Assembly (NCBI GenBank): GCA_013154085.1
Contig: JAADDE010000006.1
Span: 1 to 64,000, forward strand
Length of the DNA: 64,000 nucleotides
Reading direction: 5' to 3'
Source: Thermoproteota archaeon
GTDB taxonomy: Archaea > Thermoproteota > Thermoprotei_A > Sulfolobales > Ignicoccaceae
In this document: piece by piece, positions 1 through 64,000 of the stretch
How positions within the stretch are numbered: position 1 is the stretch's first letter
How the letters are laid out: every line of letters starts with the position of its first letter
Notes under the pieces: model-generated
Told to the model about the DNA's origin: nothing
What the model saw: the letters and a program-made list of their open reading frames with translations, nothing else
Databases searched by the model: none
Program-made: the position numbers and the translations under genes

Positions 1-513
1 GAGGCTAGGATAGTGAGCTTGCTGAAGGGAGAAGCATTCACTGCCGAGGAGCTGGCCATGATGCTCGATTTGAGTCCGACAACCGTGGAGAACAAGCTTA
101 AGGAGATGAGGAAGCCAACATCAAAGGCGAGGGTAGTTCAGTTCATTGACGTCGAGTTCGGGGAGACGAGGTGGTGTCTGCTGGAGGATTTGAATGAGGT
201 AATGAAGAAGGAGGAATACTCCACATCCTTCAGACCTAAGGACATTCACGAGAACTTCACTATGTTCTACAGAACCTCGCCAAAAGAGGAATACAACATG
301 AAGTACTTCAAGCCTCTCGACCTAATAAATTCGCCCGACAAGTTCCTCGAGGGCATAAACGCGGATGAAATATATGAGGTAAAGGTAGTGTTCCAGGGAG
401 ACCCGCTGTTTAAGAACCTGGTGCCGAGATACTTTTACGTCCCCAAAAAGGCCCTGCCGGCGGTACTGCTGAATGCCGTCGCATACATCCAGAAGGTCAG
501 AAGGTCAGCCTAG
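1..513 (+). CDS. Winged-helix-type protein, possibly 5'-truncated by window edge
   Basis: The frame is open from base 1 and the first start codon is GTG at 13. Because the preceding four codons also read as helix, the gene may begin outside the window. The first ~35 residues look like a helix-turn-helix (FTAEELAMMLDLSPTTVENK). The remaining ~125 residues are mixed charged and aromatic and I do not recognise them. The stop TAG at 511-513 lies just before, or overlaps, the potassium transporter gene, so the two may share a transcript. A DNA-binding or regulatory role is inferred only from the N-terminal motif. Confidence 0.6.
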   Translation, partial: EARIVSLLKGEAFTAEELAMMLDLSPTTVENKLKEMRKPTSKARVVQFIDVEFGETRWCLLEDLNEVMKKEEYSTSFRPKDIHENFTMFYRTSPKEEYNMKYFKPLDLINSPDKFLEGINADEIYEVKVVFQGDPLFKNLVPRYFYVPKKALPAVLLNAVAYIQKVRRSA

Positions 514-523
514 GGCCCCGTCC

Positions 524-1930
524 GTGCTCTGGGGCTTGCTGCTGGCATTGGTAGTCGCGTCGCTGACGCTGATTCTCTCAGTGGTTACGGCCCTCACCTA
601 TCCTTACTTCGATTTCTACATGGTAGTTTCTGTTTTGCTGGCGAGCTTATTCATATTCATTGCAGTGAGGATAATAAGGCCGGCAATAAGCAAGACCACC
701 CCAGCCGTAATGATCAAGGCTCTGGTCGTGTTCTGGTTCTTAGCGCCGCTCTTGGTGGCGGTGCCCTTCTCGCTGTTCGCGGGCCTGCCTCTCCCCGACG
801 CGTACTTCGAGATGGTCAGCGGATTCACCGGGACCGGCTTCACCGTGCTTAACCCGTCCAACGAAACTCCCTTCATAAACGCGATAAGGGCTGCCAGTCA
901 GTGGGGCGGCGAAGTAGGGGCGCTGTTCCTAACGCTCATCCTCGCCATAGTGTTCCACATGTCGCCCACCGGTATTGTCTCCGCCCTGGGCAAGGGCGAG
1001 AGGGTGCGCCCGAGCATGTACAAAACCGTAATCGATCTCGTTACTATATACGTCGTCCTTACTGTCATACCAATAACCTATATGTACCTGACCGGTATGA
1101 AGCTCTACGACGCAATAGTATACACCTTCGCCGCATTGGCCACGGGCGGCTTCGCCCCGACCGCCGGCGGCACGGCAGACCTAGACTTCTGGCAGCAGTT
1201 CGCTGTAATCTTCACGTGCTTCTTGGGAGCCCTGAACTTCTCAATTTACTTGAACTTGAGGTACGGAAAGGTGCGCCAAGCTTTGGGGCATCCGGAGCTC
1301 AAGATGATGGTAGCATCGATATTCTTCTACGCAGTTCTCTTGCTTCTGGTCTGGAGGGCCTTCGATTGGTGGCACTTGTGGAGCGCGATCTTCCACTCCG
1401 CCAGCGCCGTGACCACCTCCGGATTCCAAATAGAGGACGTCAGCTCGTTCAGCGAATCGGCTAAGTACGTGATCACCATAGCAATGATAGTGGGCGCTTC
1501 GGCCTTCTCCACCGGCGGCGGCATAAAGCTGTTCCGTGCCTACGTCCTTGGACGCTTGATCCTCCGCGAGCTCAGGGGCATGGGCGCTCCGCGCGGGCTC
1601 GTCAACCCTATAACCGTCATGGGCAAGGAGATCTCCTCCGACGACATCATAACGATGCTTACAGTCGTAACGACGTACATATTCTCCCTTCTTCTGATAG
1701 CTCTGCTGATAACGGAGCTTCTCAGCATGCATAAGGTTAAGGTTTCGAGCATAGATGTAATATTCGAGGTCGCGTCGGCCATGTCTGGCACCGGGCTGAG
1801 CTCCGGACTCACGTCGGTGGCCCCGGCGGACGTGAGGCTCGTGCTGGCCTCCGCTATGATAGTGGGCAAGCTCGAGGTGCTCCCGTTCCTCTACGCCCTC
1901 GCCACTGCCTTCAAGAGCCTAAAGAAATAG
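524..1930 (+). CDS. trkH: TrkH/KtrB-type potassium uptake channel subunit
   Basis: Integral membrane subunit that moves K+ into the cell, normally together with a TrkA-type cytosolic regulator. Four pore-loop repeats are visible with the family's glycine filter positions: TGTGFT (bases ~826-843), ATGGFAP (~1138), TTSGFQ (~1412) and SGTGLS (~1784), separated by hydrophobic helices. The length (~468 residues) is normal for TrkH. I chose GTG 524, just after the upstream stop. An ATG at 473 in the same frame would add 17 polar residues and overlap the upstream gene by 41 bases. A TrkA-like gene lies far away at 38.2-38.9 kb and could be the partner. Confidence 0.9.
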   Translation: MLWGLLLALVVASLTLILSVVTALTYPYFDFYMVVSVLLASLFIFIAVRIIRPAISKTTPAVMIKALVVFWFLAPLLVAVPFSLFAGLPLPDAYFEMVSGFTGTGFTVLNPSNETPFINAIRAASQWGGEVGALFLTLILAIVFHMSPTGIVSALGKGERVRPSMYKTVIDLVTIYVVLTVIPITYMYLTGMKLYDAIVYTFAALATGGFAPTAGGTADLDFWQQFAVIFTCFLGALNFSIYLNLRYGKVRQALGHPELKMMVASIFFYAVLLLLVWRAFDWWHLWSAIFHSASAVTTSGFQIEDVSSFSESAKYVITIAMIVGASAFSTGGGIKLFRAYVLGRLILRELRGMGAPRGLVNPITVMGKEISSDDIITMLTVVTTYIFSLLLIALLITELLSMHKVKVSSIDVIFEVASAMSGTGLSSGLTSVAPADVRLVLASAMIVGKLEVLPFLYALATAFKSLKK

Positions 1931-2062
1931 CTCCCTAGCCTTCTCCATGGCCTCCTTGGCGCTCGACGCGGCTACGTTTATCTTTATGTTAGTTCCCTTA
2001 ATCTTCAAAACATAGCGCTTTTCGGCGAAGAGCTCGTACGTCTCCACGACCTCGAACTCCAC
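1919..2062 (-). CDS. Small conserved-looking protein (47 aa)
   Basis: A short minus-strand frame starting at GTG 2062, with a GAGGG ribosome-binding site seven bases upstream in the mRNA, and ending at TAG 1921-1919. The product is charged and beta-alpha like: a strand-rich start (FEVVETYELFAEKRYVLKIK) and a C-terminal helix (AASSAKEAMEKARELFL). The composition is protein-like and not that of a shadow frame. Its last 12 bases overlap the 3' end of trkH convergently. Function unknown. Confidence 0.55.
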   Translation of the reverse strand: MEFEVVETYELFAEKRYVLKIKGTNIKINVAASSAKEAMEKARELFL

Positions 2063-2114
2063 TTCCGACCCTCGTTCTCTCGGTAGGTTAGGGGGGTTAA
2101 GTAGCGAACCGGGG

Positions 2115-2255
2115 TGGTCCCGCCGCGGGGATTCGAACCCCGGACCACCCGGTGTCTGAGCCGACGCCCCCTCATCCCGGGCTCGCGTGCCCGGCGTCCG
2201 GGGGCGGGCCGAACGGGCCCTACAGCCGGGCGCTCTTCCGCTGAGCTACGGCGGG
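2115..2255 (-). tRNA. tRNA-Tyr (GTA) with a 66-nt intron
   Basis: Cloverleaf on the minus strand: acceptor CCCGCCG/CGGCGGG, D stem GCTC/GAGC, anticodon stem CCCGG/CCGGG, T arm CGGGG-TTCGAAT-CCCCG, discriminator A and an encoded CCA (2117-2115). The anticodon loop is CTGTAG+A, giving anticodon GTA. The intron lies between positions 37 and 38. A bulge-helix-bulge is formed with bulges AG^G and AC^A around a short central helix. The intron is long and self-complementary (GGGC/GCCC hairpin and CGCCCCC/GGGGGCG). Confidence 0.92.
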
Positions 2256-2284
2256 CTCTCCGCCGCCACTCGGTCTCAAAATCG

Positions 2285-2294
2285 GTTAATAAGC
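2285..2294 (-). promoter_or_regulatory. TATA box for tRNA-Tyr
   Basis: Minus strand CTTATTAACC, centred ~34 bases upstream of the tRNA 5' end. This leaves a short 5' leader, the usual spacing for an archaeal tRNA promoter. Confidence 0.55.
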
Positions 2295-2306
2295 GTGAGG
2301 GGGAGG

Positions 2307-2316
2307 CCTAAATTAT
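2307..2316 (+). promoter_or_regulatory. TATA box for rps25e, decides the start codon
   Basis: CCTAAATTAT centred at ~2312 predicts transcription from ~2337. It therefore supports ATG 2349 and not the in-frame ATG at 2322, which lies only ten bases after the box. Confidence 0.5.
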
Positions 2317-2348
2317 CCCTAATGCCCGTCCCTCCCCGGGGCGTCGTA

Positions 2349-2723
2349 ATGGGAAGGGTGAACAAGCCCCTCAGCGCCATAGAGAAGAGGCAGATGAGGC
2401 AGTTGCTGAAGGAGCTAAGGGAAAAGATGAAGGCAGAGAAGAGGGAGACGCGCGGAGTGACCGCTAGAGTAGTGGCCGAGGAGAACGTCGTCGAGCAAGC
2501 AGAGAAGGCAATCAGAGGTATGAAGTTCGTGACTCCCACTTCTCTTTCAGAGAAGATGGGGATAAGCGTGGGACTGGCCAAGAGGGTTTTGAGGGACTTG
2601 GAGACGAAGGGCGTGCTGAAGCTGTACTCGAAGAACAGGAGGGTGCAGGTCTACGTGCCCGCAGACAAGTTCGAACAGCTGGTCAAGCCCGGAGCTTACA
2701 GCTACACGGTAGAGGAGATGTAA
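2349..2723 (+). CDS. rps25e: 30S ribosomal protein S25e
   Basis: Small-subunit ribosomal protein. It has a lysine/arginine-rich N-terminal tail, then a winged-helix domain (FVTPTSLSEKMGISVGLAKR, then LKLYSKNRRVQVYVPAD). The 124-residue length fits archaeal S25e. The frame is open much further upstream, across the tRNA gene, but the TATA box at 2307-2316 and the absence of protein-like sequence there favour ATG 2349, with a very short leader. Confidence 0.93.
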   Translation: MGRVNKPLSAIEKRQMRQLLKELREKMKAEKRETRGVTARVVAEENVVEQAEKAIRGMKFVTPTSLSEKMGISVGLAKRVLRDLETKGVLKLYSKNRRVQVYVPADKFEQLVKPGAYSYTVEEM

Positions 2724-2800
2724 CGCGCCCCTCCGATGAGGTCCCTCGATCCCCCTGATTTTTATGATGAAGATTACGCGTCCCGAGGTGTGAGCCCTTG

Positions 2801-3529
2801 ATGGTGCCAGTGGACGTATGGGAGGCCGAGAGGCCCAAGCCGGGCGCGAACTTAATAATAGGCTTTGTGGACGTGGGCCTAGTGGGCGTCATAGCGGCTA
2901 GGTACATGGTCGAGGAGCTCGGGATGAAGATGATAGGCGGCATCGACGCCCCCAGCGAGCTCCCCCTGTCGCCGGTGAAGGAGGGCGTCAGCCAGTACCC
3001 CATAGGGATATACTACAAGCACCCTTGGCTGGTTCTGCTCCCGGAAGTGCCCCTGCCTCCGAGCTTGATATATCCGGTGGCTATGGCAATAACGGACTAC
3101 GGAGAGAGGAGGGGGGTCGAGAGGATAATTTCCCTGACCGGCTTGGCCAACGTCCAGCGAATAAGGAAAGATCCGGAGGCCTACTGGATCGTGAACAGCG
3201 TAGAGCTCGTCCCAGAGCTCGAGAAGCTGAAGGAGGTGGCCAAGCCCCTAAGGGACGGCGTCCTCTACGGCCCTACAGCGACGATATTAAAGGTCACAAA
3301 GACTAAGGGAATAGCGTCCATAACCCTGCTCGCCGATGCGTTCCCGGAGTTCCCCGATCCCGGCGCGGCGGCGAAGGTCTTGGAAACCCTCAAGGCGGTC
3401 TACAACGTAGAGATAGATACCAAGAGGCTCATTGAGGACTCAGAGAAGATAAAGGCAAGGCTACAAGAAATGGCGGCGCGCGCCAAGGAGATGGTTGTTG
3501 AGAGGGGACAGCCGACCATGTATGCGTGA
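2801..3529 (+). CDS. PAC2-family (proteasome assembly chaperone-like) protein
   Basis: Member of the PAC2/PF09754 family, whose archaeal members include proteasome assembly chaperones; the role here is inferred. Family features include an N-terminal strand and glycine turn (NLIIGFVDVGLVGVIAARY), a central GIDAPSELP-type segment, LTGLA, YGPTATIL and a charged C-terminal helix. An optimal ribosome-binding stretch (GAGGTGTGAG) precedes ATG 2801; a TTG codon directly in front is an alternative. It is followed after nine bases by an Hsp20-like gene, so the two are probably co-transcribed as a protein-quality pair. Confidence 0.8.
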   Translation: MVPVDVWEAERPKPGANLIIGFVDVGLVGVIAARYMVEELGMKMIGGIDAPSELPLSPVKEGVSQYPIGIYYKHPWLVLLPEVPLPPSLIYPVAMAITDYGERRGVERIISLTGLANVQRIRKDPEAYWIVNSVELVPELEKLKEVAKPLRDGVLYGPTATILKVTKTKGIASITLLADAFPEFPDPGAAAKVLETLKAVYNVEIDTKRLIEDSEKIKARLQEMAARAKEMVVERGQPTMYA

Positions 3530-3538
3530 GGTGGTAGT

Positions 3539-3844
3539 ATGAGGATATCCCCAAACGGCAAGGCGGAGCCCCTCCACTCGCTCTTCGAGTTTCCCGACCG
3601 CTACGAGATACTCATCGACATGCCCTTAGCTGACGAGGGCACGCTGAGCGTCACCTTATACAAGCGCGTGCTGAAGGTCAGGGCGCTCCTTAGGGAAACC
3701 ATTAAGATAGGGGAGATAGAAGTTAGAGAGTACATCAAGATACTGAAGATACCGGACGAGGTCGAGGAGGAGTACGAAGTAGAGGTCGTGGAGAGGGAAG
3801 GCCCCATAGTGGTTGTGGTGTTCCCGAAAGCGGGTAGGCCGTGA
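3539..3844 (+). CDS. Hsp20/alpha-crystallin-like small protein
   Basis: 101 residues with the beta-sandwich pattern of the alpha-crystallin/CS fold: FPDRYEILIDMPLADEGTLSV, then KRVLKVRALLRE, then the EYIKILKIPDEVEEE region and the closing strands EGPIVVVVFPK. It lacks the long N-terminal arm and the usual C-terminal IxI motif of oligomeric small heat-shock proteins, so it may be a minimal chaperone or a CS-type adaptor. ATG 3539 follows GGTGG and lies nine bases after the PAC2-like gene. Confidence 0.65.
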   Translation: MRISPNGKAEPLHSLFEFPDRYEILIDMPLADEGTLSVTLYKRVLKVRALLRETIKIGEIEVREYIKILKIPDEVEEEYEVEVVEREGPIVVVVFPKAGRP

Positions 3845-3878
3845 TAAACCCTTTTCTTAGGCGTAAGGGGCGCGACCT

Positions 3879-6545
3879 TTGGAGGAGCAGTACCGCCTCA
3901 AGTTCTTCGAGGAGGAAGGCTTCAAGAGGAAGAAGTGCAGGGTATGCGGCCAGCCCTTCTGGACCAAGGGAGAGCACGAGGTCTGCGGCGACGCGCCCTG
4001 TCAAGAGTACGAGTTCTTCGACGTGCCTACGAAGGCTAAGCTCACCTTCAGGGAGGCCAAGAAGGAATTCATCAAGTTCTTCGAAGAGCACGGTCACGTG
4101 CCGGTGGAGCCGAGGCCGGTCGTGGCGCGGTGGAGGGACGACCTATTCCTCACCATCGCCAGCATAGTGGTATTCCAGCCCCACGTCACGAAGGGGCTGG
4201 TGCCCCCTCCGGCCAACCCGCTCGTGATAGTGCAGCCTTGCATTAGGCTCGAGGACATAGACAACGTAGGCTTAACCTTGGGAAGGCACATGACCGGGTT
4301 CCACATGGGCGGCCACCACGCCTTCAACTATCCGGACAAGGAGGTCTACTGGAAGGAAGAAACGGTGAAGCTGGCTTTCGAGTTCTTTACCAAGAGGCTG
4401 GGCATACCGGAGGAGCTCATCAACTTCAAGGAGAGCTGGTGGGAAGGAGGGGGCAACGCCGGTCCGTCCTTCGAGGTGACCGTGGCCGGCATGGAGCTCG
4501 CCACGCTGGTATTTATGCAATACGAGGTAAAGGAGAACGGGAAGAAGGAGTACGTTCCCATGAAGCTCAGAGTGGTGGATACGGGATACGGGATAGAGAG
4601 GATAGCGTGGTTCACCCAGAAGACGCCCACGGCCTTCCACGCGGTCTACGGAGAGCTCCTCCGCGAGTTCCACAAGAGGCTGGGGGTGGAGGAGCCGCCG
4701 GACGAGCTCCTCTACGAGCTGGTGAGGAGCGCCGGCTTGATGGATCCCGAGAGGCCGGAGACCATAGAAAGGGTCTACAAGAGGGCCTCCGAGAAGCTGG
4801 GCATGCCAGTAGATGAAATCCGCGAGGTGCACGGAAGGGTCTCGCTCGTGTACCAAGTCCTCGACCACACTAGGACGATAATGTGGATGCTTGGGGACGG
4901 CATAGTTCCCTCAAACGTCGGGGAGGGCTACTTGGCGCGGCTGGTCATAAGGAGGGCGCTGAGGGCTTTGAAGAAGTTAGGCTCCGACGTCGCGCTGAGG
5001 GATCTCGTGGAGCTCCAGCTGGAGTACTGGAGGGACGAGCACCCGAGGGCTTGGAAGAACAAGGAATACGTGCTTGACGCGGTGGAGTATGAAGAGAAGA
5101 AGTTCGAGGAGACGCTAAAGAAGGGAGTTGCGCTCGTTAGGAGGATAATTAAAAAGAAGAAGGAGCTGAGCGTGGAGGACCTCATAGAGCTGTACGACAG
5201 CCACGGAATCCCGCCCGACATAGTTGCGGAGGTCGCGGCAGAGATGGGCGTGAGGGTGGAAGTGCCGAGCAACTTCTACGCTTTGGTGGCCTCAAGGCAT
5301 CAGAAGCGGGTCAGAAAGGTGAAGGAGGCTGAGGAGAAGGGCAAGTTGCCGGAGGAGGTAATACGCTGGGCGCGGGAGTTCCCCCCTACGCGCAGGCTGT
5401 TCCACGAGGACCCGTACATGAGGGAGTTCGACGCCGAAGTCCTGGGAAGCAGGGGCAAGTACCTAATCTTGGACAAGACGGCCTTCTACCCCGAAGGCGG
5501 AGGCCAGAAGGCCGACACGGGCATTTTGGAGAGCGGCGAGAAGAGCTTCAAGGTAGTGGACGTCCAGAAGGTCGACGACGTAATAGTCCACGTGCTGGAC
5601 AGAGAATACGACGGCGGCCGGGTCGTCGTGGGCAAGATAGACTGGGAGAGGAGGTACCGCACGATGCGCCACCACACGGGCACCCACTTGCTGTTGGGGG
5701 CTCTGAGAAGGGTCTTGGGGGACCACGTCTGGCAAGCCGGAGCCGAGAAGACCCCGGAGAAGGCGAGGTTTGACTTCACCCACCACAAGCCGCTGACCAA
5801 GGAGCAGATAGAGGAGATAGAGCGGGTGGCCAACAAGGCAATAGACGAGAGGAGGAGGGTCAGGGCCTTTACTTTGCCGAGGAACGAAGCGGAGGCGAGG
5901 TACTGGTTCAGCATATATCAAGGAGGAGTTCCTCCCAGCAAGGACATAAGGCTTATAGAAATCGAGGGCTGGGACGTGGAGGCCTGCTTCGGAACTCACT
6001 TAGCCAACACCGGCGAGGTGGGAGGTCTCAAGATAATCTCGACTAAGAAAATACAAGACGGGGTCGTGAGGGTTGAGTTCGTCGCCGGCACCAGAGTTGC
6101 CGAGGAAGCTAGGAAGCTGGAGAACTTGGTCTCCAAACTGTCAGACCTCCTGAAGACATCCCCAGATCAGCTCATCAGGAAGGCTGAGGGCGTCTTGGAT
6201 GAAACTAAAAGGTACAAGGAAATGCTTTCCCTATACCGGAGGGCTCTCCTCGAACAGCTGTTGGGCTCTGCTAAGGAGCTGGGCAAGCTGAGGGTGCTGA
6301 GGCTGGAGCTGGAGGATCAAGAGCTGGCTCAAGAGCTACTCAGAAAGCTCAGCGCGGACGGCCCAGCGGCCGTGGTTGTGGGTAACCGAGCAGAGCTGGC
6401 CGCACCCAAGGGCTACGATATAGGGAGCGTTGTAAGGGAAGTTGCCAAGAGGATGGGATGCAAGGGCGGCGGAAAGCCGACCAGAGCTACGCTGGTCTGC
6501 GACGACATCGATGGGGCTCTCGAGGCTATATCGGAGAGGCTTTAG
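3879..6545 (+). CDS. alaS: Alanyl-tRNA synthetase
   Basis: Charges tRNA-Ala. The 888-residue length is normal for the archaeal enzyme. Order: N-terminal zinc-binding segment (KCRVCGQPF), class II catalytic core with motifs such as VQPCIRLEDIDNVG and WWEGGGNAGP, then the editing domain with its metal site (HHTGTHLL at about residue 593 and CFGTHLANTGEVG at about 702), and a C-terminal DHHA1-type domain (GGGKPTRA). The start is TTG 3879, the first start codon in frame ahead of the conserved N-terminus. It follows the Hsp20-like gene by 34 bases and is followed by the convergent SRP RNA. Confidence 0.97.
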   Translation: MEEQYRLKFFEEEGFKRKKCRVCGQPFWTKGEHEVCGDAPCQEYEFFDVPTKAKLTFREAKKEFIKFFEEHGHVPVEPRPVVARWRDDLFLTIASIVVFQPHVTKGLVPPPANPLVIVQPCIRLEDIDNVGLTLGRHMTGFHMGGHHAFNYPDKEVYWKEETVKLAFEFFTKRLGIPEELINFKESWWEGGGNAGPSFEVTVAGMELATLVFMQYEVKENGKKEYVPMKLRVVDTGYGIERIAWFTQKTPTAFHAVYGELLREFHKRLGVEEPPDELLYELVRSAGLMDPERPETIERVYKRASEKLGMPVDEIREVHGRVSLVYQVLDHTRTIMWMLGDGIVPSNVGEGYLARLVIRRALRALKKLGSDVALRDLVELQLEYWRDEHPRAWKNKEYVLDAVEYEEKKFEETLKKGVALVRRIIKKKKELSVEDLIELYDSHGIPPDIVAEVAAEMGVRVEVPSNFYALVASRHQKRVRKVKEAEEKGKLPEEVIRWAREFPPTRRLFHEDPYMREFDAEVLGSRGKYLILDKTAFYPEGGGQKADTGILESGEKSFKVVDVQKVDDVIVHVLDREYDGGRVVVGKIDWERRYRTMRHHTGTHLLLGALRRVLGDHVWQAGAEKTPEKARFDFTHHKPLTKEQIEEIERVANKAIDERRRVRAFTLPRNEAEARYWFSIYQGGVPPSKDIRLIEIEGWDVEACFGTHLANTGEVGGLKIISTKKIQDGVVRVEFVAGTRVAEEARKLENLVSKLSDLLKTSPDQLIRKAEGVLDETKRYKEMLSLYRRALLEQLLGSAKELGKLRVLRLELEDQELAQELLRKLSADGPAAVVVGNRAELAAPKGYDIGSVVREVAKRMGCKGGGKPTRATLVCDDIDGALEAISERL

Positions 6546-6575
6546 GAGGGCTTGGCCCGGGACCTCCCCGGGACC

Positions 6576-6912
6576 GACCCCCGCGGCGCCCCCGCGGGAG
6601 CGCCAGCGCCCCCGCTCACCCCGCTCTCCCGCGAACGCGCCGCGGCCGGGGTTAGGCTGCTCCCTTCCGGGCCTGACCTGGTTCCCCCGGCTAAGGCGGT
6701 TCACCCCCGCCCTTCGGCGGGGGCTCCGCCACCGCGGGCCCCGCGGGGCGAGGATCATGGCGGGAGCGCTGGCCCCCGCGGGACCGCGGGGAGCCCCGGG
6801 GAGTTGCTGGCCCCCGCGTTGCGCCCGATTCGGGCCCCTTTGCGGGGGGAGGGGGGCGAGCCCTCCGGCCCTTCCCCGGTTGGCCCCCTCCGCAGAACAG
6901 CCCGCCGGGGCC
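6576..6912 (-). ncRNA. Signal recognition particle RNA (7S RNA)
   Basis: Read on the minus strand, the conserved helix 8 of SRP RNA is at 6684-6656 (ACCAGGUCAGGCCCGGAAGG and then GAGCAGCC), which binds SRP54. Just before it is helix 6: CCCCCGCC, a GAAG (GNAR) loop and GGCGGGGG, the SRP19 site. Long-range pairing such as GCCAGCGC with GCGCUGGC forms helix 5, and GGCCCC pairs with GGGGUC near the ends to form helix 1. The ends are placed from this pairing and the TATA box, so they are good to about 15 bases. The ~337-nt length suits an archaeal SRP RNA. G+C is extreme, as expected for RNA stable at high temperature. Confidence 0.93.
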
Positions 6913-6927
6913 GCGGCCTTAGCGGGA

Positions 6928-6937
6928 TTAATAAATC
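6928..6937 (-). promoter_or_regulatory. TATA box of SRP RNA gene
   Basis: Minus strand ATTTATTAAT is centred ~21-26 bases before the predicted RNA 5' end (~6907-6912), the standard archaeal spacing. It sits alone in a G+C-rich surround. Confidence 0.7.
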
Positions 6938-7068
6938 CCGGGGAACCCCCGGCCAATCATTTTCCTCGAAATCTCGCTCCAGCTTCATCGATTTACAGCC
7001 GCCAAAAACAAAACTTGATTTCCATTAAATTCTGATTTAAAGAGCTTTGTTTTATTCATTCAAAAACG
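6938..7068 (-). terminator. A/T-rich spacer with T-runs, likely terminator of the exported-protein gene
   Basis: Downstream of the minus-strand stop at 7069 come CGTTTTTG and, further on, GTTTTGTTTTTGG in the transcript sense. Such T-runs are typical archaeal transcription stop signals. The rest of this 130-base spacer shows no gene. Confidence 0.45.
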
Positions 7069-8556
7069 TCAAGTACACGGGCTGCCTACGGGACCCACTG
7101 GAACCTGGTCCGGTGGGAGCACGTTCAAGGGTTGGGTTACGTTCAGCGTCCTCAAGAAGCTCGTCTGACTGTTGGGATCCAGCAGGGCGTAGTAGGTATC
7201 TATCACTACCCCCAAGGTCTGCGTTATGGTAGCCGGAGGGGTGTAGGCGCACGCTATTCCGTTCTCCCTAGCCCAAGTTTCTATATCGACGCCGCCGCTT
7301 ATCGACCTGAACTTCTGGGCCAGCGCGTTCAGGTAGGCCTTCTGAGCCCTCTCGTATACGGGTAGGTAGTACTTCATGCAGTTCACCGCCCTGAGGACCG
7401 AGTCGAACACCTTTGTGAACGAATTAGCAGCATTTGTAAGGAAAGCGTAGAGCTGATTTGGATCTCTGGGGTCGTAGTTGGAAAGCGCTTGGACGTCTGC
7501 AGTCTGAACGCCGGCTATCCTCACACAAGAGCCGAGCATGCCGGGAAGCTCCGCCTTCCCGGCGACGCCTACGGATGCCGTGACGGGCTGTAGCAGGTCC
7601 GTGGCTAAGCTCTTTAGCACGCTCACCAGCACGTTCTTAGTGCTTATCAATAAGTTCTCGTACGGCCACACGTTGGTTATGTAGAAGTTATATGTAGTGA
7701 CGTAGTCGTTCCAGATAGCAACTATGAAGGCGTGGGACTGGGCGTAGTTCACCGGACACGGCGAGCCCAGCCCTTGTGAGTACACAGCGGTGTAGAAGGG
7801 ATCGTTGAAGTACAAATAGAAGAGCTGTGGAGACGTGTAGTTCGTAGGCGTGCCCTTGGCTACGCACAGCCTAAACGTGTTGTTTGCGTAGTCGGTAGCA
7901 CACGCAGCTAAGGAGAGCCAAGTCTCCGCGGGGTTGGGTATCATCGCCGTTATGTTCGTGCCGCTCCGAACCACCGCGAGGACGTTGGCGGCGCTCACTG
8001 AGGAGTTTATGTAAACGTCCACCTCCTTGGGGTGCGTTATGGACACCAGCTCGCTTAAGTACTGCATCGTCTCGAGGGCCCTGTACCCCTGCAGCTCTAC
8101 GCTTGCCTTGGTGACTATGTCGTCTATCCGTCCGGCGTAGCTGTTCAAGAGGTCCACCCTCGGAGCGCCGGGGTACTGAACGGCCAGCACGGAGGCGCCG
8201 GCCCTCAAGCTCGTGGCCAGCCCCTTGGCTTCTACGAGTATCCTCGCGGCGTAGTTCTTGAACGTAGTGTAGTTTCCTATGTACTTTTGGTTCCACTGAA
8301 TCATGCTGTCGTAGAGGGCCCCGCCGGGCTTGAGCAGGCTGACCAGCTGGTCGAATTGGGGCTTAATTGCTATAAGTGAGGTCTCTATGTTGTTTATCGA
8401 GTACGTGAGGGCCTCCCACGCTATCTTGGACTTGCAGTAGGCTTGAGCTATTGAGAGCATGACGCTCTGGACGGTGGCGCTTCTGATGGCAGTAGCTATA
8501 GGGTTCTGGGCCAGCGCGACGGAAGCTATCAGAAGCACGGCGAGCGTCGCCCTCAC
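7069..8556 (-). CDS. Large exported protein of unknown function
   Basis: 495 residues starting at GTG 8556 with a clean Sec signal peptide (MRATLAVLLIASVALAQ; cleavage likely after ALA). The mature part is rich in Ala, Ser, Thr, Tyr and Asn, contains several cysteines that could form disulfides (CKSK, ACATD, LCVAK, SPCP, GSCVR, NCMK, GIACA, SPCT), several N-glycosylation sequons (NYT, NNT, NLT-like) and helical segments, but no membrane anchor at the C-terminus. An AATTAATT box at ~8588-8595 and GGGAGTG before the start support expression. No family recognised. It is presumably on the cell surface or in the periplasm-like space. Confidence 0.75.
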   Translation of the reverse strand: MRATLAVLLIASVALAQNPIATAIRSATVQSVMLSIAQAYCKSKIAWEALTYSINNIETSLIAIKPQFDQLVSLLKPGGALYDSMIQWNQKYIGNYTTFKNYAARILVEAKGLATSLRAGASVLAVQYPGAPRVDLLNSYAGRIDDIVTKASVELQGYRALETMQYLSELVSITHPKEVDVYINSSVSAANVLAVVRSGTNITAMIPNPAETWLSLAACATDYANNTFRLCVAKGTPTNYTSPQLFYLYFNDPFYTAVYSQGLGSPCPVNYAQSHAFIVAIWNDYVTTYNFYITNVWPYENLLISTKNVLVSVLKSLATDLLQPVTASVGVAGKAELPGMLGSCVRIAGVQTADVQALSNYDPRDPNQLYAFLTNAANSFTKVFDSVLRAVNCMKYYLPVYERAQKAYLNALAQKFRSISGGVDIETWARENGIACAYTPPATITQTLGVVIDTYYALLDPNSQTSFLRTLNVTQPLNVLPPDQVPVGPVGSPCT

Positions 8557-8599
8557 AGCTTTTCACTCCCCCCTCCCTTCCCTTCCGGAATTAATTGCC

Positions 8600-9619
8600 T
8601 TGAAGCTGAGGGATAGGGTCCTCGTTGCGGTCAGAGAGCCCCTCCCACTCGTGGGCACCATCGCCTTCGGGATAATAGACCGCGGGACCAACGTTCTCCA
8701 AGTGAGGCCGACGAGCGTGTGCTCCATGTGTTGCGCCTTCTGTAGCGTTGACGCCGGCCCGTGCTCCAAGGCCCGCTGGGCGGACTTCGTAGTGGAGGAC
8801 CTCGATTGGTTGGAGGAGTGGGTTAGGGACTTCGTGAGGTTTAAGGAAGTGCCGGTGGAGGTGCTCATAGACGGCGTCGGCGATCCGCTGGAGCACCCGA
8901 GGATAGATGAAGTCGTAAAGAGGATGAAGAGCATTGAGGGGGTGAAGTCGGTTGCCTTGGAGACTCATGCATTCAGGCTGAGCGAGGACCTGGCCTTCAG
9001 GCTTGCCGAGGCCGGCTTGGACAGAATAAACTTGAGCTTGGAAACTCTGGACCCAGAAAAAGCTAAGCTACTGAGCGGCAGGAAGGAGTACGACGTAACT
9101 TCGGTGGTAAATATAATTGAAAAGCTGGTAAAGGAGACGAGCGTTGATGTTCACGTAACGCCCGTTCTCTTACCCGGAATTAATGAAGAAGATGTGAAGG
9201 AAATAATACTGTGGGCAAAAGACATCGGAATGGGGAAGAGGTGGCCTCCCTTCACCGTTCAAAAGTACGTTAGACACAAGCACGGCAGGAAGCTGAAAGG
9301 AGTGAAGGAGATGAGCTGGGACGAGTTCTGGAGGTACTTGGACACGCTAGAGCGGGAGCTGGGCGTGAGGTTGCGCTGGAGTATGGAGGAGTGGGGTATG
9401 GCTAAAGCAAAGAAGCTGCCCGAGGTCTATTCGGTAGGCGACCGAGTGAAGGTGGAGGTCGTGTCACGCGGGCTCTTTCGCGGGGAGTGGCTGGCAGTCC
9501 CCCTCCCGCGGAGGGACGTGGTTATGACCCTAGTCCGCGCGCCGGGCGCTGAGGTGGGCAAGAGGCTCAGCGTGCGGGTAAGGCAGAACAAAGACAACAT
9601 CTACTTGGTTTCCCCATAA
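8600..9619 (+). CDS. Radical SAM protein with C-terminal TRAM-like domain (COG2100-like)
   Basis: Carries the CxxxCxxC iron-sulfur motif as CSMCCAFC in the context RPTSVCSMCCAFCSVDAGPC, preceded by the family signature FGIIDRGTNVLQVRP. The TIM-barrel-like core follows (DGVGDPLEHP, INLSLETLDPEKAKLLSG, VTPVLLPGINEEDV). The last ~60 residues (VGDRVKVEVVSRG onward) look like an OB/TRAM RNA-binding domain, so RNA modification is a reasonable inference. The substrate is unknown. TTG 8600 was chosen because longer frames run into the divergent signal-peptide gene. The 3' end overlaps lysC by 19 bases. Confidence 0.85.
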   Translation: MKLRDRVLVAVREPLPLVGTIAFGIIDRGTNVLQVRPTSVCSMCCAFCSVDAGPCSKARWADFVVEDLDWLEEWVRDFVRFKEVPVEVLIDGVGDPLEHPRIDEVVKRMKSIEGVKSVALETHAFRLSEDLAFRLAEAGLDRINLSLETLDPEKAKLLSGRKEYDVTSVVNIIEKLVKETSVDVHVTPVLLPGINEEDVKEIILWAKDIGMGKRWPPFTVQKYVRHKHGRKLKGVKEMSWDEFWRYLDTLERELGVRLRWSMEEWGMAKAKKLPEVYSVGDRVKVEVVSRGLFRGEWLAVPLPRRDVVMTLVRAPGAEVGKRLSVRVRQNKDNIYLVSP

Positions 9620-10986
9620 TATTCAATCATTCCTTCAATTATCTTCCGGTGGTAGAGACCCGCGAGCTCCCGGGAGCCGCGGGACGTAGTCAGAACCGTC
9701 AAGCTCTGATCGAGCGGACCCTTGGAGATCATCAGCACCGGGTGGCCCTTCAGCGGCGCCAAGGCTTCGCCCACGAAGCTGGCCTCTTCAAGCCCTCTAC
9801 CGACTATAGAGACGGCTGTGACCTCGCTTCTAACCTTGGTCTCCACGGTTATTCCGTGTCCGGCCAAGGCGTTTTTTATTGCGCTCGAAACTTGGGTAGC
9901 CTTGTCGGACTTTATGGCAATAGATATAGTCACTTCAGAAACGGGCTGCGAGATGGCGTAGATGTTGGCGCCGACCTTGGAGGCGGCCTCCATGACCGAG
10001 GCGGCCACGCCGCGCGTGCCCACCATACCAACTCCTTTGACTGTTATTATGGAAAGGCCGTTCACCATGGTTACAGCCTTGAGCATAGGCCCTCTTTTGC
10101 CTACGGAGATGAGCGTGCTGTTGCCCTTCGGGTCGTAGAGGCTCAGCACCCTGACGTCGACGTGCCTTCTTATGACGGGCTCGAAGGTCCTCGGGTGGAG
10201 CCTCTTGGCTCCTAGGTGGGCCAGCTCTATTGCCTCCTCCACGGAGAGCTCCCTAATTGTAATTGCATCTGGGAACTCCTTGGGATTTGCCGTCTTTATG
10301 CCATCTATGTCTGTATACAGCCTAACCTCGTCGGCCCTGAGGGAGGAGCCTAGGATCGTGGCCGTCAGATCGCTTCCCCCCCGCCCCAGCGTCGTTATGG
10401 AGCCGTTCACAGTGGAGCCCAAGAAGCCCGTCACTACTGGGACTATGCCGTCGTCCAGTAGCGGCTCGATCCTCTCCGGGACCTCTTTCTCTATGACCTC
10501 ATATAGGGGGACGGCCTCGTTGTAGTTCTCGTCGGTGAATATTCCAGCCTCGCCCGCTGTAACGGGCTCAGCCCTCACTCCGGCCCTCTCCAGCGCGGCG
10601 GCCATAAGGGTCGAGGACAGCCTCTCTCCAAAGGAGAGGACGAAGTCTTTTGTTCTCGGAGTGCTTTCCTTGAGTATCTCGAGGGCCCAGAGAACCCTTG
10701 CCAGCTCCTCGAAGAGCGACCTCACGCGCTTCCTCCACTTGGCAGAGGATCCCAGCTCGTCCAGGACCCTTACGTGCCTCCTTTCGAGGGCCTCTACGTA
10801 CTTCCTCCAATCCTTCGGCAACCGCCCAGACACCTTGAGCAGCGAGTCGGTGACGCCCTTCATGGCTGAGACCACTACAGCGACCTTCGAGCCGTCTTCG
10901 CTAAGGCTCTTCACCACCTCTGCTGCCCTCGCGTAGCCTTCGGCGTCCCTCAGCACCGACCCGCCGAACTTCGCCACTACCTTCAA
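9601..10986 (-). CDS. lysC: Aspartate kinase
   Basis: Phosphorylates aspartate, the first step toward threonine, methionine and lysine. N-terminal KFGGSVLRD (kinase nucleotide site), SAMKGVTD, FGERLSS, TLGRGGSDLTAT and YTDIDGIKTANP are all present. Two C-terminal ACT domains (from about residue 315, starting ITVKGVGMVGTRG) suggest feedback control by an end-product amino acid. Length 461 is normal. The start is TTG 10986. No other pathway genes are adjacent. Confidence 0.95.
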   Translation of the reverse strand: MKVVAKFGGSVLRDAEGYARAAEVVKSLSEDGSKVAVVVSAMKGVTDSLLKVSGRLPKDWRKYVEALERRHVRVLDELGSSAKWRKRVRSLFEELARVLWALEILKESTPRTKDFVLSFGERLSSTLMAAALERAGVRAEPVTAGEAGIFTDENYNEAVPLYEVIEKEVPERIEPLLDDGIVPVVTGFLGSTVNGSITTLGRGGSDLTATILGSSLRADEVRLYTDIDGIKTANPKEFPDAITIRELSVEEAIELAHLGAKRLHPRTFEPVIRRHVDVRVLSLYDPKGNSTLISVGKRGPMLKAVTMVNGLSIITVKGVGMVGTRGVAASVMEAASKVGANIYAISQPVSEVTISIAIKSDKATQVSSAIKNALAGHGITVETKVRSEVTAVSIVGRGLEEASFVGEALAPLKGHPVLMISKGPLDQSLTVLTTSRGSRELAGLYHRKIIEGMIEYYGETK

Positions 10987-11030
10987 CTCGGGCCCGGCGG
11001 GCGTTGGAGAGGGCCCTCAAAAAGGGTTAA

Positions 11031-11327
11031 TCACATGCCGCCCATCAGAGCCGCCAAGCTGTTCTGCATAGCGTCGAGGACCGAGGTTATTTTGTACACT
11101 AGGTACAGCCACGCCAGCGTCGCGAGGAAAGCAGCTACCAGTATGCCGATCTCGAAAGCCGTCAGAGCCTTGTGGAGCGACGAAGCCTTCACGGCGCCTC
11201 CCCCGCCCACCGGGCGCCGTTCGCTTATAGCTGGCTCCCTCTCGGGGTTCATGCCCCCCGGGACCTCGAGGCCGCCGGGAGGCGGTCGGTGGGAGGCCCC
11301 GGCACCCCTGGGCACCTCCCCTAACAT
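11031..11327 (-). CDS. Small single-span membrane protein
   Basis: 98 residues. A proline/glycine-rich hydrophilic N-terminus is followed by one transmembrane helix (ALTAFEIGILVAAFLATLAW at about residues 55-75) and a short amphipathic tail. ATG 11327 is well supported by GGAGG five bases upstream in the mRNA. The layout is like Sec61-beta/SecG in size only; the segment before the helix does not match that family, so I leave it unnamed. Divergent from gatD. Confidence 0.6.
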   Translation of the reverse strand: MLGEVPRGAGASHRPPPGGLEVPGGMNPEREPAISERRPVGGGGAVKASSLHKALTAFEIGILVAAFLATLAWLYLVYKITSVLDAMQNSLAALMGGM

Positions 11328-11361
11328 AAACTCCTCCGGCTGAGAGCTCCAGGGGCTCGAA

Positions 11362-12681
11362 GTGAGCTCTGTTCAAGCACTGCTCGCCGAGGTCGGAGCC
11401 GAGGTGGGCGACAGGGTTAGAGTAGTCCGAGACGACGGGCTCGTCGTTGAGGGCATACTGATGCCCAGGCCGAGGGGAGGCGAGTATTTGGTAGTCAAGC
11501 TCGACAACGGTTACAACGTCGGCATAGACATCAAGAGAATCAAGGAGATAAAGGTACTGGCTAAGAGAAAGCCGTCCGTGAGGGCCGAGGGGGGCGCCCT
11601 ACCCCGAAGGCCGGACTACCCTTTAGTTAAGATAATAGGGACCGGGGGAACCATAGCTTCTAAGATAGACTACGAGACCGGAGCCGTCAAGCCGGCCATG
11701 AGCGCAAAGGAGCTGGTGGAGGACATACCGGAGCTCTTGGAGTACGCTGACATAGAGGCCGAGCAGATACTGGACATCCTCTCAGAGAACATGATGCCGG
11801 AGCACTGGAGCAAGATAGCCGAGGCCGTGCACGCGGAACTGCTCAGGGACGAGGTCAAAGGAGTCATAGTAGCCCACGGGACAGACACCATGACGTACAC
11901 GGCATCTGCAATAGCCTTCGCCATAAGGGAGCTGAACAAGCCAGTAGCTTTTACCGGGGCCCAGCGGAGCTCCGACAGGCCTTCCAGCGATGCGGCCTTC
12001 AACCTGCTGGCTTCAGTAATAACAGCGGTCAATGCCCCCTTCGCCGAATCGGTCATAGTAATGCACGGGGAGACGAGCGATACCTTCGCGGCTGTCAATA
12101 GAGCCACGAGGACGAAGAAGTTCCACTCCACCCGGAGGGACGCCTTCCAAGGGATATGCGAGGAGCCGCTGGCCTACGTGTGGCCGTGGACGGGCGACAT
12201 GAAGCTTGTGGGTAAATATTTAAGGAAGAGAAGCAACGAGGTGCCCAAACTCAAGAACTCCTTCGAGCCGAAGGTGCTCCAGCTCAAGGCCTATCCCGGG
12301 ATGGATCCAGAGCTGTTGCTGTTGGCGAAGGATAAGGGCTTCAAGGGCGTTATAATCGAGGGGACCGGCATGGGCCACGTGCCAGAGAGGGTGGTGCCGG
12401 CGATCAGGGAGCTCACCGACTCCGGGATCTTCGTTGGGATAACCACGCAGTGCGTCCACGGTTCGGTGAACTTGAACGTCTACGCCACCGGGAGGAAGAT
12501 GCTCGACGCCGGGGCCGTGCCGCTGGGAGACATGCTCACCGAGGTTGCGACAGTGAAGCTGATGTGGGCTCTTGCGAACTTCAAGCCAGAAGAGGTGCCG
12601 AAGGTTATGCTGGACCCGCTGGAAGGGGAGCTGAGGGACCGGAGGACCCTCAACCTCTACCGGCTTCCGTATAAGGCGTGA
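11362..12681 (+). CDS. gatD: Glu-tRNA(Gln) amidotransferase subunit D
   Basis: Asparaginase-type subunit of archaeal GatDE. It releases ammonia from an amide donor to convert Glu-tRNA-Gln into Gln-tRNA-Gln. It has an N-terminal SH3-like GatD extension (GDRVRVVRDDGLVVEG) and then an L-asparaginase domain with IIGTGGTIASKID and VAHGTDTMTYTA carrying catalytic threonines, and TGAQRSSDRPSSD. The 439-residue length fits GatD and not free asparaginase. gatE is not in this window. Start GTG 11362. The 3' end overlaps the next minus gene by 32 bases. Confidence 0.95.
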   Translation: MSSVQALLAEVGAEVGDRVRVVRDDGLVVEGILMPRPRGGEYLVVKLDNGYNVGIDIKRIKEIKVLAKRKPSVRAEGGALPRRPDYPLVKIIGTGGTIASKIDYETGAVKPAMSAKELVEDIPELLEYADIEAEQILDILSENMMPEHWSKIAEAVHAELLRDEVKGVIVAHGTDTMTYTASAIAFAIRELNKPVAFTGAQRSSDRPSSDAAFNLLASVITAVNAPFAESVIVMHGETSDTFAAVNRATRTKKFHSTRRDAFQGICEEPLAYVWPWTGDMKLVGKYLRKRSNEVPKLKNSFEPKVLQLKAYPGMDPELLLLAKDKGFKGVIIEGTGMGHVPERVVPAIRELTDSGIFVGITTQCVHGSVNLNVYATGRKMLDAGAVPLGDMLTEVATVKLMWALANFKPEEVPKVMLDPLEGELRDRRTLNLYRLPYKA

Positions 12682-13345
12682 GCTTCAGCGAAGCCAGCAG
12701 CGATAGGGGCGCGATCAGCGGGTCGTAAGGCACGCTCACCAGCTTATTTTTGAGGGAGAGGCGCCGGACCCAAGCTTCCTCTGTTGTGGTGGTCAGCACC
12801 AAGGCCCTCCCGCCGTAGTAATGCTGTGCGTGAACGGCCGGCTTCCTGAGCGCTTCGGCCAAGGCTAAGGCCGCCAACTCCATGCTTTCTGTATATACTA
12901 TAACATCGAACTCGCGGGGGAGCTCAAGCTCGGCCCTCAAGTCCCTCAAGTCCTCCCGCAAGCGCTCGGCCCTAGGTCCCTCTGAGCCCTCAAGCGCCAG
13001 CTCCAGTGCGAACTTGCCGGCCTCCAGCGCTGAAGATATGGGGTCCGGCGGCACTTCCAAGCTTTCGTAGACCTCAAGCTTCGAGAGCGCGCCGAGGAGC
13101 CTGGCGGCCGGACGCACGAGCAGGAGCTCGTACCCCATCAGCTTGAGGGCCTCTGCGAGCCTCAGAGTGTCCGAAGGGTCCCCGAGACCGAAGACCACAG
13201 CCTTCCCGCCTCCCCCCACGAAGGGGAGGACGTGGTGCGTGGCCTCCGGTCCTACTACGGGCACCGCCTCTCCCTTGAGGGCCGCGAAGGCGGCGGCGGC
13301 CAGCTTGGCGGCCCCAGAGCCCTTGCCGGTGTAGCTCAGCATCAC
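12650..13345 (-). CDS. Hypothetical protein, SIS-like alternating alpha/beta
   Basis: 231 residues rich in Ala and Leu with alternating strands and helices (SYTGKGSGAAKLAAAAFAAL, AVVFGLGDPSDTLRLAEALK, VIVYTESMELAALALAEALR). The shape recalls sugar-isomerase (SIS) or nucleotide-binding domains, but no diagnostic motif is certain. It starts at GTG 13345 or ATG 13342, overlapping the stop of the upstream gene (TGATG), so translation of the two is probably coupled. Confidence 0.6.
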   Translation of the reverse strand: MMLSYTGKGSGAAKLAAAAFAALKGEAVPVVGPEATHHVLPFVGGGGKAVVFGLGDPSDTLRLAEALKLMGYELLLVRPAARLLGALSKLEVYESLEVPPDPISSALEAGKFALELALEGSEGPRAERLREDLRDLRAELELPREFDVIVYTESMELAALALAEALRKPAVHAQHYYGGRALVLTTTTEEAWVRRLSLKNKLVSVPYDPLIAPLSLLASLKLTPYTEAGRG

Positions 13346-13683
13346 CCCTTCCCACCCTTCAGCCTCGAGTATATCTCAAGCTTCAAATCCTTCTTTCTGC
13401 TCTCTACATTGGGGAACCAGATGGGCTCCTTGCACTCCTTTCCTCGGTAAGGGCACACGGCACAGAACTGGGCACTCACAAATATCATTGGCCTGTCCGA
13501 GGGACCCTTGAACAGCTCTCTTTCCAGCAGGGGACACCTCTCCCCTATTTGCCCCTCTCCGTCTACGGGCCTCCTCCAGTAGATTACCACGCGCCGTCCC
13601 AATTCCTCAGGAGGGGCAGAGGGGTAAAACTTGAGGAGGCTGGAGCTGGTGAAGACTGCGCTGTTGCTGATACCAGTAGGCAA
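13342..13683 (-). CDS. Small cysteine-containing hypothetical protein
   Basis: Up to 113 residues. The well-formed part starts near LLKFYPSAPPEELG, and the true start (TTG or GTG around 13565-13600) is unclear because the 5' part overlaps the divergent alkyltransferase gene. Four cysteines (CPLLE, then CAVCPYRGKEC) could bind a metal or Fe-S cluster. Its stop overlaps the start of the next gene. Function unknown. Confidence 0.5.
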   Translation of the reverse strand: MPTGISNSAVFTSSSLLKFYPSAPPEELGRRVVIYWRRPVDGEGQIGERCPLLERELFKGPSDRPMIFVSAQFCAVCPYRGKECKEPIWFPNVESRKKDLKLEIYSRLKGGKG

Positions 13684-13933
13684 AGTAACCAGCTATTCGT
13701 CTCTGGCCGAAGTTCTCGGAATGCATCCCCGCTCCGTAGCCCGGCTCCTCTCCGCCAACGACGAGCTCGTGAAGTACCCCTGCCACCGAGTGGTCCACTC
13801 CGACGGCAGATTGGGCGGCTATGCTTTGGGCCAATCGTTCAAGAGGAGGTTGCTGGAGCTTGAGGGCGTGGAGTTCTGCGGAGAGAGGGTGTGTAAGTCC
13901 TCCTTTATACACCTCAGAGATCTGCTTTTGTAG
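13631..13933 (+). CDS. ogt: Methylated-DNA--protein-cysteine methyltransferase, minimal form
   Basis: Suicide DNA repair protein that takes the alkyl group from O6-alkylguanine onto its cysteine. The active-site PCHRVV is intact, preceded by the DNA-binding helix-turn-helix (VTSYSSLAEVLGMHPRSVAR) and followed by GGYALG. At 100 residues it contains only the C-terminal catalytic domain; the usual N-terminal domain is absent. Start TTG 13631. The first ~50 bases overlap the divergent gene. Confidence 0.88.
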   Translation: MRRLELVKTALLLIPVGKVTSYSSLAEVLGMHPRSVARLLSANDELVKYPCHRVVHSDGRLGGYALGQSFKRRLLELEGVEFCGERVCKSSFIHLRDLLL

Positions 13934-14291
13934 AGGCGAGCTCTCTGATGATCAGAATAAGGGTCGGTACTATCCACATGGGTAAGGTTATGCTGTGCAC
14001 CTCCACGTACTCCTCCGCAACTGTTGAGTACATTTTCTTCGGCGTTTGCCAGAAGAACACGGTGCCGTTGAGCACCGTGTACTCATTTCCCAAGAGCTCC
14101 ACGACTAAGCATCCTTTGCCTATTAGGGTGTAGAGGGGCATTCCGTCGGAGTACACCGCCACGGTGTCCTTGCAGACGGTCAGAGCGGTTGCGTTCGTCT
14201 GTGAGGTGTGAACAGTCGTCGTGGTTGTTTTGACCACTAAGTAGAAGAGTATGAAGGTGCACGTGAGCACCTCTCCGGAGCCGGAGCACAC
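13914..14291 (-). CDS. Small Thr-rich protein with N- and C-terminal hydrophobic segments
   Basis: GTG 14291 is preceded by GGGGAG at a good distance and by a TATA-like CTTTTAAG at 14344-14337, giving a ~22-base leader; longer frames upstream would cross this promoter. The product (125 aa) has an N-terminal hydrophobic stretch (LTCTFILFYLVVK), a Thr/Ser segment, and a C-terminal transmembrane helix (LPMWIVPTLILIIREL) ending in a charged tail. That suggests a surface-exposed loop between two membrane anchors. Divergent from the MoxR operon. No family recognised. Confidence 0.55.
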   Translation of the reverse strand: MCSGSGEVLTCTFILFYLVVKTTTTTVHTSQTNATALTVCKDTVAVYSDGMPLYTLIGKGCLVVELLGNEYTVLNGTVFFWQTPKKMYSTVAEEYVEVHSITLPMWIVPTLILIIRELASTKADL

Positions 14292-14444
14292 GTCTCTCCC
14301 CGCTGTGGCCGGCGCGGCCTCTAGGAGGGAGGCGTGCTTAAAAGAAACGCCGCCGGTCCCAGCGACGCGCGCCGACCCCCTTGACGGAGGCGGAGGCCTC
14401 AGAATGATAGGGGGGACGTTCAGGCCCTCACACGGTAAGCTGAG

Positions 14445-15389
14445 TTGAGAGCTCAAGCGCTCTACGAGAAGTTGCTGGACAACATAACCCCTCACTTAGC
14501 CGGCGTAGAGAGGCCCGTGGAGGTGCTGACGGCTTCCCTGCTCTCCAGAGGCCACGCCCTCCTAGAAGGGGTGGCCGGCGTGGCCAAGACGACTTTGGCG
14601 AAGCTGTTTGCAGAGAGCTTGGGTCTGGACTTCAAGAGGGTCCAGATGACTCCTGACTTGTTGCCTTCAGATCTCATAGGTGGGAAGATATTCGACCCTA
14701 AGAGCGGCGAGTTCAGAACCGTCAAGGGGCCGATATTCACGAACGTGCTTCTGGTCGACGAAATAAACCGGGCCTCGCCGAGGACCCAGTCAGCTCTGCT
14801 AGAGGCCATGCAGGAGGGTCAAGTGACGATCGAGGGGGAGACCTTCGAGCTCCCGCGCCCCTTCTTCGTGATAGCTACAATGAACCCCGTAGAGATGGTC
14901 GGGACCTACCAACTGCCTGAGGCTGCGAGGGACCGCTTCACGGCGAGCGTTGACATGAGGTTCCCGCCGCGCGAGGTAGAGATAGAGGCAGTGTTGCTGG
15001 ACTCCTCTAGGAAGGCCAAGGAACCGAAGGTAGAGGCAGTGGCGTCGAGGGAAGACGTAGTAGCAGCCATAGAGGAGGCCCAGTCCGTGGAGCTCCCGCG
15101 CCCGGTCGCGGAGTACGTGGTGGACTTGGTGAGGGCTACGCGGCGGAAGCCCCAAGTGATCCTCGGTGCCACCACGAGAGCTGCCATACACTTAGCCAGA
15201 GCTGCCAAGGCCCGCGCTGCTATGGACGGCAGAACAATGGCACTCCCGGACGACGTCAAGGAGATGGCTCCCTACACCTTGGCTCACCGATTGGTGGTCG
15301 AGGCTCCGACCTCGAAGCTCTTCGTGACGCGGGACACAGCTCTTAAGGTGATCGAAGAGGTCCTCGAAGAGGTGGAGCCCCCGGCATGA
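14445..15389 (+). CDS. MoxR-family AAA+ ATPase
   Basis: AAA+ chaperone-like ATPase of the MoxR group. Walker A GVAGVAKTTLAK at about residue 41, Walker B LLVDEINRASPRTQSALLEA at about 105, sensor-1 FFVIATMNPVE and arginine finger region AARDRF are all visible. The length of 314 is typical. Start TTG 14445. It overlaps the transglutaminase gene by four bases (ATGA), so the two are co-translated. The usual DUF58/vWA partner of MoxR operons is not seen here. Confidence 0.9.
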   Translation: MRAQALYEKLLDNITPHLAGVERPVEVLTASLLSRGHALLEGVAGVAKTTLAKLFAESLGLDFKRVQMTPDLLPSDLIGGKIFDPKSGEFRTVKGPIFTNVLLVDEINRASPRTQSALLEAMQEGQVTIEGETFELPRPFFVIATMNPVEMVGTYQLPEAARDRFTASVDMRFPPREVEIEAVLLDSSRKAKEPKVEAVASREDVVAAIEEAQSVELPRPVAEYVVDLVRATRRKPQVILGATTRAAIHLARAAKARAAMDGRTMALPDDVKEMAPYTLAHRLVVEAPTSKLFVTRDTALKVIEEVLEEVEPPA

Positions 15390-16645
15390 GAGCCCTTCTG
15401 GCGCTGGCAGCCTTCGTTATAGCCTACCTATCGCTGGAGGCCGTCTCGCCTCTGGATCCCGGAGCCTTGACCATAGGCGATCGCGTGGAGGTGCCCTACT
15501 CTTGGGACTTCACCGGGCCTAAGAGCGTCTTGGCATCGGTGAGCCCTCCGGAGCCTCAGTGGCTGCGGGTGGCGTCCTTCACCGTCTACACCGGGAGGGC
15601 TTGGCTCAAGGGCCATGCGCAGCTCGAGGGGCTTGAGGGCGGGGAAGAGTACGTTGTCAGCGTAACGCCGTACGCGATAATGCTGTACCCGGCCTTCCCG
15701 GTGCCCCAGCCCGCTCCCGGAACGGTTCCCAGGGTGGAGGGGGCCGCGCTGAGCGGGGACGCCTTCGTTACCGACCGATTCACCACTAAGGTGTGGGCAA
15801 AGTATTCGCCTCCCTTCCCCTATGCGGACCACCCAGAGCTGTCCGTGCGGGTCGCCTTGCTCCTAGGCGAGCCCAAGGAGTGGTCCACTCCTAGGGTACA
15901 GCAGCTGGCCAAGGAGATACTGGACAAGTTCAAGGATGCTACACTGAGGGACCTCCTAAACTACTTGACCACGTGGCTCCGTTCCAACTACCGCTACGCG
16001 CTGAAGTACTCCGGCGCCCCCGCGGAGGATCCGGTCGACTGGTTCCTCTTCGTCTCGAAGACTGGTATGTGTGTCCACTTTGCGTCTGCCGCTGCTGTGT
16101 TGCTGAACGACATGGGAATAAGAGCGAGGGTCGTCTACGGCTTCGCTAACAGTTACTTGAACGGCGACGTTAGGGTGTTCGTCACCCCTACGCACTTGTG
16201 GGTGGAGGTCTGGACCCCTAGGGGCTGGGTGCCTTGGGACCCCTCGCCGCCCATGAGTGTTGGGTTTGAGGAGAGGCGAGAAACCCCTCAGAGGGTGGAG
16301 GCGCCGGCGCTCCAAGCCCAAGGCGGAGGCGCGGGTGCCGCCGGCCGGGCCCCACAGCTCAGGGTGGGGTGGTTGTTGCCCGTCGCCGTGCTGGCGTTGC
16401 TCTATGGAAAAGATGCTGTGGGATGGCTGAGGTCGTGGCCTTTGGCCTTTAGGAGGTGTGCCGAGAGGCGGTACGGCGTGAGGGGGCTCACGCTCAGGGA
16501 GCTCGGGAGGCTCACCGGAATCGAGGAGCTGAAGGAGGCCCAAGAGGAGTTCTTGAGAAGTGGCAAGTGGCCCCGCAGAGGGTTGATGAAGGCCCTGGCG
16601 TTATGCCTTCGGTGGTCCCTTCGCATCCCCTTCAGGCGGCGGTGA
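15386..16645 (+). CDS. Membrane-anchored transglutaminase-like protease/ligase
   Basis: Signal/anchor at the N-terminus (LLALAAFVIAYLSLEAV), then an extracytoplasmic domain with the transglutaminase-core triad: Cys in TGMCVHFASA (about residue 227), His in THLWVEVW (about 270) and Asp in PWDPSPP (about 285). After a Gly/Ala-rich linker comes a second transmembrane helix (VGWLLPVAVLALLYG) and a basic cytosolic tail of ~80 residues. It acts outside the membrane; the substrate is unknown. ATG 15386 overlaps the moxR stop. Confidence 0.85.
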   Translation: MRALLALAAFVIAYLSLEAVSPLDPGALTIGDRVEVPYSWDFTGPKSVLASVSPPEPQWLRVASFTVYTGRAWLKGHAQLEGLEGGEEYVVSVTPYAIMLYPAFPVPQPAPGTVPRVEGAALSGDAFVTDRFTTKVWAKYSPPFPYADHPELSVRVALLLGEPKEWSTPRVQQLAKEILDKFKDATLRDLLNYLTTWLRSNYRYALKYSGAPAEDPVDWFLFVSKTGMCVHFASAAAVLLNDMGIRARVVYGFANSYLNGDVRVFVTPTHLWVEVWTPRGWVPWDPSPPMSVGFEERRETPQRVEAPALQAQGGGAGAAGRAPQLRVGWLLPVAVLALLYGKDAVGWLRSWPLAFRRCAERRYGVRGLTLRELGRLTGIEELKEAQEEFLRSGKWPRRGLMKALALCLRWSLRIPFRRR

Positions 16646-16992
16646 GCGCTTTGCTCTTGCTCTCGGCGGCGGTGATAGTTCTGAGCGCCTACCAAGCCAG
16701 CGCCGAGGCCATTCCGGAAATGAAGTTCTTAGGCGAGAGGGCGTATCTAAGGGGGAGAAGGCTCAGGCTGGCCGAGGCGGCGGTCGAGGAGGTGGAGCTC
16801 TCACTCAAGGGGCCGGCCAAGGTCCTAGCATTGCTCCCGCTGAGGCACGCTAGGGAATACCTAGCCTACGAGGCTTGGGGGCCGGCGGTCTACGAGGCCT
16901 CTAGGGCATACCGCTTAATCAAGAAGCTTTTGCGAACCACTTCCTCAAGAGCCCGGCTCTCAAGAGCCTCCTATAGCCGTAGCCGGCCTTGA
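16642..16992 (+). CDS. Small membrane-anchored helical protein
   Basis: GTG 16642 overlaps the transglutaminase stop (GTGA), implying translational coupling. The product has an N-terminal anchor (ALLLLSAAVIVLSAYQA) and then amphipathic helices (LRLAEAAVEEVELSLKGPAK, YEASRAYRLIKKLLR) likely outside the membrane. The last ~25 residues (Arg/Ser-rich) are encoded in a 74-base overlap with the convergent DUF364 gene and look less natural. Third member of the MoxR operon; function unknown. Confidence 0.6.
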   Translation: MSALLLLSAAVIVLSAYQASAEAIPEMKFLGERAYLRGRRLRLAEAAVEEVELSLKGPAKVLALLPLRHAREYLAYEAWGPAVYEASRAYRLIKKLLRTTSSRARLSRASYSRSRP

Positions 16993-17695
16993 GCAAGGAG
17001 AGCACTTTTCCCTGCTCCTCCCGCGGCACGTATGTGCCCCCGACGTGCGTAGCCCCTAGTAGCTTGGCCATATAGGGATGAATGGTCGCGGTCGGCCCTA
17101 TTAGGGCCTTCACCCTCGCCGGTATCTTTTCAAATGCGAAGACTGAGCGCGGGTCCAGCAGAGACGAGCCGGTTGCAATTATCACGTCGGCCTCACCTTC
17201 CAGCAAGATGTAAGATCCCGGATATGCCTCGACGCCCATCTCCTTCGCCTCGCAGCGGAGCTGAGGATCGTCTTCGTAGAGCCTCACAGAGGCTCCCGCG
17301 TCCAGCAGATCCTTAATGATTCCCTTCATGTGCCCTATCAGTATTACCGTCTCCCCCTTTTCTATCCCCAGCGCCTCCGCGAGCTTGGGGGGAGGCATCT
17401 CAACCTCTCCGCCCGAGTCTATCCACAGCTGCGTCAAGGCGCTCATACTGGCCAGCGCCAGGGAGGTCTCGACCGGCCCCTTCCACGCGTGGAGGAAGAG
17501 CTTCCTCACGTACATCCCGGGCTCGGGTACGAAGTCTGGGGCCTCCGCGTCGGGAACGAACGCGAAGCCCAGCCTGCCCTCCACCAAGGCGTAGCTCAGC
17601 TTCCTGCCCACTCCGAAGTCGGAGAGCTTCGCCGAGGACCACTTGGTAAGCGGCGATTTGAGGGTTGCTAACAACGCGTTCGAGAGCATGTTCAA
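16919..17695 (-). CDS. DUF364 family protein (putative heavy-metal chelation domain)
   Basis: 258 residues matching the DUF4213/DUF364 architecture: an N-terminal domain (ALASMSALTQL), then a Rossmann-like part with LIGHMKGIIKDLLDAGASV, IIATGSSLLDPRSV and IGPTATIHPYMAKLLGATHVGG. Family members are proposed to bind metals or metal cofactors, but the biochemistry is unsettled. Start ATG 17695 (a second ATG is two codons in). No metal-cofactor genes adjacent. Confidence 0.75.
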   Translation of the reverse strand: MNMLSNALLATLKSPLTKWSSAKLSDFGVGRKLSYALVEGRLGFAFVPDAEAPDFVPEPGMYVRKLFLHAWKGPVETSLALASMSALTQLWIDSGGEVEMPPPKLAEALGIEKGETVILIGHMKGIIKDLLDAGASVRLYEDDPQLRCEAKEMGVEAYPGSYILLEGEADVIIATGSSLLDPRSVFAFEKIPARVKALIGPTATIHPYMAKLLGATHVGGTYVPREEQGKVLSLLKAGYGYRRLLRAGLLRKWFAKAS

Positions 17696-17733
17696 GCTTC
17701 TCTACCAGTTGCCGGGCGCGCGCGAGCGAAAAA

Positions 17734-18012
17734 TCAGTTAGGCTCCTCTCCGGGCTCGACCACCAGCGGAGGCCTCGCTAAAATCTCCGTCACGACGTTC
17801 TTTATCGACAGTCCGTCCAGCATTGAAGACAGCATTATTATCGAGTCCAAATCCTTGGGACTTATCGCCGATGTGTACCTCCTCAGAATCCTCAGCAACG
17901 CTCTACAATACTTCTTTGCCTCTTCGGAAATAGACGCATTGTTTAGCCTCTCAATCAACAGCTCTATCGGTAAGTGCGCGTCTTGCTCTCCTAAGACGTC
18001 CACGCACTTCAA
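17734..18012 (-). CDS. Hypothetical small helical protein downstream of the exosome operon
   Basis: 92 residues, mostly helical (LPIELLIERLNNASISEEAK, YCRALLRILRRYTSAISPKD), with an acidic C-terminal tail. Start TTG 18012, or GTG 18006. It follows rrp42 by ~70 bases on the same strand and may be read through from it. Not recognised. Confidence 0.5.
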   Translation of the reverse strand: MKCVDVLGEQDAHLPIELLIERLNNASISEEAKKYCRALLRILRRYTSAISPKDLDSIIMLSSMLDGLSIKNVVTEILARPPLVVEPGEEPN

Positions 18013-18081
18013 TAAGGCGACCCTTAGGAGGGGGAGACGTGTGGGTTTTCCCGCTCACGCTTTCGTAAACACTGTTAACAT

Positions 18082-18918
18082 TCATTTGGGAGAATTCTCC
18101 GCTATGGATTTTTCAAGTACATCCAGCAGTTCTTTATATTTAGAATAGGCTAGGTTGAAGGCCGGTCCAGCCCTATCTAGGTCCAACCACGCCGGCCCGC
18201 TCTTCTGCAAGCCCACCAGCTTCCCGCCCTCGTCGAACGCAAACACCAGCTTGCCGTCCGAGACCACCTCCTCCTCGAGCGACGGGTCGACTAGGAAGAC
18301 GTTGCCCAGTATTCCGATCGTCACGCTCACCACCCTCTTAGTAACGGGCAACGGCCTCGGGGGGCCGGTCACCTCCACGCTCCCGTCCTCCCGCACCTCG
18401 TACCCCGGCACTTTGGTGTTGAGCAGGGCTCCCATGGCAGCCAGCATCGCTGCGTCGAACAGGTTGCCGTCGTGATCGAGCACGTAGATGTCGAGCCACA
18501 CCACCAGCACCTTTTCTCCGGGTATTAGGACGAGGTCGCTCAAGTCAACTACTCCGGGCTCTCTGAGAGCCCTATCTATTACCCTCGCCAGCTCTATCGC
18601 GTTCTCGTCCGGGGGCCCGGGCTCGAACTCCGAGGAGGCCAGCGGCAAGAGCTCCACGTTTACGTTTAGAACCCCCATCTCCGGCAAGTCCTTGAATGGC
18701 CTTCCGACCTCAACCTTGACTCCGGCCATAACCTTCGTGTTCCCTATTTCTGCGAGCGCGCTGCCGTGGGCCTTGCCGGCAACGCCCAGCGTGAGTTTGA
18801 TCGGTCGGTACTGGTCCAGCCTCCTCTTGTCTATTCTCGTGCCCCTCTTGGCTAGGGAAAGTATGGTCTCTCTCTTCAGCTTCGGAATTATTGGTATGTT
18901 GAAGGGAGTTATGGACAC
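18082..18918 (-). CDS. rrp42: Exosome core subunit Rrp42
   Basis: RNase PH-like, catalytically inactive partner that forms the hexameric ring with Rrp41 and helps bind RNA. Family features include RGTRIDKRRLDQYRPIKL, GSALAEIGNTKVMAGVKVEV, LVVWLDIYVLDHDGNLFDAA and VDPSLEEEVVSDG. Length 278 is typical. Start GTG 18918 overlaps the rrp41 stop by one base and is preceded by GGAGGTGAG within the end of rrp41. Third gene of the rrp4-rrp41-rrp42 operon. Confidence 0.97.
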   Translation of the reverse strand: MSITPFNIPIIPKLKRETILSLAKRGTRIDKRRLDQYRPIKLTLGVAGKAHGSALAEIGNTKVMAGVKVEVGRPFKDLPEMGVLNVNVELLPLASSEFEPGPPDENAIELARVIDRALREPGVVDLSDLVLIPGEKVLVVWLDIYVLDHDGNLFDAAMLAAMGALLNTKVPGYEVREDGSVEVTGPPRPLPVTKRVVSVTIGILGNVFLVDPSLEEEVVSDGKLVFAFDEGGKLVGLQKSGPAWLDLDRAGPAFNLAYSKYKELLDVLEKSIAENSPK

Positions 18919-19643
18919 TACTGCTCACCTCCGTACTTGGTTGCCAAGACCTTCTTCTGGAGGGCGTGGATCTTCTTTATTCCTTCCCATGCCATCTTTA
19001 AGGCCTGAGGAAATTCGTGGGGCTCTATTACGCCGTTCAGTTGCAGGAGGACTATCTTGTTGAGCGTCGGTATGCCGGCGACGGGCATGTCGGCTTCTCC
19101 GTACATGTCCTCCAGCTCGTCTATGTCCAGCACGAGCTTGCCTTGGACCTTTCCCACCGCGACGCCAGCCACCAGGCCCCTCATAGGTATTCCAGCGTCC
19201 GCGAGCGCTAGGGAAGCTGCGGTTATCGCTGCCGTCCTCGTTCCGCCGTCTGCTTGTATTACCTCGACAAACACGTCTATCACCGTCCTGGGGAACAAGT
19301 GGGTCAATATTGTTGCCTCCAAAGCTTCCCTGATAACCTTCGACAGCTCTATCTCTCTGCGCGAGGGCGCCGGGTTCTTCCTTTCCTCCGTGCTGAACGG
19401 AGCCATGTGGTAGCGGCAGCGGATGACCGCCCTGTCCGGAAGGACCATGCCCTTCATGGGAGGCTCCCTGGGGCCGTATACAGCTGCCACCACCTCGGTC
19501 TTGCCTATCTTCAGCCAAGCCGAACCGTCGGCGTTGTGGAGGATGCCGATCTTCATCTCTATCGGTCTTAAGTCCATCGGACCTCTGCCGTCGTGCCTCT
19601 TCCCGTCTTTTAGCAGAGGCACCGGCGATTCCTTGCCGCTCAT
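18918..19643 (-). CDS. rrp41: Exosome catalytic subunit Rrp41
   Basis: Phosphorolytic 3'-5' RNase PH-type subunit. [58 protein letters not shown] and the active-site aspartates around [18 protein letters not shown] are present. Length 241 is normal. ATG 19643 overlaps the rrp4 stop (ATGA), so the ring subunits are translated in series. Confidence 0.97.
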
Positions 19644-20356
19644 ATCAATCCCCTCTCGTGCTTTTCGGTGGCGATAAGAACTCTGACCTTCTCAGTGAGG
19701 CCGCTGGTGAATGCTTCTCTTTCAATCAGCTTTATCGCTAAGGTTACTATGTCCTCCAAGTCCTTATTTGGACACTTTATCCATATCCTTCCGTTGGCGC
19801 CTACCACTATGTCGCACCCAGTATCGCCTTTTATTACGTTGAGCATCGATTTCTTCTTGCCTATTACCCTAGGCACGCGGGACGGCTTTATTTCCACTAT
19901 CTTGCCTTCAGTAATCCTCCCTAAGCCCTTTCCTTGAACGTCCAAAATTGGATCCTTGGTCCTGTCGAACGAGTCTATCCTTGCAACTATGTAGTCTCCT
20001 ATGTCCAAGTATTCTTTCAGATTGTCCTTTGCTGGGTTGTAGGGCCTCCCCAGCAGGTTTGAAACGTGCAGTATCCCTATGTAAGGGGCGTTTATGTCCA
20101 CTTGCCAGTGCGTTATCACGAAGTTCTCCACGAGACCGATCACTATGTCGCCGGGTCTCGGTATGTATGTGCCTTCGAGGGGTATCAGAGTTACTACGTT
20201 GTCGTTTATCTCCACAAGCCCGACCACGGCGGCGTATATGGTGTCGTCAATTTTGTAGAGGTACATCACAGATTTGGGATTTATGGTATAGTTCCCCTTC
20301 GCCACGACGTCGCCGGGAAGCACGAGCTTCCTCTGCGGTTCCGTCTGTTGCTTCAT
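19640..20356 (-). CDS. rrp4: Exosome RNA-binding cap subunit Rrp4
   Basis: Cap protein with N-terminal domain ([20 protein letters not shown]), an S1 domain ([30 protein letters not shown]) and a C-terminal KH domain ([31 protein letters not shown]). It guides RNA into the Rrp41-Rrp42 ring. Length 238 is typical. First gene of the operon, divergent from the gene at 20406; the ~50-base gap must hold both promoters. In many archaea an SBDS gene precedes rrp4; it is absent here. Confidence 0.96.
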
Positions 20357-20405
20357 CCCTATACCCCTTAGGACCCCTTTAGGGAAATCCTAATATGGTG
20401 GGCAC

Positions 20406-21113
20406 GTGGAGCTGAAGGTAGTCGCGGCGCAGCTTACGTACATAGAGAGGCTGTACCTCTACCACTACGCCCCCGGGGCAGTGGTCTTGTGGGTGTCCCT
20501 AGAATGGGAGCCCCCCGAAAGCCCTCTGGGCTTCTTGTTCGGAGAGGGCAGGCCGGTACGGTTGGAAGACCTTTTCAAGAGGGCGAAGAGGTACGGCGCT
20601 GGCGTGCTGGTCTTTGATGGTCCCTTGCCCTTCGAGGCCGCGGAGGAGGCGCTGGCTAACGGCTTCGCCGTGGCCGTAAGGCACGACTCTCCCCTCAAGC
20701 TGCCGGAGGGGGCATCGGTGCTGTTGCACGGGAGCGAGCGCTCGGCAGTGGAGGAGCAACTGAGACTCTACGACTCGGTGCACTTGGAGGTGTACGTCCC
20801 GGAGCCCTCTCTCTTGCCCGAAGGGGCGCCGGAGGACTTGCCCATCCACACGTTCTCGTGGAAGGTTTACGCAAGGCTGAAGGACAAGTTCCACTACGTG
20901 TACAACCACGTCCAGCCCTTGAGGGAGGACACTAAGTGTCCCAAGTGCGGGACGCCCAACGCGGTTAGGGAGATGGGTACCCTCATCGGCTGGGACGGGC
21001 CTAGGTGTAGGAGGTGCGGCTTCAAGCTGCACTACCACACCTTCGACTTGCCCGAGGCGCCTAGCTCTGTACGCGAGTGGCTCTCTTGGCGCCCTTCCGT
21101 TCCAGTGCTCTAG
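20406..21113 (+). CDS. PFL-activase-like protein lacking the radical SAM cluster motif
   Basis: 235 residues. The last ~70 (HTFSWKVYARLKDKFHYVYN, then DTKCPKCGTPNAVREMG and CRRCGFKLHYH) resemble the C-terminus of COG1180/AmmeMemoRadiSam-type radical SAM proteins, which end in a YVYN-like strand and paired zinc-ribbon cysteines. The N-terminal two thirds read as alpha/beta units (GAGVLVFDGPLPFEAAEEAL, GFAVAVRHDSPLKL) but contain no CxxxCxxC and no cysteine at all. It may be a degenerate, non-radical paralog with a zinc ribbon. Function unknown. The 3' end overlaps the TFE-beta gene by 53 bases. Confidence 0.6.
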   Translation: MELKVVAAQLTYIERLYLYHYAPGAVVLWVSLEWEPPESPLGFLFGEGRPVRLEDLFKRAKRYGAGVLVFDGPLPFEAAEEALANGFAVAVRHDSPLKLPEGASVLLHGSERSAVEEQLRLYDSVHLEVYVPEPSLLPEGAPEDLPIHTFSWKVYARLKDKFHYVYNHVQPLREDTKCPKCGTPNAVREMGTLIGWDGPRCRRCGFKLHYHTFDLPEAPSSVREWLSWRPSVPVL

Positions 21114-21555
21114 CCGCCTTCTGGAGCCACTGGTTCAGCTTCGGGCACGTGGCCGGGTCGAAGAAGTTGCCGGGCCCGCACTTGCTGGCGTGCGGACAAA
21201 CGGTGCAAGGTATCTTCGCCACCAGCCCCATTCTGACCTTCACGTCCAGCTTTATAGCCCTCGGCACTCTCCTCTCGTACTTCACTTCCTTCTTCTCCTC
21301 GGGCTCCTCCTCTTCTTCGGGTATGTGGTCGACCAGTGCTGTGAGCCTATACGTCTTGCGCCCCTTGACCGTGACCAGCTCTCTGTGTATCAGCTTCTTC
21401 TTGGCGAGCCTCAGTGCTATTCGCGAGCCGTCGCGGCTGTCTATGTTCAGCCTCTTCCAGAGGTCTTGTTGCAGCAACCCCTTCTCTCCGGCCTCTATTA
21501 TCAGCTTCAGCGCCTTCTTCTCAAGATCGCTCAAGTTCAATCTGTCTGATGCCAT
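21061..21555 (-). CDS. TFE-beta / RPC34-like transcription factor with Fe-S motif
   Basis: N-terminal winged helix (LSDLEKKALKLIIEAGEKGL, SRIALRLAKKKLIHRELVTV), an acidic linker and a C-terminal cysteine set (CTVCPHASKCG, then CPKLNQWL) that in crenarchaeal TFE-beta holds a 4Fe-4S cluster. The protein pairs with TFE-alpha to help RNA polymerase open promoters and is related to the human RPC39/RPC34 subunit. Length 164 fits. A CTTTAAATATG promoter element lies at ~21590-21600. Confidence 0.88.
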   Translation of the reverse strand: MASDRLNLSDLEKKALKLIIEAGEKGLLQQDLWKRLNIDSRDGSRIALRLAKKKLIHRELVTVKGRKTYRLTALVDHIPEEEEEPEEKKEVKYERRVPRAIKLDVKVRMGLVAKIPCTVCPHASKCGPGNFFDPATCPKLNQWLQKAARALERKGAKRATRVQS

Positions 21556-21607
21556 CCTTCGGAGACCCGTACAGTTATTCTGTCCGGGATCATATTTAAA
21601 GTCTTAC

Positions 21608-21913
21608 TTACGACGATTCTTCTTGTTCGCTTTCTGACTCCTTGCTCACATCAAATACTTTCGTTCCCTTAAACACCACGTGGCTGACGTCATAATCTGT
21701 CAGCACGCTGAATATCTTCTTTTCCAGCTCCTTTATTTTGTCCTCGTCAACGCTCTCCACGTATACGTTTATGTCAAAAATGGGCATGTTCTTGCCGGCC
21801 CTAAATATCAGCACCTCGGCGTCGGGAAAGGTTTCTGCCACCGCACCGAGCAGGTCCGCAACGGCCCTTGCCTTCCACTTGGCTTTAGTGAAGCGTAGCC
21901 TCAGCCTCTTCAC
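21608..21913 (-). CDS. Conserved crenarchaeal-type hypothetical protein
   Basis: GTG 21913 is preceded by GGGTGAGC in the mRNA; the frame is open further upstream but would run back into the end of aroE. The ~101-residue product has a compact beta-alpha pattern (LRLRFTKAKWKARAVADLLG, DAEVLIFRAGKNMPIFDINV, DEDKIKELEKKIFSVLTDYD) and a Glu/Ser-rich tail. It follows aroE by 32 bases and is probably co-transcribed. No function assigned. Confidence 0.65.
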   Translation of the reverse strand: MKRLRLRFTKAKWKARAVADLLGAVAETFPDAEVLIFRAGKNMPIFDINVYVESVDEDKIKELEKKIFSVLTDYDVSHVVFKGTKVFDVSKESESEQEESS

Positions 21914-21945
21914 GGGCTCACCCGGCTCTGGTCGTGAAGGAGTCG

Positions 21946-22764
21946 TTAAAACGAACGCTTCGCCAGCTCCTCGAGGAGGCGTCTGTACACCTCCCTCCAC
22001 GGCGGAGCCCTACCGAGCCATATTCTCTCGCTCTCAACTCCTTGCACGACGAGCATCTTGAGTCCGTTGACCGCAACGGCCCCTCTCTCCCTCGCCATCT
22101 TGAGGAGGGGCGTGTAGAGCGGCCGGTATATCATGTCTACCACGACCTGGCCCTTTGTGAGGGCCTCGGGAGGAACTGGAGAGGATGAACCGTCCATTCC
22201 TACGGGAGTAGCATTTATCACGACGTCATGCTTCCTTATCTCCCCGACTTCGCTCAAGGACCTCGCCTCTACCCCGAACAGCCTAGCCAGCTCCCTCGCC
22301 CTCTCCGGAGTTCTGTTGAAGATGGTAACGTGAGCGTCGTCCATAAAGGCCACTACGGCGGCCCTCGCCGCTCCCCCCGCTCCTAAGATCGCTATCCTTA
22401 ATCCCTTCGGATCTACGACTTCCTCGACGCTGACCCTTATTCCAGCCACGTCCGTGTTGTAGCCAACGCTCTTATCCTTGAAGTCGATGACGTTCACAGC
22501 CCCGACCCTCCGCGCGACGGGGTCCAGCTCGTCGACGAGCTCCGCTGCCCTTACCTTGTGGGGTATGGTGACGTTTATTCCCCGGAAGATCAGCGGAGCG
22601 GCGCGCATGAAGTCGTCGAGCTTCTCCGGGGGGACGTCAACCTTGAGGTACTCGGCCTCCACACCTAGGATCTCAAACCCTATTCTGTGAAGGACCGGCG
22701 AGAGGGAGTGCGCTATCGGGTGACCGATCACCGCGAACAACGCTGTCCCTCCGGGGGCAGACAT
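21946..22764 (-). CDS. aroE: Shikimate dehydrogenase
   Basis: NADP-dependent reduction of 3-dehydroshikimate to shikimate in aromatic amino acid synthesis. AVIGHPIAHSLSPVLHR, the catalytic lysine in INVTIPHKV, the Rossmann turn ILGAGGAARAAV, IFNRTPERARELA and NATPVGMDG are all intact. Length 272 is normal. ATG 22764 is chosen; a TTG codon precedes it. It is the only gene of the shikimate pathway in the window. Confidence 0.96.
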   Translation of the reverse strand: MSAPGGTALFAVIGHPIAHSLSPVLHRIGFEILGVEAEYLKVDVPPEKLDDFMRAAPLIFRGINVTIPHKVRAAELVDELDPVARRVGAVNVIDFKDKSVGYNTDVAGIRVSVEEVVDPKGLRIAILGAGGAARAAVVAFMDDAHVTIFNRTPERARELARLFGVEARSLSEVGEIRKHDVVINATPVGMDGSSSPVPPEALTKGQVVVDMIYRPLYTPLLKMARERGAVAVNGLKMLVVQGVESERIWLGRAPPWREVYRRLLEELAKRSF

Positions 22765-22768
22765 CAAG

Positions 22769-22779
22769 ATTTATTTACT
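22769..22779 (+). promoter_or_regulatory. TATA box of the Trp-rich miniprotein gene
   Basis: GATTTATTTAC is centred 26 bases before GTG 22800, predicting a leaderless mRNA that begins at or next to the start codon. Confidence 0.6.
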
Positions 22780-22780
22780 T

Positions 22781-22800
22781 CCGTTAGGTATGCCTAACGG
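22781..22800. promoter_or_regulatory. Perfect palindrome, likely repressor operator
   Basis: CCGTTAGG-TATG-CCTAACGG: two perfect 8-base inverted arms with a four-base centre. It lies exactly between the TATA box and the GTG start of the Trp-rich gene, where a bound repressor would block initiation. It also lies just upstream of aroE on the other strand. The TTAGG/CCTAA half-sites resemble sites of DtxR-type metal regulators; that link is inference. Confidence 0.6.
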
Positions 22801-23000
22801 TGATACGCGTGCCCCGTTGGTGGGGTAAGGGCAAGCACGGCTGGCGCTGGTGGTATTGGTATTATTTTGAGAGGAGCGAGCCTCCCCAGCCGCCCGCTGA
22901 GCTCGCCACGAAGGACGAGGTCCCGCCGCCTCCGGCTTGGGGCCCTGGATGGCGCTGGTGGTACTGGTGGTGGTACTCCCAAGGCAACAAGGAGAGATGA
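22800..23000 (+). CDS. Tryptophan/tyrosine-rich miniprotein
   Basis: 66 residues, 13 of them Trp. Two near-identical aromatic blocks (GWRWWYWYYF and GWRWWYWWWY) flank a proline-rich linker (EPPQPPAEL and VPPPPAWGPG); the ends are basic. A well-placed TATA box gives a leaderless transcript starting at GTG 22800. The opposite strand is also open, but has no promoter and a low-complexity composition. Not a family I can name. The blocks recall Trp-rich stretches of some metal-cluster-related small archaeal proteins (DUF5320-like), but the similarity is only in composition. Confidence 0.6.
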   Translation: MIRVPRWWGKGKHGWRWWYWYYFERSEPPQPPAELATKDEVPPPPAWGPGWRWWYWWWYSQGNKER

Positions 23001-23001
23001 T

Positions 23002-24198
23002 TTATCTCACATAGTCGGCCGCCGGGCACCTCCTACCTACGAAGCTGAGCAACACGAGCGCGTCGTTCGCGTTCAGTACCCCATCCTGATTTACGTCGCC
23101 GGTTATGGAGAAGAGATTCTTGAGTTGCGGGGGCATCATGTTGACCACCGTCCTGCAGTAAGTTCGGTTCGTTATGAGGCCAGTCAAGCACCCCACGACC
23201 TCGAAGTCTTTCATGGTGTAGTTCCCGTCCAAATCGACGTCGCCCGGGCACTTACGGGCGAATGAGACCTCGAAGCTCTGTAGCACGGCCCCTACGTAGC
23301 TTGTGGGTACGCGGAAGTTGTATACAGCCGAGGGATACGCCGTTACTGCGACGTTGACGGTCAAGGGGGGCACGGTTATCAGTCCCGACGGACCCCTAGC
23401 TTGGCTGTAGGTCCCTTGGACCGGGTAAGCCACTCCTCCCTTAACTGAGAACACGTAGAAGACCGGCCTCGGGTAGTCCCAGTACCCGGCGGGCTTGATG
23501 GCGTTGGGCGTGGCCCATCCCCACTGCATGGTTATGTTCGTCACGCCTCCAACGTTGTAGACGTCGGGAACGGGGGCGTAGTATAAGCTTCCCCAAGGAC
23601 AAGGCTGGTTGGCTATCATCCTCCTCCCGTAGAGGGAGACGTCCGCCGGCGACGTCGAGATGAAGTATGTAAGCGTGACCGTATCTCCGACCCTCAGCTG
23701 GACGTTGTACGGCGCTACGGCGAAGAGGTAGAAGGTCCTCATGTTGTAGGACAGGAAGCGGGCTATGGAGCCAGCCACGGTCTTAGAAGCCACGTCGGGC
23801 CTCGGACTGATTATGCACATAACGAAGAGTTCGTTCGCAAACGGACCGAGCATGCTGGTCAGAGCTCTGTACCGCGGGGGAACGGTCGTGAGCACTCTAA
23901 ACCTCACGTCCAAGAACTTTTCCAGACTTCCCATAGCCGGGTAGAAGTTCATTATTCCCTCATAGTACAGCATGCACGACGGAGCGCCTTCACAGAGCCT
24001 CAAGTCCGTTCTCACGTAAATCTTGGAGAACAAGTTAGTATAGAGGTTTACAGAAGATATCTCGAATATTCCGCGGCCGTCGAAGTAGAAGCCGTAGGAA
24101 CCCATTATCCTTACCGGCGTCATGGGGGTGGCACTATTCGTCAAAGCGCTCAGGCTCAGCAAGAGCAGACTCGCGACCAACGGACTCGCACGCCTCAA
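23002..24198 (-). CDS. Exported protein with C-terminal dockerin-like calcium repeats
   Basis: N-terminal signal peptide (PLVASLLLLSLSALTNSA), ~290 residues of extracellular beta-rich sequence with NVT/NIT-type sequons and paired cysteines, then two EF-hand-like dockerin repeats near the C-terminus: GDVDLDGNYTMKDFEVV and GDVNQDGVLNANDALVLL. Such repeats bind calcium and, in bacteria, dock onto cohesins; no cohesin is visible here. The start could be TTG 24198 or a later TTG; the first ~65 bases overlap the upstream gene. Converges with the Trp-rich gene, leaving one base between stops. Confidence 0.75.
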   Translation of the reverse strand: MRRASPLVASLLLLSLSALTNSATPMTPVRIMGSYGFYFDGRGIFEISSVNLYTNLFSKIYVRTDLRLCEGAPSCMLYYEGIMNFYPAMGSLEKFLDVRFRVLTTVPPRYRALTSMLGPFANELFVMCIISPRPDVASKTVAGSIARFLSYNMRTFYLFAVAPYNVQLRVGDTVTLTYFISTSPADVSLYGRRMIANQPCPWGSLYYAPVPDVYNVGGVTNITMQWGWATPNAIKPAGYWDYPRPVFYVFSVKGGVAYPVQGTYSQARGPSGLITVPPLTVNVAVTAYPSAVYNFRVPTSYVGAVLQSFEVSFARKCPGDVDLDGNYTMKDFEVVGCLTGLITNRTYCRTVVNMMPPQLKNLFSITGDVNQDGVLNANDALVLLSFVGRRCPAADYVR

Positions 24199-24451
24199 CG
24201 TAGGCCCCGAGGACGTTCTCGCAGAACCCTTTTACTTCGTCGGCGCGGCGCGGAACCCGCGTCGCCAGGACGAACGCGTTGTAGTGGTCGCTCCAAGTCA
24301 CTATGGGGCTAGGCTCTATCAGCTTGAACAGCTCCAAGCCTTTCTTGAGGGCTTCGTCGCAGTCGTCCCCGCAAGGGACTATCAGCGCCACGTGGAGCCT
24401 CTTCTCTTCGACGCTCGTTCCGGACTCCCACGTCAAGACCCTCAACGACAT
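24134..24451 (-). CDS. Hypothetical small alpha/beta protein
   Basis: 105 residues from ATG 24451. Pattern: strand (LHVALIVPCGDDCDEALKKG), helix (LELFKLIEPSPIVTWSDHYN), strand (AFVLATRVPRR) and helix (ADEVKGFCENVLGAYVEACE). Its last 65 bases overlap the start of the exported dockerin-like gene on the same strand, so expression may be coupled. No family recognised. Divergent from thiL. Confidence 0.55.
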   Translation of the reverse strand: MSLRVLTWESGTSVEEKRLHVALIVPCGDDCDEALKKGLELFKLIEPSPIVTWSDHYNAFVLATRVPRRADEVKGFCENVLGAYVEACESVGRESALAEPERFDE

Positions 24452-24483
24452 AGCCCCCTTGCCGTCTCCGGGCTGGGGACTTC

Positions 24484-25329
24484 TTGAGGGTCGAGGCGTC
24501 GTTGCTCAACCTCTTCAAAGATGTGAAGAAGGGATTAATGCCCCCCGGCGACGACGTCGACGCGTTCGAGGTGCTAGGAAAGTTCGTGGTGGTCAACGTT
24601 GATGGTTTTGAAGCAAAATATGTAAAGATGGAATTTATGACCTTGAGGGACGTCGGCTGGAGAGGTCTGATAGCCTGCATGAGCGACCTGGTGGCCAAGC
24701 TCGTTCGCCCGGAGCTCTTCTCCTTCTCAGTGTATGGGAAAAGCTTTGAGGAGGTGGCGGAGCTGAGCGCCGGGGTCGCCGAAGCGGCTAAGGAGTACGG
24801 GCTGACGTTCTTGGGAGCCGACACGAACGCCGGCGAGGCGGCGGTGGACGCGTTTTGTATGGGGGTAGCCGACTTCCTTCCCCCGCCCTTGGGGGGCGCA
24901 AGGCCCGGCGACGCGATAGTCGTGCCGGAGGGGTGCTGGGGGTGCGTGGCGGAATGCTTGAGGGGTAAGTACTACGAGCACTGCAGGAGGCCGAGGGTGA
25001 GGACAGAGCTGGCCGAGAGGGCCGCCGAGTTCCGCGAGTTCATCTCCGCCTCCACCGACTCGAGCGATGGCCTCGCGATCAGCTTGTACAAGATGGCTGT
25101 TCTCTCCGGAAGCAGGATAGTCCTCACGGACCCGCCCCCGGGCCCCTTGGGGGAGTCCGGGCTGTACGGCGGGGAGGAGTACTTGCCGGTCTTTGCGGTT
25201 AAGAAGGAAGTTGCCGAAGAGCTTGCTGAATCGATAGGAGGTAAGGTAATAGGCTACGTGGAGCGCGGGCGCCCGGCGGTGCTGTACAAGGGCACCGAGG
25301 TGAGGCCGGAGGGCTGGGAATGGTTCTAA
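24484..25329 (+). CDS. thiL: Thiamine-monophosphate kinase-like (AIR synthase fold) protein
   Basis: PurM/ThiL-type ATP-binding fold: the N-terminal PPGDDVDAFEVLGKFVVVNVD corresponds to the GDDAA segment, then DVGWRGLIACMSDLVAK, FLGADTNAGE, ARPGDAIVVPE and ASTDSSDGLAISL. ThiL makes thiamine diphosphate from the monophosphate; related archaeal paralogs may act on other substrates, so the exact reaction is likely but not certain. Start TTG 24484. The 3' end overlaps valS by ten bases. Confidence 0.75.
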   Translation: MRVEASLLNLFKDVKKGLMPPGDDVDAFEVLGKFVVVNVDGFEAKYVKMEFMTLRDVGWRGLIACMSDLVAKLVRPELFSFSVYGKSFEEVAELSAGVAEAAKEYGLTFLGADTNAGEAAVDAFCMGVADFLPPPLGGARPGDAIVVPEGCWGCVAECLRGKYYEHCRRPRVRTELAERAAEFREFISASTDSSDGLAISLYKMAVLSGSRIVLTDPPPGPLGESGLYGGEEYLPVFAVKKEVAEELAESIGGKVIGYVERGRPAVLYKGTEVRPEGWEWF

Positions 25330-27740
25330 TCGCCCCGGCGGGCGCTCTCTCCGGGTTAAGCGAAGTGGAGCTCCGGCCCAAGATTGAGCTGAAGAGGTGG
25401 GACTTCAAGATAGAGGACGAAGTGCGCTCTTGGTGGGAGAAGGAGGACTGGTGGAGGTTCGACCCGGAGTCGCCCAAGCCCAAGTTCGTAATAGATACCC
25501 CTCCTCCCTACCCGGCTCCCCTCTGGCACATAGGCGCGGCCGTCAGCTATGCGATGCACGACATGATAGCTAGGGCAATGAGGATGCTCGGCTACGAGGT
25601 CCTATACCCAATAGGCTTCGACCGCAACGGCTTGCCGATAGAGCTCTATGTAGAGAAGTACTTGAAGCTCAGTCCGTGGAAGGTCGGAAGGGAGAGGTTC
25701 CTCGAGACGTGCAGAAAGGTTCTCGACGAGTGGGTAGACAGGATGAAGGTTACTTTGAAGAGGTTGCTGATAGCGGCTGACATAGACAACCCCTACCTGA
25801 CGGACTCGCCGGAGTACAGAGCGTTCACGCAGGCGACGTTCATCGAGGCGTGGAAGAAGGGCTTGGTGTACGAGGCGGAGAGGCCCAACAACTGGTGCCC
25901 GCGTTGCAAGACAACCATTGCGGACGCGGAGGTCGAGTACAAAGAAATGCCGGGCTTACTGGCCTACATAAAGTTCAAGGTGAAGGAGACCGGGGAGGAG
26001 CTGGTCGTAGCCACAACCAGGCCGGAGCTCCTCTGCGCGTGCCAAGCAGTAATAGTTCATCCCGACGACGAGAGATACAAGCACCTCCACGGGAAGCATG
26101 CAGTGATTCCGCTCTACGAGCGCGAGGTTCCAATAATACCCCACAAGCTGGCCGATCCGAAGTTCGGCACCGGCGCAATGATGGTTTGTTCCTTCGGCGA
26201 CTGGAGGGACGTGCAGCTGTTCCGGGAGCTGGGGCTGCAGCCGGTTAAGGCCATAGACGAGAGCGGGAGGATGAGGGAGTGCGCCGGCCCCATCGCCGGA
26301 CTCAAGGTTCAGGAGGCGAAGAAGAAAATAATTGAAATACTGAAGGAAAAAGGCTACTTGGTTAAAGTGGAGGACATAGTACACAAGGTGCCGGTGCACG
26401 AGAGGTGCGAGACGCCCATAGAAATAATCCCAATGAAGGAATACTACTTGAAGCAGTTGGAGTTTAAGGATGTATTGAAGAAGTATGCGAACGAGATGAA
26501 GTGGCAACCGGAGAGGTATAAGAAGAACCTAATACAGTGGATAGATTCGGTCTCAATGGACTGGCCCATATCGAGGAGGAGGTTCTATGCTACTGAAATA
26601 CCCATATGGACGTGCAAGAACTGCGGCTACAAGTACGTTCCCCCTCCCGGAAGGTACTACAGGCCGTGGAAGGAGAGGCCTCCGGTGGACAAGTGCCCCA
26701 AGTGCGGGGCCAGCGAGTGGGAAGGGGAGACCAGAGTGTTCGACACGTGGATGGACTCGTCTGTGACGGTGCTCTACATAACAAAATACATGAGGAACGA
26801 TGAGTTCTGGAAGAGGACCTTCGTGAAGGGAACAAAGCTGAGGCCTCAAGGATACGACATAATAAGGACGTGGCTCTACTACACTCTGCTGAGGGTGCAC
26901 CAGCTGACCCAGATGAGGGCGTTCGACTACGTCTTCATCAACGGGATGGGTCTCGATCAAAAGGGAAGGAAGATGAGCAAGAGGTACGGAAACGTTATAA
27001 TGCCGGAGGAGATACTCGACAAATACGGAGCAGACGCGACGCGCTTCTGGATAGCGCTGGAGGTGAAGCCCGGGGAGAACTACAGAGTAATAGAAAGCAA
27101 AATAAGGGGAGCCCAGAAGTTCCTTACGAAGTTCCTCAACGTAGCTAGGTACGTCTCCTCGTTCCCCTTCCCGGAGAGGCCCGCGAAGCTCAGCGGCGCG
27201 GACAAGTGGATACTCGCCGAGCTCGCGGAGCTCTTAGGTAAGGCTAGGAAGGCCTACGCGGAGATGGACTTCCACACGGTAGCAGAGGAGTTCTACCACT
27301 TCGTCTGGGACAAGTTCTCCTCTCACTACATAGAGCTGAGCAAGAAGAGGGCCAGGATGCTGGATCCGAGGTTTGGCGAGGAAGAGGCCAAGGCGGCGTG
27401 GTGGACGTACCATCAAGTGCTGAAGCACTTGTTGCTGGTCCTCGCGCCCATTTCCCCTGCCATAAGCGACTACCTCTGGAGGCAGCTCTACTCGGAGGAG
27501 AGCGTTCACGCGCAGGCCTTGCCGGAGCCCCCGGCCGAGTGGATCGACGAGGAGGCTCTGAGGAAGGGCAGGGAAGTAATGGAACTGAACTCGAAAGTGT
27601 GGAAGGCAAAGAAAGAAAAGCTGGGGAAGGAGCTAAAAGACGAAGTGACGGCAGAGGAGCTGAAAGAGGCGGGCGTTGAGTTGCCGGAGCTCGGGGACTT
27701 CGAGAAGGACTTCATGGCCCTCCACAACGTGAGGGGATGA
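25320..27740 (+). CDS. valS: Valyl-tRNA synthetase
   Basis: Class I synthetase. The HIGH motif appears as LWHIGAAVSYA (about residue 68) and KMSKS as GRKMSKRYGNVIMPEE (about 550). The zinc site CPRCKTTIADAEVE, the editing segment VATTRPELLCACQAVIVHPD, the ValRS-type WPISRRRFYATEIPIW and DTWMDSSVTVLYI distinguish it from LeuRS and IleRS. Length 806 is normal for archaeal ValRS. ATG 25320 overlaps thiL. The TGA stop lies inside a possible C/D-box RNA. Confidence 0.97.
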   Translation: MVLIAPAGALSGLSEVELRPKIELKRWDFKIEDEVRSWWEKEDWWRFDPESPKPKFVIDTPPPYPAPLWHIGAAVSYAMHDMIARAMRMLGYEVLYPIGFDRNGLPIELYVEKYLKLSPWKVGRERFLETCRKVLDEWVDRMKVTLKRLLIAADIDNPYLTDSPEYRAFTQATFIEAWKKGLVYEAERPNNWCPRCKTTIADAEVEYKEMPGLLAYIKFKVKETGEELVVATTRPELLCACQAVIVHPDDERYKHLHGKHAVIPLYEREVPIIPHKLADPKFGTGAMMVCSFGDWRDVQLFRELGLQPVKAIDESGRMRECAGPIAGLKVQEAKKKIIEILKEKGYLVKVEDIVHKVPVHERCETPIEIIPMKEYYLKQLEFKDVLKKYANEMKWQPERYKKNLIQWIDSVSMDWPISRRRFYATEIPIWTCKNCGYKYVPPPGRYYRPWKERPPVDKCPKCGASEWEGETRVFDTWMDSSVTVLYITKYMRNDEFWKRTFVKGTKLRPQGYDIIRTWLYYTLLRVHQLTQMRAFDYVFINGMGLDQKGRKMSKRYGNVIMPEEILDKYGADATRFWIALEVKPGENYRVIESKIRGAQKFLTKFLNVARYVSSFPFPERPAKLSGADKWILAELAELLGKARKAYAEMDFHTVAEEFYHFVWDKFSSHYIELSKKRARMLDPRFGEEEAKAAWWTYHQVLKHLLLVLAPISPAISDYLWRQLYSEESVHAQALPEPPAEWIDEEALRKGREVMELNSKVWKAKKEKLGKELKDEVTAEELKEAGVELPELGDFEKDFMALHNVRG

Positions 27741-27792
27741 AGTTTTCCGGCGGAGCCGAGGGGTGAGGACCTCTCTTCGCTGTCTGACCCCT
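27732..27792 (+). ncRNA. Candidate C/D-box sRNA overlapping the valS stop codon
   Basis: C box GGGATGA (27734-27740, containing the valS TGA), 15-nt guide, D' CCGA (27756-27759), 3-nt spacer, C' GTGAGGA (27763-27769), 14-nt guide, D CTGA (27784-27787), closed by AGGGG (27732-27736) pairing with CCCCT (27788-27792). The spacer length and stop-codon overlap match two other candidates in this window. C and C' each deviate by one base from RTGATGA and D' from CTGA, so this is a candidate only. Confidence 0.45.
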
Positions 27793-27851
27793 ATTAAGGC
27801 GCGCCCGCTCGCTCGGGATCCGAGCTGATCTGCAAGAGGGTCTGCGCGAAA

Positions 27852-29030
27852 GTGGTTGACGACCTCGACCTGACCGGACTGATCTCGTTCTTGGACTTCT
27901 TGTCGCAGAAGAGCGGCTGTGAGGTCAAGCTCGTAATAGGAGTCAAGAGGAGGGCAGTAGCGGTAGAGGTTTGTTGCTTGAAGAGTCCAAAGCTGATCAG
28001 CGTGGTGAGGTCGAAGCTGGTGATGATTAGTGGTCTGAAGGTAGCCCACTGTTTGAGCAGAGGGGACGGAAGGCTGTTCGGCGTTTGGCCGCTCGGCGGC
28101 AAGGTGTGTCTGGGCAGGGAAGTGTTCACCGGAGCCCCCTTCTGCCTGGACGAGAGAAAGATGAGGAGGCACGTTCTGATAGTAGGCTCCACGGGCAGCG
28201 GGAAGAGCACTACGGCCAAGAAGATCTTCAGAGAGCTCGGCACGGCTAAGGTGGTCCTCGACTGGCACGGGGAGTACAAGGGACTGGCCTTAACAATAGA
28301 CTGCATAAGCCTAACCAAGCTGAAGAGCCTAGGAAAGCTGGAGCTGCTCGACGTCTTCTCAAATTCCCTCAAATTGAGCGATGCCCAGTACTACTTGCTC
28401 TTAAAGATAATACAGCTGTTGTATAACAAGAACAAGGACTTCGGCATAAGGGACGTGATATTTTACTTAAAGAGCTTGGAGGAGGTGAGCAGATGGATAA
28501 GGGAGAGCAAGTATTCGCTGTTGAGAAAGCTGGAAATGCTGACGCACAAAGAGGTGTGCCGCTACTCGGTTACGGACGTGCCCCAGCTCGTGAAGGACGG
28601 GCTGGTGATAGATCTAAGCTCATATACAACGGAGTATGCAAAGAGGTTCGTGGCCCACGCTGTGCTCGCCTACATATTCACCGAAGCCAGGAGGGGGATG
28701 CTGGAAAGGACATATGTCTTCTTAGAAGAGGCTCACAACATAATTCCAAAGTCCAGCGAGCTCGGAATTGCAGACAAGGTGTTTATGGAAGGCAGGAAGT
28801 ACGGAGTGCACCTAGTCGCAATAACTCAGTCCCCGAAGGCGCTCAACGAGAACGCTGTTAAGAACAGCTATACGAAAATTATACACATGCTGAGAGAGGT
28901 AGACGACGCTAAGTACATGGCAGAAAACATTGGGGATCCGGGCCTGTGGAAGGAGTTCATAGAGCTCGAGGTGGGAGAAGCGATAGTGTCTCAGAGGAGG
29001 CCCGTGAGGGTGCTCATAGACAGTACCTAG
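27852..29030 (+). CDS. HerA-like/DUF87 ATPase
   Basis: RecA/FtsK-fold P-loop ATPase. An N-terminal domain of ~100 residues is followed by Walker A IVGSTGSGKSTTAKK (about residue 113), a second motif region VVLDWHGEYKG, and Walker B TYVFLEEAHNIIPKSS; ITQSPKALNENAVKN corresponds to the sensor region typical of HerA. HerA proteins translocate DNA with the nuclease NurA, but no NurA gene is adjacent. At 392 residues it is somewhat short for true HerA. Start GTG 27852. Confidence 0.82.
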   Translation: MVDDLDLTGLISFLDFLSQKSGCEVKLVIGVKRRAVAVEVCCLKSPKLISVVRSKLVMISGLKVAHCLSRGDGRLFGVWPLGGKVCLGREVFTGAPFCLDERKMRRHVLIVGSTGSGKSTTAKKIFRELGTAKVVLDWHGEYKGLALTIDCISLTKLKSLGKLELLDVFSNSLKLSDAQYYLLLKIIQLLYNKNKDFGIRDVIFYLKSLEEVSRWIRESKYSLLRKLEMLTHKEVCRYSVTDVPQLVKDGLVIDLSSYTTEYAKRFVAHAVLAYIFTEARRGMLERTYVFLEEAHNIIPKSSELGIADKVFMEGRKYGVHLVAITQSPKALNENAVKNSYTKIIHMLREVDDAKYMAENIGDPGLWKEFIELEVGEAIVSQRRPVRVLIDST

Positions 29031-29559
29031 CGTACTCCTCGAAGTCCTTCTGCCCCCAAGCAGTGCACGGGAACCGCTCACAGCCGACCGCCCTGAGGGC
29101 ATTTTCCAAGAGCTCCTCGACGCCCATGTCGCTCCTCAAGCAGACCACCTTGTCGCCGTAGTAGCCCCGGAGCATCTGCAAGTACGCCCCCACAAGTTCG
29201 GCCTCCAGGTTCGAGCATATCTTTTCCTTACAGTATCCCTTTGATTCCATCCTCTCGATTAGGACCTTCGGCGGCGCCTGCAAGTACAGAACCTTCTTGA
29301 CCTTCTCTGGGGGGACGAAGTCAACGACCACGCCCTCCACGACCAGGCACCCGCCCTCTTCCTCCAGCCTCTCCTGCAAGCGGTCCATGTCAACCACGTA
29401 CAGCGGCTTGCCGCACTCGTCTTTCTCCACGTCCAAGTAAAGCTTCTCTTTAACAACGAGCTCCGTAACGCTTACGTGTTTGCAACCGAGCTTCTTCGAC
29501 AGCTCCTTGGCTAAGGTAGTCTTTCCCGATCCCGGCGCGCCGGATACTAAAATAATCAA
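29014..29559 (-). CDS. Fap7/AK6-type adenylate kinase-like NTPase
   Basis: P-loop MIILVSGAPGSGKTTLAKEL at the extreme N-terminus, then ELVVKEKLYLDVEKDECGKP, VVEGVVVDFVPPEKVKKVLY and IERMESKGYCKEKICSNLEA, the pattern of AK6/Fap7 proteins. These assist late small-subunit maturation in eukaryotes and bind uS11; an equivalent archaeal role is inferred. Length 181 fits. The 3' end overlaps the HerA-like gene by 17 bases; divergent from the gene at 29594. Confidence 0.85.
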   Translation of the reverse strand: MIILVSGAPGSGKTTLAKELSKKLGCKHVSVTELVVKEKLYLDVEKDECGKPLYVVDMDRLQERLEEEGGCLVVEGVVVDFVPPEKVKKVLYLQAPPKVLIERMESKGYCKEKICSNLEAELVGAYLQMLRGYYGDKVVCLRSDMGVEELLENALRAVGCERFPCTAWGQKDFEEYARYCL

Positions 29560-29593
29560 CCTCGCACCCCGTAGGAGCGAGGCACAGGAGGTA

Positions 29594-30445
29594 ATGTTGA
29601 GGAGGTACGGCTGGGCCGCTTGGAAGGGCCACTTGGACAGGTGGAGGGAGCTTGTGGCAGAAGCGAGGGCCTCCGGCTTCGACTACGTGGAGCTGAGCCT
29701 CGACTACCCGCTCGTCTTCCAAGAGGACAAGCTGGGCGAGGCTGTGGAAGAGCTGAAGAGGATCGGCTTGGGCGTGTCGTTCCACGCCCCGTGGAGGGGC
29801 ATAGACCTAGCGTCTCCTTGGGAGGGCATAAGGGCGGCTTCGGTGGAGCTGGTCAAGCGCTCCATAGACCTTGCTTCGAAGTACGGAGCGGAGTACGTAG
29901 TCTATCACGTCACTACTTCGGAGAAGCTGACACCCGACGTCCGGGAAGCGGTCATGGAGGCCGGGAGGAGGTCCGTCGAGGAGGTTACCGAGTACGCAAA
30001 GAGGCTCGGCGTCCGAGCGGCGGTGGAGAACGTCGGAACCTTGGGCCACCCAGACTACTTCGGCGCGCTGAGGGATCAGACGGACGCGGAGTTCTGCTTG
30101 GACTTCGCGCACGCCGTCAGCTCGTTCATGCATAGGCACAAACTGAAGCTGGACGACGTAAACGTTGATGAAGTAATAGAGCTGTGGAAGAACGCTGTGG
30201 GAGGAAGGACCCTCTGCGCCCACGTCCACGGCCTCGAGGGGCCCAAGAGGGCCCACAGGCCCTTGACCTACCCGATCACCAAAAGGGCGGCCGCTAAGGC
30301 GTACGCGCTGACGGGAGCGGAGTACGTGACCTTTGAGATATACTACAGCAAGGGAAACAGCGAGGCGACGCCGAAGTTTGTCTCAAAAGAGATGAATGAG
30401 GTTAAGTCTTGGGAAAAGGTGTACAAGGCCCCTAAAGCCTTATAG
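29594..30445 (+). CDS. Sugar phosphate isomerase/epimerase-like TIM barrel protein
   Basis: Xylose-isomerase-like (AP endonuclease 2 superfamily) barrel: FDYVELSLDYPL, VSFHAPWRGIDLAS, EYVVYHVTTSE, RAAVENVG, FCLDFAHAVSS and CAHVHGLEGPKRAH hold the conserved metal-binding His/Glu/Asp positions. The substrate is unknown. ATG 29594 follows AGGAGGT closely, so the longer frame upstream (overlapping the divergent kinase gene) is rejected. Confidence 0.8.
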   Translation: MLRRYGWAAWKGHLDRWRELVAEARASGFDYVELSLDYPLVFQEDKLGEAVEELKRIGLGVSFHAPWRGIDLASPWEGIRAASVELVKRSIDLASKYGAEYVVYHVTTSEKLTPDVREAVMEAGRRSVEEVTEYAKRLGVRAAVENVGTLGHPDYFGALRDQTDAEFCLDFAHAVSSFMHRHKLKLDDVNVDEVIELWKNAVGGRTLCAHVHGLEGPKRAHRPLTYPITKRAAAKAYALTGAEYVTFEIYYSKGNSEATPKFVSKEMNEVKSWEKVYKAPKAL

Positions 30446-30974
30446 GCAACTTCGGCAGCTTCACGCCCCTCTGGCCTTGGTAGTGCCCCCTCTTCGAGTA
30501 TCCCTTCTCCACTGGGGAGTCTAGGCGGACCAGCACGAAGTGTATGAACGGAATTCCGGGCCTCAGTCTGACCGGAAAGGAACTTCCGATTATCTCTATT
30601 ACTATCTGCCCTTCGAAGCCCGCGTCAACCACTGTGGGAGGGATGTACAAGCCGAGCCTCGCCAGCGTTGACTTCAGGTTCACCAGAGCGACCAAGTCCT
30701 CGGGCATTTTGACGTACTCCAGCGTGTGGAGCAAGACGTGCTCGTAGGGCCTTATCACGATCCCCTCCTCGTCCATCGAGCCCCTCTCGTAGTAGTCGTC
30801 GACGTTCTCTGCGTTCGTAACGTCGAGCGGCCGGTCGACCTCTTTGAAGCGGGCGTATTCCTTTCCGATCCTCAAATCTACGCCGTTTTCGCGTATCTGG
30901 CCCTCGTCCAAGGGATCCACGACGAGCCATCCCTTCTCTATATACGCCTTTATACCTCTGTCCGAGAGTATCAC
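30432..30974 (-). CDS. dcd: dCTP deaminase
   Basis: Deaminates dCTP to dUTP for thymidylate synthesis. ILSDRGIKAYIEKG, IRENGVDLRIGKE, VNLKSTLARLGL, PPTVVDAGFEGQIVIEI and the C-terminal YQGQRGV are conserved. The catalytic glutamate lies in FEGQIVIE. Length 180 is typical. Start GTG 30974. The 3' end overlaps the isomerase-like gene by 14 bases. Confidence 0.95.
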   Translation of the reverse strand: MILSDRGIKAYIEKGWLVVDPLDEGQIRENGVDLRIGKEYARFKEVDRPLDVTNAENVDDYYERGSMDEEGIVIRPYEHVLLHTLEYVKMPEDLVALVNLKSTLARLGLYIPPTVVDAGFEGQIVIEIIGSSFPVRLRPGIPFIHFVLVRLDSPVEKGYSKRGHYQGQRGVKLPKLPIRL

Positions 30975-31075
30975 CTTTCGTCCCGAGGACCGTTTAGGAA
31001 AACCTCGGCTTGTAAAGCGGGGAGGCTAACACACTATTAACAGTCCGCTGAGGAGCCCACAGAGGGTCACCACCT

Positions 31076-31438
31076 TTGGAGGGCGAGGAACCCTTCGTGT
31101 TCGTAATTGAGAACATGGACAGCAGAGGTAAGATTAGGGAGAGGTTAATGAGCTGTTTGGAGAGAAAAAGCGTGGCCGACGGAATAATGGAAACGCTCAT
31201 GCTTTCGAAGAGGGAGCGCTCCCCGGTGCTGTGCGTGACCGGAAAGCACTTGACGCCTTACGGAGTATACGACCGCTACGTGCTCGTGTTGCCGAGCGAC
31301 GCGAGGCTGGTGGACGACGAAGGCTACGAGGACGAGGAGGTCACGATATGGGAAATAAACGGCGAGGTCTACGCCGTGAGGACGATCTACGATCCCAGCG
31401 GCTTTGAAAAAACGATAGTCCAGAAGCTAGGCGGTTAG
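31076..31438 (+). CDS. Hypothetical protein
   Basis: 120 residues from TTG 31076, downstream of an ACTATTAAC box at ~31035. Composition and strand/helix rhythm (FVFVIENMDSRGKIRERLMS, SPVLCVTGKHLTPYGVYDRY, VTIWEINGEVYAVRTIYDP) are protein-like. Acidic overall. Not recognised. Converges with the Lrp-like gene with a 12-base overlap. Confidence 0.55.
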   Translation: MEGEEPFVFVIENMDSRGKIRERLMSCLERKSVADGIMETLMLSKRERSPVLCVTGKHLTPYGVYDRYVLVLPSDARLVDDEGYEDEEVTIWEINGEVYAVRTIYDPSGFEKTIVQKLGG

Positions 31439-31660
31439 GGCTATCAGGGTGGTCGTCTCCCTTATCCCCTCAGTCTTCCTGACCTTGTTCAAGATGTAGT
31501 CCTCTATCTTGCCCAAACTGTCGGCTTCGAAGACCGCTACGACGTCGAAGGGCCCGGTTACTATATCTACGGCCTTGATATAGTCAAGCTTCTTCAACTC
31601 TTCGTAGACCTTGTTCTCCATTCCAGATTCGGTCTTTATGAGCAAGTACACGCGGGCCAA
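31427..31660 (-). CDS. Stand-alone Lrp/AsnC ligand-binding (RAM) domain protein
   Basis: 77 residues equal to the RAM/AsnC effector domain without a DNA-binding part: AYLLIKTESGM-like start (RVYLLIKTESGMENKVYEEL), DYIKAVDIVTGPFDVVAVFE, then KVRKTEGIRETTTLIAL. Such domains oligomerise and bind amino acids, often modulating full-length Lrp regulators; which one is unknown. Start ATG 31660. Confidence 0.85.
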   Translation of the reverse strand: MARVYLLIKTESGMENKVYEELKKLDYIKAVDIVTGPFDVVAVFEADSLGKIEDYILNKVRKTEGIRETTTLIALTA

Positions 31661-31693
31661 GGGTCTCCCTAGGCTATGCTGAACCGCCCCCTT

Positions 31694-32602
31694 TTACTCT
31701 GTCGCCAGCCCGACCGCTTCCCTAAGCTCCTTGAAGCCATTCTTGTGTAGCCACCACGCCAGCCCTGCGCTCACCTCCCTGAATACTTCGAGCCCCCTGT
31801 CCACCACGGCGCTGCCTATCTGGAGCGCCCTCGCTCCGGCCAGCACGAGCTCCGCCGCGTCCCTCCAGCTGTATATTCCCCCCACCCCGATTATTGGCGC
31901 CTTGAGTTCCCTGTACACCTCGTAGACCGCCCTCACTGCTATAGGATGTATTGCCCTTCCCGAAAGTCCGCCGACCTTGTTGCTGAGCACGGGCTTCATC
32001 GCGTCGACGTCTATAACCATAGCCTTTACGGTATTTATCAACACCAGCCCGCTTGCTCCCGCCCCCAGCGCGGCGGCCGAGGTCTCAACCAGCCTGTCAA
32101 CCAAGCCCAGCTTAGCGAAGACCGGCACGCTGACCGTAGTCGCGACCGCCTCAACTATCCTCTCAACCATCTTGATGTCTGATCCCAGCTCGAGGCCCAT
32201 GCCCTTGGCGTGCGGGCAAGAGAGGTTCAGCTCAAGGCCGTCGGCGCCGGCGTCAACGGCCCTCCACGCGACCTCCGCGAAGTCGCTCTCGTCCTTACCT
32301 GCGATGGATACTATGACTGGCAAGTTGTACTTTTTGCCAACCCCCACCAGCTCCCCGAGGGCGCCCGCTCCGGGATTGGAGAGCCCCACAGCGTTGACGT
32401 AGCCGCACGAGGTCCCAACAATTATGGGAGGGTCGTAGCCCTTCCGGGGCTCCGGGGTTATGCTCTTCGTGACCAGCGCGCCGACCTTTGCCTTCCTCGC
32501 CACGGCTTCAAGCGCTTCGGCCTTCCCTCCGAGTATTCCGGAGGCCGGCATGAGCGGGTTGCTCAGCCTGAGTCCGCCGACCTCGGCGCTCAAGTCAACC
32601 AT
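31694..32602 (-). CDS. pyrD: Dihydroorotate dehydrogenase, catalytic subunit
   Basis: FMN-barrel enzyme of pyrimidine synthesis. GLRLSNPLMPASGILGGKAE, GYVNAVGLSNPGAGAL, LELNLSCPHAKGMG, PVFAKLG, LINTVKAM and GVGGIYSWRDAAELVLAGA are present. The class 1B-like pattern has a cysteine as catalytic base (NLSCPH); a PyrK partner is not in the window. ATG 32602 follows GAGGGG; a longer frame to 32659 would run into the promoter of the divergent pilin-like gene. Confidence 0.93.
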   Translation of the reverse strand: MVDLSAEVGGLRLSNPLMPASGILGGKAEALEAVARKAKVGALVTKSITPEPRKGYDPPIIVGTSCGYVNAVGLSNPGAGALGELVGVGKKYNLPVIVSIAGKDESDFAEVAWRAVDAGADGLELNLSCPHAKGMGLELGSDIKMVERIVEAVATTVSVPVFAKLGLVDRLVETSAAALGAGASGLVLINTVKAMVIDVDAMKPVLSNKVGGLSGRAIHPIAVRAVYEVYRELKAPIIGVGGIYSWRDAAELVLAGARALQIGSAVVDRGLEVFREVSAGLAWWLHKNGFKELREAVGLATE

Positions 32603-32635
32603 TTCTGCCCCTCTCGGGCCGCAAACGCGCAACCC

Positions 32636-32645
32636 AAAATTATAG
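32636..32645 (+). promoter_or_regulatory. TATA box for the pilin-like gene
   Basis: AAATTATAGC centred ~38 bases before TTG 32678 gives a short (~12-base) leader that includes AAGGGCGG as a possible ribosome-binding site. Confidence 0.45.
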
Positions 32646-32677
32646 CGAACCACCCACAAGGGTTCAAGGGCGGACCC

Positions 32678-33547
32678 TTGCGAAAGGGAGTGATCAACGT
32701 CGTCGAAGTGTTGGTACTGTTGTTAATCTTCTTGGGGGCGGCCGCGTTATTCGCGTCGTTCTACCTCAACGCGGTTAATCAGCAGGCGCAAAACGTGAGG
32801 GAGGAGGCCCAGCAGAACGCCTTCTTGATTAATCCTCCAGTCAGGACAGTGGGTACTATTGTGATATACAACAGCACCAGCAGCGACAGCGCGGGCGCTG
32901 GGAGCTACGATGCGGTGCCCTTCGCCTGCGTCGAGGAGACCAGCGGTAGCCGGGGATGGTGGCTGGGCCCGGTGTACTTGATAAAAGGCTATCAAGGCAC
33001 CATTTTCAAGAGCTTGACTTTAGACGACGCCGTGAGGGCCGTGGAGGCAGCGGCCGCAACGGGAACCGGGGCCAACTTGACGGACGTCGCTTTCAGTCCG
33101 CTGACCAAGCTGGCGGCGATATGCTACATCAACGGTCAGCCGGCGGCGGTTTACAACCTGACCGCGGCGTGCGATGCGGCAACGCTCAACGAGACCGTAA
33201 AGACAGCAGTCGGGAAGTGCATGCTCAACGCAACCAACCAAGGCGCTACCTCTTGGAAGGTCGAGTTCGTGAACGTCTTCCAGTACGTTAGGGCCGGGGG
33301 CGTGGGCGTGGTGGTCGGTCCCATAATACCTTACAACGTTGTACAAGAGGGAGCCTCGTTCAGCTTTAAGATCAAGTTTGCTCAGAGCTACTCCCCGAAC
33401 CCCACGCCCCTCCTTCAGCTGAAGGAGTCCGGCCAGCTGGTCAGCGTCGATCAGATTCTGCAGTGGCTGGAGACGCACGGCGGCACCGTGACGGCGGTCA
33501 ACACCTTCGACGCGGTGTGCGAGAGCTGCTTCTTCAGCGTGGGCTAG
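32678..33547 (+). CDS. Type IV pilin-like surface filament protein (class III signal peptide)
   Basis: From TTG 32678 the product begins MRKG followed by a hydrophobic helix with a glutamate near its start (VINVVEVLVLLLIFLGAAA), the layout of archaeal pilins/archaellins cleaved after Gly by a prepilin peptidase. The mature ~285-residue remainder is Thr/Ala/Val-rich with NST, NLT and NET/NAT sequons and a few cysteines, as expected for a filament subunit. Ignicoccus adhesion filaments are built from a pilin-like protein of about this size; identity with it is not established. The assembly ATPase and membrane platform genes are not in this window. Confidence 0.75.
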   Translation: MRKGVINVVEVLVLLLIFLGAAALFASFYLNAVNQQAQNVREEAQQNAFLINPPVRTVGTIVIYNSTSSDSAGAGSYDAVPFACVEETSGSRGWWLGPVYLIKGYQGTIFKSLTLDDAVRAVEAAAATGTGANLTDVAFSPLTKLAAICYINGQPAAVYNLTAACDAATLNETVKTAVGKCMLNATNQGATSWKVEFVNVFQYVRAGGVGVVVGPIIPYNVVQEGASFSFKIKFAQSYSPNPTPLLQLKESGQLVSVDQILQWLETHGGTVTAVNTFDAVCESCFFSVG

Positions 33548-34188
33548 GGAAGGCCCAACAGCTTGTGAACTTGGGGTATCACTCTGACCGTTTTTGCCAG
33601 CTCCTCGTCCGAAAGGACTGCTCGTACGAGCTCCGCTGCCTCGGATCGGTAGTCGCGCTCGTGCAGGGGCTGAAGGATCACGGGCTTGTCAACGCTCCCC
33701 AGCTCCCTCAAGAACTTTTTGACGCACTCCAAGTCTCTAGCCCTTGCAACGAGCTTTAGTTCGCCCTTAAAGGAGTTCAGTATAGCTTTAACGGTCCTCA
33801 CGTCGTTCTTGAAGTAGTCGCACGTGACCTTTGGACTGACCGTCATCCAGACGTCGGCGCCCTCTAGCGCCTTCGGGTAGACCGTACCGTTGGTCTCTAT
33901 CTGGACGGTGCCTTTGAAGCCCGCCCTCCTCAGCTCCTTTACGAGCTCCGCCACCTCTGCTTGTTGCAGAAGAGGCTCTCCTCCGGTGATGACTACTAGG
34001 GGAGCCCCCGAGGACATCGCCCTCCGGGCCACCTCGGCGGGCTCGACCTCCCTACCGGGCCCCCAGCTGTACTTCGTGTCGCACCAAGGGCACCGGAGGT
34101 TGCACCTAGCCAAGCGGACGAAGTAGGCCGGCGTGCCGACCAGCGAGCCCTCGCCCTGTATCGACAAAAACTCCTCCAGTACCTCCAA
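33544..34188 (-). CDS. queE: 7-carboxy-7-deazaguanine synthase (QueE), radical SAM
   Basis: Makes CDG, the precursor of archaeosine and queuosine bases. EEFLSIQGEGSLVGTPAYFV is the family N-terminus, and the cluster motif is CNLRCPWCD in RLARCNLRCPWCDTKYSW; the spacing between the first two cysteines is CxxxC. VVITGGEPLLQ, VQIETNGT and VSPKVTCDY follow. Length 214 is normal. Start TTG 34188 lies two bases after the rpl7ae stop, so the two genes are co-transcribed. It overlaps the pilin-like gene by four bases. Confidence 0.95.
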   Translation of the reverse strand: MEVLEEFLSIQGEGSLVGTPAYFVRLARCNLRCPWCDTKYSWGPGREVEPAEVARRAMSSGAPLVVITGGEPLLQQAEVAELVKELRRAGFKGTVQIETNGTVYPKALEGADVWMTVSPKVTCDYFKNDVRTVKAILNSFKGELKLVARARDLECVKKFLRELGSVDKPVILQPLHERDYRSEAAELVRAVLSDEELAKTVRVIPQVHKLLGLP

Positions 34189-34190
34189 GG

Positions 34191-34577
34191 CTAGAGACCG
34201 GCCTTAGCTTTGATCTGCTCTACCTCCTTGATTATCTCCTCAACCAAGTCTTTGGCAGCGCCCGGATCAATTATCGCGGCGGCCGCTGCTTGCACCTCTA
34301 TGCCCGCAGCCTCGCCTAGCTTCTTCTTGCTGGGGACGTAGACGTAGGGTATCTTCTTCTCCTCGCAGAGGAGAGGCAAGTGGGCCACTATCTCTGGCGG
34401 GTCCACGTCCTCTGCTATCAGCACGAGCTTCGCGAGGCCCTTGTCAACGGCCTTGGTGGTCTCGTTGGTACCCTTCTTTATCTTCCCGCCGCTCTCCCTC
34501 GCCTTCCTCAGCGCCTCGTAAGCCTTTTCTGCCAGCTCCGGAGGAACCTCAAACCTCACGTAGAAGGGCTTGCTCAT
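34191..34577 (-). CDS. rpl7ae: Ribosomal protein L7Ae, kink-turn binding protein
   Basis: Binds kink-turns in 23S rRNA, in C/D and H/ACA guide RNAs and in RNase [21 protein letters not shown] is the RNA-binding signature, with [20 protein letters not shown] and [16 protein letters not shown] 34577 is chosen: GGGGGAG lies six bases upstream (an ATG two codons earlier overlaps that site). The promoter is shared back-to-back with a C/D-box RNA candidate. Confidence 0.96.
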
Positions 34578-34614
34578 CCTCATCTCCCCCTCGTCGCCCG
34601 AGGGCGCGGAGGGG

Positions 34615-34625
34615 AGTTTAAAAGG
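34615..34625. promoter_or_regulatory. Bidirectional TATA element between rpl7ae and a C/D sRNA
   Basis: AGTTTAAAAGG on the plus strand (CCTTTTAAACT on the minus). On the minus strand it predicts a start ~34594 with a short rpl7ae leader; on the plus strand ~34645, four bases before the C box of the sRNA candidate. Confidence 0.5.
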
Positions 34626-34645
34626 ATGAGGCGAAGTGCAGACAG

Positions 34646-34699
34646 CCTATGAGGAGAAAGCTGAGCGCCGAGCGGTGAGGACAAGCCGGGTGCCGAGGC
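34646..34699 (+). ncRNA. Probable C/D-box sRNA, divergent from rpl7ae
   Basis: Box order and spacing fit archaeal C/D guides: C ATGAGGA (34649-34655), 12-nt guide, D' CCGA (34668-34671), 3-nt spacer, C' GTGAGGA (34675-34681), 11-nt guide, D CCGA (34693-34696). A TATA box is correctly placed for a start at ~34645. The boxes use GAGGA in place of GATGA and CCGA in place of CTGA, keeping the GA pairs needed for a kink-turn. Targets not identified. Confidence 0.6.
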
Positions 34700-34758
34700 C
34701 TCGGCCCCCGTAGGGCTTTCACCTCATCCCCTCGGTACCCGGAGCTACCTCATCAGCC
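34699..34758 (-). ncRNA. Weak C/D-box sRNA candidate overlapping the UPF0210 stop codon
   Basis: On the minus strand CTGATGA (34756-34750) includes the stop of the UPF0210 gene and could be a C box. CCGA follows at 34735-34732 (D'), GGGATGA at 34730-34724 (C') and CCGA at 34704-34701 (D). The D'-C' spacer is only one base and the second guide is 19 nt, so spacing is poor. A 13-base inverted repeat (34686-34698 with 34730-34742) also crosses the region and could instead be a terminator hairpin. Confidence 0.3.
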
Positions 34759-36078
34759 CTTGTGGAGCCTTAAGGTGGTCGGTGGGAAGTGGCCCTTCAT
34801 CCTTATGAAGTTGTTGGGAGAGAGGTCCTCGAGCGGGAGGACCACTCCCTTGCCCAAGAGACCCCCCAAGTCTATGACGTCGCCGGGCTTGGAGTTCGGA
34901 ACCGGTATAAGCCTGACTCCTAAGGGCTTGTCGTTTACCAAGCCCACCGCCAGCTGGTCCAAGGTGAGGGAGGCCAGCGTCTCAGGGGAGACCAGCGGGA
35001 TGGGGACCATGTCCAGCCCGGCCGAGCAGATGGCCGTGTAAGAGACCAGCTTGTACACCTCCACAGTCCCCCTCTCTGCGGCCTCAACCATCCCGGCGTC
35101 CTCGCTCAGCGGGATGAAGAGGCCGGAAAAGCCGCCGAAGCGGGAAACCGCCATTGCTCCCCCCTTCTTCAAGGCATCAACCAGCAGGGCCAGCGCTGCA
35201 AGCGTGCCGGGGGCCCCGAAGGAAGGAACGCCCATCGCCTCCACGACCTTCGCCACGCTGTCGCCCAGCTTCGGGGTGGGCGCCAAGCTCAAGTCGACTG
35301 AGCCCATCTCCACCCCGAGCTCCTCCGCCACCTTCCTCCCGGCGAACTCCCCGAGCCTCGCCACCTTGAACGCGGCCCTTTTGATCGCCTCGTGGAGGTC
35401 TCTGAAGGTTTTGGCGCCGCTCCTCCTCACGACGGCCTCAACCACTCCGGGGCCGGAGATGGCCACGTTCACCTCAGCCTCCGGCCTCCCCCTCCCGTGG
35501 TGGGCTCCCGGCATGAACGGGACGTCGCCGGGCAAGTTGACGGAAACCAAGAACTTTGCGTTGCCCGCTCCCCCGGTTCTCTTGGCCAGCTCAATTAAGG
35601 ACTCGCTCACCTCGTAGACCGCTTCCACGTTCAGACCGCTCCAAGAGTCGCCGACGTTGAGGAACCCGAACACCCTCTCCGTGTCGCTCAATGCCTTTGG
35701 CAAGACCTCAATTAATGCCTTGGCGGCCTCGTTGCTTCCCACCTCCGCGAAGGCGCCGAAGCCGCCCACCGCGTCGACGCCGGCCCTCTTCGCGGCCTTA
35801 TCTACCTCCTTTGCGAAGAGCAAGAACGAATCTGGGTCGGAGCCCAGCTCCCCTACGGGCGTCAATGCTATCCTAGCCGTGACTATAGGTATTCCGTGCT
35901 CTTCGCTTATTCTTTTAACGGCCTCGACGAGCTCGCGTCCCCTGCCCTCCACAAGCTCCGCCGCCCTCTCAACGAACCCCTCCTTAGGCACCGCTAGGGA
36001 AAGGGTAACCGCCCTCACGTCTAAGTTGAGGTAGTGGAGCATCTCGGTAACTTCAGCTATCTCTTCGGGTCTGAACAT
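34753..36078 (-). CDS. UPF0210/DUF711 family protein
   Basis: Conserved protein of unknown biochemical role, distantly related to glycyl-radical/formate-lyase-like folds. EVTEMLHYLNLDVRAVTLSL, GGFGAFAEVGSNEAAKALI, VSVNLPGDVPFMPGAHHGRG, MGSVDLSLAPTPKLGDSVAK and GLDMVPIP are family landmarks. About 441 residues from ATG 36078; the frame is open further upstream but only as a shadow of the preceding gene, with which it overlaps by 26 bases. Confidence 0.9.
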   Translation of the reverse strand: MFRPEEIAEVTEMLHYLNLDVRAVTLSLAVPKEGFVERAAELVEGRGRELVEAVKRISEEHGIPIVTARIALTPVGELGSDPDSFLLFAKEVDKAAKRAGVDAVGGFGAFAEVGSNEAAKALIEVLPKALSDTERVFGFLNVGDSWSGLNVEAVYEVSESLIELAKRTGGAGNAKFLVSVNLPGDVPFMPGAHHGRGRPEAEVNVAISGPGVVEAVVRRSGAKTFRDLHEAIKRAAFKVARLGEFAGRKVAEELGVEMGSVDLSLAPTPKLGDSVAKVVEAMGVPSFGAPGTLAALALLVDALKKGGAMAVSRFGGFSGLFIPLSEDAGMVEAAERGTVEVYKLVSYTAICSAGLDMVPIPLVSPETLASLTLDQLAVGLVNDKPLGVRLIPVPNSKPGDVIDLGGLLGKGVVLPLEDLSPNNFIRMKGHFPPTTLRLHKG

Positions 36079-36451
36079 CACGGCCCTTGCACCTCTTCCG
36101 CCGCTTCTCCAGCCGGATCTCCATAGCTTTTGCCAGCCACTCTCTGGGGACGGCCCCGAAGGGGCATCCGTCCAGCGAGGTGACCCACAGCGCCTCCGGA
36201 GGGACCTCCACGTCGGCGAAGTAGGCCTCTTCCGCTCCCTCCAGCTCCCTCTTGGACAGCTCAAGAGCCTTGGAGATCTGCGTAGTGGTGTAGTAGTATA
36301 GCAAAACCTCTACCGGAAAGTACTTTGAGATCGTGCACCTCTTCTGGAAGTCCTCGTACGCCAGCGCCGCTGAGGCCCTCAGCCTGACCGGGTCCAGCCC
36401 GTAGGCGTGCCTAGGGCTTTCCGGGACCCTCGCCCTCCCCCAGAATATCAA
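36053..36451 (-). CDS. Hypothetical protein
   Basis: About 132 residues from TTG 36451, overlapping the phosphoribosyltransferase end by 41 bases; the real start may be later. Body: RLRASAALAYEDFQKRCTIS, KYFPVEVLLYYYTTTQISKA, then LWVTSLDGCPFGAVPREWLA and a very basic C-terminus. Sandwiched in a same-strand series and probably co-transcribed. Not recognised. Confidence 0.55.
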   Translation of the reverse strand: MIFWGRARVPESPRHAYGLDPVRLRASAALAYEDFQKRCTISKYFPVEVLLYYYTTTQISKALELSKRELEGAEEAYFADVEVPPEALWVTSLDGCPFGAVPREWLAKAMEIRLEKRRKRCKGRDVQTRRDS

Positions 36452-36947
36452 GCCTCAGCCCCAAGACCCTCTCCAGCTCGCCCTTAACGCTGGGATCCTC
36501 CCGAAGCGTTTCGAAGGCGTCCCACGGGAACACGATCCACTTGTCCGTCTCCCTCGCCCACGCGTCCGGGCGCTCGGAGCAAGTGGGCTTCACGTACAAG
36601 GTGGCGGTGAGAACCTCTTTCGGCGAGTAGAGGGAGATGAGCTCCTTGACGAGCTTCAGCGTGCTCCCGCTGTCGCACACGTCGTCCACCGCCACGACCC
36701 TTTTCCCCTCAACGTCCCCTATTAGGGGAAGGACTACCTTGCCCTTTCCCCTCTTCCCCACGCCGGAGTAGGACCTCACCCTCACGACCAGCACCTCAAG
36801 CCCCAGCGCGTCGGCTATCAGGTGGGCCGGGAAGTAGCCTCCTCTAAGGACCCCTACGACGACCTCTGCCTTTCCCTTCAGCACTTCGGCCAGCTCCAAG
36901 CTGGCCTCGTGAACGTCCTTCCAGCTCAAGAACTCGTACAAGCCCAT
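36411..36947 (-). CDS. Purine/xanthine-type phosphoribosyltransferase
   Basis: PRPP-binding loop RVVAVDDVCDSGSTLKLVKE is clear, with VVVGVLRGGYFPAHLIADAL upstream, as in archaeal COG2236 phosphoribosyltransferases that salvage purine bases. Length 178. ATG 36947 follows a strong GGGGGAGG. The exact base (hypoxanthine, guanine or xanthine) is not determinable from sequence alone. Confidence 0.88.
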   Translation of the reverse strand: MGLYEFLSWKDVHEASLELAEVLKGKAEVVVGVLRGGYFPAHLIADALGLEVLVVRVRSYSGVGKRGKGKVVLPLIGDVEGKRVVAVDDVCDSGSTLKLVKELISLYSPKEVLTATLYVKPTCSERPDAWARETDKWIVFPWDAFETLREDPSVKGELERVLGLRLDILGEGEGPGKP

Positions 36948-36978
36948 CTCCTCCCCCTTTTGGAAAGGGTTCTGAGGG

Positions 36979-37053
36979 AGATGTGCCCTACCCCTGACCC
37001 TCCGGCTCACCGCCCGGTTCACCGGCCTCGCCGGAGTTCTCTTAGGTAGGGCC
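36979..37053 (-). ncRNA. H/ACA-box guide RNA (single hairpin)
   Basis: Minus strand 5'-GGCCCUACC pairs with GGUAGGGC just before an ACA box (36984-36982). Pseudouridylation pocket strands are UAAGAGAA and GGUCAGG. The upper stem CUCCGGC/GCCGGAG is followed by a kink-turn (GAG opposite GUGA with a 3-nt bulge) and an apical CCGG-UGAA-CCGG hairpin. Fifteen nucleotides separate the upper stem from ACA, inside the 14-16 rule for H/ACA RNAs. A TTTTTAAC promoter element at ~37085-37092 gives a suitable start. The target is not identified. Confidence 0.75.
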
Positions 37054-37092
37054 TCTCGGGGGCCGTGGTCTCCAACTCCCGGAGGTTAAAAA

Positions 37093-37395
37093 TCACTTAA
37101 TCACGACCTCATAGCTCTTCAGTTGCGTTCCCTCGAGGATCAAGGCCTTAGCTCCGACTACCTCGACCTCCATGTCGAAGCGCAAGCTCTCGCCGGGCTT
37201 GAGCTCCTTCTTCTCGAGCACGACTTCTTCGCCTCTGCGCCTCACTGCCCTCCCGTCCGGCATGTAAACGGTGTAGTAGTACTCCAGCACCAGCTTCTCC
37301 ACGAACACCGGCTCCTCGGAGTCGTTGACCACAATAACCCTAGGACCGTCGAAGATTGCCTTGAGCGGGCCGAGCCTCTTCTCCACTGCGCTCAT
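37093..37395 (-). CDS. Hypothetical beta-rich protein
   Basis: 100 residues from ATG 37395, preceded by GGAGG nine bases upstream and a CTTTTAC promoter-like element. The pattern is of an all-beta, immunoglobulin-like small domain (PRVIVVNDSEEPVFVEKLVL, EYYYTVYMPDGRAVRRR, ELKPGESLRFDMEVEVVGAK). Probably cytosolic, no signal peptide. Not recognised. Confidence 0.6.
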   Translation of the reverse strand: MSAVEKRLGPLKAIFDGPRVIVVNDSEEPVFVEKLVLEYYYTVYMPDGRAVRRRGEEVVLEKKELKPGESLRFDMEVEVVGAKALILEGTQLKSYEVVIK

Positions 37396-37424
37396 CGGGC
37401 GCTGTTCCTCCGCGAGGGTAAAAG

Positions 37425-37481
37425 GTTCGCGTGAGAGAAGATTCATCACAGCTCAGGAGACCGTCGTGCGCTCATCACCTG
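37425..37481 (-). ncRNA. C/D-box sRNA overlapping the mscS stop codon, probable 23S rRNA methylation guide
   Basis: Perfect C box GTGATGA (37478-37472, containing the mscS TGA), 15-nt guide, perfect D' CTGA (37456-37453), 3-nt spacer, perfect C' GTGATGA (37449-37443), 12-nt second guide, then a degenerate GCGA in place of D. The complement of the first guide contains AGACCGUCGUG, which I recall as part of the conserved archaeal/eukaryotic large-subunit rRNA segment UUUAGACCGUCGUGAGACAG next to the peptidyl transferase centre. The D'+5 rule would put 2'-O-methylation on the first C of ACCG. Confidence 0.75.
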
Positions 37482-38236
37482 CTCATGATCGCGTGCTCCC
37501 TCCTTATCTCCACGTATATGCCCTTGTCCTCCAGCAGTCTCTTCAGTTTATTTATAAGTATCTTCATTATCTCGTTGGCCGCTTCGTACGTTCCCAGGCC
37601 GTACATTATTTCGTATTCAACCCAATCATTGCCTACTGCCTTCAGCTTTATCTTAGGCTCCACCACGCTGTGCCTCTTAGTGAGGAGGACTGCGTCCTTC
37701 AAAGCGCCCTCCACTTCGTCGTAGTCGCTGATCCGCGAGAACTTCACGTTGAGGACGAACGGCAGGGAGCGGCTGGGTATTCTGACGGGCTCCATAGCGA
37801 CGAGGCTGTTGGGGACCCTTATGGTTTCTTCGTACTCTCCCCTCAGCTCTATGAAGAACGGAGTGATCCTCTTAATCCACCCCCTAATGCCCCTCGTCAA
37901 TATAACAAACCTGCCGTTCTCGACCATCTTCGTCGAAACCAGCATGTAGTAGTAAACTATGGACCTCAGCAAGTCGTGCAGGATGAAGGGTATTATTATC
38001 AGCGAGGCGGCCAGCAGGAATGCCAGTGCCGGTAGCGACAGTATTCCTATGAACGTGCCGAAGATCAGCAGTATAAGGTATATAGCGTCGAGCAGTCTGG
38101 TAAACTCCTTCGCGCTCGTGGGCGTCATTATATGCTTCTTAACCATGCTCTTTATTATCTTCAGCCTCAGCAGTCCGTAGAGGATTGATATGAGCATTAC
38201 ATACAGCACCAGCGCCACAACGCTCACCGTGCTCAC
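37475..38236 (-). CDS. mscS: MscS-like mechanosensitive channel
   Basis: 253 residues with three predicted membrane helices (VALVLYVMLISILYGLLRL, AIYLILLIFGTFIGILSLPA, LAFLLAASLIIIPFILHDLL) followed by the MscS beta domain (VENGRFVILTRGIRGWIKRI, IRVPNSLVAM) and a C-terminal alpha/beta domain. This is the small MscS form that releases solutes under hypo-osmotic stress. GTG 38236 overlaps the trkA stop (GTGA), so the channel and the K+ regulator are translationally coupled. Confidence 0.82.
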   Translation of the reverse strand: MSTVSVVALVLYVMLISILYGLLRLKIIKSMVKKHIMTPTSAKEFTRLLDAIYLILLIFGTFIGILSLPALAFLLAASLIIIPFILHDLLRSIVYYYMLVSTKMVENGRFVILTRGIRGWIKRITPFFIELRGEYEETIRVPNSLVAMEPVRIPSRSLPFVLNVKFSRISDYDEVEGALKDAVLLTKRHSVVEPKIKLKAVGNDWVEYEIMYGLGTYEAANEIMKILINKLKRLLEDKGIYVEIRREHAIMSR

Positions 38237-38895
38237 CTCAGCGCGCTCTCGATCTCCTCCTCGCGGCCTATGGGGGCGAGGAGTATAATCACGTATCCCG
38301 GCTCTATGACGAGCTCGTCGTCGGGCTCTACGAACCTCTCTCCGTTGAAGACGGCCAGTATCATCACATCCTTGGGGAGGTTTTCCCTCAGCTCCTTGAT
38401 CCTCATGCCCACTGCCCTGTCGCCGGAGTCAACCTCTATAGAGTAGACTCCATATTTGCCGCTCAAGACTTTAGTCAGTTGCAGAACTCCGTACTTGCCT
38501 TCGATATAGCTCACCACGAGCTTTGCGGAAATCGTTGGGGAGGGAAACGTTACCTCCGCCAAGCCCAGCATCTCGATGAGCTCGGAGGCCTTCGCCGTTC
38601 TGGTTACAACTATTATGCTGCTCACGCCGTACTCCTTTGCAACCGCGGCTACGAAGAGATTAACTTCGTCTCTGTCTGTGGACGCTATTACTACGTCGAA
38701 GCTGCTCAGCTCTATCTCTTCGTACAAGCTCGGGTCGGTGGCGTCTCTGTTGACCACCTCCAAGTCGGCCTCGCTGCTCAAGGCCTTGCACTTCTCCTCG
38801 TCAACGTCAACGGCCACGACGTCGTGTCCTCTGGAGCTCAAGTCTATCGCTATCTGCCTTCCCAGCTCGCCTATGCCGACCACGAGTACCTTCAA
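38233..38895 (-). CDS. trkA: TrkA-type K+ transport regulator (RCK domain)
   Basis: Cytosolic NAD-binding RCK_N (MKVLVVGIGELGRQIAIDLS, DVVAVDVDEEKCKALS, VVNRDATDPSLYEEI) followed by RCK_C (MRIKELRENLPKDVMILAVF, DDELVIEPGYVIILLAP). It would gate a TrkH channel. TTG 38895 forms a TTGA overlap with the upstream stop and has GAGGTGG at the right distance. Located between a small membrane protein and MscS in one operon for ion/turgor control. Confidence 0.9.
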   Translation of the reverse strand: MKVLVVGIGELGRQIAIDLSSRGHDVVAVDVDEEKCKALSSEADLEVVNRDATDPSLYEEIELSSFDVVIASTDRDEVNLFVAAVAKEYGVSSIIVVTRTAKASELIEMLGLAEVTFPSPTISAKLVVSYIEGKYGVLQLTKVLSGKYGVYSIEVDSGDRAVGMRIKELRENLPKDVMILAVFNGERFVEPDDELVIEPGYVIILLAPIGREEEIESALR

Positions 38896-39185
38896 CCCGA
38901 CCACCTCAAGGCGTAGGAAAGGGCAAAGGCCGTGCTCCACGCTAGGTATAGGTAGGGCTCGGCCAAGAGCTCCGGCTTTTTAAATGATAAAACGGCCGAT
39001 GCTAAGTAGCTGAGGAGGAGGAGCGGCGCCCCCCACTCCAAGGAAAACGTGTAGAGGGAGGCAAGGAAGACCAAGTGGGCCCCCGTGGAGTAGACCAGCG
39101 CGAACGCTTTCACGTTTTTCAGCTTTCCCCTCAAGAACGTCCATATTACAAGTGAGAGAGAGTAGAGAAATGCATAGTCCAGCAT
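38892..39185 (-). CDS. Small membrane protein with about three helices
   Basis: 97 residues from ATG 39185 (GGAG upstream; a longer frame starts at 39206). Nearly all hydrophobic: MLDYAFLYSLSLVIWTFLRG, FALVYSTGAHLVFLASLYTF and PLLLLSYLASAVLSF, then a C-terminal segment LYLAWSTAFALSYALRW. First gene of the trkA-mscS operon; function unknown, perhaps an accessory channel component. Confidence 0.65.
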   Translation of the reverse strand: MLDYAFLYSLSLVIWTFLRGKLKNVKAFALVYSTGAHLVFLASLYTFSLEWGAPLLLLSYLASAVLSFKKPELLAEPYLYLAWSTAFALSYALRWSG

Positions 39186-39234
39186 CAAGAGCTCCTTCCA
39201 TCCCACTGCGGGCCCCAGCGCCTTTCTAGCGAGG

Positions 39235-39921
39235 TTAAATGAGCTTCCTCTGAGCTCCCAGCCTTATCCGCGTGGGCCCTCCCCGGGCGGGCAGGGCGAC
39301 GTTGTAGAAGGTCAGCTTGCCCAGGTGGGCGAAGGCAACTCTTCCGTGGTGCGCGTGGCCGTGCACCGCGAGCCTCACGCCCTCTTCCACCAGCACCCTC
39401 TCCATCCTCGGATCGCCCAAGTAGGGCCAGATCTTCCTGCTCTCGCCAGTCAGGGTTCTCCACGTCGGAGCGTAGTGGCTCAGGTAAACTACGGTCGGAC
39501 ACTCCCTCTTAGCCTCTCTGATGAGTTGCCTAATCACCTCCGGCTTCCTCGCGTACTCGGCCTCTATGTTCGGTATGTTGGACCTCTGCCACGAGGTGGG
39601 CTTGAGCAGAGATCCTCTGCTTCCCACTACGGCCAAGCACCCCCTCTCTCCGTCGAGGACCACGTACTCGTCGCTCAGCCACTTGATCTCTGGGTAAGCG
39701 TTTACGAACTCCTTTTCCCTCTCCCGGTACTCCTCGTTGCCGAACACGGCCACCAGCCTCTTCCCGCGGAGCTTGGCGAACTCCACCACGGGCCTCAAGT
39801 TCTCTACCCGCGACTTCTCGACTAAGTCTCCTGCCATGAGGACGACGTCGTATTTGCCGTCAGCCCTCAGGAAGCGCAGATATTTAGGAGAATGGACGTC
39901 TGAGAACGCCAGAATGAGCAC
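39235..39921 (-). CDS. Calcineurin-like metallophosphoesterase
   Basis: Dimetal phosphoesterase motifs in order: DVHSPK at the N-terminus (ILAFSDVHSPKYLRFL), VVLMAGDLVEKS, VFGNEEYRE in place of GNHE, YLSHYAPT and VHGHAHHGR. The GNHE histidine is replaced by glutamate (GNEE), a known variant. Length 228. Substrate unknown. Confidence 0.88.
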   Translation of the reverse strand: MLILAFSDVHSPKYLRFLRADGKYDVVLMAGDLVEKSRVENLRPVVEFAKLRGKRLVAVFGNEEYREREKEFVNAYPEIKWLSDEYVVLDGERGCLAVVGSRGSLLKPTSWQRSNIPNIEAEYARKPEVIRQLIREAKRECPTVVYLSHYAPTWRTLTGESRKIWPYLGDPRMERVLVEEGVRLAVHGHAHHGRVAFAHLGKLTFYNVALPARGGPTRIRLGAQRKLI

Positions 39922-40012
39922 GTAGGCCCCTTCTCCCCGGCGGCGGCGAGGGAATTAGGTGTAACCCCAACATTTGAAGCTCTCTGAGAGCCTTAGGGGC
40001 CAGGTGGGATCA

Positions 40013-40777
40013 GTGGCTAAGAAGAAGTCTAAGAAGAGCACGACAAAGACCAAGAGAGTTAGGAGGAGGACGTGGGACCCAGTCCAAGTGGCCGAGCAGT
40101 ACGCGCCCAACGTCGCGACGGCGGTGGGCCTCGACGTATTGGGCCTCAGCGAGGACCAGTACGTCGAGCTCTTGAGGGACGTGCTCGTGAGCTTGATAGG
40201 AGATAGAGTTACCAAGCCGAAGCCGGAAACGCTGGTGAACGCTATAAAGAGGAACGAAAAGAAGGTTATGCCGGTAGTAGCGGCGAAGCTGCTGGAGATG
40301 ATACCGGAAGGCAAGCTGACCGCAGAGCAACTGGACTTCGTCATGAGCTACATAGGCCCGCTGGTCATACCCTTTGCCCAGAGGCTCTACAGAGAAGCCA
40401 AAAGGCTCGGAGCAGACCCGAGCCCCCTCCAAGCGGCTTGGGAGGAAGCTTGGCGCCTCCGCGGCGAGCCCGGCCCGGTGGGCTACTGCCCCAAGTGCGG
40501 CTTCCGCTCGGTTGCCCCGGACGGCAGTTGCATGGTGTGCGGCGCGGTGCTGGACGACGAGGAGCTGAGGGGCGCGGTGGAGTTCGACTCGAAGTTCAAG
40601 GCCTTTCTAGAGGAGGCCTCCTGCAGCGAGCTTAAGGAGGCGCTCGCGAAGGGCTCGCTCTACGCCGGCCACGCCTCCCTCCACACAGCTCCCAAGAGCA
40701 AGTGGGACGTGGAGGTCCTCCTACGGAGGGCCGATAGGGAGGCCTTGAGAGAGGCGCTGAGGCTTAGGTGCTCCTAA
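40013..40777 (+). CDS. Hypothetical protein with zinc ribbon
   Basis: 254 residues from GTG 40013, preceded by AGGTGGGATCA. Very basic N-terminal tail (MAKKKSKKSTTKTKRVRRR), a helical middle (VTKPKPETLVNAIKRNEKKV), a zinc ribbon (YCPKCGFRSVAPDGSCMVCG) at about residues 155-180 and an alpha-helical C-terminal part. The lysine-rich tail and ribbon suggest nucleic-acid binding or ribosome association, by inference only. The 3' end overlaps the next gene by 14 bases. Confidence 0.65.
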   Translation: MAKKKSKKSTTKTKRVRRRTWDPVQVAEQYAPNVATAVGLDVLGLSEDQYVELLRDVLVSLIGDRVTKPKPETLVNAIKRNEKKVMPVVAAKLLEMIPEGKLTAEQLDFVMSYIGPLVIPFAQRLYREAKRLGADPSPLQAAWEEAWRLRGEPGPVGYCPKCGFRSVAPDGSCMVCGAVLDDEELRGAVEFDSKFKAFLEEASCSELKEALAKGSLYAGHASLHTAPKSKWDVEVLLRRADREALREALRLRCS

Positions 40778-41174
40778 GCTCGTCCAGCTTGCGCTCGTCT
40801 ACCTTACCCTTGAAAACTATTACTATCCTCACCACGTCGGAGCCGCTGGACAGCCTCGCCTCGCCGCCGAAGGCCTTCTGCTTGTCGAACCGTAGGTACA
40901 GCTTGCTCCCCTCGCTCCTAGCCCCGAGCTCCCTCTTGAGGAGCTCGTATTCGAAATCGTCCATCAGCTTCAAGAGGCGCTCGACCGCCCGGCGGGCTTC
41001 CTTGCCCTTCAGCTCCATTTTCAAATAGAGTATGGGGTTGCCGTGGTGGCCGCGGGCCTCGGCCACCTCCACCTCTCCTCCCTCTATCCCTAAGAGCTTC
41101 GAGAGGGCCTCCAGCACCTTCTCCGGGTCCTCGGTGGCGTGGACTATGGCGCTTACCTCGACCCTCTCTATCAT
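40764..41174 (-). CDS. COG1325-type RNA-binding (predicted exosome-associated) protein
   Basis: 136 residues fitting the archaeal PF01877/DUF54 family: MIERVEVSAIVHATEDPEKV, EVEVAEARGHHGNPILYLKM, LRFDKQKAFGGEARLSSGSD, DVVRIVIVFKG. The family was proposed as RNA-binding from genome context and fold; experimental function is limited. ATG 41174 overlaps the upstream stop (ATGA), so it is coupled with the DUF2122-like gene. Confidence 0.82.
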   Translation of the reverse strand: MIERVEVSAIVHATEDPEKVLEALSKLLGIEGGEVEVAEARGHHGNPILYLKMELKGKEARRAVERLLKLMDDFEYELLKRELGARSEGSKLYLRFDKQKAFGGEARLSSGSDVVRIVIVFKGKVDERKLDELRST

Positions 41175-41605
41175 CTGAGCCCCGCCAAGAGCACGGCCGC
41201 GGCGGCTATTGGGCCTATCTCGCCTTCCACGCCCTCCGGATACACGGGCCTCCCCTTTGAGGCCTCGAGCTTGCTGAGGCCCGGCTCGCTCGCGCCTACG
41301 ATCAAAAACGTTACCTCGCCCGGCTCCAAGGCCTTTACCTTTTCTCCGTACTCCCTCGACACGGTGAACACGGCGTCCGGCTCGAACAGCTCTATGGCGT
41401 CGTCTATGTCCGGCAGGACGAGGAACACCTTGTTTAGCTTGTATGCTTCCTTTGCCACCTCAGGGACCCCTATCTGCGCGGCTGCGCCCGAGGGCTTGGT
41501 CACTATGAGCCCCTTGACCGGGTCCCCGAAGCCGAAGGCTAGCTTTGCTAGGTCCTCCAGCCTCTGCACGCTGGTGGGCGCGTGGGCGACCAAGAACGTC
41601 TTCAA
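41171..41605 (-). CDS. DUF2122/COG4080 SPOUT-like protein
   Basis: 144 residues with the pattern KTFLVAHAPTSVQRLEDLAK, DPVKGLIVTKPSGAAAQIGV, PEVAKEAYKLNKVFLVLPDI, VTFLIVGASEPGLSK and IGPIAAAAVLLAG. Such proteins were labelled RecB-family nucleases, but the fold looks like SPOUT RNA methyltransferases. Placed next to an RNA-binding gene, an RNA role is the better guess. Confidence 0.7.
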   Translation of the reverse strand: MKTFLVAHAPTSVQRLEDLAKLAFGFGDPVKGLIVTKPSGAAAQIGVPEVAKEAYKLNKVFLVLPDIDDAIELFEPDAVFTVSREYGEKVKALEPGEVTFLIVGASEPGLSKLEASKGRPVYPEGVEGEIGPIAAAAVLLAGLR

Positions 41606-41623
41606 GGCTCTCGCCCCGGCGGC

Positions 41624-42262
41624 CTAGGGCCTCCTTAAAGCTTCGTCTAGGCGCCCGGCGAGCAAGTCTTTAACCAAGAGCTCCAAGCTGGGGTATGCCC
41701 TAACTCCGGCCGCGCCGGCCAAGTCCGCGGCCCTCCGGCCCACCGCCACGCCCACGTCGGCCTTCTTCAGCATGTTGAGGTCGTTGAAGCCGTCTCCAAT
41801 GGCAAAGATAAAGTCGAACCACGGCCTTACCTTGTCTATCACTTCTCCCTTTTCCTTAAACACCGGGAGGACGCCTACTATTCTGCCCTCGTGGTAGATG
41901 AACTTCTGCGCCACGTAGCTGTCGACCCCCAGCGCATCCGCGACGAGCTCGACGAATTCCTCAAATCCTCCGGATACTATCATCGTTACGAAGCCCCTCC
42001 TCTTCAGCTCGGCCACCAGCGTTACGGCCTCCGGCCTTATCCTGCTCAAGGCCCTCTTTGCAACCTCCTCCACTCTCTCCTTGGGCGTACCTAAGGCCAG
42101 CTTGATCCTCTGGAGGAAGGTGTCGTACCAGCTCCCGCCGCTTAGCCCCCTCTCCAGCAGCTCCTTCAGCTCTGCCTCCCTCTCGTGACCCTTCGCGAGC
42201 TCCTCCCAGAACTCAAAATCGGTCAGCGTACCCTCAAGGTCCATCAGCGCCAGCTTGCTCAA
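41624..42262 (-). CDS. HAD-superfamily phosphatase, phosphoserine phosphatase-like
   Basis: Motif I is LALMDLEGTLTDFE (DxEGT, as in some SerB/ThrH relatives, where the usual second Asp is Glu), motif II TMIVSGGFEEFV, motif III lysine near FKEKGEVIDKV, and motif IV FAIGDGFNDLNMLKKADVGV. Length 212 is typical for phosphoserine phosphatase-like enzymes. Substrate inferred only. Start TTG 42262. Divergent from rpoA1. Confidence 0.82.
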   Translation of the reverse strand: MSKLALMDLEGTLTDFEFWEELAKGHEREAELKELLERGLSGGSWYDTFLQRIKLALGTPKERVEEVAKRALSRIRPEAVTLVAELKRRGFVTMIVSGGFEEFVELVADALGVDSYVAQKFIYHEGRIVGVLPVFKEKGEVIDKVRPWFDFIFAIGDGFNDLNMLKKADVGVAVGRRAADLAGAAGVRAYPSLELLVKDLLAGRLDEALRRP

Positions 42263-42394
42263 CTCTCGGTCCCAGCTGTCGGAAGCCTCTCCAGTTTACT
42301 ATACCTACCTTGCGGACTCCGAGCGAACGACATATAATGAGATGACTGCAACAGTTTATTATTCTCCTCCGCACGCCGCACATTCCCGGGTAAC
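42263..42394. other. Divergent promoter region between a HAD gene and rpoA1
   Basis: 132 bases with two A/T-rich elements: GTTTATTATT at ~42351-42360 (plus strand, fits an rpoA1 start with a short leader) and TTATATG on the minus strand at ~42338-42332 for the HAD gene. No rpoB or rpoH sequence is found here. Confidence 0.5.
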
Positions 42395-45061
42395 ATGTCG
42401 CAGTTCCGCCTTGCACCGCGAGTGGACAAAATAATTCAAGGGATAAAGTTCGGCATACTGTCGCCCGAAGAGATTAGGAAAATGTCAGTCGTAGCGGTGG
42501 TGACCGACCAAGCCTACGACGAGGCCGGCCTGCCGGTGGAAGGGGGCATAATGGATCCGAGGATGGGCGTGGTCAGCCCCGGCCAGAGGTGCCCCACTTG
42601 CGGCAACACCCTCCACGCTTGCCCCGGCCACTTCGGCTACATCGAGCTCACCAAGCCGGTTATACACTACGAGTTCGTCCCCCACATCTACGACGTGCTG
42701 AGGGCCACGTGCAGAGTCTGCGGCAAGGTCAAGTTGCCGGAGGAAGAGATCGAGAAGTTCTTGCATTTGTACGAACAGCTGGAGAAGAAGTGGCCGATCT
42801 TGGCGAAGAGGGTGGTCGGCTACGTCCGCAAGAGGGCGGCCAAGGCCCAAGAGTGCCCCCACTGCCACGCCAAGCAGTACAAGATCAAGCTGGAAAAGCC
42901 CTACAAGTTCATCGAGGAGAGGATGCCGAGGCTCCACACCCTCAACCCGGAGGAGATAAAGGCCAGGCTGGAGAGGATCCCGGACAAGCACGCGAAGGTG
43001 CTGGGCTTCGACCCGAAGGACGCGAGGCCAGAATGGACCATCCTTACCGTGCTCCCCGTTCCCCCGGTCACGGTTAGGCCTTCAATAGTGCTGGAGAACG
43101 GCATGAGATCCGAAGACGACCTAACCCACAAGCTGGCTGACATCGTTAGGACCAACAACAAGCTGAGGGAGAACATAGAGAGCGGCGCATCTGAGGCGAT
43201 GATAGAGAACTTGTGGGACCTCCTCCAGTACCACGTAGCCACCTTCTTCGACAACGAGATACCCGGCATACCGCCCGCGAGGCACCGCTCGGGCAAGCCG
43301 CTGAGGACCTTGGCCCAGAGGCTGAAGGGCAAGGAAGGGAGGTTCCGCTCCAACCTGTCCGGCAAGAGGGTCGACTTCTCCGCGCGCACCGTGATAAGTC
43401 CCGACCCCAACATTTCCATAAACGAAGTGGGCGTGCCGGTGGAGGTCGCCAAGACCCTAACGGTGCCCGTGAAGGTAACTCCTTGGAACATAGAGGAGAT
43501 GCGCCAGCTGATCCTAAACGGCCCCGACAAGTGGCCCGGGGCCAACTACGTCATCACGAGGGAGGGCAGGAGGATAGACCTCCGCTACGCTAAGGATAGG
43601 AAGATCATTGCGGAGAGCCTCCAGCCCGGCTGGACGGTAGAGAGGCACTTGCAGGACGGCGACGTGGCGCTGTTCAACCGCCAGCCCTCTCTCCACAGGA
43701 TGAGCATTATGTCCCACTTGGTCAAGGTCCTCCCCGGAAAGACGTTCCGCCTGAACCCGCTGGTGTGTCCGCCGTACAACGCGGACTTCGACGGCGACGA
43801 GATGAACCTGCACGTGCCCCAGAGCGAGGAGGCGAGGGCCGAGGCCCTGGAGCTGATGCTGGTGGAGAAGCACATACTGAGCCCGAGGTACGGGGGCCCC
43901 ATAATCGGCGGCCTTCAAGACTACATCTCCGGCGCCTACTTGCTTACTACCGTCGCCACCTTGCTGACGAGGGAGGACGTGCAGGAGCTTCTGGGAGTGA
44001 CCGGCTACGAGGGCGAGGTCCCGGAGCCTGCCATACTGAGCCCCAAGGTGGCTTGGACCGGGAAGCAGCTTATCTCAGTCTTCCTCCCCAAGGACTTCAA
44101 CTACTCCGGTAAGGCAAACATAGCTACGGGCGACTTGAAGTGCGAAGACGAGTACTGCTTCTACGACTCCTTCGTCGTGGTGAGGAACGGGGAGCTCGTC
44201 GAGGGCGTGCTCGACAAGAAGTCCATAGGCCACGAGCAGCCCAAGAGCTTGATGCACTGGATCGTCTACGAGTACGGTCCTCAAAAGGGAAGGGAGATAT
44301 ACGATAAGGTCTTCAAGATGTTCCTGAGATTCATAGAGAAGAGGGGCTTCACTACGAGGTACGACGACGTGAGGCTGCCGCCGGAGGCGAAGAAGGAGAT
44401 AGAGGAGATACTGAAGGAGGCATACGAGGAGGTCAAGAAGCTTATAGAGGACTACGAGAACGGCTTGCTCGAGCCCCTGCCCGGAAGGACCCTCGAAGAG
44501 ACTCTGGAGCTAATGATCATGGACGTACTTGCCAAGGCGAGGGACAAGGCCGGCGAGATTGCGGCTAAGTACCTAAGCCCGCTGAACAACGCCGTAATAA
44601 TGGCAAAGGCCGGCGCTAGGGGCAACATACTGAACTTGACCCAGATGGCTGCTCTGCTGGGCCAGCAGTCGGTGAGGGGGGAGAGGATCAAGAGGGGCTA
44701 CCGCAAGAGGACCCTGCCGCACTTCGAGTGGGGCGACATAAGCCCCGACGCCAGAGGATTCGTGAGGCACTCCTTCTACGAGGGGCTCACGCCGACGGAG
44801 GTCTTCTTCCACGCGGCGGGAGGAAGGGAAGGCCTGGTTGACACCGCGGTGAGGACCAGCCAGTCCGGGTACATGCAGAGGAGGCTAATCAATGCGCTCC
44901 AAGACCTCAAGGTGGACTACGACGGCACCGTGAGGGACGCTTGGGGAGCCTTATACCAGAGCGTGTACGGCGACGACGGCGTGGACCCGATGAAGAGCGC
45001 CCACGGCGAGTCTGTGGACGTGAAGCACGTAATTGAGAAGGTGACGAAGGTGAGACTATGA
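42395..45061 (+). CDS. rpoA1: DNA-directed RNA polymerase subunit A'
   Basis: N-terminal two thirds of the largest RNAP subunit. It has the clamp zinc site [20 protein letters not shown], a second zinc site [14 protein letters not shown] with CPHCHAKQ, and the catalytic magnesium loop [20 protein letters not shown]. Length 888 is normal. Start ATG 42395. Unlike the usual archaeal order, rpoH and rpoB do not precede it. It overlaps rpoA2 by four bases (ATGA). Confidence 0.98.
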
Positions 45062-46320
45062 GCAAGCTCGAATACGCCTTGAAGCTCATAGATGAGTGGG
45101 AGAACAAGCTGTACACTGAATACAACATAAAGTCGAAGCCGAAATTCATCAGCGACTTAAGGGAGCACGTGCAGAAGCTGATAGAAGTCAAACCGGACGT
45201 CACGGAGGAGGAGCTGAAGAGGGTGGTAGACCTAAGCTTCCGCTACTTCTTGAGGGCCCAAGTGGAGCCCGGAGAGGCCGTAGGCACAGTGGCGGCCCAG
45301 TCCATAGGCGAGCCCTCCACGCAGATGACACTGAGGACGTTCCACTATGCGGGCGTCAAGGAGCTGAACGTAACTCTGGGCCTCCCGAGGCTCATAGAGA
45401 TAGTCGACGCCCGGAAGACTCCCAGCACGCCTACCATGACTGTTTACCTGGACGAGGAGCACAGATACGATAAAGAAAAAGCGCTCGAAGTCGCTAGGAA
45501 GATAGAAATGACAAAAGTTGAGAACGTCGCCTCGAGCGTTGAGATAGACTGGTTCAACGTAATGATAATAATTAGGCTGGACCCAGAAATGATGGAAGAC
45601 AAAGGAGTGACCAGGGACGACGTAATAAAGGCGATAAACAAGCTGAGGATAAAGGGCAAGGCCGAGCCGGACCCGGAGGACGAGTACGCAGTTGACGTGA
45701 AGCTGGACCCGGAAGCGTATACCAGCATAGGCGAATTGCAGAAGCTGAGGGACAAGATACTGTCAGCAAAGATAAAGGGAATCAAGGGAATAAACAGAGT
45801 GATAGTCCAGCAGAGGGAAGAGGAGTACGTCCTCGTTACCGACGGCTCCAACTTAGCTCAAGTGCTGGAGGTCGAAGGAGTTGACCCCACCAGGACGGTG
45901 AGCGACAACATAAAGGAGATAGAGGAGGTCTTGGGCATAGAGGCGGCTAGGCAGGCTATAATAAATGAAATCGTAGACGTGCTGGAGAACCAAGGCCTCG
46001 ACGTGGACTTGAGGCACATCATGCTCCTCGCAGACACCATGACGTGGAGCGGCGAAGTCAGGCAAGTGGGGAGGCACGGCATAGCCGGCAGCAAGCCCAG
46101 CGTGCTGGCCAGAGCGGCCTTCGAGGTTACCGTGAAGCAGCTGGTAGATGCGGCCGTCACGGGAGAGGTGGACGAGCTGAAGGGAGTCACTGAGAACATC
46201 ATAATAGGTCAGCCCATACCCGTGGGCACCGGCATGGTACTGCTGGTTATGAACCCGCAGGAGTTCGTGAGGAGAGTTAAAAGGAGTGAGGGTGAGCACG
46301 AGGCCGGTGAGAGATCATGA
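45058..46320 (+). CDS. rpoA2: DNA-directed RNA polymerase subunit A''
   Basis: C-terminal third of the largest subunit, including the trigger loop/bridge region: [20 protein letters not shown] and [20 protein letters not shown], and later [20 protein letters not shown]. Length 420 is slightly longer than typical (~390). ATG 45058 overlaps rpoA1; its stop overlaps rpl30e, so the chain is translationally coupled. Confidence 0.98.
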
Positions 46321-46634
46321 CGGCAATCGAGGCAGAGCTTAAGACTGCCTTGAGGACGGGCAAGGTTGTCTTGGGGGCGAGACAGACGATCAAGCACATA
46401 AAGCTGGGAAAGGCCAAGGCGGCAATAGTCTCAGCGAAGGCTCCCCCATTGGTGAGGAGGGACGTCTTGTACTACGCCAAGCTCAGCGGGGTGCCGGTGT
46501 ACGTCTACCCGGGAAGCAGCAGGGAGCTGGGAACCTTGTGCGCTAAGCCGTTCGTCGTGAGCGCATTAGCGGTTATAGATGAGGGCGACTCGAGGATTGT
46601 GGAAGCGATAAAAGCGGAGAGCAGGGTTGAGTAA
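46317..46634 (+). CDS. rpl30e: 50S ribosomal protein L30e
   Basis: L7Ae-superfamily ribosomal protein: ALRTGKVVLGARQTIKHIKL, KAAIVSAKAPPLVRRDVLYY and VPVYVYPGSSRELGTLCAKP. Length 105. Overlaps rpoA2 by four bases; conserved neighbour of rpoA2 in archaea. Confidence 0.97.
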   Translation: MTAIEAELKTALRTGKVVLGARQTIKHIKLGKAKAAIVSAKAPPLVRRDVLYYAKLSGVPVYVYPGSSRELGTLCAKPFVVSALAVIDEGDSRIVEAIKAESRVE

Positions 46635-46636
46635 CA

Positions 46637-47068
46637 ATGCCGGACATAGTCTTTACCCCGGACGAATTCCGCTACATGCAGACCTTCGCCACCCTCACCG
46701 GAGTGACCCCCGTGGACTGCATAGTGGACAACCAGTTTGATAGAATAGTGTTCTTGGTGAGGCCGGAGGACGTGGGCAAGGCGATCGGCAAGAGAGGGTT
46801 CATGGTGAGGAAGCTCCGCGAGATCTTCAAGAAGCAGATCGAAATAGTTCCTTACAGCGAGAACATAGAAGAAATGGTGAAGAACGCGCTGGCGCCGGCG
46901 AGGGTTATGGGGGTGAGGGTGGTCGAGACGCCCCGCGGGAAGGTGGTCTACGTGAGGGTGAATCCGAAGGACAAGGGCGTGGCGATAGGTAAGGACGGCA
47001 GAAACGTGAACAAGGCGCGTTTAATTCTTAAGAGGCACTTCGACGTGGACTCGCTAGTGGTGGTCTGA
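46637..47068 (+). CDS. nusA: NusA-like KH-domain transcription/RNA factor
   Basis: Two KH domains without the bacterial NusA extensions: VRPEDVGKAIGKRGFMVRKL and VNPKDKGVAIGKDGRNVNKA are the two GxxG loops. Length 143 is standard for archaeal NusA-like protein. Two bases after the rpl30e stop. Confidence 0.95.
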   Translation: MPDIVFTPDEFRYMQTFATLTGVTPVDCIVDNQFDRIVFLVRPEDVGKAIGKRGFMVRKLREIFKKQIEIVPYSENIEEMVKNALAPARVMGVRVVETPRGKVVYVRVNPKDKGVAIGKDGRNVNKARLILKRHFDVDSLVVV

Positions 47069-47083
47069 AGGGGGTGATGGCGC

Positions 47084-47527
47084 GTGCCGGGCAAGAAGGC
47101 TCCCAACGGGCTGTTCGCGGCTAGGAAGCTAGAGAGGAAGAGGCTCAAGTTCCGCTGGAGCCAGAGGGAGTTCAAGAGGAGAATGCTGAAGCTCAAGGAG
47201 AAGTACGACCCGCTCGAGGGAGCTCCAATGGCCAGGGGAATAGTCCTCGAGAAGGTCGGCGTGGAGGCGCGTAAGCCCAACTCCGCAGTGCGCAAGTGCG
47301 TGAGGGTTCAGCTCGTGAAGAACGGCAAGGTGGTAACAGCGTTCGTGCCTGGGGACGGAGGGCTGAACGTAATATCTGAGCACGACGAGGTCATCATCGT
47401 GGGCATAGGAGGCCCCAGAGGGCGCTCTATGGGAGACATCCCGGGTGTACGCTACAAGGTGGTGCTGGTCAACGGCGTGGCGCTCGACGCCATACTCGCC
47501 GGAAAGAAGCAGAAGCCCGTGAGGTAG
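47084..47527 (+). CDS. rps12: 30S ribosomal protein S12
   Basis: Decoding-centre ribosomal protein: [20 protein letters not shown] and [20 protein letters not shown], with the KPNSA loop intact. Length 147. GTG 47084 preceded by GGGGTGATGG. Follows nusA by 15 bases as in other archaea. Confidence 0.98.
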
Positions 47528-47529
47528 TG

Positions 47530-48021
47530 CTAGAGCTCGAAGTCCCCCAGCTCGTCCCTCTTGTCCACGAGCTCCCTCTTGACGTATATCGGTTTTTCAG
47601 TTATGAGGGCTAAGTATATTGCGTGGCTGGGTATCATAGGTATCTTCATCTTGACCTTATCCAAGTCCAGGTAGAGCTTGGCCGTGTAGAGGCCCGTGTC
47701 CGGGTCCAGCTCGTCAACTACGACCTTCTCAACGACGTTTCTGAACTGCTCCACAGCGCTCTCGAAGTAGGGCAGTATGTCGAACAGCGACTGCCTCAGC
47801 TTCTTGGGATTTTCTTCGTACTCTCCCTTCATTTTGTTTATAGCCTTCACAATCTCGTATGGAACGTGGTAGAGCACGAACTCCCTAGAGTCCTCCAGCT
47901 TGCAAGTTATCTTCGGTATGGGTATGCGGTAAGGTCCCTGTATGCTTTCCTCCACCCCAGCCTCGACGTCCACCACTTTCAAGAGCTCTTCCACCGGCCT
48001 CACCGCGCTCTCTGCTACCAA
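47530..48021 (-). CDS. DUF151/bifunctional nuclease-like protein inserted between rps12 and rps7
   Basis: Up to 163 residues (TTG 48021; GTG 48003 also possible). The core is LYTAKLYLDLDKVKMKIPMI, then PSHAIYLALITEKPIYVKRE, corresponding to the DUF151 (bifunctional nuclease) SDAIALALR-TGAPIYV pattern, preceded by a long helical part. Enzymatic activity is not proven for archaeal members. It is transcribed against the flanking ribosomal genes, breaking the common rps12-rps7 arrangement. Confidence 0.75.
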   Translation of the reverse strand: MVAESAVRPVEELLKVVDVEAGVEESIQGPYRIPIPKITCKLEDSREFVLYHVPYEIVKAINKMKGEYEENPKKLRQSLFDILPYFESAVEQFRNVVEKVVVDELDPDTGLYTAKLYLDLDKVKMKIPMIPSHAIYLALITEKPIYVKRELVDKRDELGDFEL

Positions 48022-48071
48022 GGCTCAACCCTTAAAATATGAAGCTAGCCCGCTCGCGGGGATCGACGGCT

Positions 48072-48659
48072 TTGGAGAGGGAAACGATAAGCCCGCTGGA
48101 GCCTAAGCTGTTCGGCAAGTGGGACTACGACGGGGTAGAAATAAGGGACCCCAGCCTGAAGAAGTACATAAGCCTCAAGCCCGTGTGGACCCCCTACACG
48201 GCCGGGCGCCACGAGAAGAGGAGGTTTGGAAAGGCCGAGGTGCCCATCGTCGAGAGGCTGATAAACAAGCTGATGAGGCCCGGAAGGAACATGGGTAAGA
48301 AGGCCATGATCTACAGCGTGGTCGAGAGGGCCTTCGACTTGATATATCTAATGACCGGCCAGAACCCGCTCCAAGTGCTGGTTAGGGCGATAGAGAACGC
48401 GGCTCCGAGGGAGGAGACCACGAGGATAATGTACGGCGGTATAGTGTACCACGTGGCGGTGGACGTGAGCCCCCAGAGGAGGGTCGACTTGGCCCTCCGC
48501 TTCCTGACCGAAGGCGCCAGGCTGAAGGCCTTCAAGAGCGAGAAGCCCTTGGAGGAGACCTTAGCTGAGGAGATAGTCGCGGCGGCGAACGACGACCCGA
48601 AGAGCTACGCGATACAGAAGAAGGAAGAGATAGAGAGGATCGCCCTCTCCTCGCGCTGA
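48072..48659 (+). CDS. rps7: 30S ribosomal protein S7
   Basis: [40 protein letters not shown] and [40 protein letters not shown] are S7 signatures. A TTAAAATA box at ~48029-48036 predicts transcription from ~48058, so TTG 48072 (195 aa) is preferred; ATG 48039, 11 codons upstream in frame, lies only a few bases after that box. Confidence 0.97.
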
Positions 48660-48676
48660 GGTTTTTGGCCCCTCTC

Positions 48677-48684
48677 CTTATACC
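48677..48684 (+). promoter_or_regulatory. TATA-like box of cdc6
   Basis: CCTTATAC centred ~31 bases before GTG 48712, predicting a very short leader. The 52-base spacer shows no repeated origin recognition boxes. Confidence 0.4.
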
Positions 48685-48711
48685 CCTCGCGCGCCCTACC
48701 CCCCACACCGG

Positions 48712-49929
48712 GTGGCAGTACTGACTGCAGACCTCGACGACATCCTCGAGGACGTCTTCGAAAGGGTAACGCAGACGAGGATATTCAAGAACAGGGACGT
48801 TCTGCTGCCGGACTACTTGCCCGACAAGCTCCCCCATAGGGAGACACAGATAAGGAAGGTAGCGAGCGTGCTGGCCCAGGCGCTTAGGGGGTACCGGCCG
48901 AACAACCTCTTCATCTACGGCCTCACCGGAACCGGAAAGACCGCGGTGGTGAAGCTGGTCGTGAGGAAGCTGGTGGAGAAGGCTAGGGAGAGGGGGATAA
49001 GGCTGGAGATCCCCATAATCAACACCAAGAGGGACGACACGCCCTACAGGGTGCTGGCCAAGCTCATAGAGAGCTTGGGCTTGAGGGTGCCGGCCACCGG
49101 AATAGCTACGGCGGAGCTCTACGCGCGCTTCAAGAAGTTCCTCGACAAGAAGGGCTTGCTCATGATAATTGTGCTGGATGAGATAGACTACCACGTCAAG
49201 AAGCACGGGGACGACCTGCTTTACAAGCTGACCAGAATAAACGAGGAGCTCTCGAGGTCGAAGGTGTCGCTGGTCGGAATCACGAACGACGTGAACTTCA
49301 CAAGCTGGCTGGACCCGAGGGTGAAGTCCTCCTTGGGGGAGGAGGAGCTGGTCTTTCCGCCCTACACGGCGGACCAGCTGAAGGACATACTGAGGGAGAG
49401 GGCGAAGACGGCCTTCGTCGAGGGGGCTCTGGAGGACGGGGTGATAGAGCTCTGCGCGGCGCTGGCGGCGAGGGAAAACGGGGACGCGCGCAAGGCCCTC
49501 GACTTGCTGAGGATATCCGGAGAGATAGCCCAGAGGGAGGGCTCCTCGAAGGTCACCGTCGCCCACGTGAGGAAGGCGTGGGAGCAGATAGAGAAGGACA
49601 GAGTGGTGGAGGTGGTGAGGAGCCTTCCTCTGCACAGCAAGCTCCTCCTCTACTCAATCCTGACCCTCACCAAGGGCGAGAGGGCCACCTATACGGGCGA
49701 GGTCTACAAGAGGTACAAGGAGCTGACCGCCGAGCTGGGGATAGAGACCCTCACGCTCCGGAGGGTGGGGGACCTAATCTCGGAGCTGGACATGCTTGGC
49801 ATAATTTCCACCGAAGTGGTCAGCAGGGGGAGGAGGGGCATGACGCGCATGATAACCCTCGAGAGCGACCCCGAAGCGGTTAGGAGGGGCCTCCTCTCGG
49901 ACCCCATGGTGGCGGAGCTCGCCGGCTAG
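48712..49929 (+). CDS. cdc6: Orc1/Cdc6 replication initiator
   Basis: AAA+ initiator/helicase loader: Walker A FIYGLTGTGKTAVVKLVVRK (about residue 69), Walker B LMIIVLDEIDYHVKK (about 152), sensor-1 LVGITNDVNF and sensor-2 region NGDARKALDLLR, then a winged-helix DNA-binding C-terminus (LITLTKGERATYTGEVY-like region through TRMITLESDP). Length 405 is typical. Start GTG 48712. An origin is often nearby in archaea but none is evident in this window. Confidence 0.96.
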   Translation: MAVLTADLDDILEDVFERVTQTRIFKNRDVLLPDYLPDKLPHRETQIRKVASVLAQALRGYRPNNLFIYGLTGTGKTAVVKLVVRKLVEKARERGIRLEIPIINTKRDDTPYRVLAKLIESLGLRVPATGIATAELYARFKKFLDKKGLLMIIVLDEIDYHVKKHGDDLLYKLTRINEELSRSKVSLVGITNDVNFTSWLDPRVKSSLGEEELVFPPYTADQLKDILRERAKTAFVEGALEDGVIELCAALAARENGDARKALDLLRISGEIAQREGSSKVTVAHVRKAWEQIEKDRVVEVVRSLPLHSKLLLYSILTLTKGERATYTGEVYKRYKELTAELGIETLTLRRVGDLISELDMLGIISTEVVSRGRRGMTRMITLESDPEAVRRGLLSDPMVAELAG

Positions 49930-49930
49930 C

Positions 49931-50431
49931 CTGGACGACGGGAAGTTCTCCTCCCTCTGTCCGGCGGTGGGCATAGTTACGGCCCTCTGGCCGCCGAGGG
50001 TTGTGAGGCTTCAGCTGCACGTCTTCAAGAAGGATCCCGGAGAGGTTACGGAAGCCTTCTTGGATCTCGTGGGCGACGAAGTTCTAATCATAGACAGCAT
50101 AACCATATGCGGGCTGGGCTTCGTAGACCCTTCAAGGTTCGGCAGAGCAGTCGTCGTAAGCAAGTACGTGCCGAACCTCCGGAAGGCCTACGGCGCCGCT
50201 AGGAGGCTGTACTCCGGCGACCGCTTCGCGGAGGTGGCGGAGGAGTACTTGAGGAGGGTTAGGTGCGGGGAAGGGATATGCGTAGCTCCCTACGGGCTGA
50301 GCTACGAGGAGGCGCTGGAGCTGGTGAGGTCCCGGACCGTTAGGCGCGGGCTCCCGGAGGAGGTGATCTTGGCCCACGAGCTGGCATCCGGCGTGGGGAG
50401 GTGGCTCACAAAAGCCCCTTCTCTTCAATGA
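49931..50431 (+). CDS. DUF99 family protein (endonuclease dU-like), possible CTG start
   Basis: The DUF99 N-terminal DDG signature is found as LDDGKF encoded from CTG 49931. The first ATG/GTG/TTG in frame is GTG 49967, already past that motif, and a TGA closes the frame at ~49850. The body continues IVTALWPPRVVRLQLHVF, EVLIIDSITICGLGFVDPSR and FGRAVVVSKYVPNLRKA. Family members include an archaeal nuclease for deoxyuridine in DNA. If the start is CTG, it lies one base after the cdc6 stop; otherwise the gene is N-terminally shortened (GTG 49967). The 3' end overlaps prs. Confidence 0.7.
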   Translation: MDDGKFSSLCPAVGIVTALWPPRVVRLQLHVFKKDPGEVTEAFLDLVGDEVLIIDSITICGLGFVDPSRFGRAVVVSKYVPNLRKAYGAARRLYSGDRFAEVAEEYLRRVRCGEGICVAPYGLSYEEALELVRSRTVRRGLPEEVILAHELASGVGRWLTKAPSLQ

Positions 50432-51302
50432 ATTCCGCGAGGAGCTTGCTTACGTCTATTACCCTAACAATGCTTGGATACTCCCTAGCAAGGGTGTTGG
50501 CAGTCACGACCGCGTCCACTCCGGCCTCCCTCAGCTTCCTCTCCGCGTCGCCTATCATGAGGGCGTGGGACACCAAGGCTATCACCTTCTTCGCCCCGGC
50601 CCTCTTTAAGTGACTGGCCGCGAGGGCTAGGGTGGAGCCGGTGGAGATTATGTCGTCAACTATCACTACGGTCTTCCCTTGTGCGCTTATCTCCTTGGGC
50701 TTTATCGTTACCTCGCCGGTCACGCGGTCCCTCCTCTTCTCCAAGTAGTCCCAAGGGGCTCCCAGCGCCGCCGCCACGGCCTTGGCCCTCAAGGTAGCCC
50801 CCCTGTCGGGGGCGAGCACCAAGGGATCCTCGAGCTCGTCCTTCACCCTCTCCGCTAGGTAGGGCAGCACTGTCACGTTGAAGGCCCCGTTGCCGAACTC
50901 GCTGAGGGAGTACTCCTTGTGTATGTCAACCACAATCAAGTAGTCCAAATCCAAGGAAGCGAGGGTCCTAAGGACGACCTTTATGGAAACGGCCTCGCCC
51001 TCCCTGAACCTCCTGTCCTGCCTCGCGTAGGGCATGTAGGGCATCAGCAGAGTAACGCTCTCCGCGCCCAAGTCCTTGAGCGTGTCTATCACAAACATGG
51101 CCTCAATGATTCTGTCGTTCTGCTCGGGGAAGCCGGTGTGTACCACCAGCACGTCCTCGCCGCTTACAGTGGTCGGAATCCTCACGTACGTCTCCCCGTC
51201 GGGGAACTTCTTCTTCTCCACGAAGTGGGCTTCCGCCCTCAGCGAGCTCACTATCCCGTCGCACATCCCCTTAGGTGGCGTCAGACACAGCACCTTGCTC
51301 AA
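50406..51302 (-). CDS. prs: Ribose-phosphate pyrophosphokinase
   Basis: Makes PRPP from ribose 5-phosphate and ATP. HFVEKKKFPDGETYVRIPTT, YMPYARQDRRFREGEAVSIK, VVDIHKEYSL, VLAPDRGATLRAKAVAAALG and the PRPP loop VIVDDIISTGSTLALAASHL are conserved. Length 298 is the archaeal class. Feeds the phosphoribosyltransferase and PRPP-dependent pathways elsewhere. Confidence 0.96.
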   Translation of the reverse strand: MSKVLCLTPPKGMCDGIVSSLRAEAHFVEKKKFPDGETYVRIPTTVSGEDVLVVHTGFPEQNDRIIEAMFVIDTLKDLGAESVTLLMPYMPYARQDRRFREGEAVSIKVVLRTLASLDLDYLIVVDIHKEYSLSEFGNGAFNVTVLPYLAERVKDELEDPLVLAPDRGATLRAKAVAAALGAPWDYLEKRRDRVTGEVTIKPKEISAQGKTVVIVDDIISTGSTLALAASHLKRAGAKKVIALVSHALMIGDAERKLREAGVDAVVTANTLAREYPSIVRVIDVSKLLAEFIEEKGLL

Positions 51303-51335
51303 GCTCGCATCCCCGTCCCCTCTGGGGAGAGGGGG

Positions 51336-52376
51336 CTAAAGGGAGATGGGGAAGCGGAGCAAGCACACCACGTCCCCGAAGGGCCTCAGCCTCTCCCACG
51401 CCTCAGTGCCCTTAGGAACTATTATCACCTCCGCCCCCTTCTTCTCCGCCAGCTCCACAAGCTCCGCGGCCCTCTCCCCGAGGTCCGGGGAATGCAGCAA
51501 GTCGTCTGAAATTACCAAGGTTTTAACGGCGTTCGCCTCGGCGGCCAGCCTGCAGTCCTCCACCCCGTAAAGCGCGTAGCCGTCTCCCTTGGCCACGTGC
51601 TTAACGAACTCCTCCAGCGCCTCCAGAGCCCTAACGCTCTCCAGCTCCTTGGCCACGCTCCTCAGGGAGCCCTTCCTTATGGCCTCCAAGACTCCGGCCC
51701 TCCCTCCCGAGGAGGCGCTGTCGACCGTGACCTTCAGCCCGAGCTCCTTGAGCTTCTCTGCGACTCTGTCCTTGAAGAAGCCCGGACCCACGACGACCAC
51801 GTGCTCTAAGTTCCTCGACTTCAACTCCTCAAAAACCCTCTTCGCAAGCTCGGATACGCTCTTCTCGACGGCCCTCTCCCTCCCCTCGTCGCCCTTGCCC
51901 GGGAGCCTCAGGTTGCCCTCGAACACCCACTCTATGCCTTGACCCCTCACTACCGCCAGCGAGTACTCGTCGTAGTCCACCGCTAGGACGGGCACTTGGG
52001 GCTTCCTCTCCTCGCCCTTTCTGAGCCGCTCCAGAAGGCCCTCGAGCCCGTCCTCCCTTATGATGACCATCTCTCTGCCCGGGTAGACCTTTATCGAGTG
52101 GTGGGCCCCTATCAGCCCGAACTTGTCCGGCCCCTCCACCACAACTCCCTTGACCCTCAAGACGCTGGAGAAGGGCTGGAACTCGGAGCCCGTAACCCTT
52201 ATGGTAAGCACCATAGGGATCTTCTCCTTCCCGGAGGACCCGGCCACGCTCCTCGCGGTCTTCGCCCTTACCAAGTCCCCGGGCCGCAAGGCTGAGTACA
52301 CTATCCAGACGTCCTCCTCGTCCTCCACCCTGACCTTGACCTCTCCTTTAGATTCGTTGACGTCCAGTATCCTCAT
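51336..52376 (-). CDS. pelA: Pelota (Dom34) ribosome rescue factor
   Basis: mRNA surveillance protein that frees stalled ribosomes with ABCE1. It has an N-terminal Lsm-like domain (VWIVYSALRPGDLVRAKTAR), an eRF1-like central domain (VPVLAVDYDEYSLAVVRGQG, VVVVGPGFFKDRVAEKLKEL) and a C-terminal L30e-like domain (VKTLVISDDLLH, GAEVIIVPKGTEAWERLRPF). Length 346 is normal. It lacks the GGQ of eRF1, as expected. Confidence 0.96.
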   Translation of the reverse strand: MRILDVNESKGEVKVRVEDEEDVWIVYSALRPGDLVRAKTARSVAGSSGKEKIPMVLTIRVTGSEFQPFSSVLRVKGVVVEGPDKFGLIGAHHSIKVYPGREMVIIREDGLEGLLERLRKGEERKPQVPVLAVDYDEYSLAVVRGQGIEWVFEGNLRLPGKGDEGRERAVEKSVSELAKRVFEELKSRNLEHVVVVGPGFFKDRVAEKLKELGLKVTVDSASSGGRAGVLEAIRKGSLRSVAKELESVRALEALEEFVKHVAKGDGYALYGVEDCRLAAEANAVKTLVISDDLLHSPDLGERAAELVELAEKKGAEVIIVPKGTEAWERLRPFGDVVCLLRFPISL

Positions 52377-52408
52377 CCTTCTCCCCTTTCGGAGGTTTGG
52401 AGCCGTGG

Positions 52409-52508
52409 TGGGGCCGCCGCCGGGATTTGAACCCGGGACCTCGGGATCTCCGCGGCCTCAGCCGGGCCTCCACAGTCCCGCGCTCTGACCAGCTGAGCTA
52501 CGGCGGCC
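52409..52508 (-). tRNA. tRNA-His (GTG) with a 22-nt intron
   Basis: Acceptor GCCGCCG/CGGCGGC with an encoded G at -1 (52508) opposite discriminator C, the tRNA-His identity pair. D stem GCTC/GAGC, anticodon stem CGGGA/TCCCG, loop CTGTGG+A (anticodon GTG), T arm CCGGG-TTCAAAT-CCCGG, CCA encoded (52411-52409). The 22-nt intron sits between 37 and 38, with an internal GGCC/GGCC stem and GG^A and AG^A bulges. Confidence 0.93.
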
Positions 52509-52547
52509 AGCTTCCGGGCGGCGCCCCGTCGGCGGGCCCAACAGCTC

Positions 52548-52555
52548 CCTTTAAG
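52548..52555 (-). promoter_or_regulatory. TATA box for tRNA-His
   Basis: Minus strand GCTTAAAG, ~43 bases upstream of the mature 5' end, giving a leader of about 18 bases. It lies against the end of the upstream ubiquitin-like gene. Confidence 0.45.
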
Positions 52556-52556
52556 C

Positions 52557-52793
52557 TTACCCCCTGTGCAGAACCGGGAAGAGCTCCACCAAGTCCCCCT
52601 CCTCCAGCTCCTCGCTGAGGAGAGCCGAGCGCTCCACCCCGTTGACGAATACCAGCAGCAGAGGCGTGGGAGCCCCGTCCTCCCTTATGTACCTCTCCAG
52701 GCCCTTGAGCTTCCTCACGCACAGCAGGGCCTCCCTCAGCTCCCCCGCGCTCAGCTCCAGCTCCTCCCCGTCCCAGAGCTTCACCTTAACCAA
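52557..52793 (-). CDS. MoaD/ThiS/SAMP-like ubiquitin-fold protein
   Basis: 78 residues with a beta-grasp pattern: [20 protein letters not shown], then [40 protein letters not shown] and [10 protein letters not shown]. The C-terminus ends in ArgGly, not the usual GlyGly, so it could be a sulfur carrier only if modified or may have another use. Start TTG 52793 or GTG 52784. A JAMM-type protease gene lies about 3.5 kb away. Confidence 0.7.
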
Positions 52794-52888
52794 AGCCCGC
52801 TCCCGAGAGCTCCGGCCGGCGGGCAGGAGAAAAGCGGCGCGGAAGGCACATAACCCTCGTAGAGAGAGCTTTCCACGAGGTTCTTCGC

Positions 52889-54826
52889 ATGGCCGAGGAG
52901 CAGAAGACTGTCCTTCCGGTAACGAAGGGCGTGGTGCCCACGGGCAAGCTACACGAGATGAGGAAGAGGGCCCTCGAGAACCCCGAGGAGTTCTGGTCCG
53001 AGATAGCCTCGGAGCTGTACTGGAAGAAGGGCTGGGACAAGGTTGTGGAGGGAGAGGCCCCGTACTTCAAGTGGTTCGTCGGGGGCAAGACCAATATCTC
53101 CTACAACGCCCTCGACAGGCACGTTAAAACTTGGAAGAGGAACAAGGCCGCGATAATCTGGGAGGGCGAGCCCGGGGAGACCCGCGTCCTCACCTACTAC
53201 CAGCTCTGGAAGGAGGTAAACCGCTTTGCAAACGTGCTCAAGGACTTAGGCGTCAAGAAGGGCGACAGAGTAACCATATACATGCCCATGATACCCGAAG
53301 CGGCCGTCGCGATGCTCGCCGCCGTCAGGATAGGGGCAATCCACAGCGTGGTGTTCTCCGGCTTCTCGGCCAAGGGCCTCGCCGAGAGGATAAACGACGC
53401 CCAAGCAAAGGTAGTCATTACCGCCGACGGGATGTGGAGGAGGGGCAAGAAGCTCAACTTAAAGGAGATAGCGGACAAGGCCCTTCAAGAAACTCCCTCC
53501 GTGGAGAGCGTGGTCGTGTACAAGAGGCTCGGTATAGACATCAACATGGAGGAGGGAAGGGACTACTGGTGGCACGACTTAATGGAGGGTGCCGAGGACT
53601 ACGCCGAGCCGGAGTGGGTGGAGAGCGAGCACCCATCCTTCATCCTCTACACCTCCGGAACCACCGGGAAGCCCAAGGGAATAATCCACGACACCGGCGG
53701 CTACATGGTGGGCGTCTACGCCACGATGAAGTGGGTCTTCGACATAAGGGACGAGGACCTCCACTGGTGTACCGCGGACGTGGGCTGGATAACCGGGCAC
53801 TCCTACGTGGTCTACGGCCCGCTCCTCCACGGCGCGACCACCCTGATGTACGAGGGCGCCCCGGACTACCCCAAGCCGGACCGCTGGTGGAGCATAATTG
53901 AGAAGTACGGAGTCACGATATTCTACACCGCCCCCACTGCGATAAGGATGTTCATGAGGTACGGAGAGAAGTGGGTCGAGAAGCACGACCTCAGCACGCT
54001 CAGAATACTCGGAAGCGTGGGAGAGCCGATCAACCCCGAGGCGTGGTGGTGGTACTACAAGCACGTGGGCAAGGAGAAGTGCCCGATCGTGGACACTTGG
54101 TGGCAGACCGAGACCGGGCACATAATGATAAGCCCCGCCCCCGGCATAGAGCTGGTCCCGCTCAAGCCCGGCAGCGCGACCTACCCGCTCCCCGGAGTGG
54201 ACGCGGACGTGGTGGACGACAGCGGCAAGCCCGCCCCGCCCGGCAAGAGGGGCTACCTCGTGATCAAGAAGCCGTGGCCCGGCATGCTCCACGGCATATG
54301 GGGCGACCCGGAGAGGTACGTTAGGACCTACTGGAGCAAGTTCCCCGGCTGGTATTTCACCGGCGACTACGCGATGAAGGACGAGGACGGCTACTTCTGG
54401 ATACTCGGAAGGGCCGACGACGTGCTCAAGGTGGCCGGCCACAGGCTGGGCACCATGGAGATCGAGAGCGCCTTCGTGGCCCACCCGGCGGTCGCGGAGG
54501 CCGCAGTGGTGGGCAAGCCGCACCCCGTCAAGGGAGAGAGCATAGTGGCCTTCGTGGTGCTCAAGGAGGGCTACCAGCCCACTGACGAGCTCAGGAACGA
54601 GCTGAGGAAGTGGATAAGGGAGAGCATAGGGCCCGTCGCCACTCCGGACGAAATACACTTCGTCACCAAGCTACCCAAGACTAGGAGCGGAAAGATCATG
54701 AGGAGGGTGCTGAGGGCCGTCATAAGCGGCAAGCCGCTGGGAGACCTCAGCACTCTAGAGGACGAGGCCTCCGTGGAGGAGGTCAAGAGGGCAGTGGAGG
54801 AGCTGAGGAAGGACCTAGGGATGTAG
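52889..54826 (+). CDS. acs: Acetyl-CoA synthetase (AMP-forming)
   Basis: Converts acetate, ATP and CoA to acetyl-CoA. [12 protein letters not shown] (P-loop), [32 protein letters not shown] and the C-terminal lysine motif [16 protein letters not shown], where the lysine is often acetylated for control, are all present. Length 645 is normal. ATG 52889, with GAGGT eight bases upstream and a CATAACC box ~35 bases upstream. It fits an autotroph that activates acetate for carbon assimilation. Confidence 0.97.
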
Positions 54827-55573
54827 CTTTTTTCTCAAGAATGCCCAGAAGCCTGTGAAGGCGATCCCTATCTGTTCCGGCCTCGTGGCTCCCTCCTCCA
54901 CCTTTATCCTCCTCTCGCCTACCTCCAAGCTCTCCAACCAAACAAACATGTCCTCAGAGCTCTTCTTCAGCTTCTCCAGCTGGTTGTACGTGGGGAGCCA
55001 GAAGGCGGCCGGGGCCCCGCCCTTCAAGGCCCTCCAGACGCCCTCCAGCGCCCTCCACGGATCGCCCACGTCCACCACCGCCAAGTCGAAGTAGCCCTCC
55101 CCGTAGACCTCCGGGGCCTCCCAGAGGGGGGCCCTCACGAACGCGGCATCGAGGCCGAAGCGCCTCAAGTTCCTCCTCGCCACCTCTAGGTGCTCCCTCC
55201 TCACCTCAAACGAGGCCACCTCGCACCCGACCCAAGAGAGGGCCGCGGCCACGAAGCCGGAGCCGGAGCCGCCCTCCAAGCACCTCTTTCCCGGACCCGC
55301 TCCGAGCTTGATCATCATCAGCCCCAAGTCCTTAGGGTAGATGACTTGGGTAACCCGCTTGAAGGAGTAGAGGAAGTCTTCCAGCGTGGGCCTCAGCAGA
55401 TACGCAGTAACGCCGGTGCTCAGCTTGACGGGCTCCCCGTACTCCCGGCCTATTACGTCGTCCAGCCTCAGCGCTCCCGCGTCGCTCCCGAAGGTCTTTC
55501 CCCTCTCCGCCCTCACCAGCTTCTTCCTCTTCCGATCGATATACACCAGAACCCAGTCGCCCTCCCGTATCAA
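54815..55573 (-). CDS. trmI: tRNA (adenine-N1)-methyltransferase TrmI
   Basis: Makes m1A in the T loop (positions 57/58). It has an N-terminal beta-domain ([20 protein letters not shown]), then the SAM motif [60 protein letters not shown] and PTYNQLEKL. Length 252 is normal for archaeal TrmI. It overlaps acs by 12 bases at the 3' end. Confidence 0.95.
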
Positions 55574-55590
55574 CGCTCCCCCGCCCCCGG

Positions 55591-56181
55591 CTAGCGCCCC
55601 TTAATCCTCTCGCACCTGTACAGCGCGACCTCAGTCCTCCTCTTGCGGGACTTGTGGAAGGAGTAGAGCTGGGGGAGGAGCATCCGGTACCCGGCAAGGA
55701 CCTCGCACCGGAAGCCCCTCTCCCGCGCCAGCGCCGCTACGGCTCCCGCGGCGCCGGCCGGCTGGATGGTGTAGACCACGTCCGCGATCTCCAGCGCCGC
55801 CGAGAGGAATTCTCTGTCCGCTCCCCTCCTCTTAGTGCCGAAGGGGGGATTCATGAGGACCGTGTCAACCCTCCTCAAGGGCACCAAGGGAACTCTCGCC
55901 AGCACCCTCTCCTCCAGCGGCGCCTCCTCGAGCAGCTCGAGGTCGAGCTCCACGCAGAGGGCCCTCCCGCCGAGGAGCTCGGCCCCGTAGGCGAGCCTCC
56001 CGGTTCCGCATCCCAAGTCCGCGACCGTCTTGCCCGCTATGTCTCCCTTAAGGAAGGCCCTCCAGAGGACGTCGGCCGCTACGTCGCTGGGGGTGGGGTA
56101 CTGCTCGTACTTGACCCCTAGAGACCCCTTCTTCCACTTGACCGCTTCCAGCGCCACTTCCAGCTCCTTTTTGCTTATCAA
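55591..56181 (-). CDS. METTL5-type N6-adenine RNA methyltransferase
   Basis: SAM motif VADLGCGTGRLAYGAELLGG and the catalytic VLMNPPFGTKRRGADREFL with the YEQYPTPSDVAAD N-terminal segment match METTL5, which methylates an adenine in small-subunit rRNA. Length 196. Follows the JAMM gene by overlapping its stop (ATG 56181 over 56178), so co-translated. Confidence 0.9.
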   Translation of the reverse strand: MISKKELEVALEAVKWKKGSLGVKYEQYPTPSDVAADVLWRAFLKGDIAGKTVADLGCGTGRLAYGAELLGGRALCVELDLELLEEAPLEERVLARVPLVPLRRVDTVLMNPPFGTKRRGADREFLSAALEIADVVYTIQPAGAAGAVAALARERGFRCEVLAGYRMLLPQLYSFHKSRKRRTEVALYRCERIKGR

Positions 56182-56510
56182 TACATCACCCCGTACTTGC
56201 TTCCTCTGTAGTATACCTTTACTATTCTATCCCCGACCACAAGCAAGTTTAGGGGATAGGCCTTCACGAGGGCCCGGTCCCTCGGCGAGAAGTCCCCGCA
56301 CGAGGGGTGCTTGTGGAGCGTGCCCTCAAATCCCCTAGCGACCGGCGAGTAGTCCAGCACGAGGAAGGAAGTCTTGCTCACCCTCTGAAGCGGCACGGCG
56401 AAGTCCGCTATCCTTATCGCGCTTCCGGAGACCTCGAACTTCAGGAACATAAAGTACTCGAACGCGAAGTCCCTCAGAGCCCAGAGCGCCCTCGCGAGCC
56501 TCCGGGGCAC
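56178..56510 (-). CDS. JAMM/MPN+ domain metalloprotease-like protein
   Basis: 110 residues from GTG 56510, immediately after the ferredoxin-like stop. The zinc motif is HKHPSCGDFSPRD (HxHP...SxxD), as in archaeal JAMM desampylases and RadC. A glutamate earlier in the chain (FKFEVSG region) could be the catalytic base. It likely removes ubiquitin-like conjugates; whether the MoaD-like protein in this window is its substrate is speculation. The frame continues upstream but only as a shadow of the ferredoxin gene. Confidence 0.72.
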   Translation of the reverse strand: MPRRLARALWALRDFAFEYFMFLKFEVSGSAIRIADFAVPLQRVSKTSFLVLDYSPVARGFEGTLHKHPSCGDFSPRDRALVKAYPLNLLVVGDRIVKVYYRGSKYGVMY

Positions 56511-56512
56511 GA

Positions 56513-56908
56513 TCAGTTGTTCCGCTTGAACTTCTCTATGTGCTCCTTCCTCAAGATAAAGGCCAAGTTGTATCTCTTCTTGAAGGGGAGCCTGAGCGCT
56601 TCTTTCGCCAGCCTCAGATAGGGGTGCTTTACCTCCTCGCCCTTCTTGAAGATCGAGCCCGTCGGACACGCTTGGGCGCAGAGGTAGCACATCAAGCAGT
56701 TCTCCGGGTGGACCATGAAGGGCCTCCTCCTCACCTTTTCCCTTGCCCCGAACAGGCTTACCTTCATCGGCACTACGGTCCATACCTTGTCCTTCTGGGG
56801 GCACGCCGTTATGCACTCCTCGCCCCCTCCGCACGTCGGATAGTAGATAACTAAAGTGGCCTCCTCCTTCATCCTCTTGAAGTAGTAGCTCCAGTGCTTT
56901 GCCTCCAT
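56513..56908 (-). CDS. 4Fe-4S ferredoxin-like protein
   Basis: 131 residues with two cysteine clusters: CGGGEECITACP (first) and CLMCYLCAQACPTG (second, classic CxxCxxCxxxCP). Between them is a basic insert of ~35 residues. The C-terminal third is basic. Possible electron carrier or subunit of a redox complex; partners not evident nearby. Start ATG 56908. Confidence 0.85.
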   Translation of the reverse strand: MEAKHWSYYFKRMKEEATLVIYYPTCGGGEECITACPQKDKVWTVVPMKVSLFGAREKVRRRPFMVHPENCLMCYLCAQACPTGSIFKKGEEVKHPYLRLAKEALRLPFKKRYNLAFILRKEHIEKFKRNN

Positions 56909-56938
56909 GCTTTGCCCCAGAGGTCAGGGAAGAAAGTT

Positions 56939-57772
56939 TTATGAGCGCACCTCCTCTTCGTACACGTCCTCCGTCTTCTTCGCGGCTTCCTCCATTTCCT
57001 TCACTACGTTCTCCGGCAGGGGCTCTATGTAGGCCTTTCCGGCCCTCACCCTCAGCACCTTGTCGTAGAACACTACTATGCCCTTGTCCGTTATTTCGAA
57101 GGGATGCCTCCTCATGCTGTGCTTGGTCCCCCTCATCTTCCACACTATGAGGCTTCTGTAGAGTTCCCCGTCGTACTCGTCGAGGTCCAAGCGGATTATT
57201 CCGTCGGCCGCGTGCTCCACTCCGGGCCCGCCGAAGCCCCTTTCGGTGGCGGACACTTGGCTCACCAAGATGCTGGTAACCCCGAGGCCGCTCAGAACCC
57301 TCTTGAGCTGGAGCACCACGCTCCTCGCCACGGCGGGCCTCGTCAAGTACAGAGTCGAGACCGAGTCTATGGCGGCCCTCTTGGCGCCCAAGTCCCTTAT
57401 CGCTTCCCTCAGCACGTCCACCAGCATGTGGACGTCCGTAGGGTCCCTGACCACGTACTTCTCCCTCTTCGCCGCCTCGCCGATCCCGCCGGTGAAGGCG
57501 TCAATTATTGCAAACATTCCCTTCTTCTCGTACTTCCTCACGTCCCAGCCGAACTGGAGCATGTTCCTCCTCACTTGGACGGGGTGCTCCTCGAGGGCGA
57601 CGTAGATCCCGGGCTCGCCGTGCTCCAGGCCGTACCAGAGGAACTGCTGGCTGAAGATGGTCTTGCCCGTCCCGGGGCCCCCGCTCAAGAGCACCACGTT
57701 CCTCTCCGGTATGCCTCCGTAGAGTATCTCGTCCATGCCCGGTATGCCGGTCTTGACCCTCTTGATAATCAC
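56939..57772 (-). CDS. KaiC/RadA-like ATPase (GvpD/COG0467 group)
   Basis: One RecA-type domain: [20 protein letters not shown], Walker [41 protein letters not shown], Walker [15 protein letters not shown], and [20 protein letters not shown], followed by a C-terminal beta/acidic tail. Signal-transduction ATPase; the partner is unknown. A TTTTAAG box at ~57801-57809 and GTG 57772 give a short leader. Confidence 0.9.
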
Positions 57773-57820
57773 ACTCTCATCCGAGGTATTGTGGGATTTG
57801 GAGCTTAAAACGTGAGGCGC

Positions 57821-58054
57821 TTAGGCTTCCTCCTCCTCTTTAGGCTTGGAGAGCTTTGAGAGCAGAGAGACCGGCAGGGTCGCGACGGCCCAGACGACGG
57901 AGAACAGCCCGCGCACCACCTTGTAGATGGCTACGAGCAATACTTTCACAGCTTTGTAGAAGTACTTCAGTATGTCGAGCATCAGCTTTATCATTGCGAG
58001 GAGCAGGACGGTGGTGAGCTGCATGAGCAGCGCGGCTCCGAACACGGGACTCAC
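57821..58054 (-). CDS. Small membrane protein, leaderless
   Basis: 77 residues: two hydrophobic helices (VFGAALLMQLTTVLLLAMIK and VLLVAIYKVVRGLFSVVWAV) with a lysine-rich turn and an acidic tail ending KPKEEEEA. A CTATTTATAG box ~25 bases before GTG 58054 predicts a leaderless transcript. Function unknown. Confidence 0.6.
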   Translation of the reverse strand: MSPVFGAALLMQLTTVLLLAMIKLMLDILKYFYKAVKVLLVAIYKVVRGLFSVVWAVATLPVSLLSKLSKPKEEEEA

Positions 58055-58071
58055 CGGCGCGGAGCTCGGAG

Positions 58072-58084
58072 TACTCTATAAATA
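58072..58084. promoter_or_regulatory. Strong near-palindromic TATA box shared by two divergent genes
   Basis: CTCTATAAATAGA: reads as a good TATA box on both strands. Minus: start at ~58053, coinciding with GTG 58054. Plus: start at ~58104, a ~39-base leader for hyuB. Confidence 0.6.
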
Positions 58085-58142
58085 GAAAGGTCTTGACGAG
58101 GGCGTTAAGTGCTTCGGGCCGCGGAGCTCCCGGGGGCGGAGC

Positions 58143-59660
58143 GTGAGCCTAAGGGCTGGGATAGTGCAGAGGGCGCTGGCCTACATAGCTGAGGAGATGG
58201 GGAGCGTGCTCAAGCGGTCTGCGGTGTCCCCCAACATAAGGGAGAGGCTGGACATGTCTTGCGCGGTGCTCGACGGCGAAGGAAGGATCTTGGCTCAAGC
58301 GGAGCACATACCCGTCCACTTGGGGAGCCTCTCGTGGGCGGCAAAGAGGTTGCTGAGGTCCGTCGAGGGCTTGGTGGAGGACGAGGGGGACGTGGCGGCG
58401 GTCAACGACCCCTACATAACCGGCACGCACCTCAACGACGTAACTGTAATTACAAAATACAAGGACCTTTGGATAGTGAACAAGGCCCACCACGTGGACG
58501 TCGGCGGCCCCGTGCCCGGCTCGCTCAACCCGAAGGCCAGAACCCTCTACGAAGAGGGAGTCGTGATAGAGCCCCAGCTGGTGGCCAAGGGATGGGAGCC
58601 CCTCAGCTCGGCGAAGGAGCTGGCCAAGGAAGTTAGGGACCCGAAGACCTTCGAGGCGGACCTCAAGGCACAGATAGCGGCCCTGAGGACCGGGCACGCA
58701 AGGCTTAGGGAGCTGGAGGAGAGGTACGGGAGCGTGGAAGAGTACAAGGACACGTTCCTCAGCTCCTCGAGGAAGCTCTACTCGGAGGCCCTCAAGGAGG
58801 GGGAGGGGGAGGCGGAGGTCCCCCTCGAGCTCCCGGACGGGGGCTTCGCGAAGATAAGGGTGAGGCTCAAGGTGGATCGGGAGGTAGAAGCGGACTTCTC
58901 CGGCACGTCGCCCCAAGTCCCATTCAACCTGAACGCAGTGGAAGGGGTGGCCTACGCCGCAGTTGCCTTCTTCGTAAAGGCCTCCACGGTGCCGGAGGGG
59001 CCGGTGGACGACGGACTGTACTCATTAATAAAGGTGAAGACCGAGGAAGGCTCCCTGCTGAACCCGCGCTACCCGGCTGCTGTGGGAGCGGGGAACTTGG
59101 AGACCTCCCAGAGGGCCTTGGAGGCGGTGGTCCTCGCGGCCCCGGAGGGCCCCTCCGCCGGCCCCGGCACGATGAGCAACTTGATCTTGTCTTGGAGGAG
59201 GAAGGTCTACTACGAGACCAACGCCGGGGGCGGGAGCGCTGTGGTGAGCTCCGACGGCGAGAACGCGGTCCAGTGGGGGATGACAAACACCATGAACACT
59301 CCCATAGAGGTTCTGGAGCAGGAGATGCCGGTGCTCTTCACGGAGTACTCCGTCCGGAGGGGCTCCGGCGGAGGAGGGCTCCGGAAGGGCGGGGACGGGG
59401 TCGTGAGGGAGCTTGTAGCGTTGGACGATATGGAGTTTACCGTAATAATGTCGAGGTTCAAGACGGGCTCGAAGGGGGCCGCGGGCGGGGGCGAGGGCCT
59501 GCCGGGTAGGGTGCTCCTAGACGGGAGGGAGCTCCCGGGCTACTCCTCCGGGAGGCTCAAGAAAGGTTCCAAGCTCAGGCTGGAGACCCCCGGCTCCGGA
59601 GGCTACGGTCGAGCCAGTAGTGGAGGTAGAAGATACAGTGGGAGGCGAGGTAGCTCTTAG
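58143..59660 (+). CDS. hyuB: Hydantoinase B/oxoprolinase family protein (HyuB)
   Basis: RLDMSCAVLDGEGRILAQAE, HIPVHLGSL, DPYITGTHLNDVTVI, KAHHVDVGGPVPGSLNPKA and VGAGNLETSQRALEAVV are hydantoinase B signatures, with a C-terminal GSGGGGLRKGGDGVVRELVA and TPGSGGYGR. HyuB acts with HyuA in ATP-dependent cleavage of hydantoin or 5-oxoproline-like rings; HyuA is absent here. Start GTG 58143. Its last 86 bases overlap trmY. Confidence 0.9.
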   Translation: MSLRAGIVQRALAYIAEEMGSVLKRSAVSPNIRERLDMSCAVLDGEGRILAQAEHIPVHLGSLSWAAKRLLRSVEGLVEDEGDVAAVNDPYITGTHLNDVTVITKYKDLWIVNKAHHVDVGGPVPGSLNPKARTLYEEGVVIEPQLVAKGWEPLSSAKELAKEVRDPKTFEADLKAQIAALRTGHARLRELEERYGSVEEYKDTFLSSSRKLYSEALKEGEGEAEVPLELPDGGFAKIRVRLKVDREVEADFSGTSPQVPFNLNAVEGVAYAAVAFFVKASTVPEGPVDDGLYSLIKVKTEEGSLLNPRYPAAVGAGNLETSQRALEAVVLAAPEGPSAGPGTMSNLILSWRRKVYYETNAGGGSAVVSSDGENAVQWGMTNTMNTPIEVLEQEMPVLFTEYSVRRGSGGGGLRKGGDGVVRELVALDDMEFTVIMSRFKTGSKGAAGGGEGLPGRVLLDGRELPGYSSGRLKKGSKLRLETPGSGGYGRASSGGRRYSGRRGSS

Positions 59661-60132
59661 GGCCTATGGAGATGGCCTCCGCCTCCAGCCACTGGGGCAG
59701 TTCCGGGTCGTGCTGGGTTCCGAGCACGAAGGCCGCCGGGAGGCCTACCTCTCCGAGCTCCTCCCCGTCCTCCCTCAGCACGTAGAGCTTCACCCCGAGC
59801 CCCTTCAGCACCTCCTCGAAGCTCTTCTTGCTAGCTTTGCACCCCTTCAGCTCGCCCTTCATGCACGCCCTAATCGCCTCCGCGGCCCTCCTCTCGTCGC
59901 TTAGGTCGGCCTCCAGCTCCCTTCCCTTGAAGAACAGCGTCAAGGGGGGACTGGGCGGGCCCTCCAGAGTAACCACGAAGGATGAGTCCCTCCGGACCCC
60001 TTCGGCGGTCCAGAGGGAGGCCCTCAGCATCCTCGCCACGACGTCCAGCCTCCCGGTGTGGGAGGCCAAGCCCTTCCTCGGAAAGGCCGGGGAGGTGGTG
60101 GCCGTTTTTGACTGAGCGACGAAGATCCTCAA
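59575..60132 (-). CDS. trmY: tRNA pseudouridine-54 N1-methyltransferase TrmY
   Basis: SPOUT enzyme converting pseudouridine 54 to m1-psi in archaeal tRNAs. RIFVAQSKTATTSPAF, GRLDVVARMLRASLW, VLREDGEELGEVGLPAAFVL and the C-terminal ISIGPKSYLASHCIFYLHYW-like knot are present. Length 185 is typical. Start TTG 60132, one base after the rps26e stop. The overlap with hyuB covers its conserved C-terminal knot, so both ends are real. Confidence 0.93.
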   Translation of the reverse strand: MRIFVAQSKTATTSPAFPRKGLASHTGRLDVVARMLRASLWTAEGVRRDSSFVVTLEGPPSPPLTLFFKGRELEADLSDERRAAEAIRACMKGELKGCKASKKSFEEVLKGLGVKLYVLREDGEELGEVGLPAAFVLGTQHDPELPQWLEAEAISIGPKSYLASHCIFYLHYWLDRSLRSRGSPA

Positions 60133-60133
60133 C

Positions 60134-60418
60134 CTAGTAGAGGCCCCTCCTCTTCCTCTCGTGCTCGGGCCTCACCTTCACTATGCCCATGTGCACGGCA
60201 CAGCTCACGCAGTAGCACTTGGTTATCTTGTACCTAGGGATGATCGCGCCCTTCTTCTCAAGCTCCCTGGCCAGCTGAGGGTCAACGGGGCTGTACCAGC
60301 GGGTCACGCATATCGCCTTGTCGGCCGGCACCACCCTTCCGCAGTTGTCGCACTGCACGGTGCCGGTCTTGCCCTTGTCGCCCTTGTGCCTTCCACGGTT
60401 CTCCCTCTTCTTGGGCAT
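60134..60418 (-). CDS. rps26e: 30S ribosomal protein S26e
   Basis: 94 residues from ATG 60418 (GGTGGGAAGGG upstream). MPKKRENRGRHKGDKGKTGT, zinc ligands VQCDNCGRVVPADKAI and CYCVSC, and ARELEKKGAIIPRYKITK. A CCTTAAATTCC box at ~60455-60466 predicts the mRNA start ~18 bases before the ATG. Longer frames upstream are not protein-like. Confidence 0.96.
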   Translation of the reverse strand: MPKKRENRGRHKGDKGKTGTVQCDNCGRVVPADKAICVTRWYSPVDPQLARELEKKGAIIPRYKITKCYCVSCAVHMGIVKVRPEHERKRRGLY

Positions 60419-60543
60419 ACCCTTCCCACCTCTCGGGCACGGTTTCAAGGAGAGGAATTTAAGGGTTCTTCCGGGCGCCACTTTCCGCCTTCCCTCCCAT
60501 CGGGATAAGGGCTCGGGCCCTCCCGTGGAGTGGGCGAGGCGGC

Positions 60544-60819
60544 TTGAGGCTCTACTCTCTGGAGTGGGTCTTAAAGGTCCTCGAGGAGCTGGGAGGCGAG
60601 GCCAGCGTGGAGCTCTTGAGGAGGATGAGCGCCGGGCTGGTGCCCAGCAAGTACTACGTGGCCGACTGCTACTTCCCGGACGTCGGCGAGGAGGGGCTCT
60701 CGTGCGTGGAGGAGGCGCTGAGGGAGCTCGAGAGGATGGGGGCAATAGAGGTCGACGGGGGAAAGGTGAGGCTAGCGCACGTTAAGGGAGCTCTCAGAGG
60801 CCAGCACGGCCTCCTCTAG
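60544..60819 (+). CDS. Winged-helix-like hypothetical protein
   Basis: 91 residues from TTG 60544: LYSLEWVLKVLEELGGEASV, ELLRRMSAGLVPSKYYVADC, then EEALRELERMGAIEVDGGKV, matching the helix-helix-wing rhythm of a small DNA-binding protein. Its last 48 bases overlap the nucleotidyltransferase gene. Regulatory role inferred only. Confidence 0.6.
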   Translation: MRLYSLEWVLKVLEELGGEASVELLRRMSAGLVPSKYYVADCYFPDVGEEGLSCVEEALRELERMGAIEVDGGKVRLAHVKGALRGQHGLL

Positions 60820-61827
60820 GCTCACCGGCGCCCCGACCCTCACCACCGCCCTGCTTCCGAGGATGGCCTTCCTAACGCTAGCTCCCTCTCCGAGCTCCAC
60901 GACGGATCCCTTGAGCAACAGGCTCTCCGAGACCCTCCCCCTCACCAGCGACCCGGCCTCCGCGTTGACGTAGGGGCCTACCTCCCCTTCCACCACGGCC
61001 CCGGGCCCCACGTAGGCCGGCCCCCTCAGGGTGCCCCTTACGCGGGCCCCCTCCGCGACGTACACCTTGCCCTCGACCCTTCCGTCCACCTCACCCTCAA
61101 CCTTTGAGGGCATTTTGTGGTCCATTATGAACTTCATGGCGTCCAAGAGGTCGGCGGGGACGCCGGTGTCCTTCCACCAGCCCTCCACCACTCCGTAGGC
61201 CAGCCTGAGCCCCTTCTTTATGTAGCAGTTCAGCAAGTCCGTTATCTCGTACTCGCCCCTCCACGAGGGCTTGAGGGTCGAGTAGCACCTCTCGAACTGC
61301 TCCGGGTCCCTGAAGGCGTAGAGGCCGGTGAGCGCGTATGGCGAGGGAGGGTTCTTCGGCTTCTCTACGAACCTAACTATCCTCCCGCCCTCGAACACCG
61401 GCACCCCGAACCTGCGGGGGTCGCCGACCTTGGCTAGGAACACCAAGGCGTCGTAGTCCCAGTCCAGCTCCTTGAAGTGCTTCACCCACTCGTCGTCAAA
61501 TATGTTGTCTCCCAAGTAGACGAGGAAGGGGGACCGTATCCCTCCCTCGCTCACGGCCACGTGTATTGCATGGGCTACGCCCAAGCGCTTGGGCTGCTCA
61601 ACGTACCTAACCGGGATCCCGGACACCTCAGACCCGAAGGTCTGCTCGAAGAGCTCGCCCAGCCACCCCACGACCATCGTGAGCCTGCTTACGCCTACTT
61701 CCCTCATCTGCTCGATCCCGTACTGAACCAGGGGCTTCCCGGCCACGGGGATGAGCGGCTTCGGCACGGTTAAGGTGAGGGGCCTCAGCCTAGTTCCCTT
61801 GCCCGCGACCAGAACCACGCCCTCCAA
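60772..61827 (-). CDS. rfbA: Glucose-1-phosphate thymidylyltransferase-like sugar nucleotidyltransferase
   Basis: Long RmlA form with C-terminal left-handed beta-helix: VLVAGKGTRLRPLTLTVPKP, PVAGKPLVQYGIEQMREVG, LVYLGDNIFDDEW and FVEKPKNPPSPYALTGLYAF, and then hexapeptide-like repeats (VYVAEGARVRGTLRGPAYVG). It makes dTDP- or UDP-sugars for glycan synthesis; the exact base is not decided. TTG 61827 (GGAGGAG upstream) puts the sequence exactly at the family N-terminus; GTG 61857, overlapping the aIF6 stop, is an alternative. Confidence 0.88.
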   Translation of the reverse strand: MEGVVLVAGKGTRLRPLTLTVPKPLIPVAGKPLVQYGIEQMREVGVSRLTMVVGWLGELFEQTFGSEVSGIPVRYVEQPKRLGVAHAIHVAVSEGGIRSPFLVYLGDNIFDDEWVKHFKELDWDYDALVFLAKVGDPRRFGVPVFEGGRIVRFVEKPKNPPSPYALTGLYAFRDPEQFERCYSTLKPSWRGEYEITDLLNCYIKKGLRLAYGVVEGWWKDTGVPADLLDAMKFIMDHKMPSKVEGEVDGRVEGKVYVAEGARVRGTLRGPAYVGPGAVVEGEVGPYVNAEAGSLVRGRVSESLLLKGSVVELGEGASVRKAILGSRAVVRVGAPVSLEEAVLASESSLNVR

Positions 61828-61853
61828 AGCCCGAGCTCCTCCTGGGACCCGCT

Positions 61854-62528
61854 TCACAGCTCGCCCGAGAGCGCCTTGGCTATGCGCGCCATTTCAATGC
61901 CCGTGGTGAGCTCTCCGACCACGGCGCCCTTGTTGTTCGCCACGAGCCCGGTCTTCACGTAGGGCACGCCGTAGTTCACTGTTCCGACCTCCAGCCTCAC
62001 CTTGAACTTCTTCTCCAGCTCGTCCAGCTCCTCGTCCGTCGCGTCCGGGTGCACTATCCCTCCCTTGTCGTTTATCACCGCCATTGATCCCACCGTGGGG
62101 ACGTGGGCTATGGTGCCCGTCTCGGCCGGCACGCCCAAGGCCTTCGAGACCTCCTCCACCCACCTCTTCATGTCCGGGTGGAGGAGGGCGAACTTGTTGT
62201 TGGTAAGTATCACGTTTCCCATGGCGGTCAGCTTGCTGTAGAGGACCTTTATGGGCAAATCTATCTCTTTCTTCAGCTTCTCCAGCTCGTACTCCTTTGT
62301 GAGCGACGGCAGTATCAAGGCATGGTTGTTGCCGCTCACAAAGAGGCCTATGAGCGCGCTGTCGGCCACCTTCGTTTCGATTATCCTAACCCTTAAGGCC
62401 CTCTCTATCTTTTTCAAGGTCTGCTCCTTAAGGCCGGGAGGAACTAGGGCGAAGTCGTCGTTGGCGAACATGTATATGCCTATGTTCGGGTTCCCAAAAA
62501 TGGATATGGCCTCAATTTCAAACGGCAT
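61854..62528 (-). CDS. eif6: Translation initiation factor aIF6
   Basis: Anti-association factor that binds the 50S subunit. [60 protein letters not shown] and [20 protein letters not shown] show the repeated velcro modules. Length 224 is standard. Follows rpl31e by four bases, as in most archaea. Confidence 0.98.
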
Positions 62529-62532
62529 CTCC

Positions 62533-62847
62533 TCACGCCTCCACGTCCTCGACGTTGGCGAGGGTGACGTAGGCGACCTTCCTCTCGCCCTCTTCCGTGC
62601 TCTCCGTCTTCACGGTCACGTACACTTGGACCCTCGCGGGCGGCTTCTCTATGCTCCTGCTCCACAAGTAGTTGTTTACGGTGTTGTCTATCTTCACGTC
62701 CTCCGGCTCCACGCCGAAGTGGCGGGCGACGAACTCCCTCACCGCCCTCACCGCCCTCTTGGCACGGTTGGACCTCTTGCCCCAGTACAGCCTCCTCAAG
62801 TTTATGGTGTAGACAACCCCGTCCTTCTCCTTGGGCACTCCCACCAC
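62533..62847 (-). CDS. rpl31e: 50S ribosomal protein L31e
   Basis: 104 residues: [60 protein letters not shown] and [13 protein letters not shown] 62847 is one base after the rpl39e stop. Operon L39e-L31e-aIF6 as elsewhere in archaea. Confidence 0.97.
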
Positions 62848-62848
62848 C

Positions 62849-63007
62849 TCACACGTTCTTTATCTTCTGCCTCCTCCAGTGCCTGACCACCGGGTTCCTA
62901 GTGACCCTCCTGCGGGTCTTCAAGATGACCCACGCGGGGAGGGCGCGTATCTGCTTGGTCTTCTTCGCCAGCCTGAGCTTGCGGGCCACGTGCTTGTAGT
63001 GGGCCAA
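62849..63007 (-). CDS. rpl39e: 50S ribosomal protein L39e
   Basis: 52-residue basic protein from TTG 63007: MAHYKHVARKLRLAKKTKQI, ALPAWVILKTRRRVTRNPVV and RHWRRQKIKNV, a full L39e. The stop is TGA 62851-62849. It lies two bases after the PDCD5 stop. Confidence 0.96.
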   Translation of the reverse strand: MAHYKHVARKLRLAKKTKQIRALPAWVILKTRRRVTRNPVVRHWRRQKIKNV

Positions 63008-63009
63008 GC

Positions 63010-63360
63010 TCACCACCCCCTCTCCCTTATGTTGATCCTCCCTTCCCTCCGCGTCTGGCCGCTCAGCTGGGCAAGGATCTCCTTTATTTCGGCGTCGGTG
63101 AGGGGCTTGGTTATCCTCCCGGCCTGGGCCAGCGCGATGAGGTAGTTCTCCACTTGCTCCGCCAGCTCCGGCCTGACGAGCTTCACGTTGGTGAGCCTCG
63201 CCCTGGCCTCGCTGGTCAGTATCCTCTTCAGTATCGCCTCCTTCGCCAGCTCCTCCTGCCTCTTGAGCTCCTCCGCCCTCTTCTGCTCCTCCAGCTGCCT
63301 CTGGAGCTCCATGAGCTTCCTCTTCTTGAGCTCCTCCAGCTCCCTCTCGTCGAAGCTCAT
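63010..63360 (-). CDS. PDCD5/TFAR19-related DNA-binding protein
   Basis: 116 residues from ATG 63360. A highly charged N-terminal helix ([20 protein letters not shown]) is followed by the conserved bundle ([40 protein letters not shown]) and a basic tail. Archaeal members bind DNA; the cellular role is unclear. Sits between rps19e and rpl39e, the standard place. Confidence 0.95.
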
Positions 63361-63365
63361 GGCTA

Positions 63366-63833
63366 TCACTTCTCCACGTACTTCTTAAGCTCCTTCATCT
63401 CGTCGGCTATCTCTTGGAAGGTGAAGTAGGCCACGTGGTCCAGTATGCTCCTCCCCGCCGGCGTCAGCACCCTTCCCTTGCCCCTCACCTTCCTTACCAG
63501 CCCTACCCTCTCGAGCTGCTGGAGGATCTTCCTTATGTGGGAGCCCCCTGCCTTGCGGAAGTGCGGAGGAGCGACCCCCCTCCTCTGCCTCCCGCCGTAT
63601 ATCGTGCGGAAGGTCTCTATGCCCAGAGGCTCCTCCGCCAAGTAGAGCTTCCTAAGTATGCTGGCCGCCCGGTAGTACCACCAGTCTTGGTCCAGCGGGG
63701 GGCGGTCCTTGTGCGGCCCGGTCTTGGCGTAGAGCGCCCACTCGGGGGGCCTTATTTCGGGGAACCTCTCCTTCAAGTACATGGCCAGCTTCTGGTTGAA
63801 GCGGTCGGGCGGAACCTCCCTCGGCGTAATCAC
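63366..63833 (-). CDS. rps19e: 30S ribosomal protein S19e
   Basis: [60 protein letters not shown] and [20 protein letters not shown] are S19e landmarks. A CTTAAATAGC box at ~63866-63875 predicts transcription from ~63845, favouring GTG 63833; the GTG at 63857 is too close to the box. First gene of the S19e-PDCD5-L39e-L31e-aIF6 run. Confidence 0.96.
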
Positions 63834-63865
63834 GGCTTCGCTACCCCGAGGGGGCACGAGCCCAG

Positions 63866-63876
63866 CTATTTAAGGT
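63866..63876. promoter_or_regulatory. TATA element of rps19e and perhaps of the divergent gene
   Basis: GCTATTTAAGG on the plus strand; the minus-strand reading drives rps19e. The plus-strand reading could serve the truncated gene starting at ~63920. Confidence 0.45.
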
Positions 63877-63919
63877 TCCTCAAGCGCCCCGCCGGGGGTC
63901 GCTCTCGAAGAAGGCGGTT

Positions 63920-64000
63920 TTGGTCGCTTGCAAGAGGGCGCCCGACTTCGAGGAAGCGCTCGCGCTCAGCGAGACCGCGGGCTTCGAGGTAGCTGAGGTG
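63920..64000 (+). CDS. N-terminus of a gene cut by the window end, possibly HflX-type GTPase
   Basis: From TTG 63920 the open frame reads as a strand-helix-strand (LVACKRAPDFEEALALSETA, then GFEVAEV), similar to the N-terminal part of HflX GTPases, which begin with such an alpha/beta unit. Only 27 codons are visible, so the assignment is tentative. Confidence 0.35.
   Translation, partial: MVACKRAPDFEEALALSETAGFEVAEV

Follow-up and report, generated by a model that had tools for sequence, protein, structure and literature searches.

The window, ie the whole stretch of 64,000 nucleotides that was analysed, contains a short forward-strand frame for a tryptophan-rich miniprotein, enclosed by a divergent and a convergent gene and preceded by a TATA-like box and a palindrome. 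The features of the locus are:

21946-22767, minus strand: aroE (shikimate dehydrogenase; Pfam Shikimate_dh_N), divergent neighbour, outside the system
22770-22777, plus strand: TATA-like box TTTATTTA, by direct reading
22782-22799, no strand assigned: predicted DtxR/IdeR-type operator CGTTAGGTATGCCTAACG, with its core TTAGGTATGCCTAA at 22784-22797
22799-22804, plus strand: Shine-Dalgarno-like GGTGAT (putative role)
22800-23000, plus strand: frame from the alternative upstream start, GTG 22800, to TGA 23000 (66 aa)
22809-23000, plus strand: coding sequence of the Trp-rich miniprotein, most likely start GTG 22809 (63 aa), stop TGA at 22998-23000
23002-24198, minus strand: secreted-looking protein with dockerin-like repeats, convergent neighbour (link to the miniprotein unproven)

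The plus-strand frame from GTG 22800 to TGA 23000 translates to MIRVPRWWGKGKHGWRWWYWYYFERSEPPQPPAELATKDEVPPPPAWGPGWRWWYWWWYSQGNKER. Direct reading of it bears out the original prediction of 13 tryptophans in 66 residues and of two aromatic blocks, GWRWWYWYYF and GWRWWYWWWY, with a proline-rich linker between them. The linker is also acidic, the ends of the protein are basic, and 19 residues in all are aromatic. Per 66-residue stretch it is the richest in tryptophan of the window's 526 stop-to-stop frames of at least 60 codons (13 versus 8 for the runner-up). Searches of Pfam, NCBIfam and PDB sequences with the window miniprotein returned no match, and neither a signal peptide nor a membrane-spanning stretch was apparent in it by eye. 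The AlphaFold model is poor (mean pLDDT 56.5) and shows, at low confidence, a pair of short helices at the aromatic blocks. As to the convergent neighbour, two calcium-type repeats are found at the C-terminus of the dockerin-like protein, which scores 21.2 bits against Dockerin_1, just below the cut-off.

Four genomes of one genus, which we infer to be Ignicoccus, were compared: the window's own assembly (G000, 82% complete) and three other well-covered genomes (G001, G002 and G003). Genomes of 1,297,538 and 1,394,664 bases are included in this genus. Orthologues of the same layout are present in all three of the other well-covered genomes; none was found in a further, 56%-complete genome of the genus. 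The alignment of the four retains both aromatic blocks, the proline/acidic linker and the basic tail, and the conservation at the amino-acid level runs through to the C-terminus. Among the invariant residues Trp, Gly and Pro predominate, with a single Glu besides; none is Cys or His. Pairwise pS among the orthologues (0.70-0.85) exceeds pN (0.29-0.45), the ratios being rough because pS is near saturation, and most of the differences fall at codon position 3. On this comparison the Trp-rich frame is a real gene, because each of the three other well-covered genomes has an orthologue and the differences are concentrated at third codon positions, and the earlier view that it was unlikely to be a chance frame holds. 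The proposed check, whether the frame is disrupted in close relatives, was made, and the gene passed it.

The gene appears to be restricted to the genus within the genomes searched, with no convincing homologue outside. Among 214 genomes from the order and 398 from the phylum, weak matches lay mostly in stop-containing or unrelated frames, and two scans of genome contigs gave no homologue. The many Trp codons next to aroE could suggest a leader peptide that senses the supply of tryptophan on behalf of aromatic amino-acid genes; this reading was rejected and has a negligible probability. It is contradicted by the gene order (with aroE divergent and the gene on the other side convergent, nothing is led), by the G001 locus, which keeps the miniprotein without aroE, and by amino-acid-level conservation as far as the C-terminus. 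It is also very improbable that the frame opened by chance in TGG-rich DNA, or that the gene is an antisense frame. One antisense frame is likewise open in G000, G002 and G003, but it has a stop in G001, whereas the differences in the sense frame favour third codon positions and a promoter and operator stand on the sense side in all four genomes.

The palindrome at 22782-22799, CGTTAGG-TATG-CCTAACG, lies between the TATA-like box and the start codon, and its core TTAGGTATGCCTAA fits TTAGGNNNNCCTAA, the 14-bp half-site consensus proposed for IdeR/DtxR targets (PMC8464063). The same operator precedes the Trp-rich gene in all four genomes, exactly in G000, G001 and G003 and with one mismatch in G002. 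In G001 an inorganic pyrophosphatase gene takes the place of aroE upstream while the palindrome and the miniprotein remain, which ties the operator to the miniprotein gene. A TATA-like box is found 10-16 nt before the palindrome in the promoters of the Trp-rich gene of G000, G001 and G002 and in the feoB promoters of G000, G001 and G003, and the spacing of box, palindrome and start is alike in the two sets. The TATA box was correctly described as properly placed. The operator-like palindrome, too, very probably serves as an operator; it is of the DtxR/IdeR iron type and common to feoB.

The message had been described as leaderless, and GTG 22800 is possible as a leaderless start from the TATA spacing. 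However, the counterpart of this codon in G002 runs directly into an in-frame TAA, which leaves the GTG aligned with 22809 as the start of translation in that genome. That is the start kept across the orthologues, 11 nt after the palindrome and behind GGTGAT; a GGTG-containing stretch between palindrome and start is present in all four. The feoB start, 10-13 nt after its own palindrome in the same genomes, is placed much like GTG 22809. Taken together, the TAA in G002, the GGTG before the conserved start and the feoB-like spacing make a short leader with a Shine-Dalgarno motif more likely than a leaderless message, and the earlier description is probably wrong.

The distribution of the operator was examined across the four genomes. 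The pattern TTAGGNNNNCCTAA occurs 18 times, versus 3 times for a reversed control pattern; of these 18, feoB accounts for four and the Trp-rich gene for three. The operator stands directly before feoB in every genome, at the same position after a TATA-like box. Before feoA it was found only in G002 (site at 1095813); a reading of that site as a NifX or glutamine synthetase promoter was ruled out, the gene being feoA. NifX-like genes carry the operator unevenly, with exact copies in G000 (contig C9) and G003 (C131) and copies with one mismatch in G000 (C46), G001 and G002. The identities of FeoB and of the NifX-like proteins were confirmed with Pfam. Eight of the ten exact KTTAGGNNNNCCTAAM sites are at the Trp-rich gene, feoB, feoA or NifX-like genes.

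Proteins of the DtxR family are encoded in G001, G002 and G003, with both the DNA-binding (PF01325) and the metal-binding (PF02742) domain over the cut-off; the G002 gene is at L099:2367-2744 on the minus strand. No DtxR gene was found in G000, the window's own, 82%-complete genome. On sequence evidence, predicted membership of the miniprotein gene in a DtxR-type regulon is well supported, because the operator matches the consensus, is shared with feoB, and a repressor is encoded in three of the four genomes. DtxR-family proteins can respond to manganese instead of iron. The likeness to known DtxR/IdeR-MntR regulons extends to the operator, the promoter position, feoB and feoA as common targets and the presence of a family protein in three of four genomes. 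The Ignicoccus sites differ in being of the half-site form, a single palindrome in an archaeal TATA promoter, and the targets differ in including a Trp-rich orphan and NifX-like genes. No paper describing an Ignicoccus iron regulon was found in the open literature searched.

Several other sites were noted. The other two of the ten exact KTTAGGNNNNCCTAAM sites, 16-bp palindromes at 24362 of contig C30 in G000 (L039, near 2464) and at 11201 of C66 in G003 (L040, near 2503), are unexplained, with no clear iron gene; a TSUP-like transporter is found near the latter. The window has a second exact site, at 40764, which appears to belong to a coding region. In G003 an exact TTAGGAAAACCTAA (L045, near 1141) stands between a peroxiredoxin gene and its divergent neighbour, possibly linking iron and peroxide control. 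At L101 (1301-2966) a NifX-like gene with an iron-type palindrome is followed by two P-loop ATPases with ferredoxin-like Cys motifs.

Metal-loaded DtxR covering the transcription-start region would block transcription. From this knowledge of the family and the geometry of the promoter, we infer that, with iron sufficient, a metal-loaded DtxR-family repressor would shut off the miniprotein gene by binding the palindrome that separates its TATA box from its start codon. When iron is short the repressor would be released, and the gene would be switched on with feoB, which encodes the ferrous iron importer, feoA and the NifX-like genes. The miniprotein is, then, probably made when iron runs short.

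Its composition and predicted co-regulation suggest an accessory role in iron handling. Tandem aromatic blocks beside basic residues would fit contact with a membrane interface or with another protein. The miniprotein would most likely be a small accessory that docks at such an interface, or on FeoB or a NifX-like carrier, and aids the uptake or hand-off of iron. Direct binding of iron is unlikely; with no conserved Cys or His, a partner or scaffold at the membrane interface is favoured over a direct iron ligand. Of the suggested metal or cluster handling, the general area was right, a DtxR/IdeR-type palindrome being shared with feoB, but direct binding of a metal or cluster did not stand, for want of those residues. 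The two other roles suggested at first, association with the membrane interface and aromatic stacking with a cofactor, may still apply. Like the FeoA/FeoC-type accessories of FeoB, the miniprotein is small and is predicted to be co-regulated with feoB; unlike them, it has no similarity to any Pfam family (the window miniprotein does not match the FeoA domain, PF04023), and Ignicoccus has a separate FeoA. The full explanation, a genus-restricted member of a DtxR regulon acting as an accessory in iron handling, is judged slightly better than even. More tentatively, and at rather less than even chances, it may represent an undescribed, genus-specific Trp-rich family in ferrous iron uptake or hand-off with FeoB or NifX-like proteins, serving as an accessory in iron starvation in which tandem aromatic blocks replace metal-binding residues.

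Two other accounts of its function were weighed against the accessory role. The miniprotein may instead be a stand-in, specific to Ignicoccus, for DUF5320 (PF17253), working with NifX-like carriers on metal-cluster transfer. In the Thermoproteota 25 of 30 DUF5320 loci (L103-L132) have a NifX-like gene no more than about 1.5 kb away, and the Trp content of many of these proteins is strikingly high. No DUF5320 over the cut-off was found in any Ignicoccus genome, yet all have NifX-like genes, with which the miniprotein gene has its operator in common. The sole Pfam match of the orthologues is to DUF5320 (best E 0.0046), at a best score of 18.5 bits for the G003 orthologue against a gathering cut-off of 27; the window protein had no match. 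However, a profile-profile comparison (hhalign) based on 14 NifX-linked small proteins aligned only two columns, and 5 of 100 column-shuffled controls did as well or better. The miniprotein also has an aromatic block at its C-terminus where most DUF5320 relatives have a coiled coil, and no NifX-like gene adjoins it, its neighbours being aroE or the pyrophosphatase gene and the dockerin-like gene. Membership of DUF5320 was rejected, with a Pfam score below the cut-off and a profile similarity no better than composition. What the two share is small size, richness in G, R, W, Y and P, and, by predicted regulation, the same pathway context; the miniprotein resembles DUF5320 in style and at most works like one, and we regard a stand-in as doubtful. 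No functional study of DUF5320 was found in the literature searched.

Somewhat less probable again, and unlikely, is a membrane-interface peptide with a job in the envelope, at the inner or outer cellular membrane, that is iron-regulated incidentally and perhaps linked to the dockerin-like protein. Aromatic blocks beside basic residues are a usual mark of interfacial anchoring, and in each of the four genomes the dockerin-like gene is an adjacent, convergent neighbour with its 3' end near the miniprotein gene. In the window the gap is 1 nt, so that the two transcripts may overlap. Against this, the miniprotein lacks an apparent signal peptide or membrane-spanning stretch, as noted above, and the iron operator was not found at the operon of the dockerin-like gene: no palindrome with up to two mismatches is present at 24100-24600 of the window, on its 5' side.

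The preferred reading remains an accessory in iron handling. The result also points to a wider theme: throughout the Thermoproteota, small proteins rich in Trp and Gly are commonly encoded beside NifX-like genes, and no study of them was found in the literature searched. For Ignicoccus, the shared palindrome outlines a candidate iron regulon of feoB, feoA, NifX-like genes and the miniprotein. An odd-looking orphan frame is thereby turned into a gene whose expression can be tested under one defined condition, iron depletion, and for which a few possible partners can be named.
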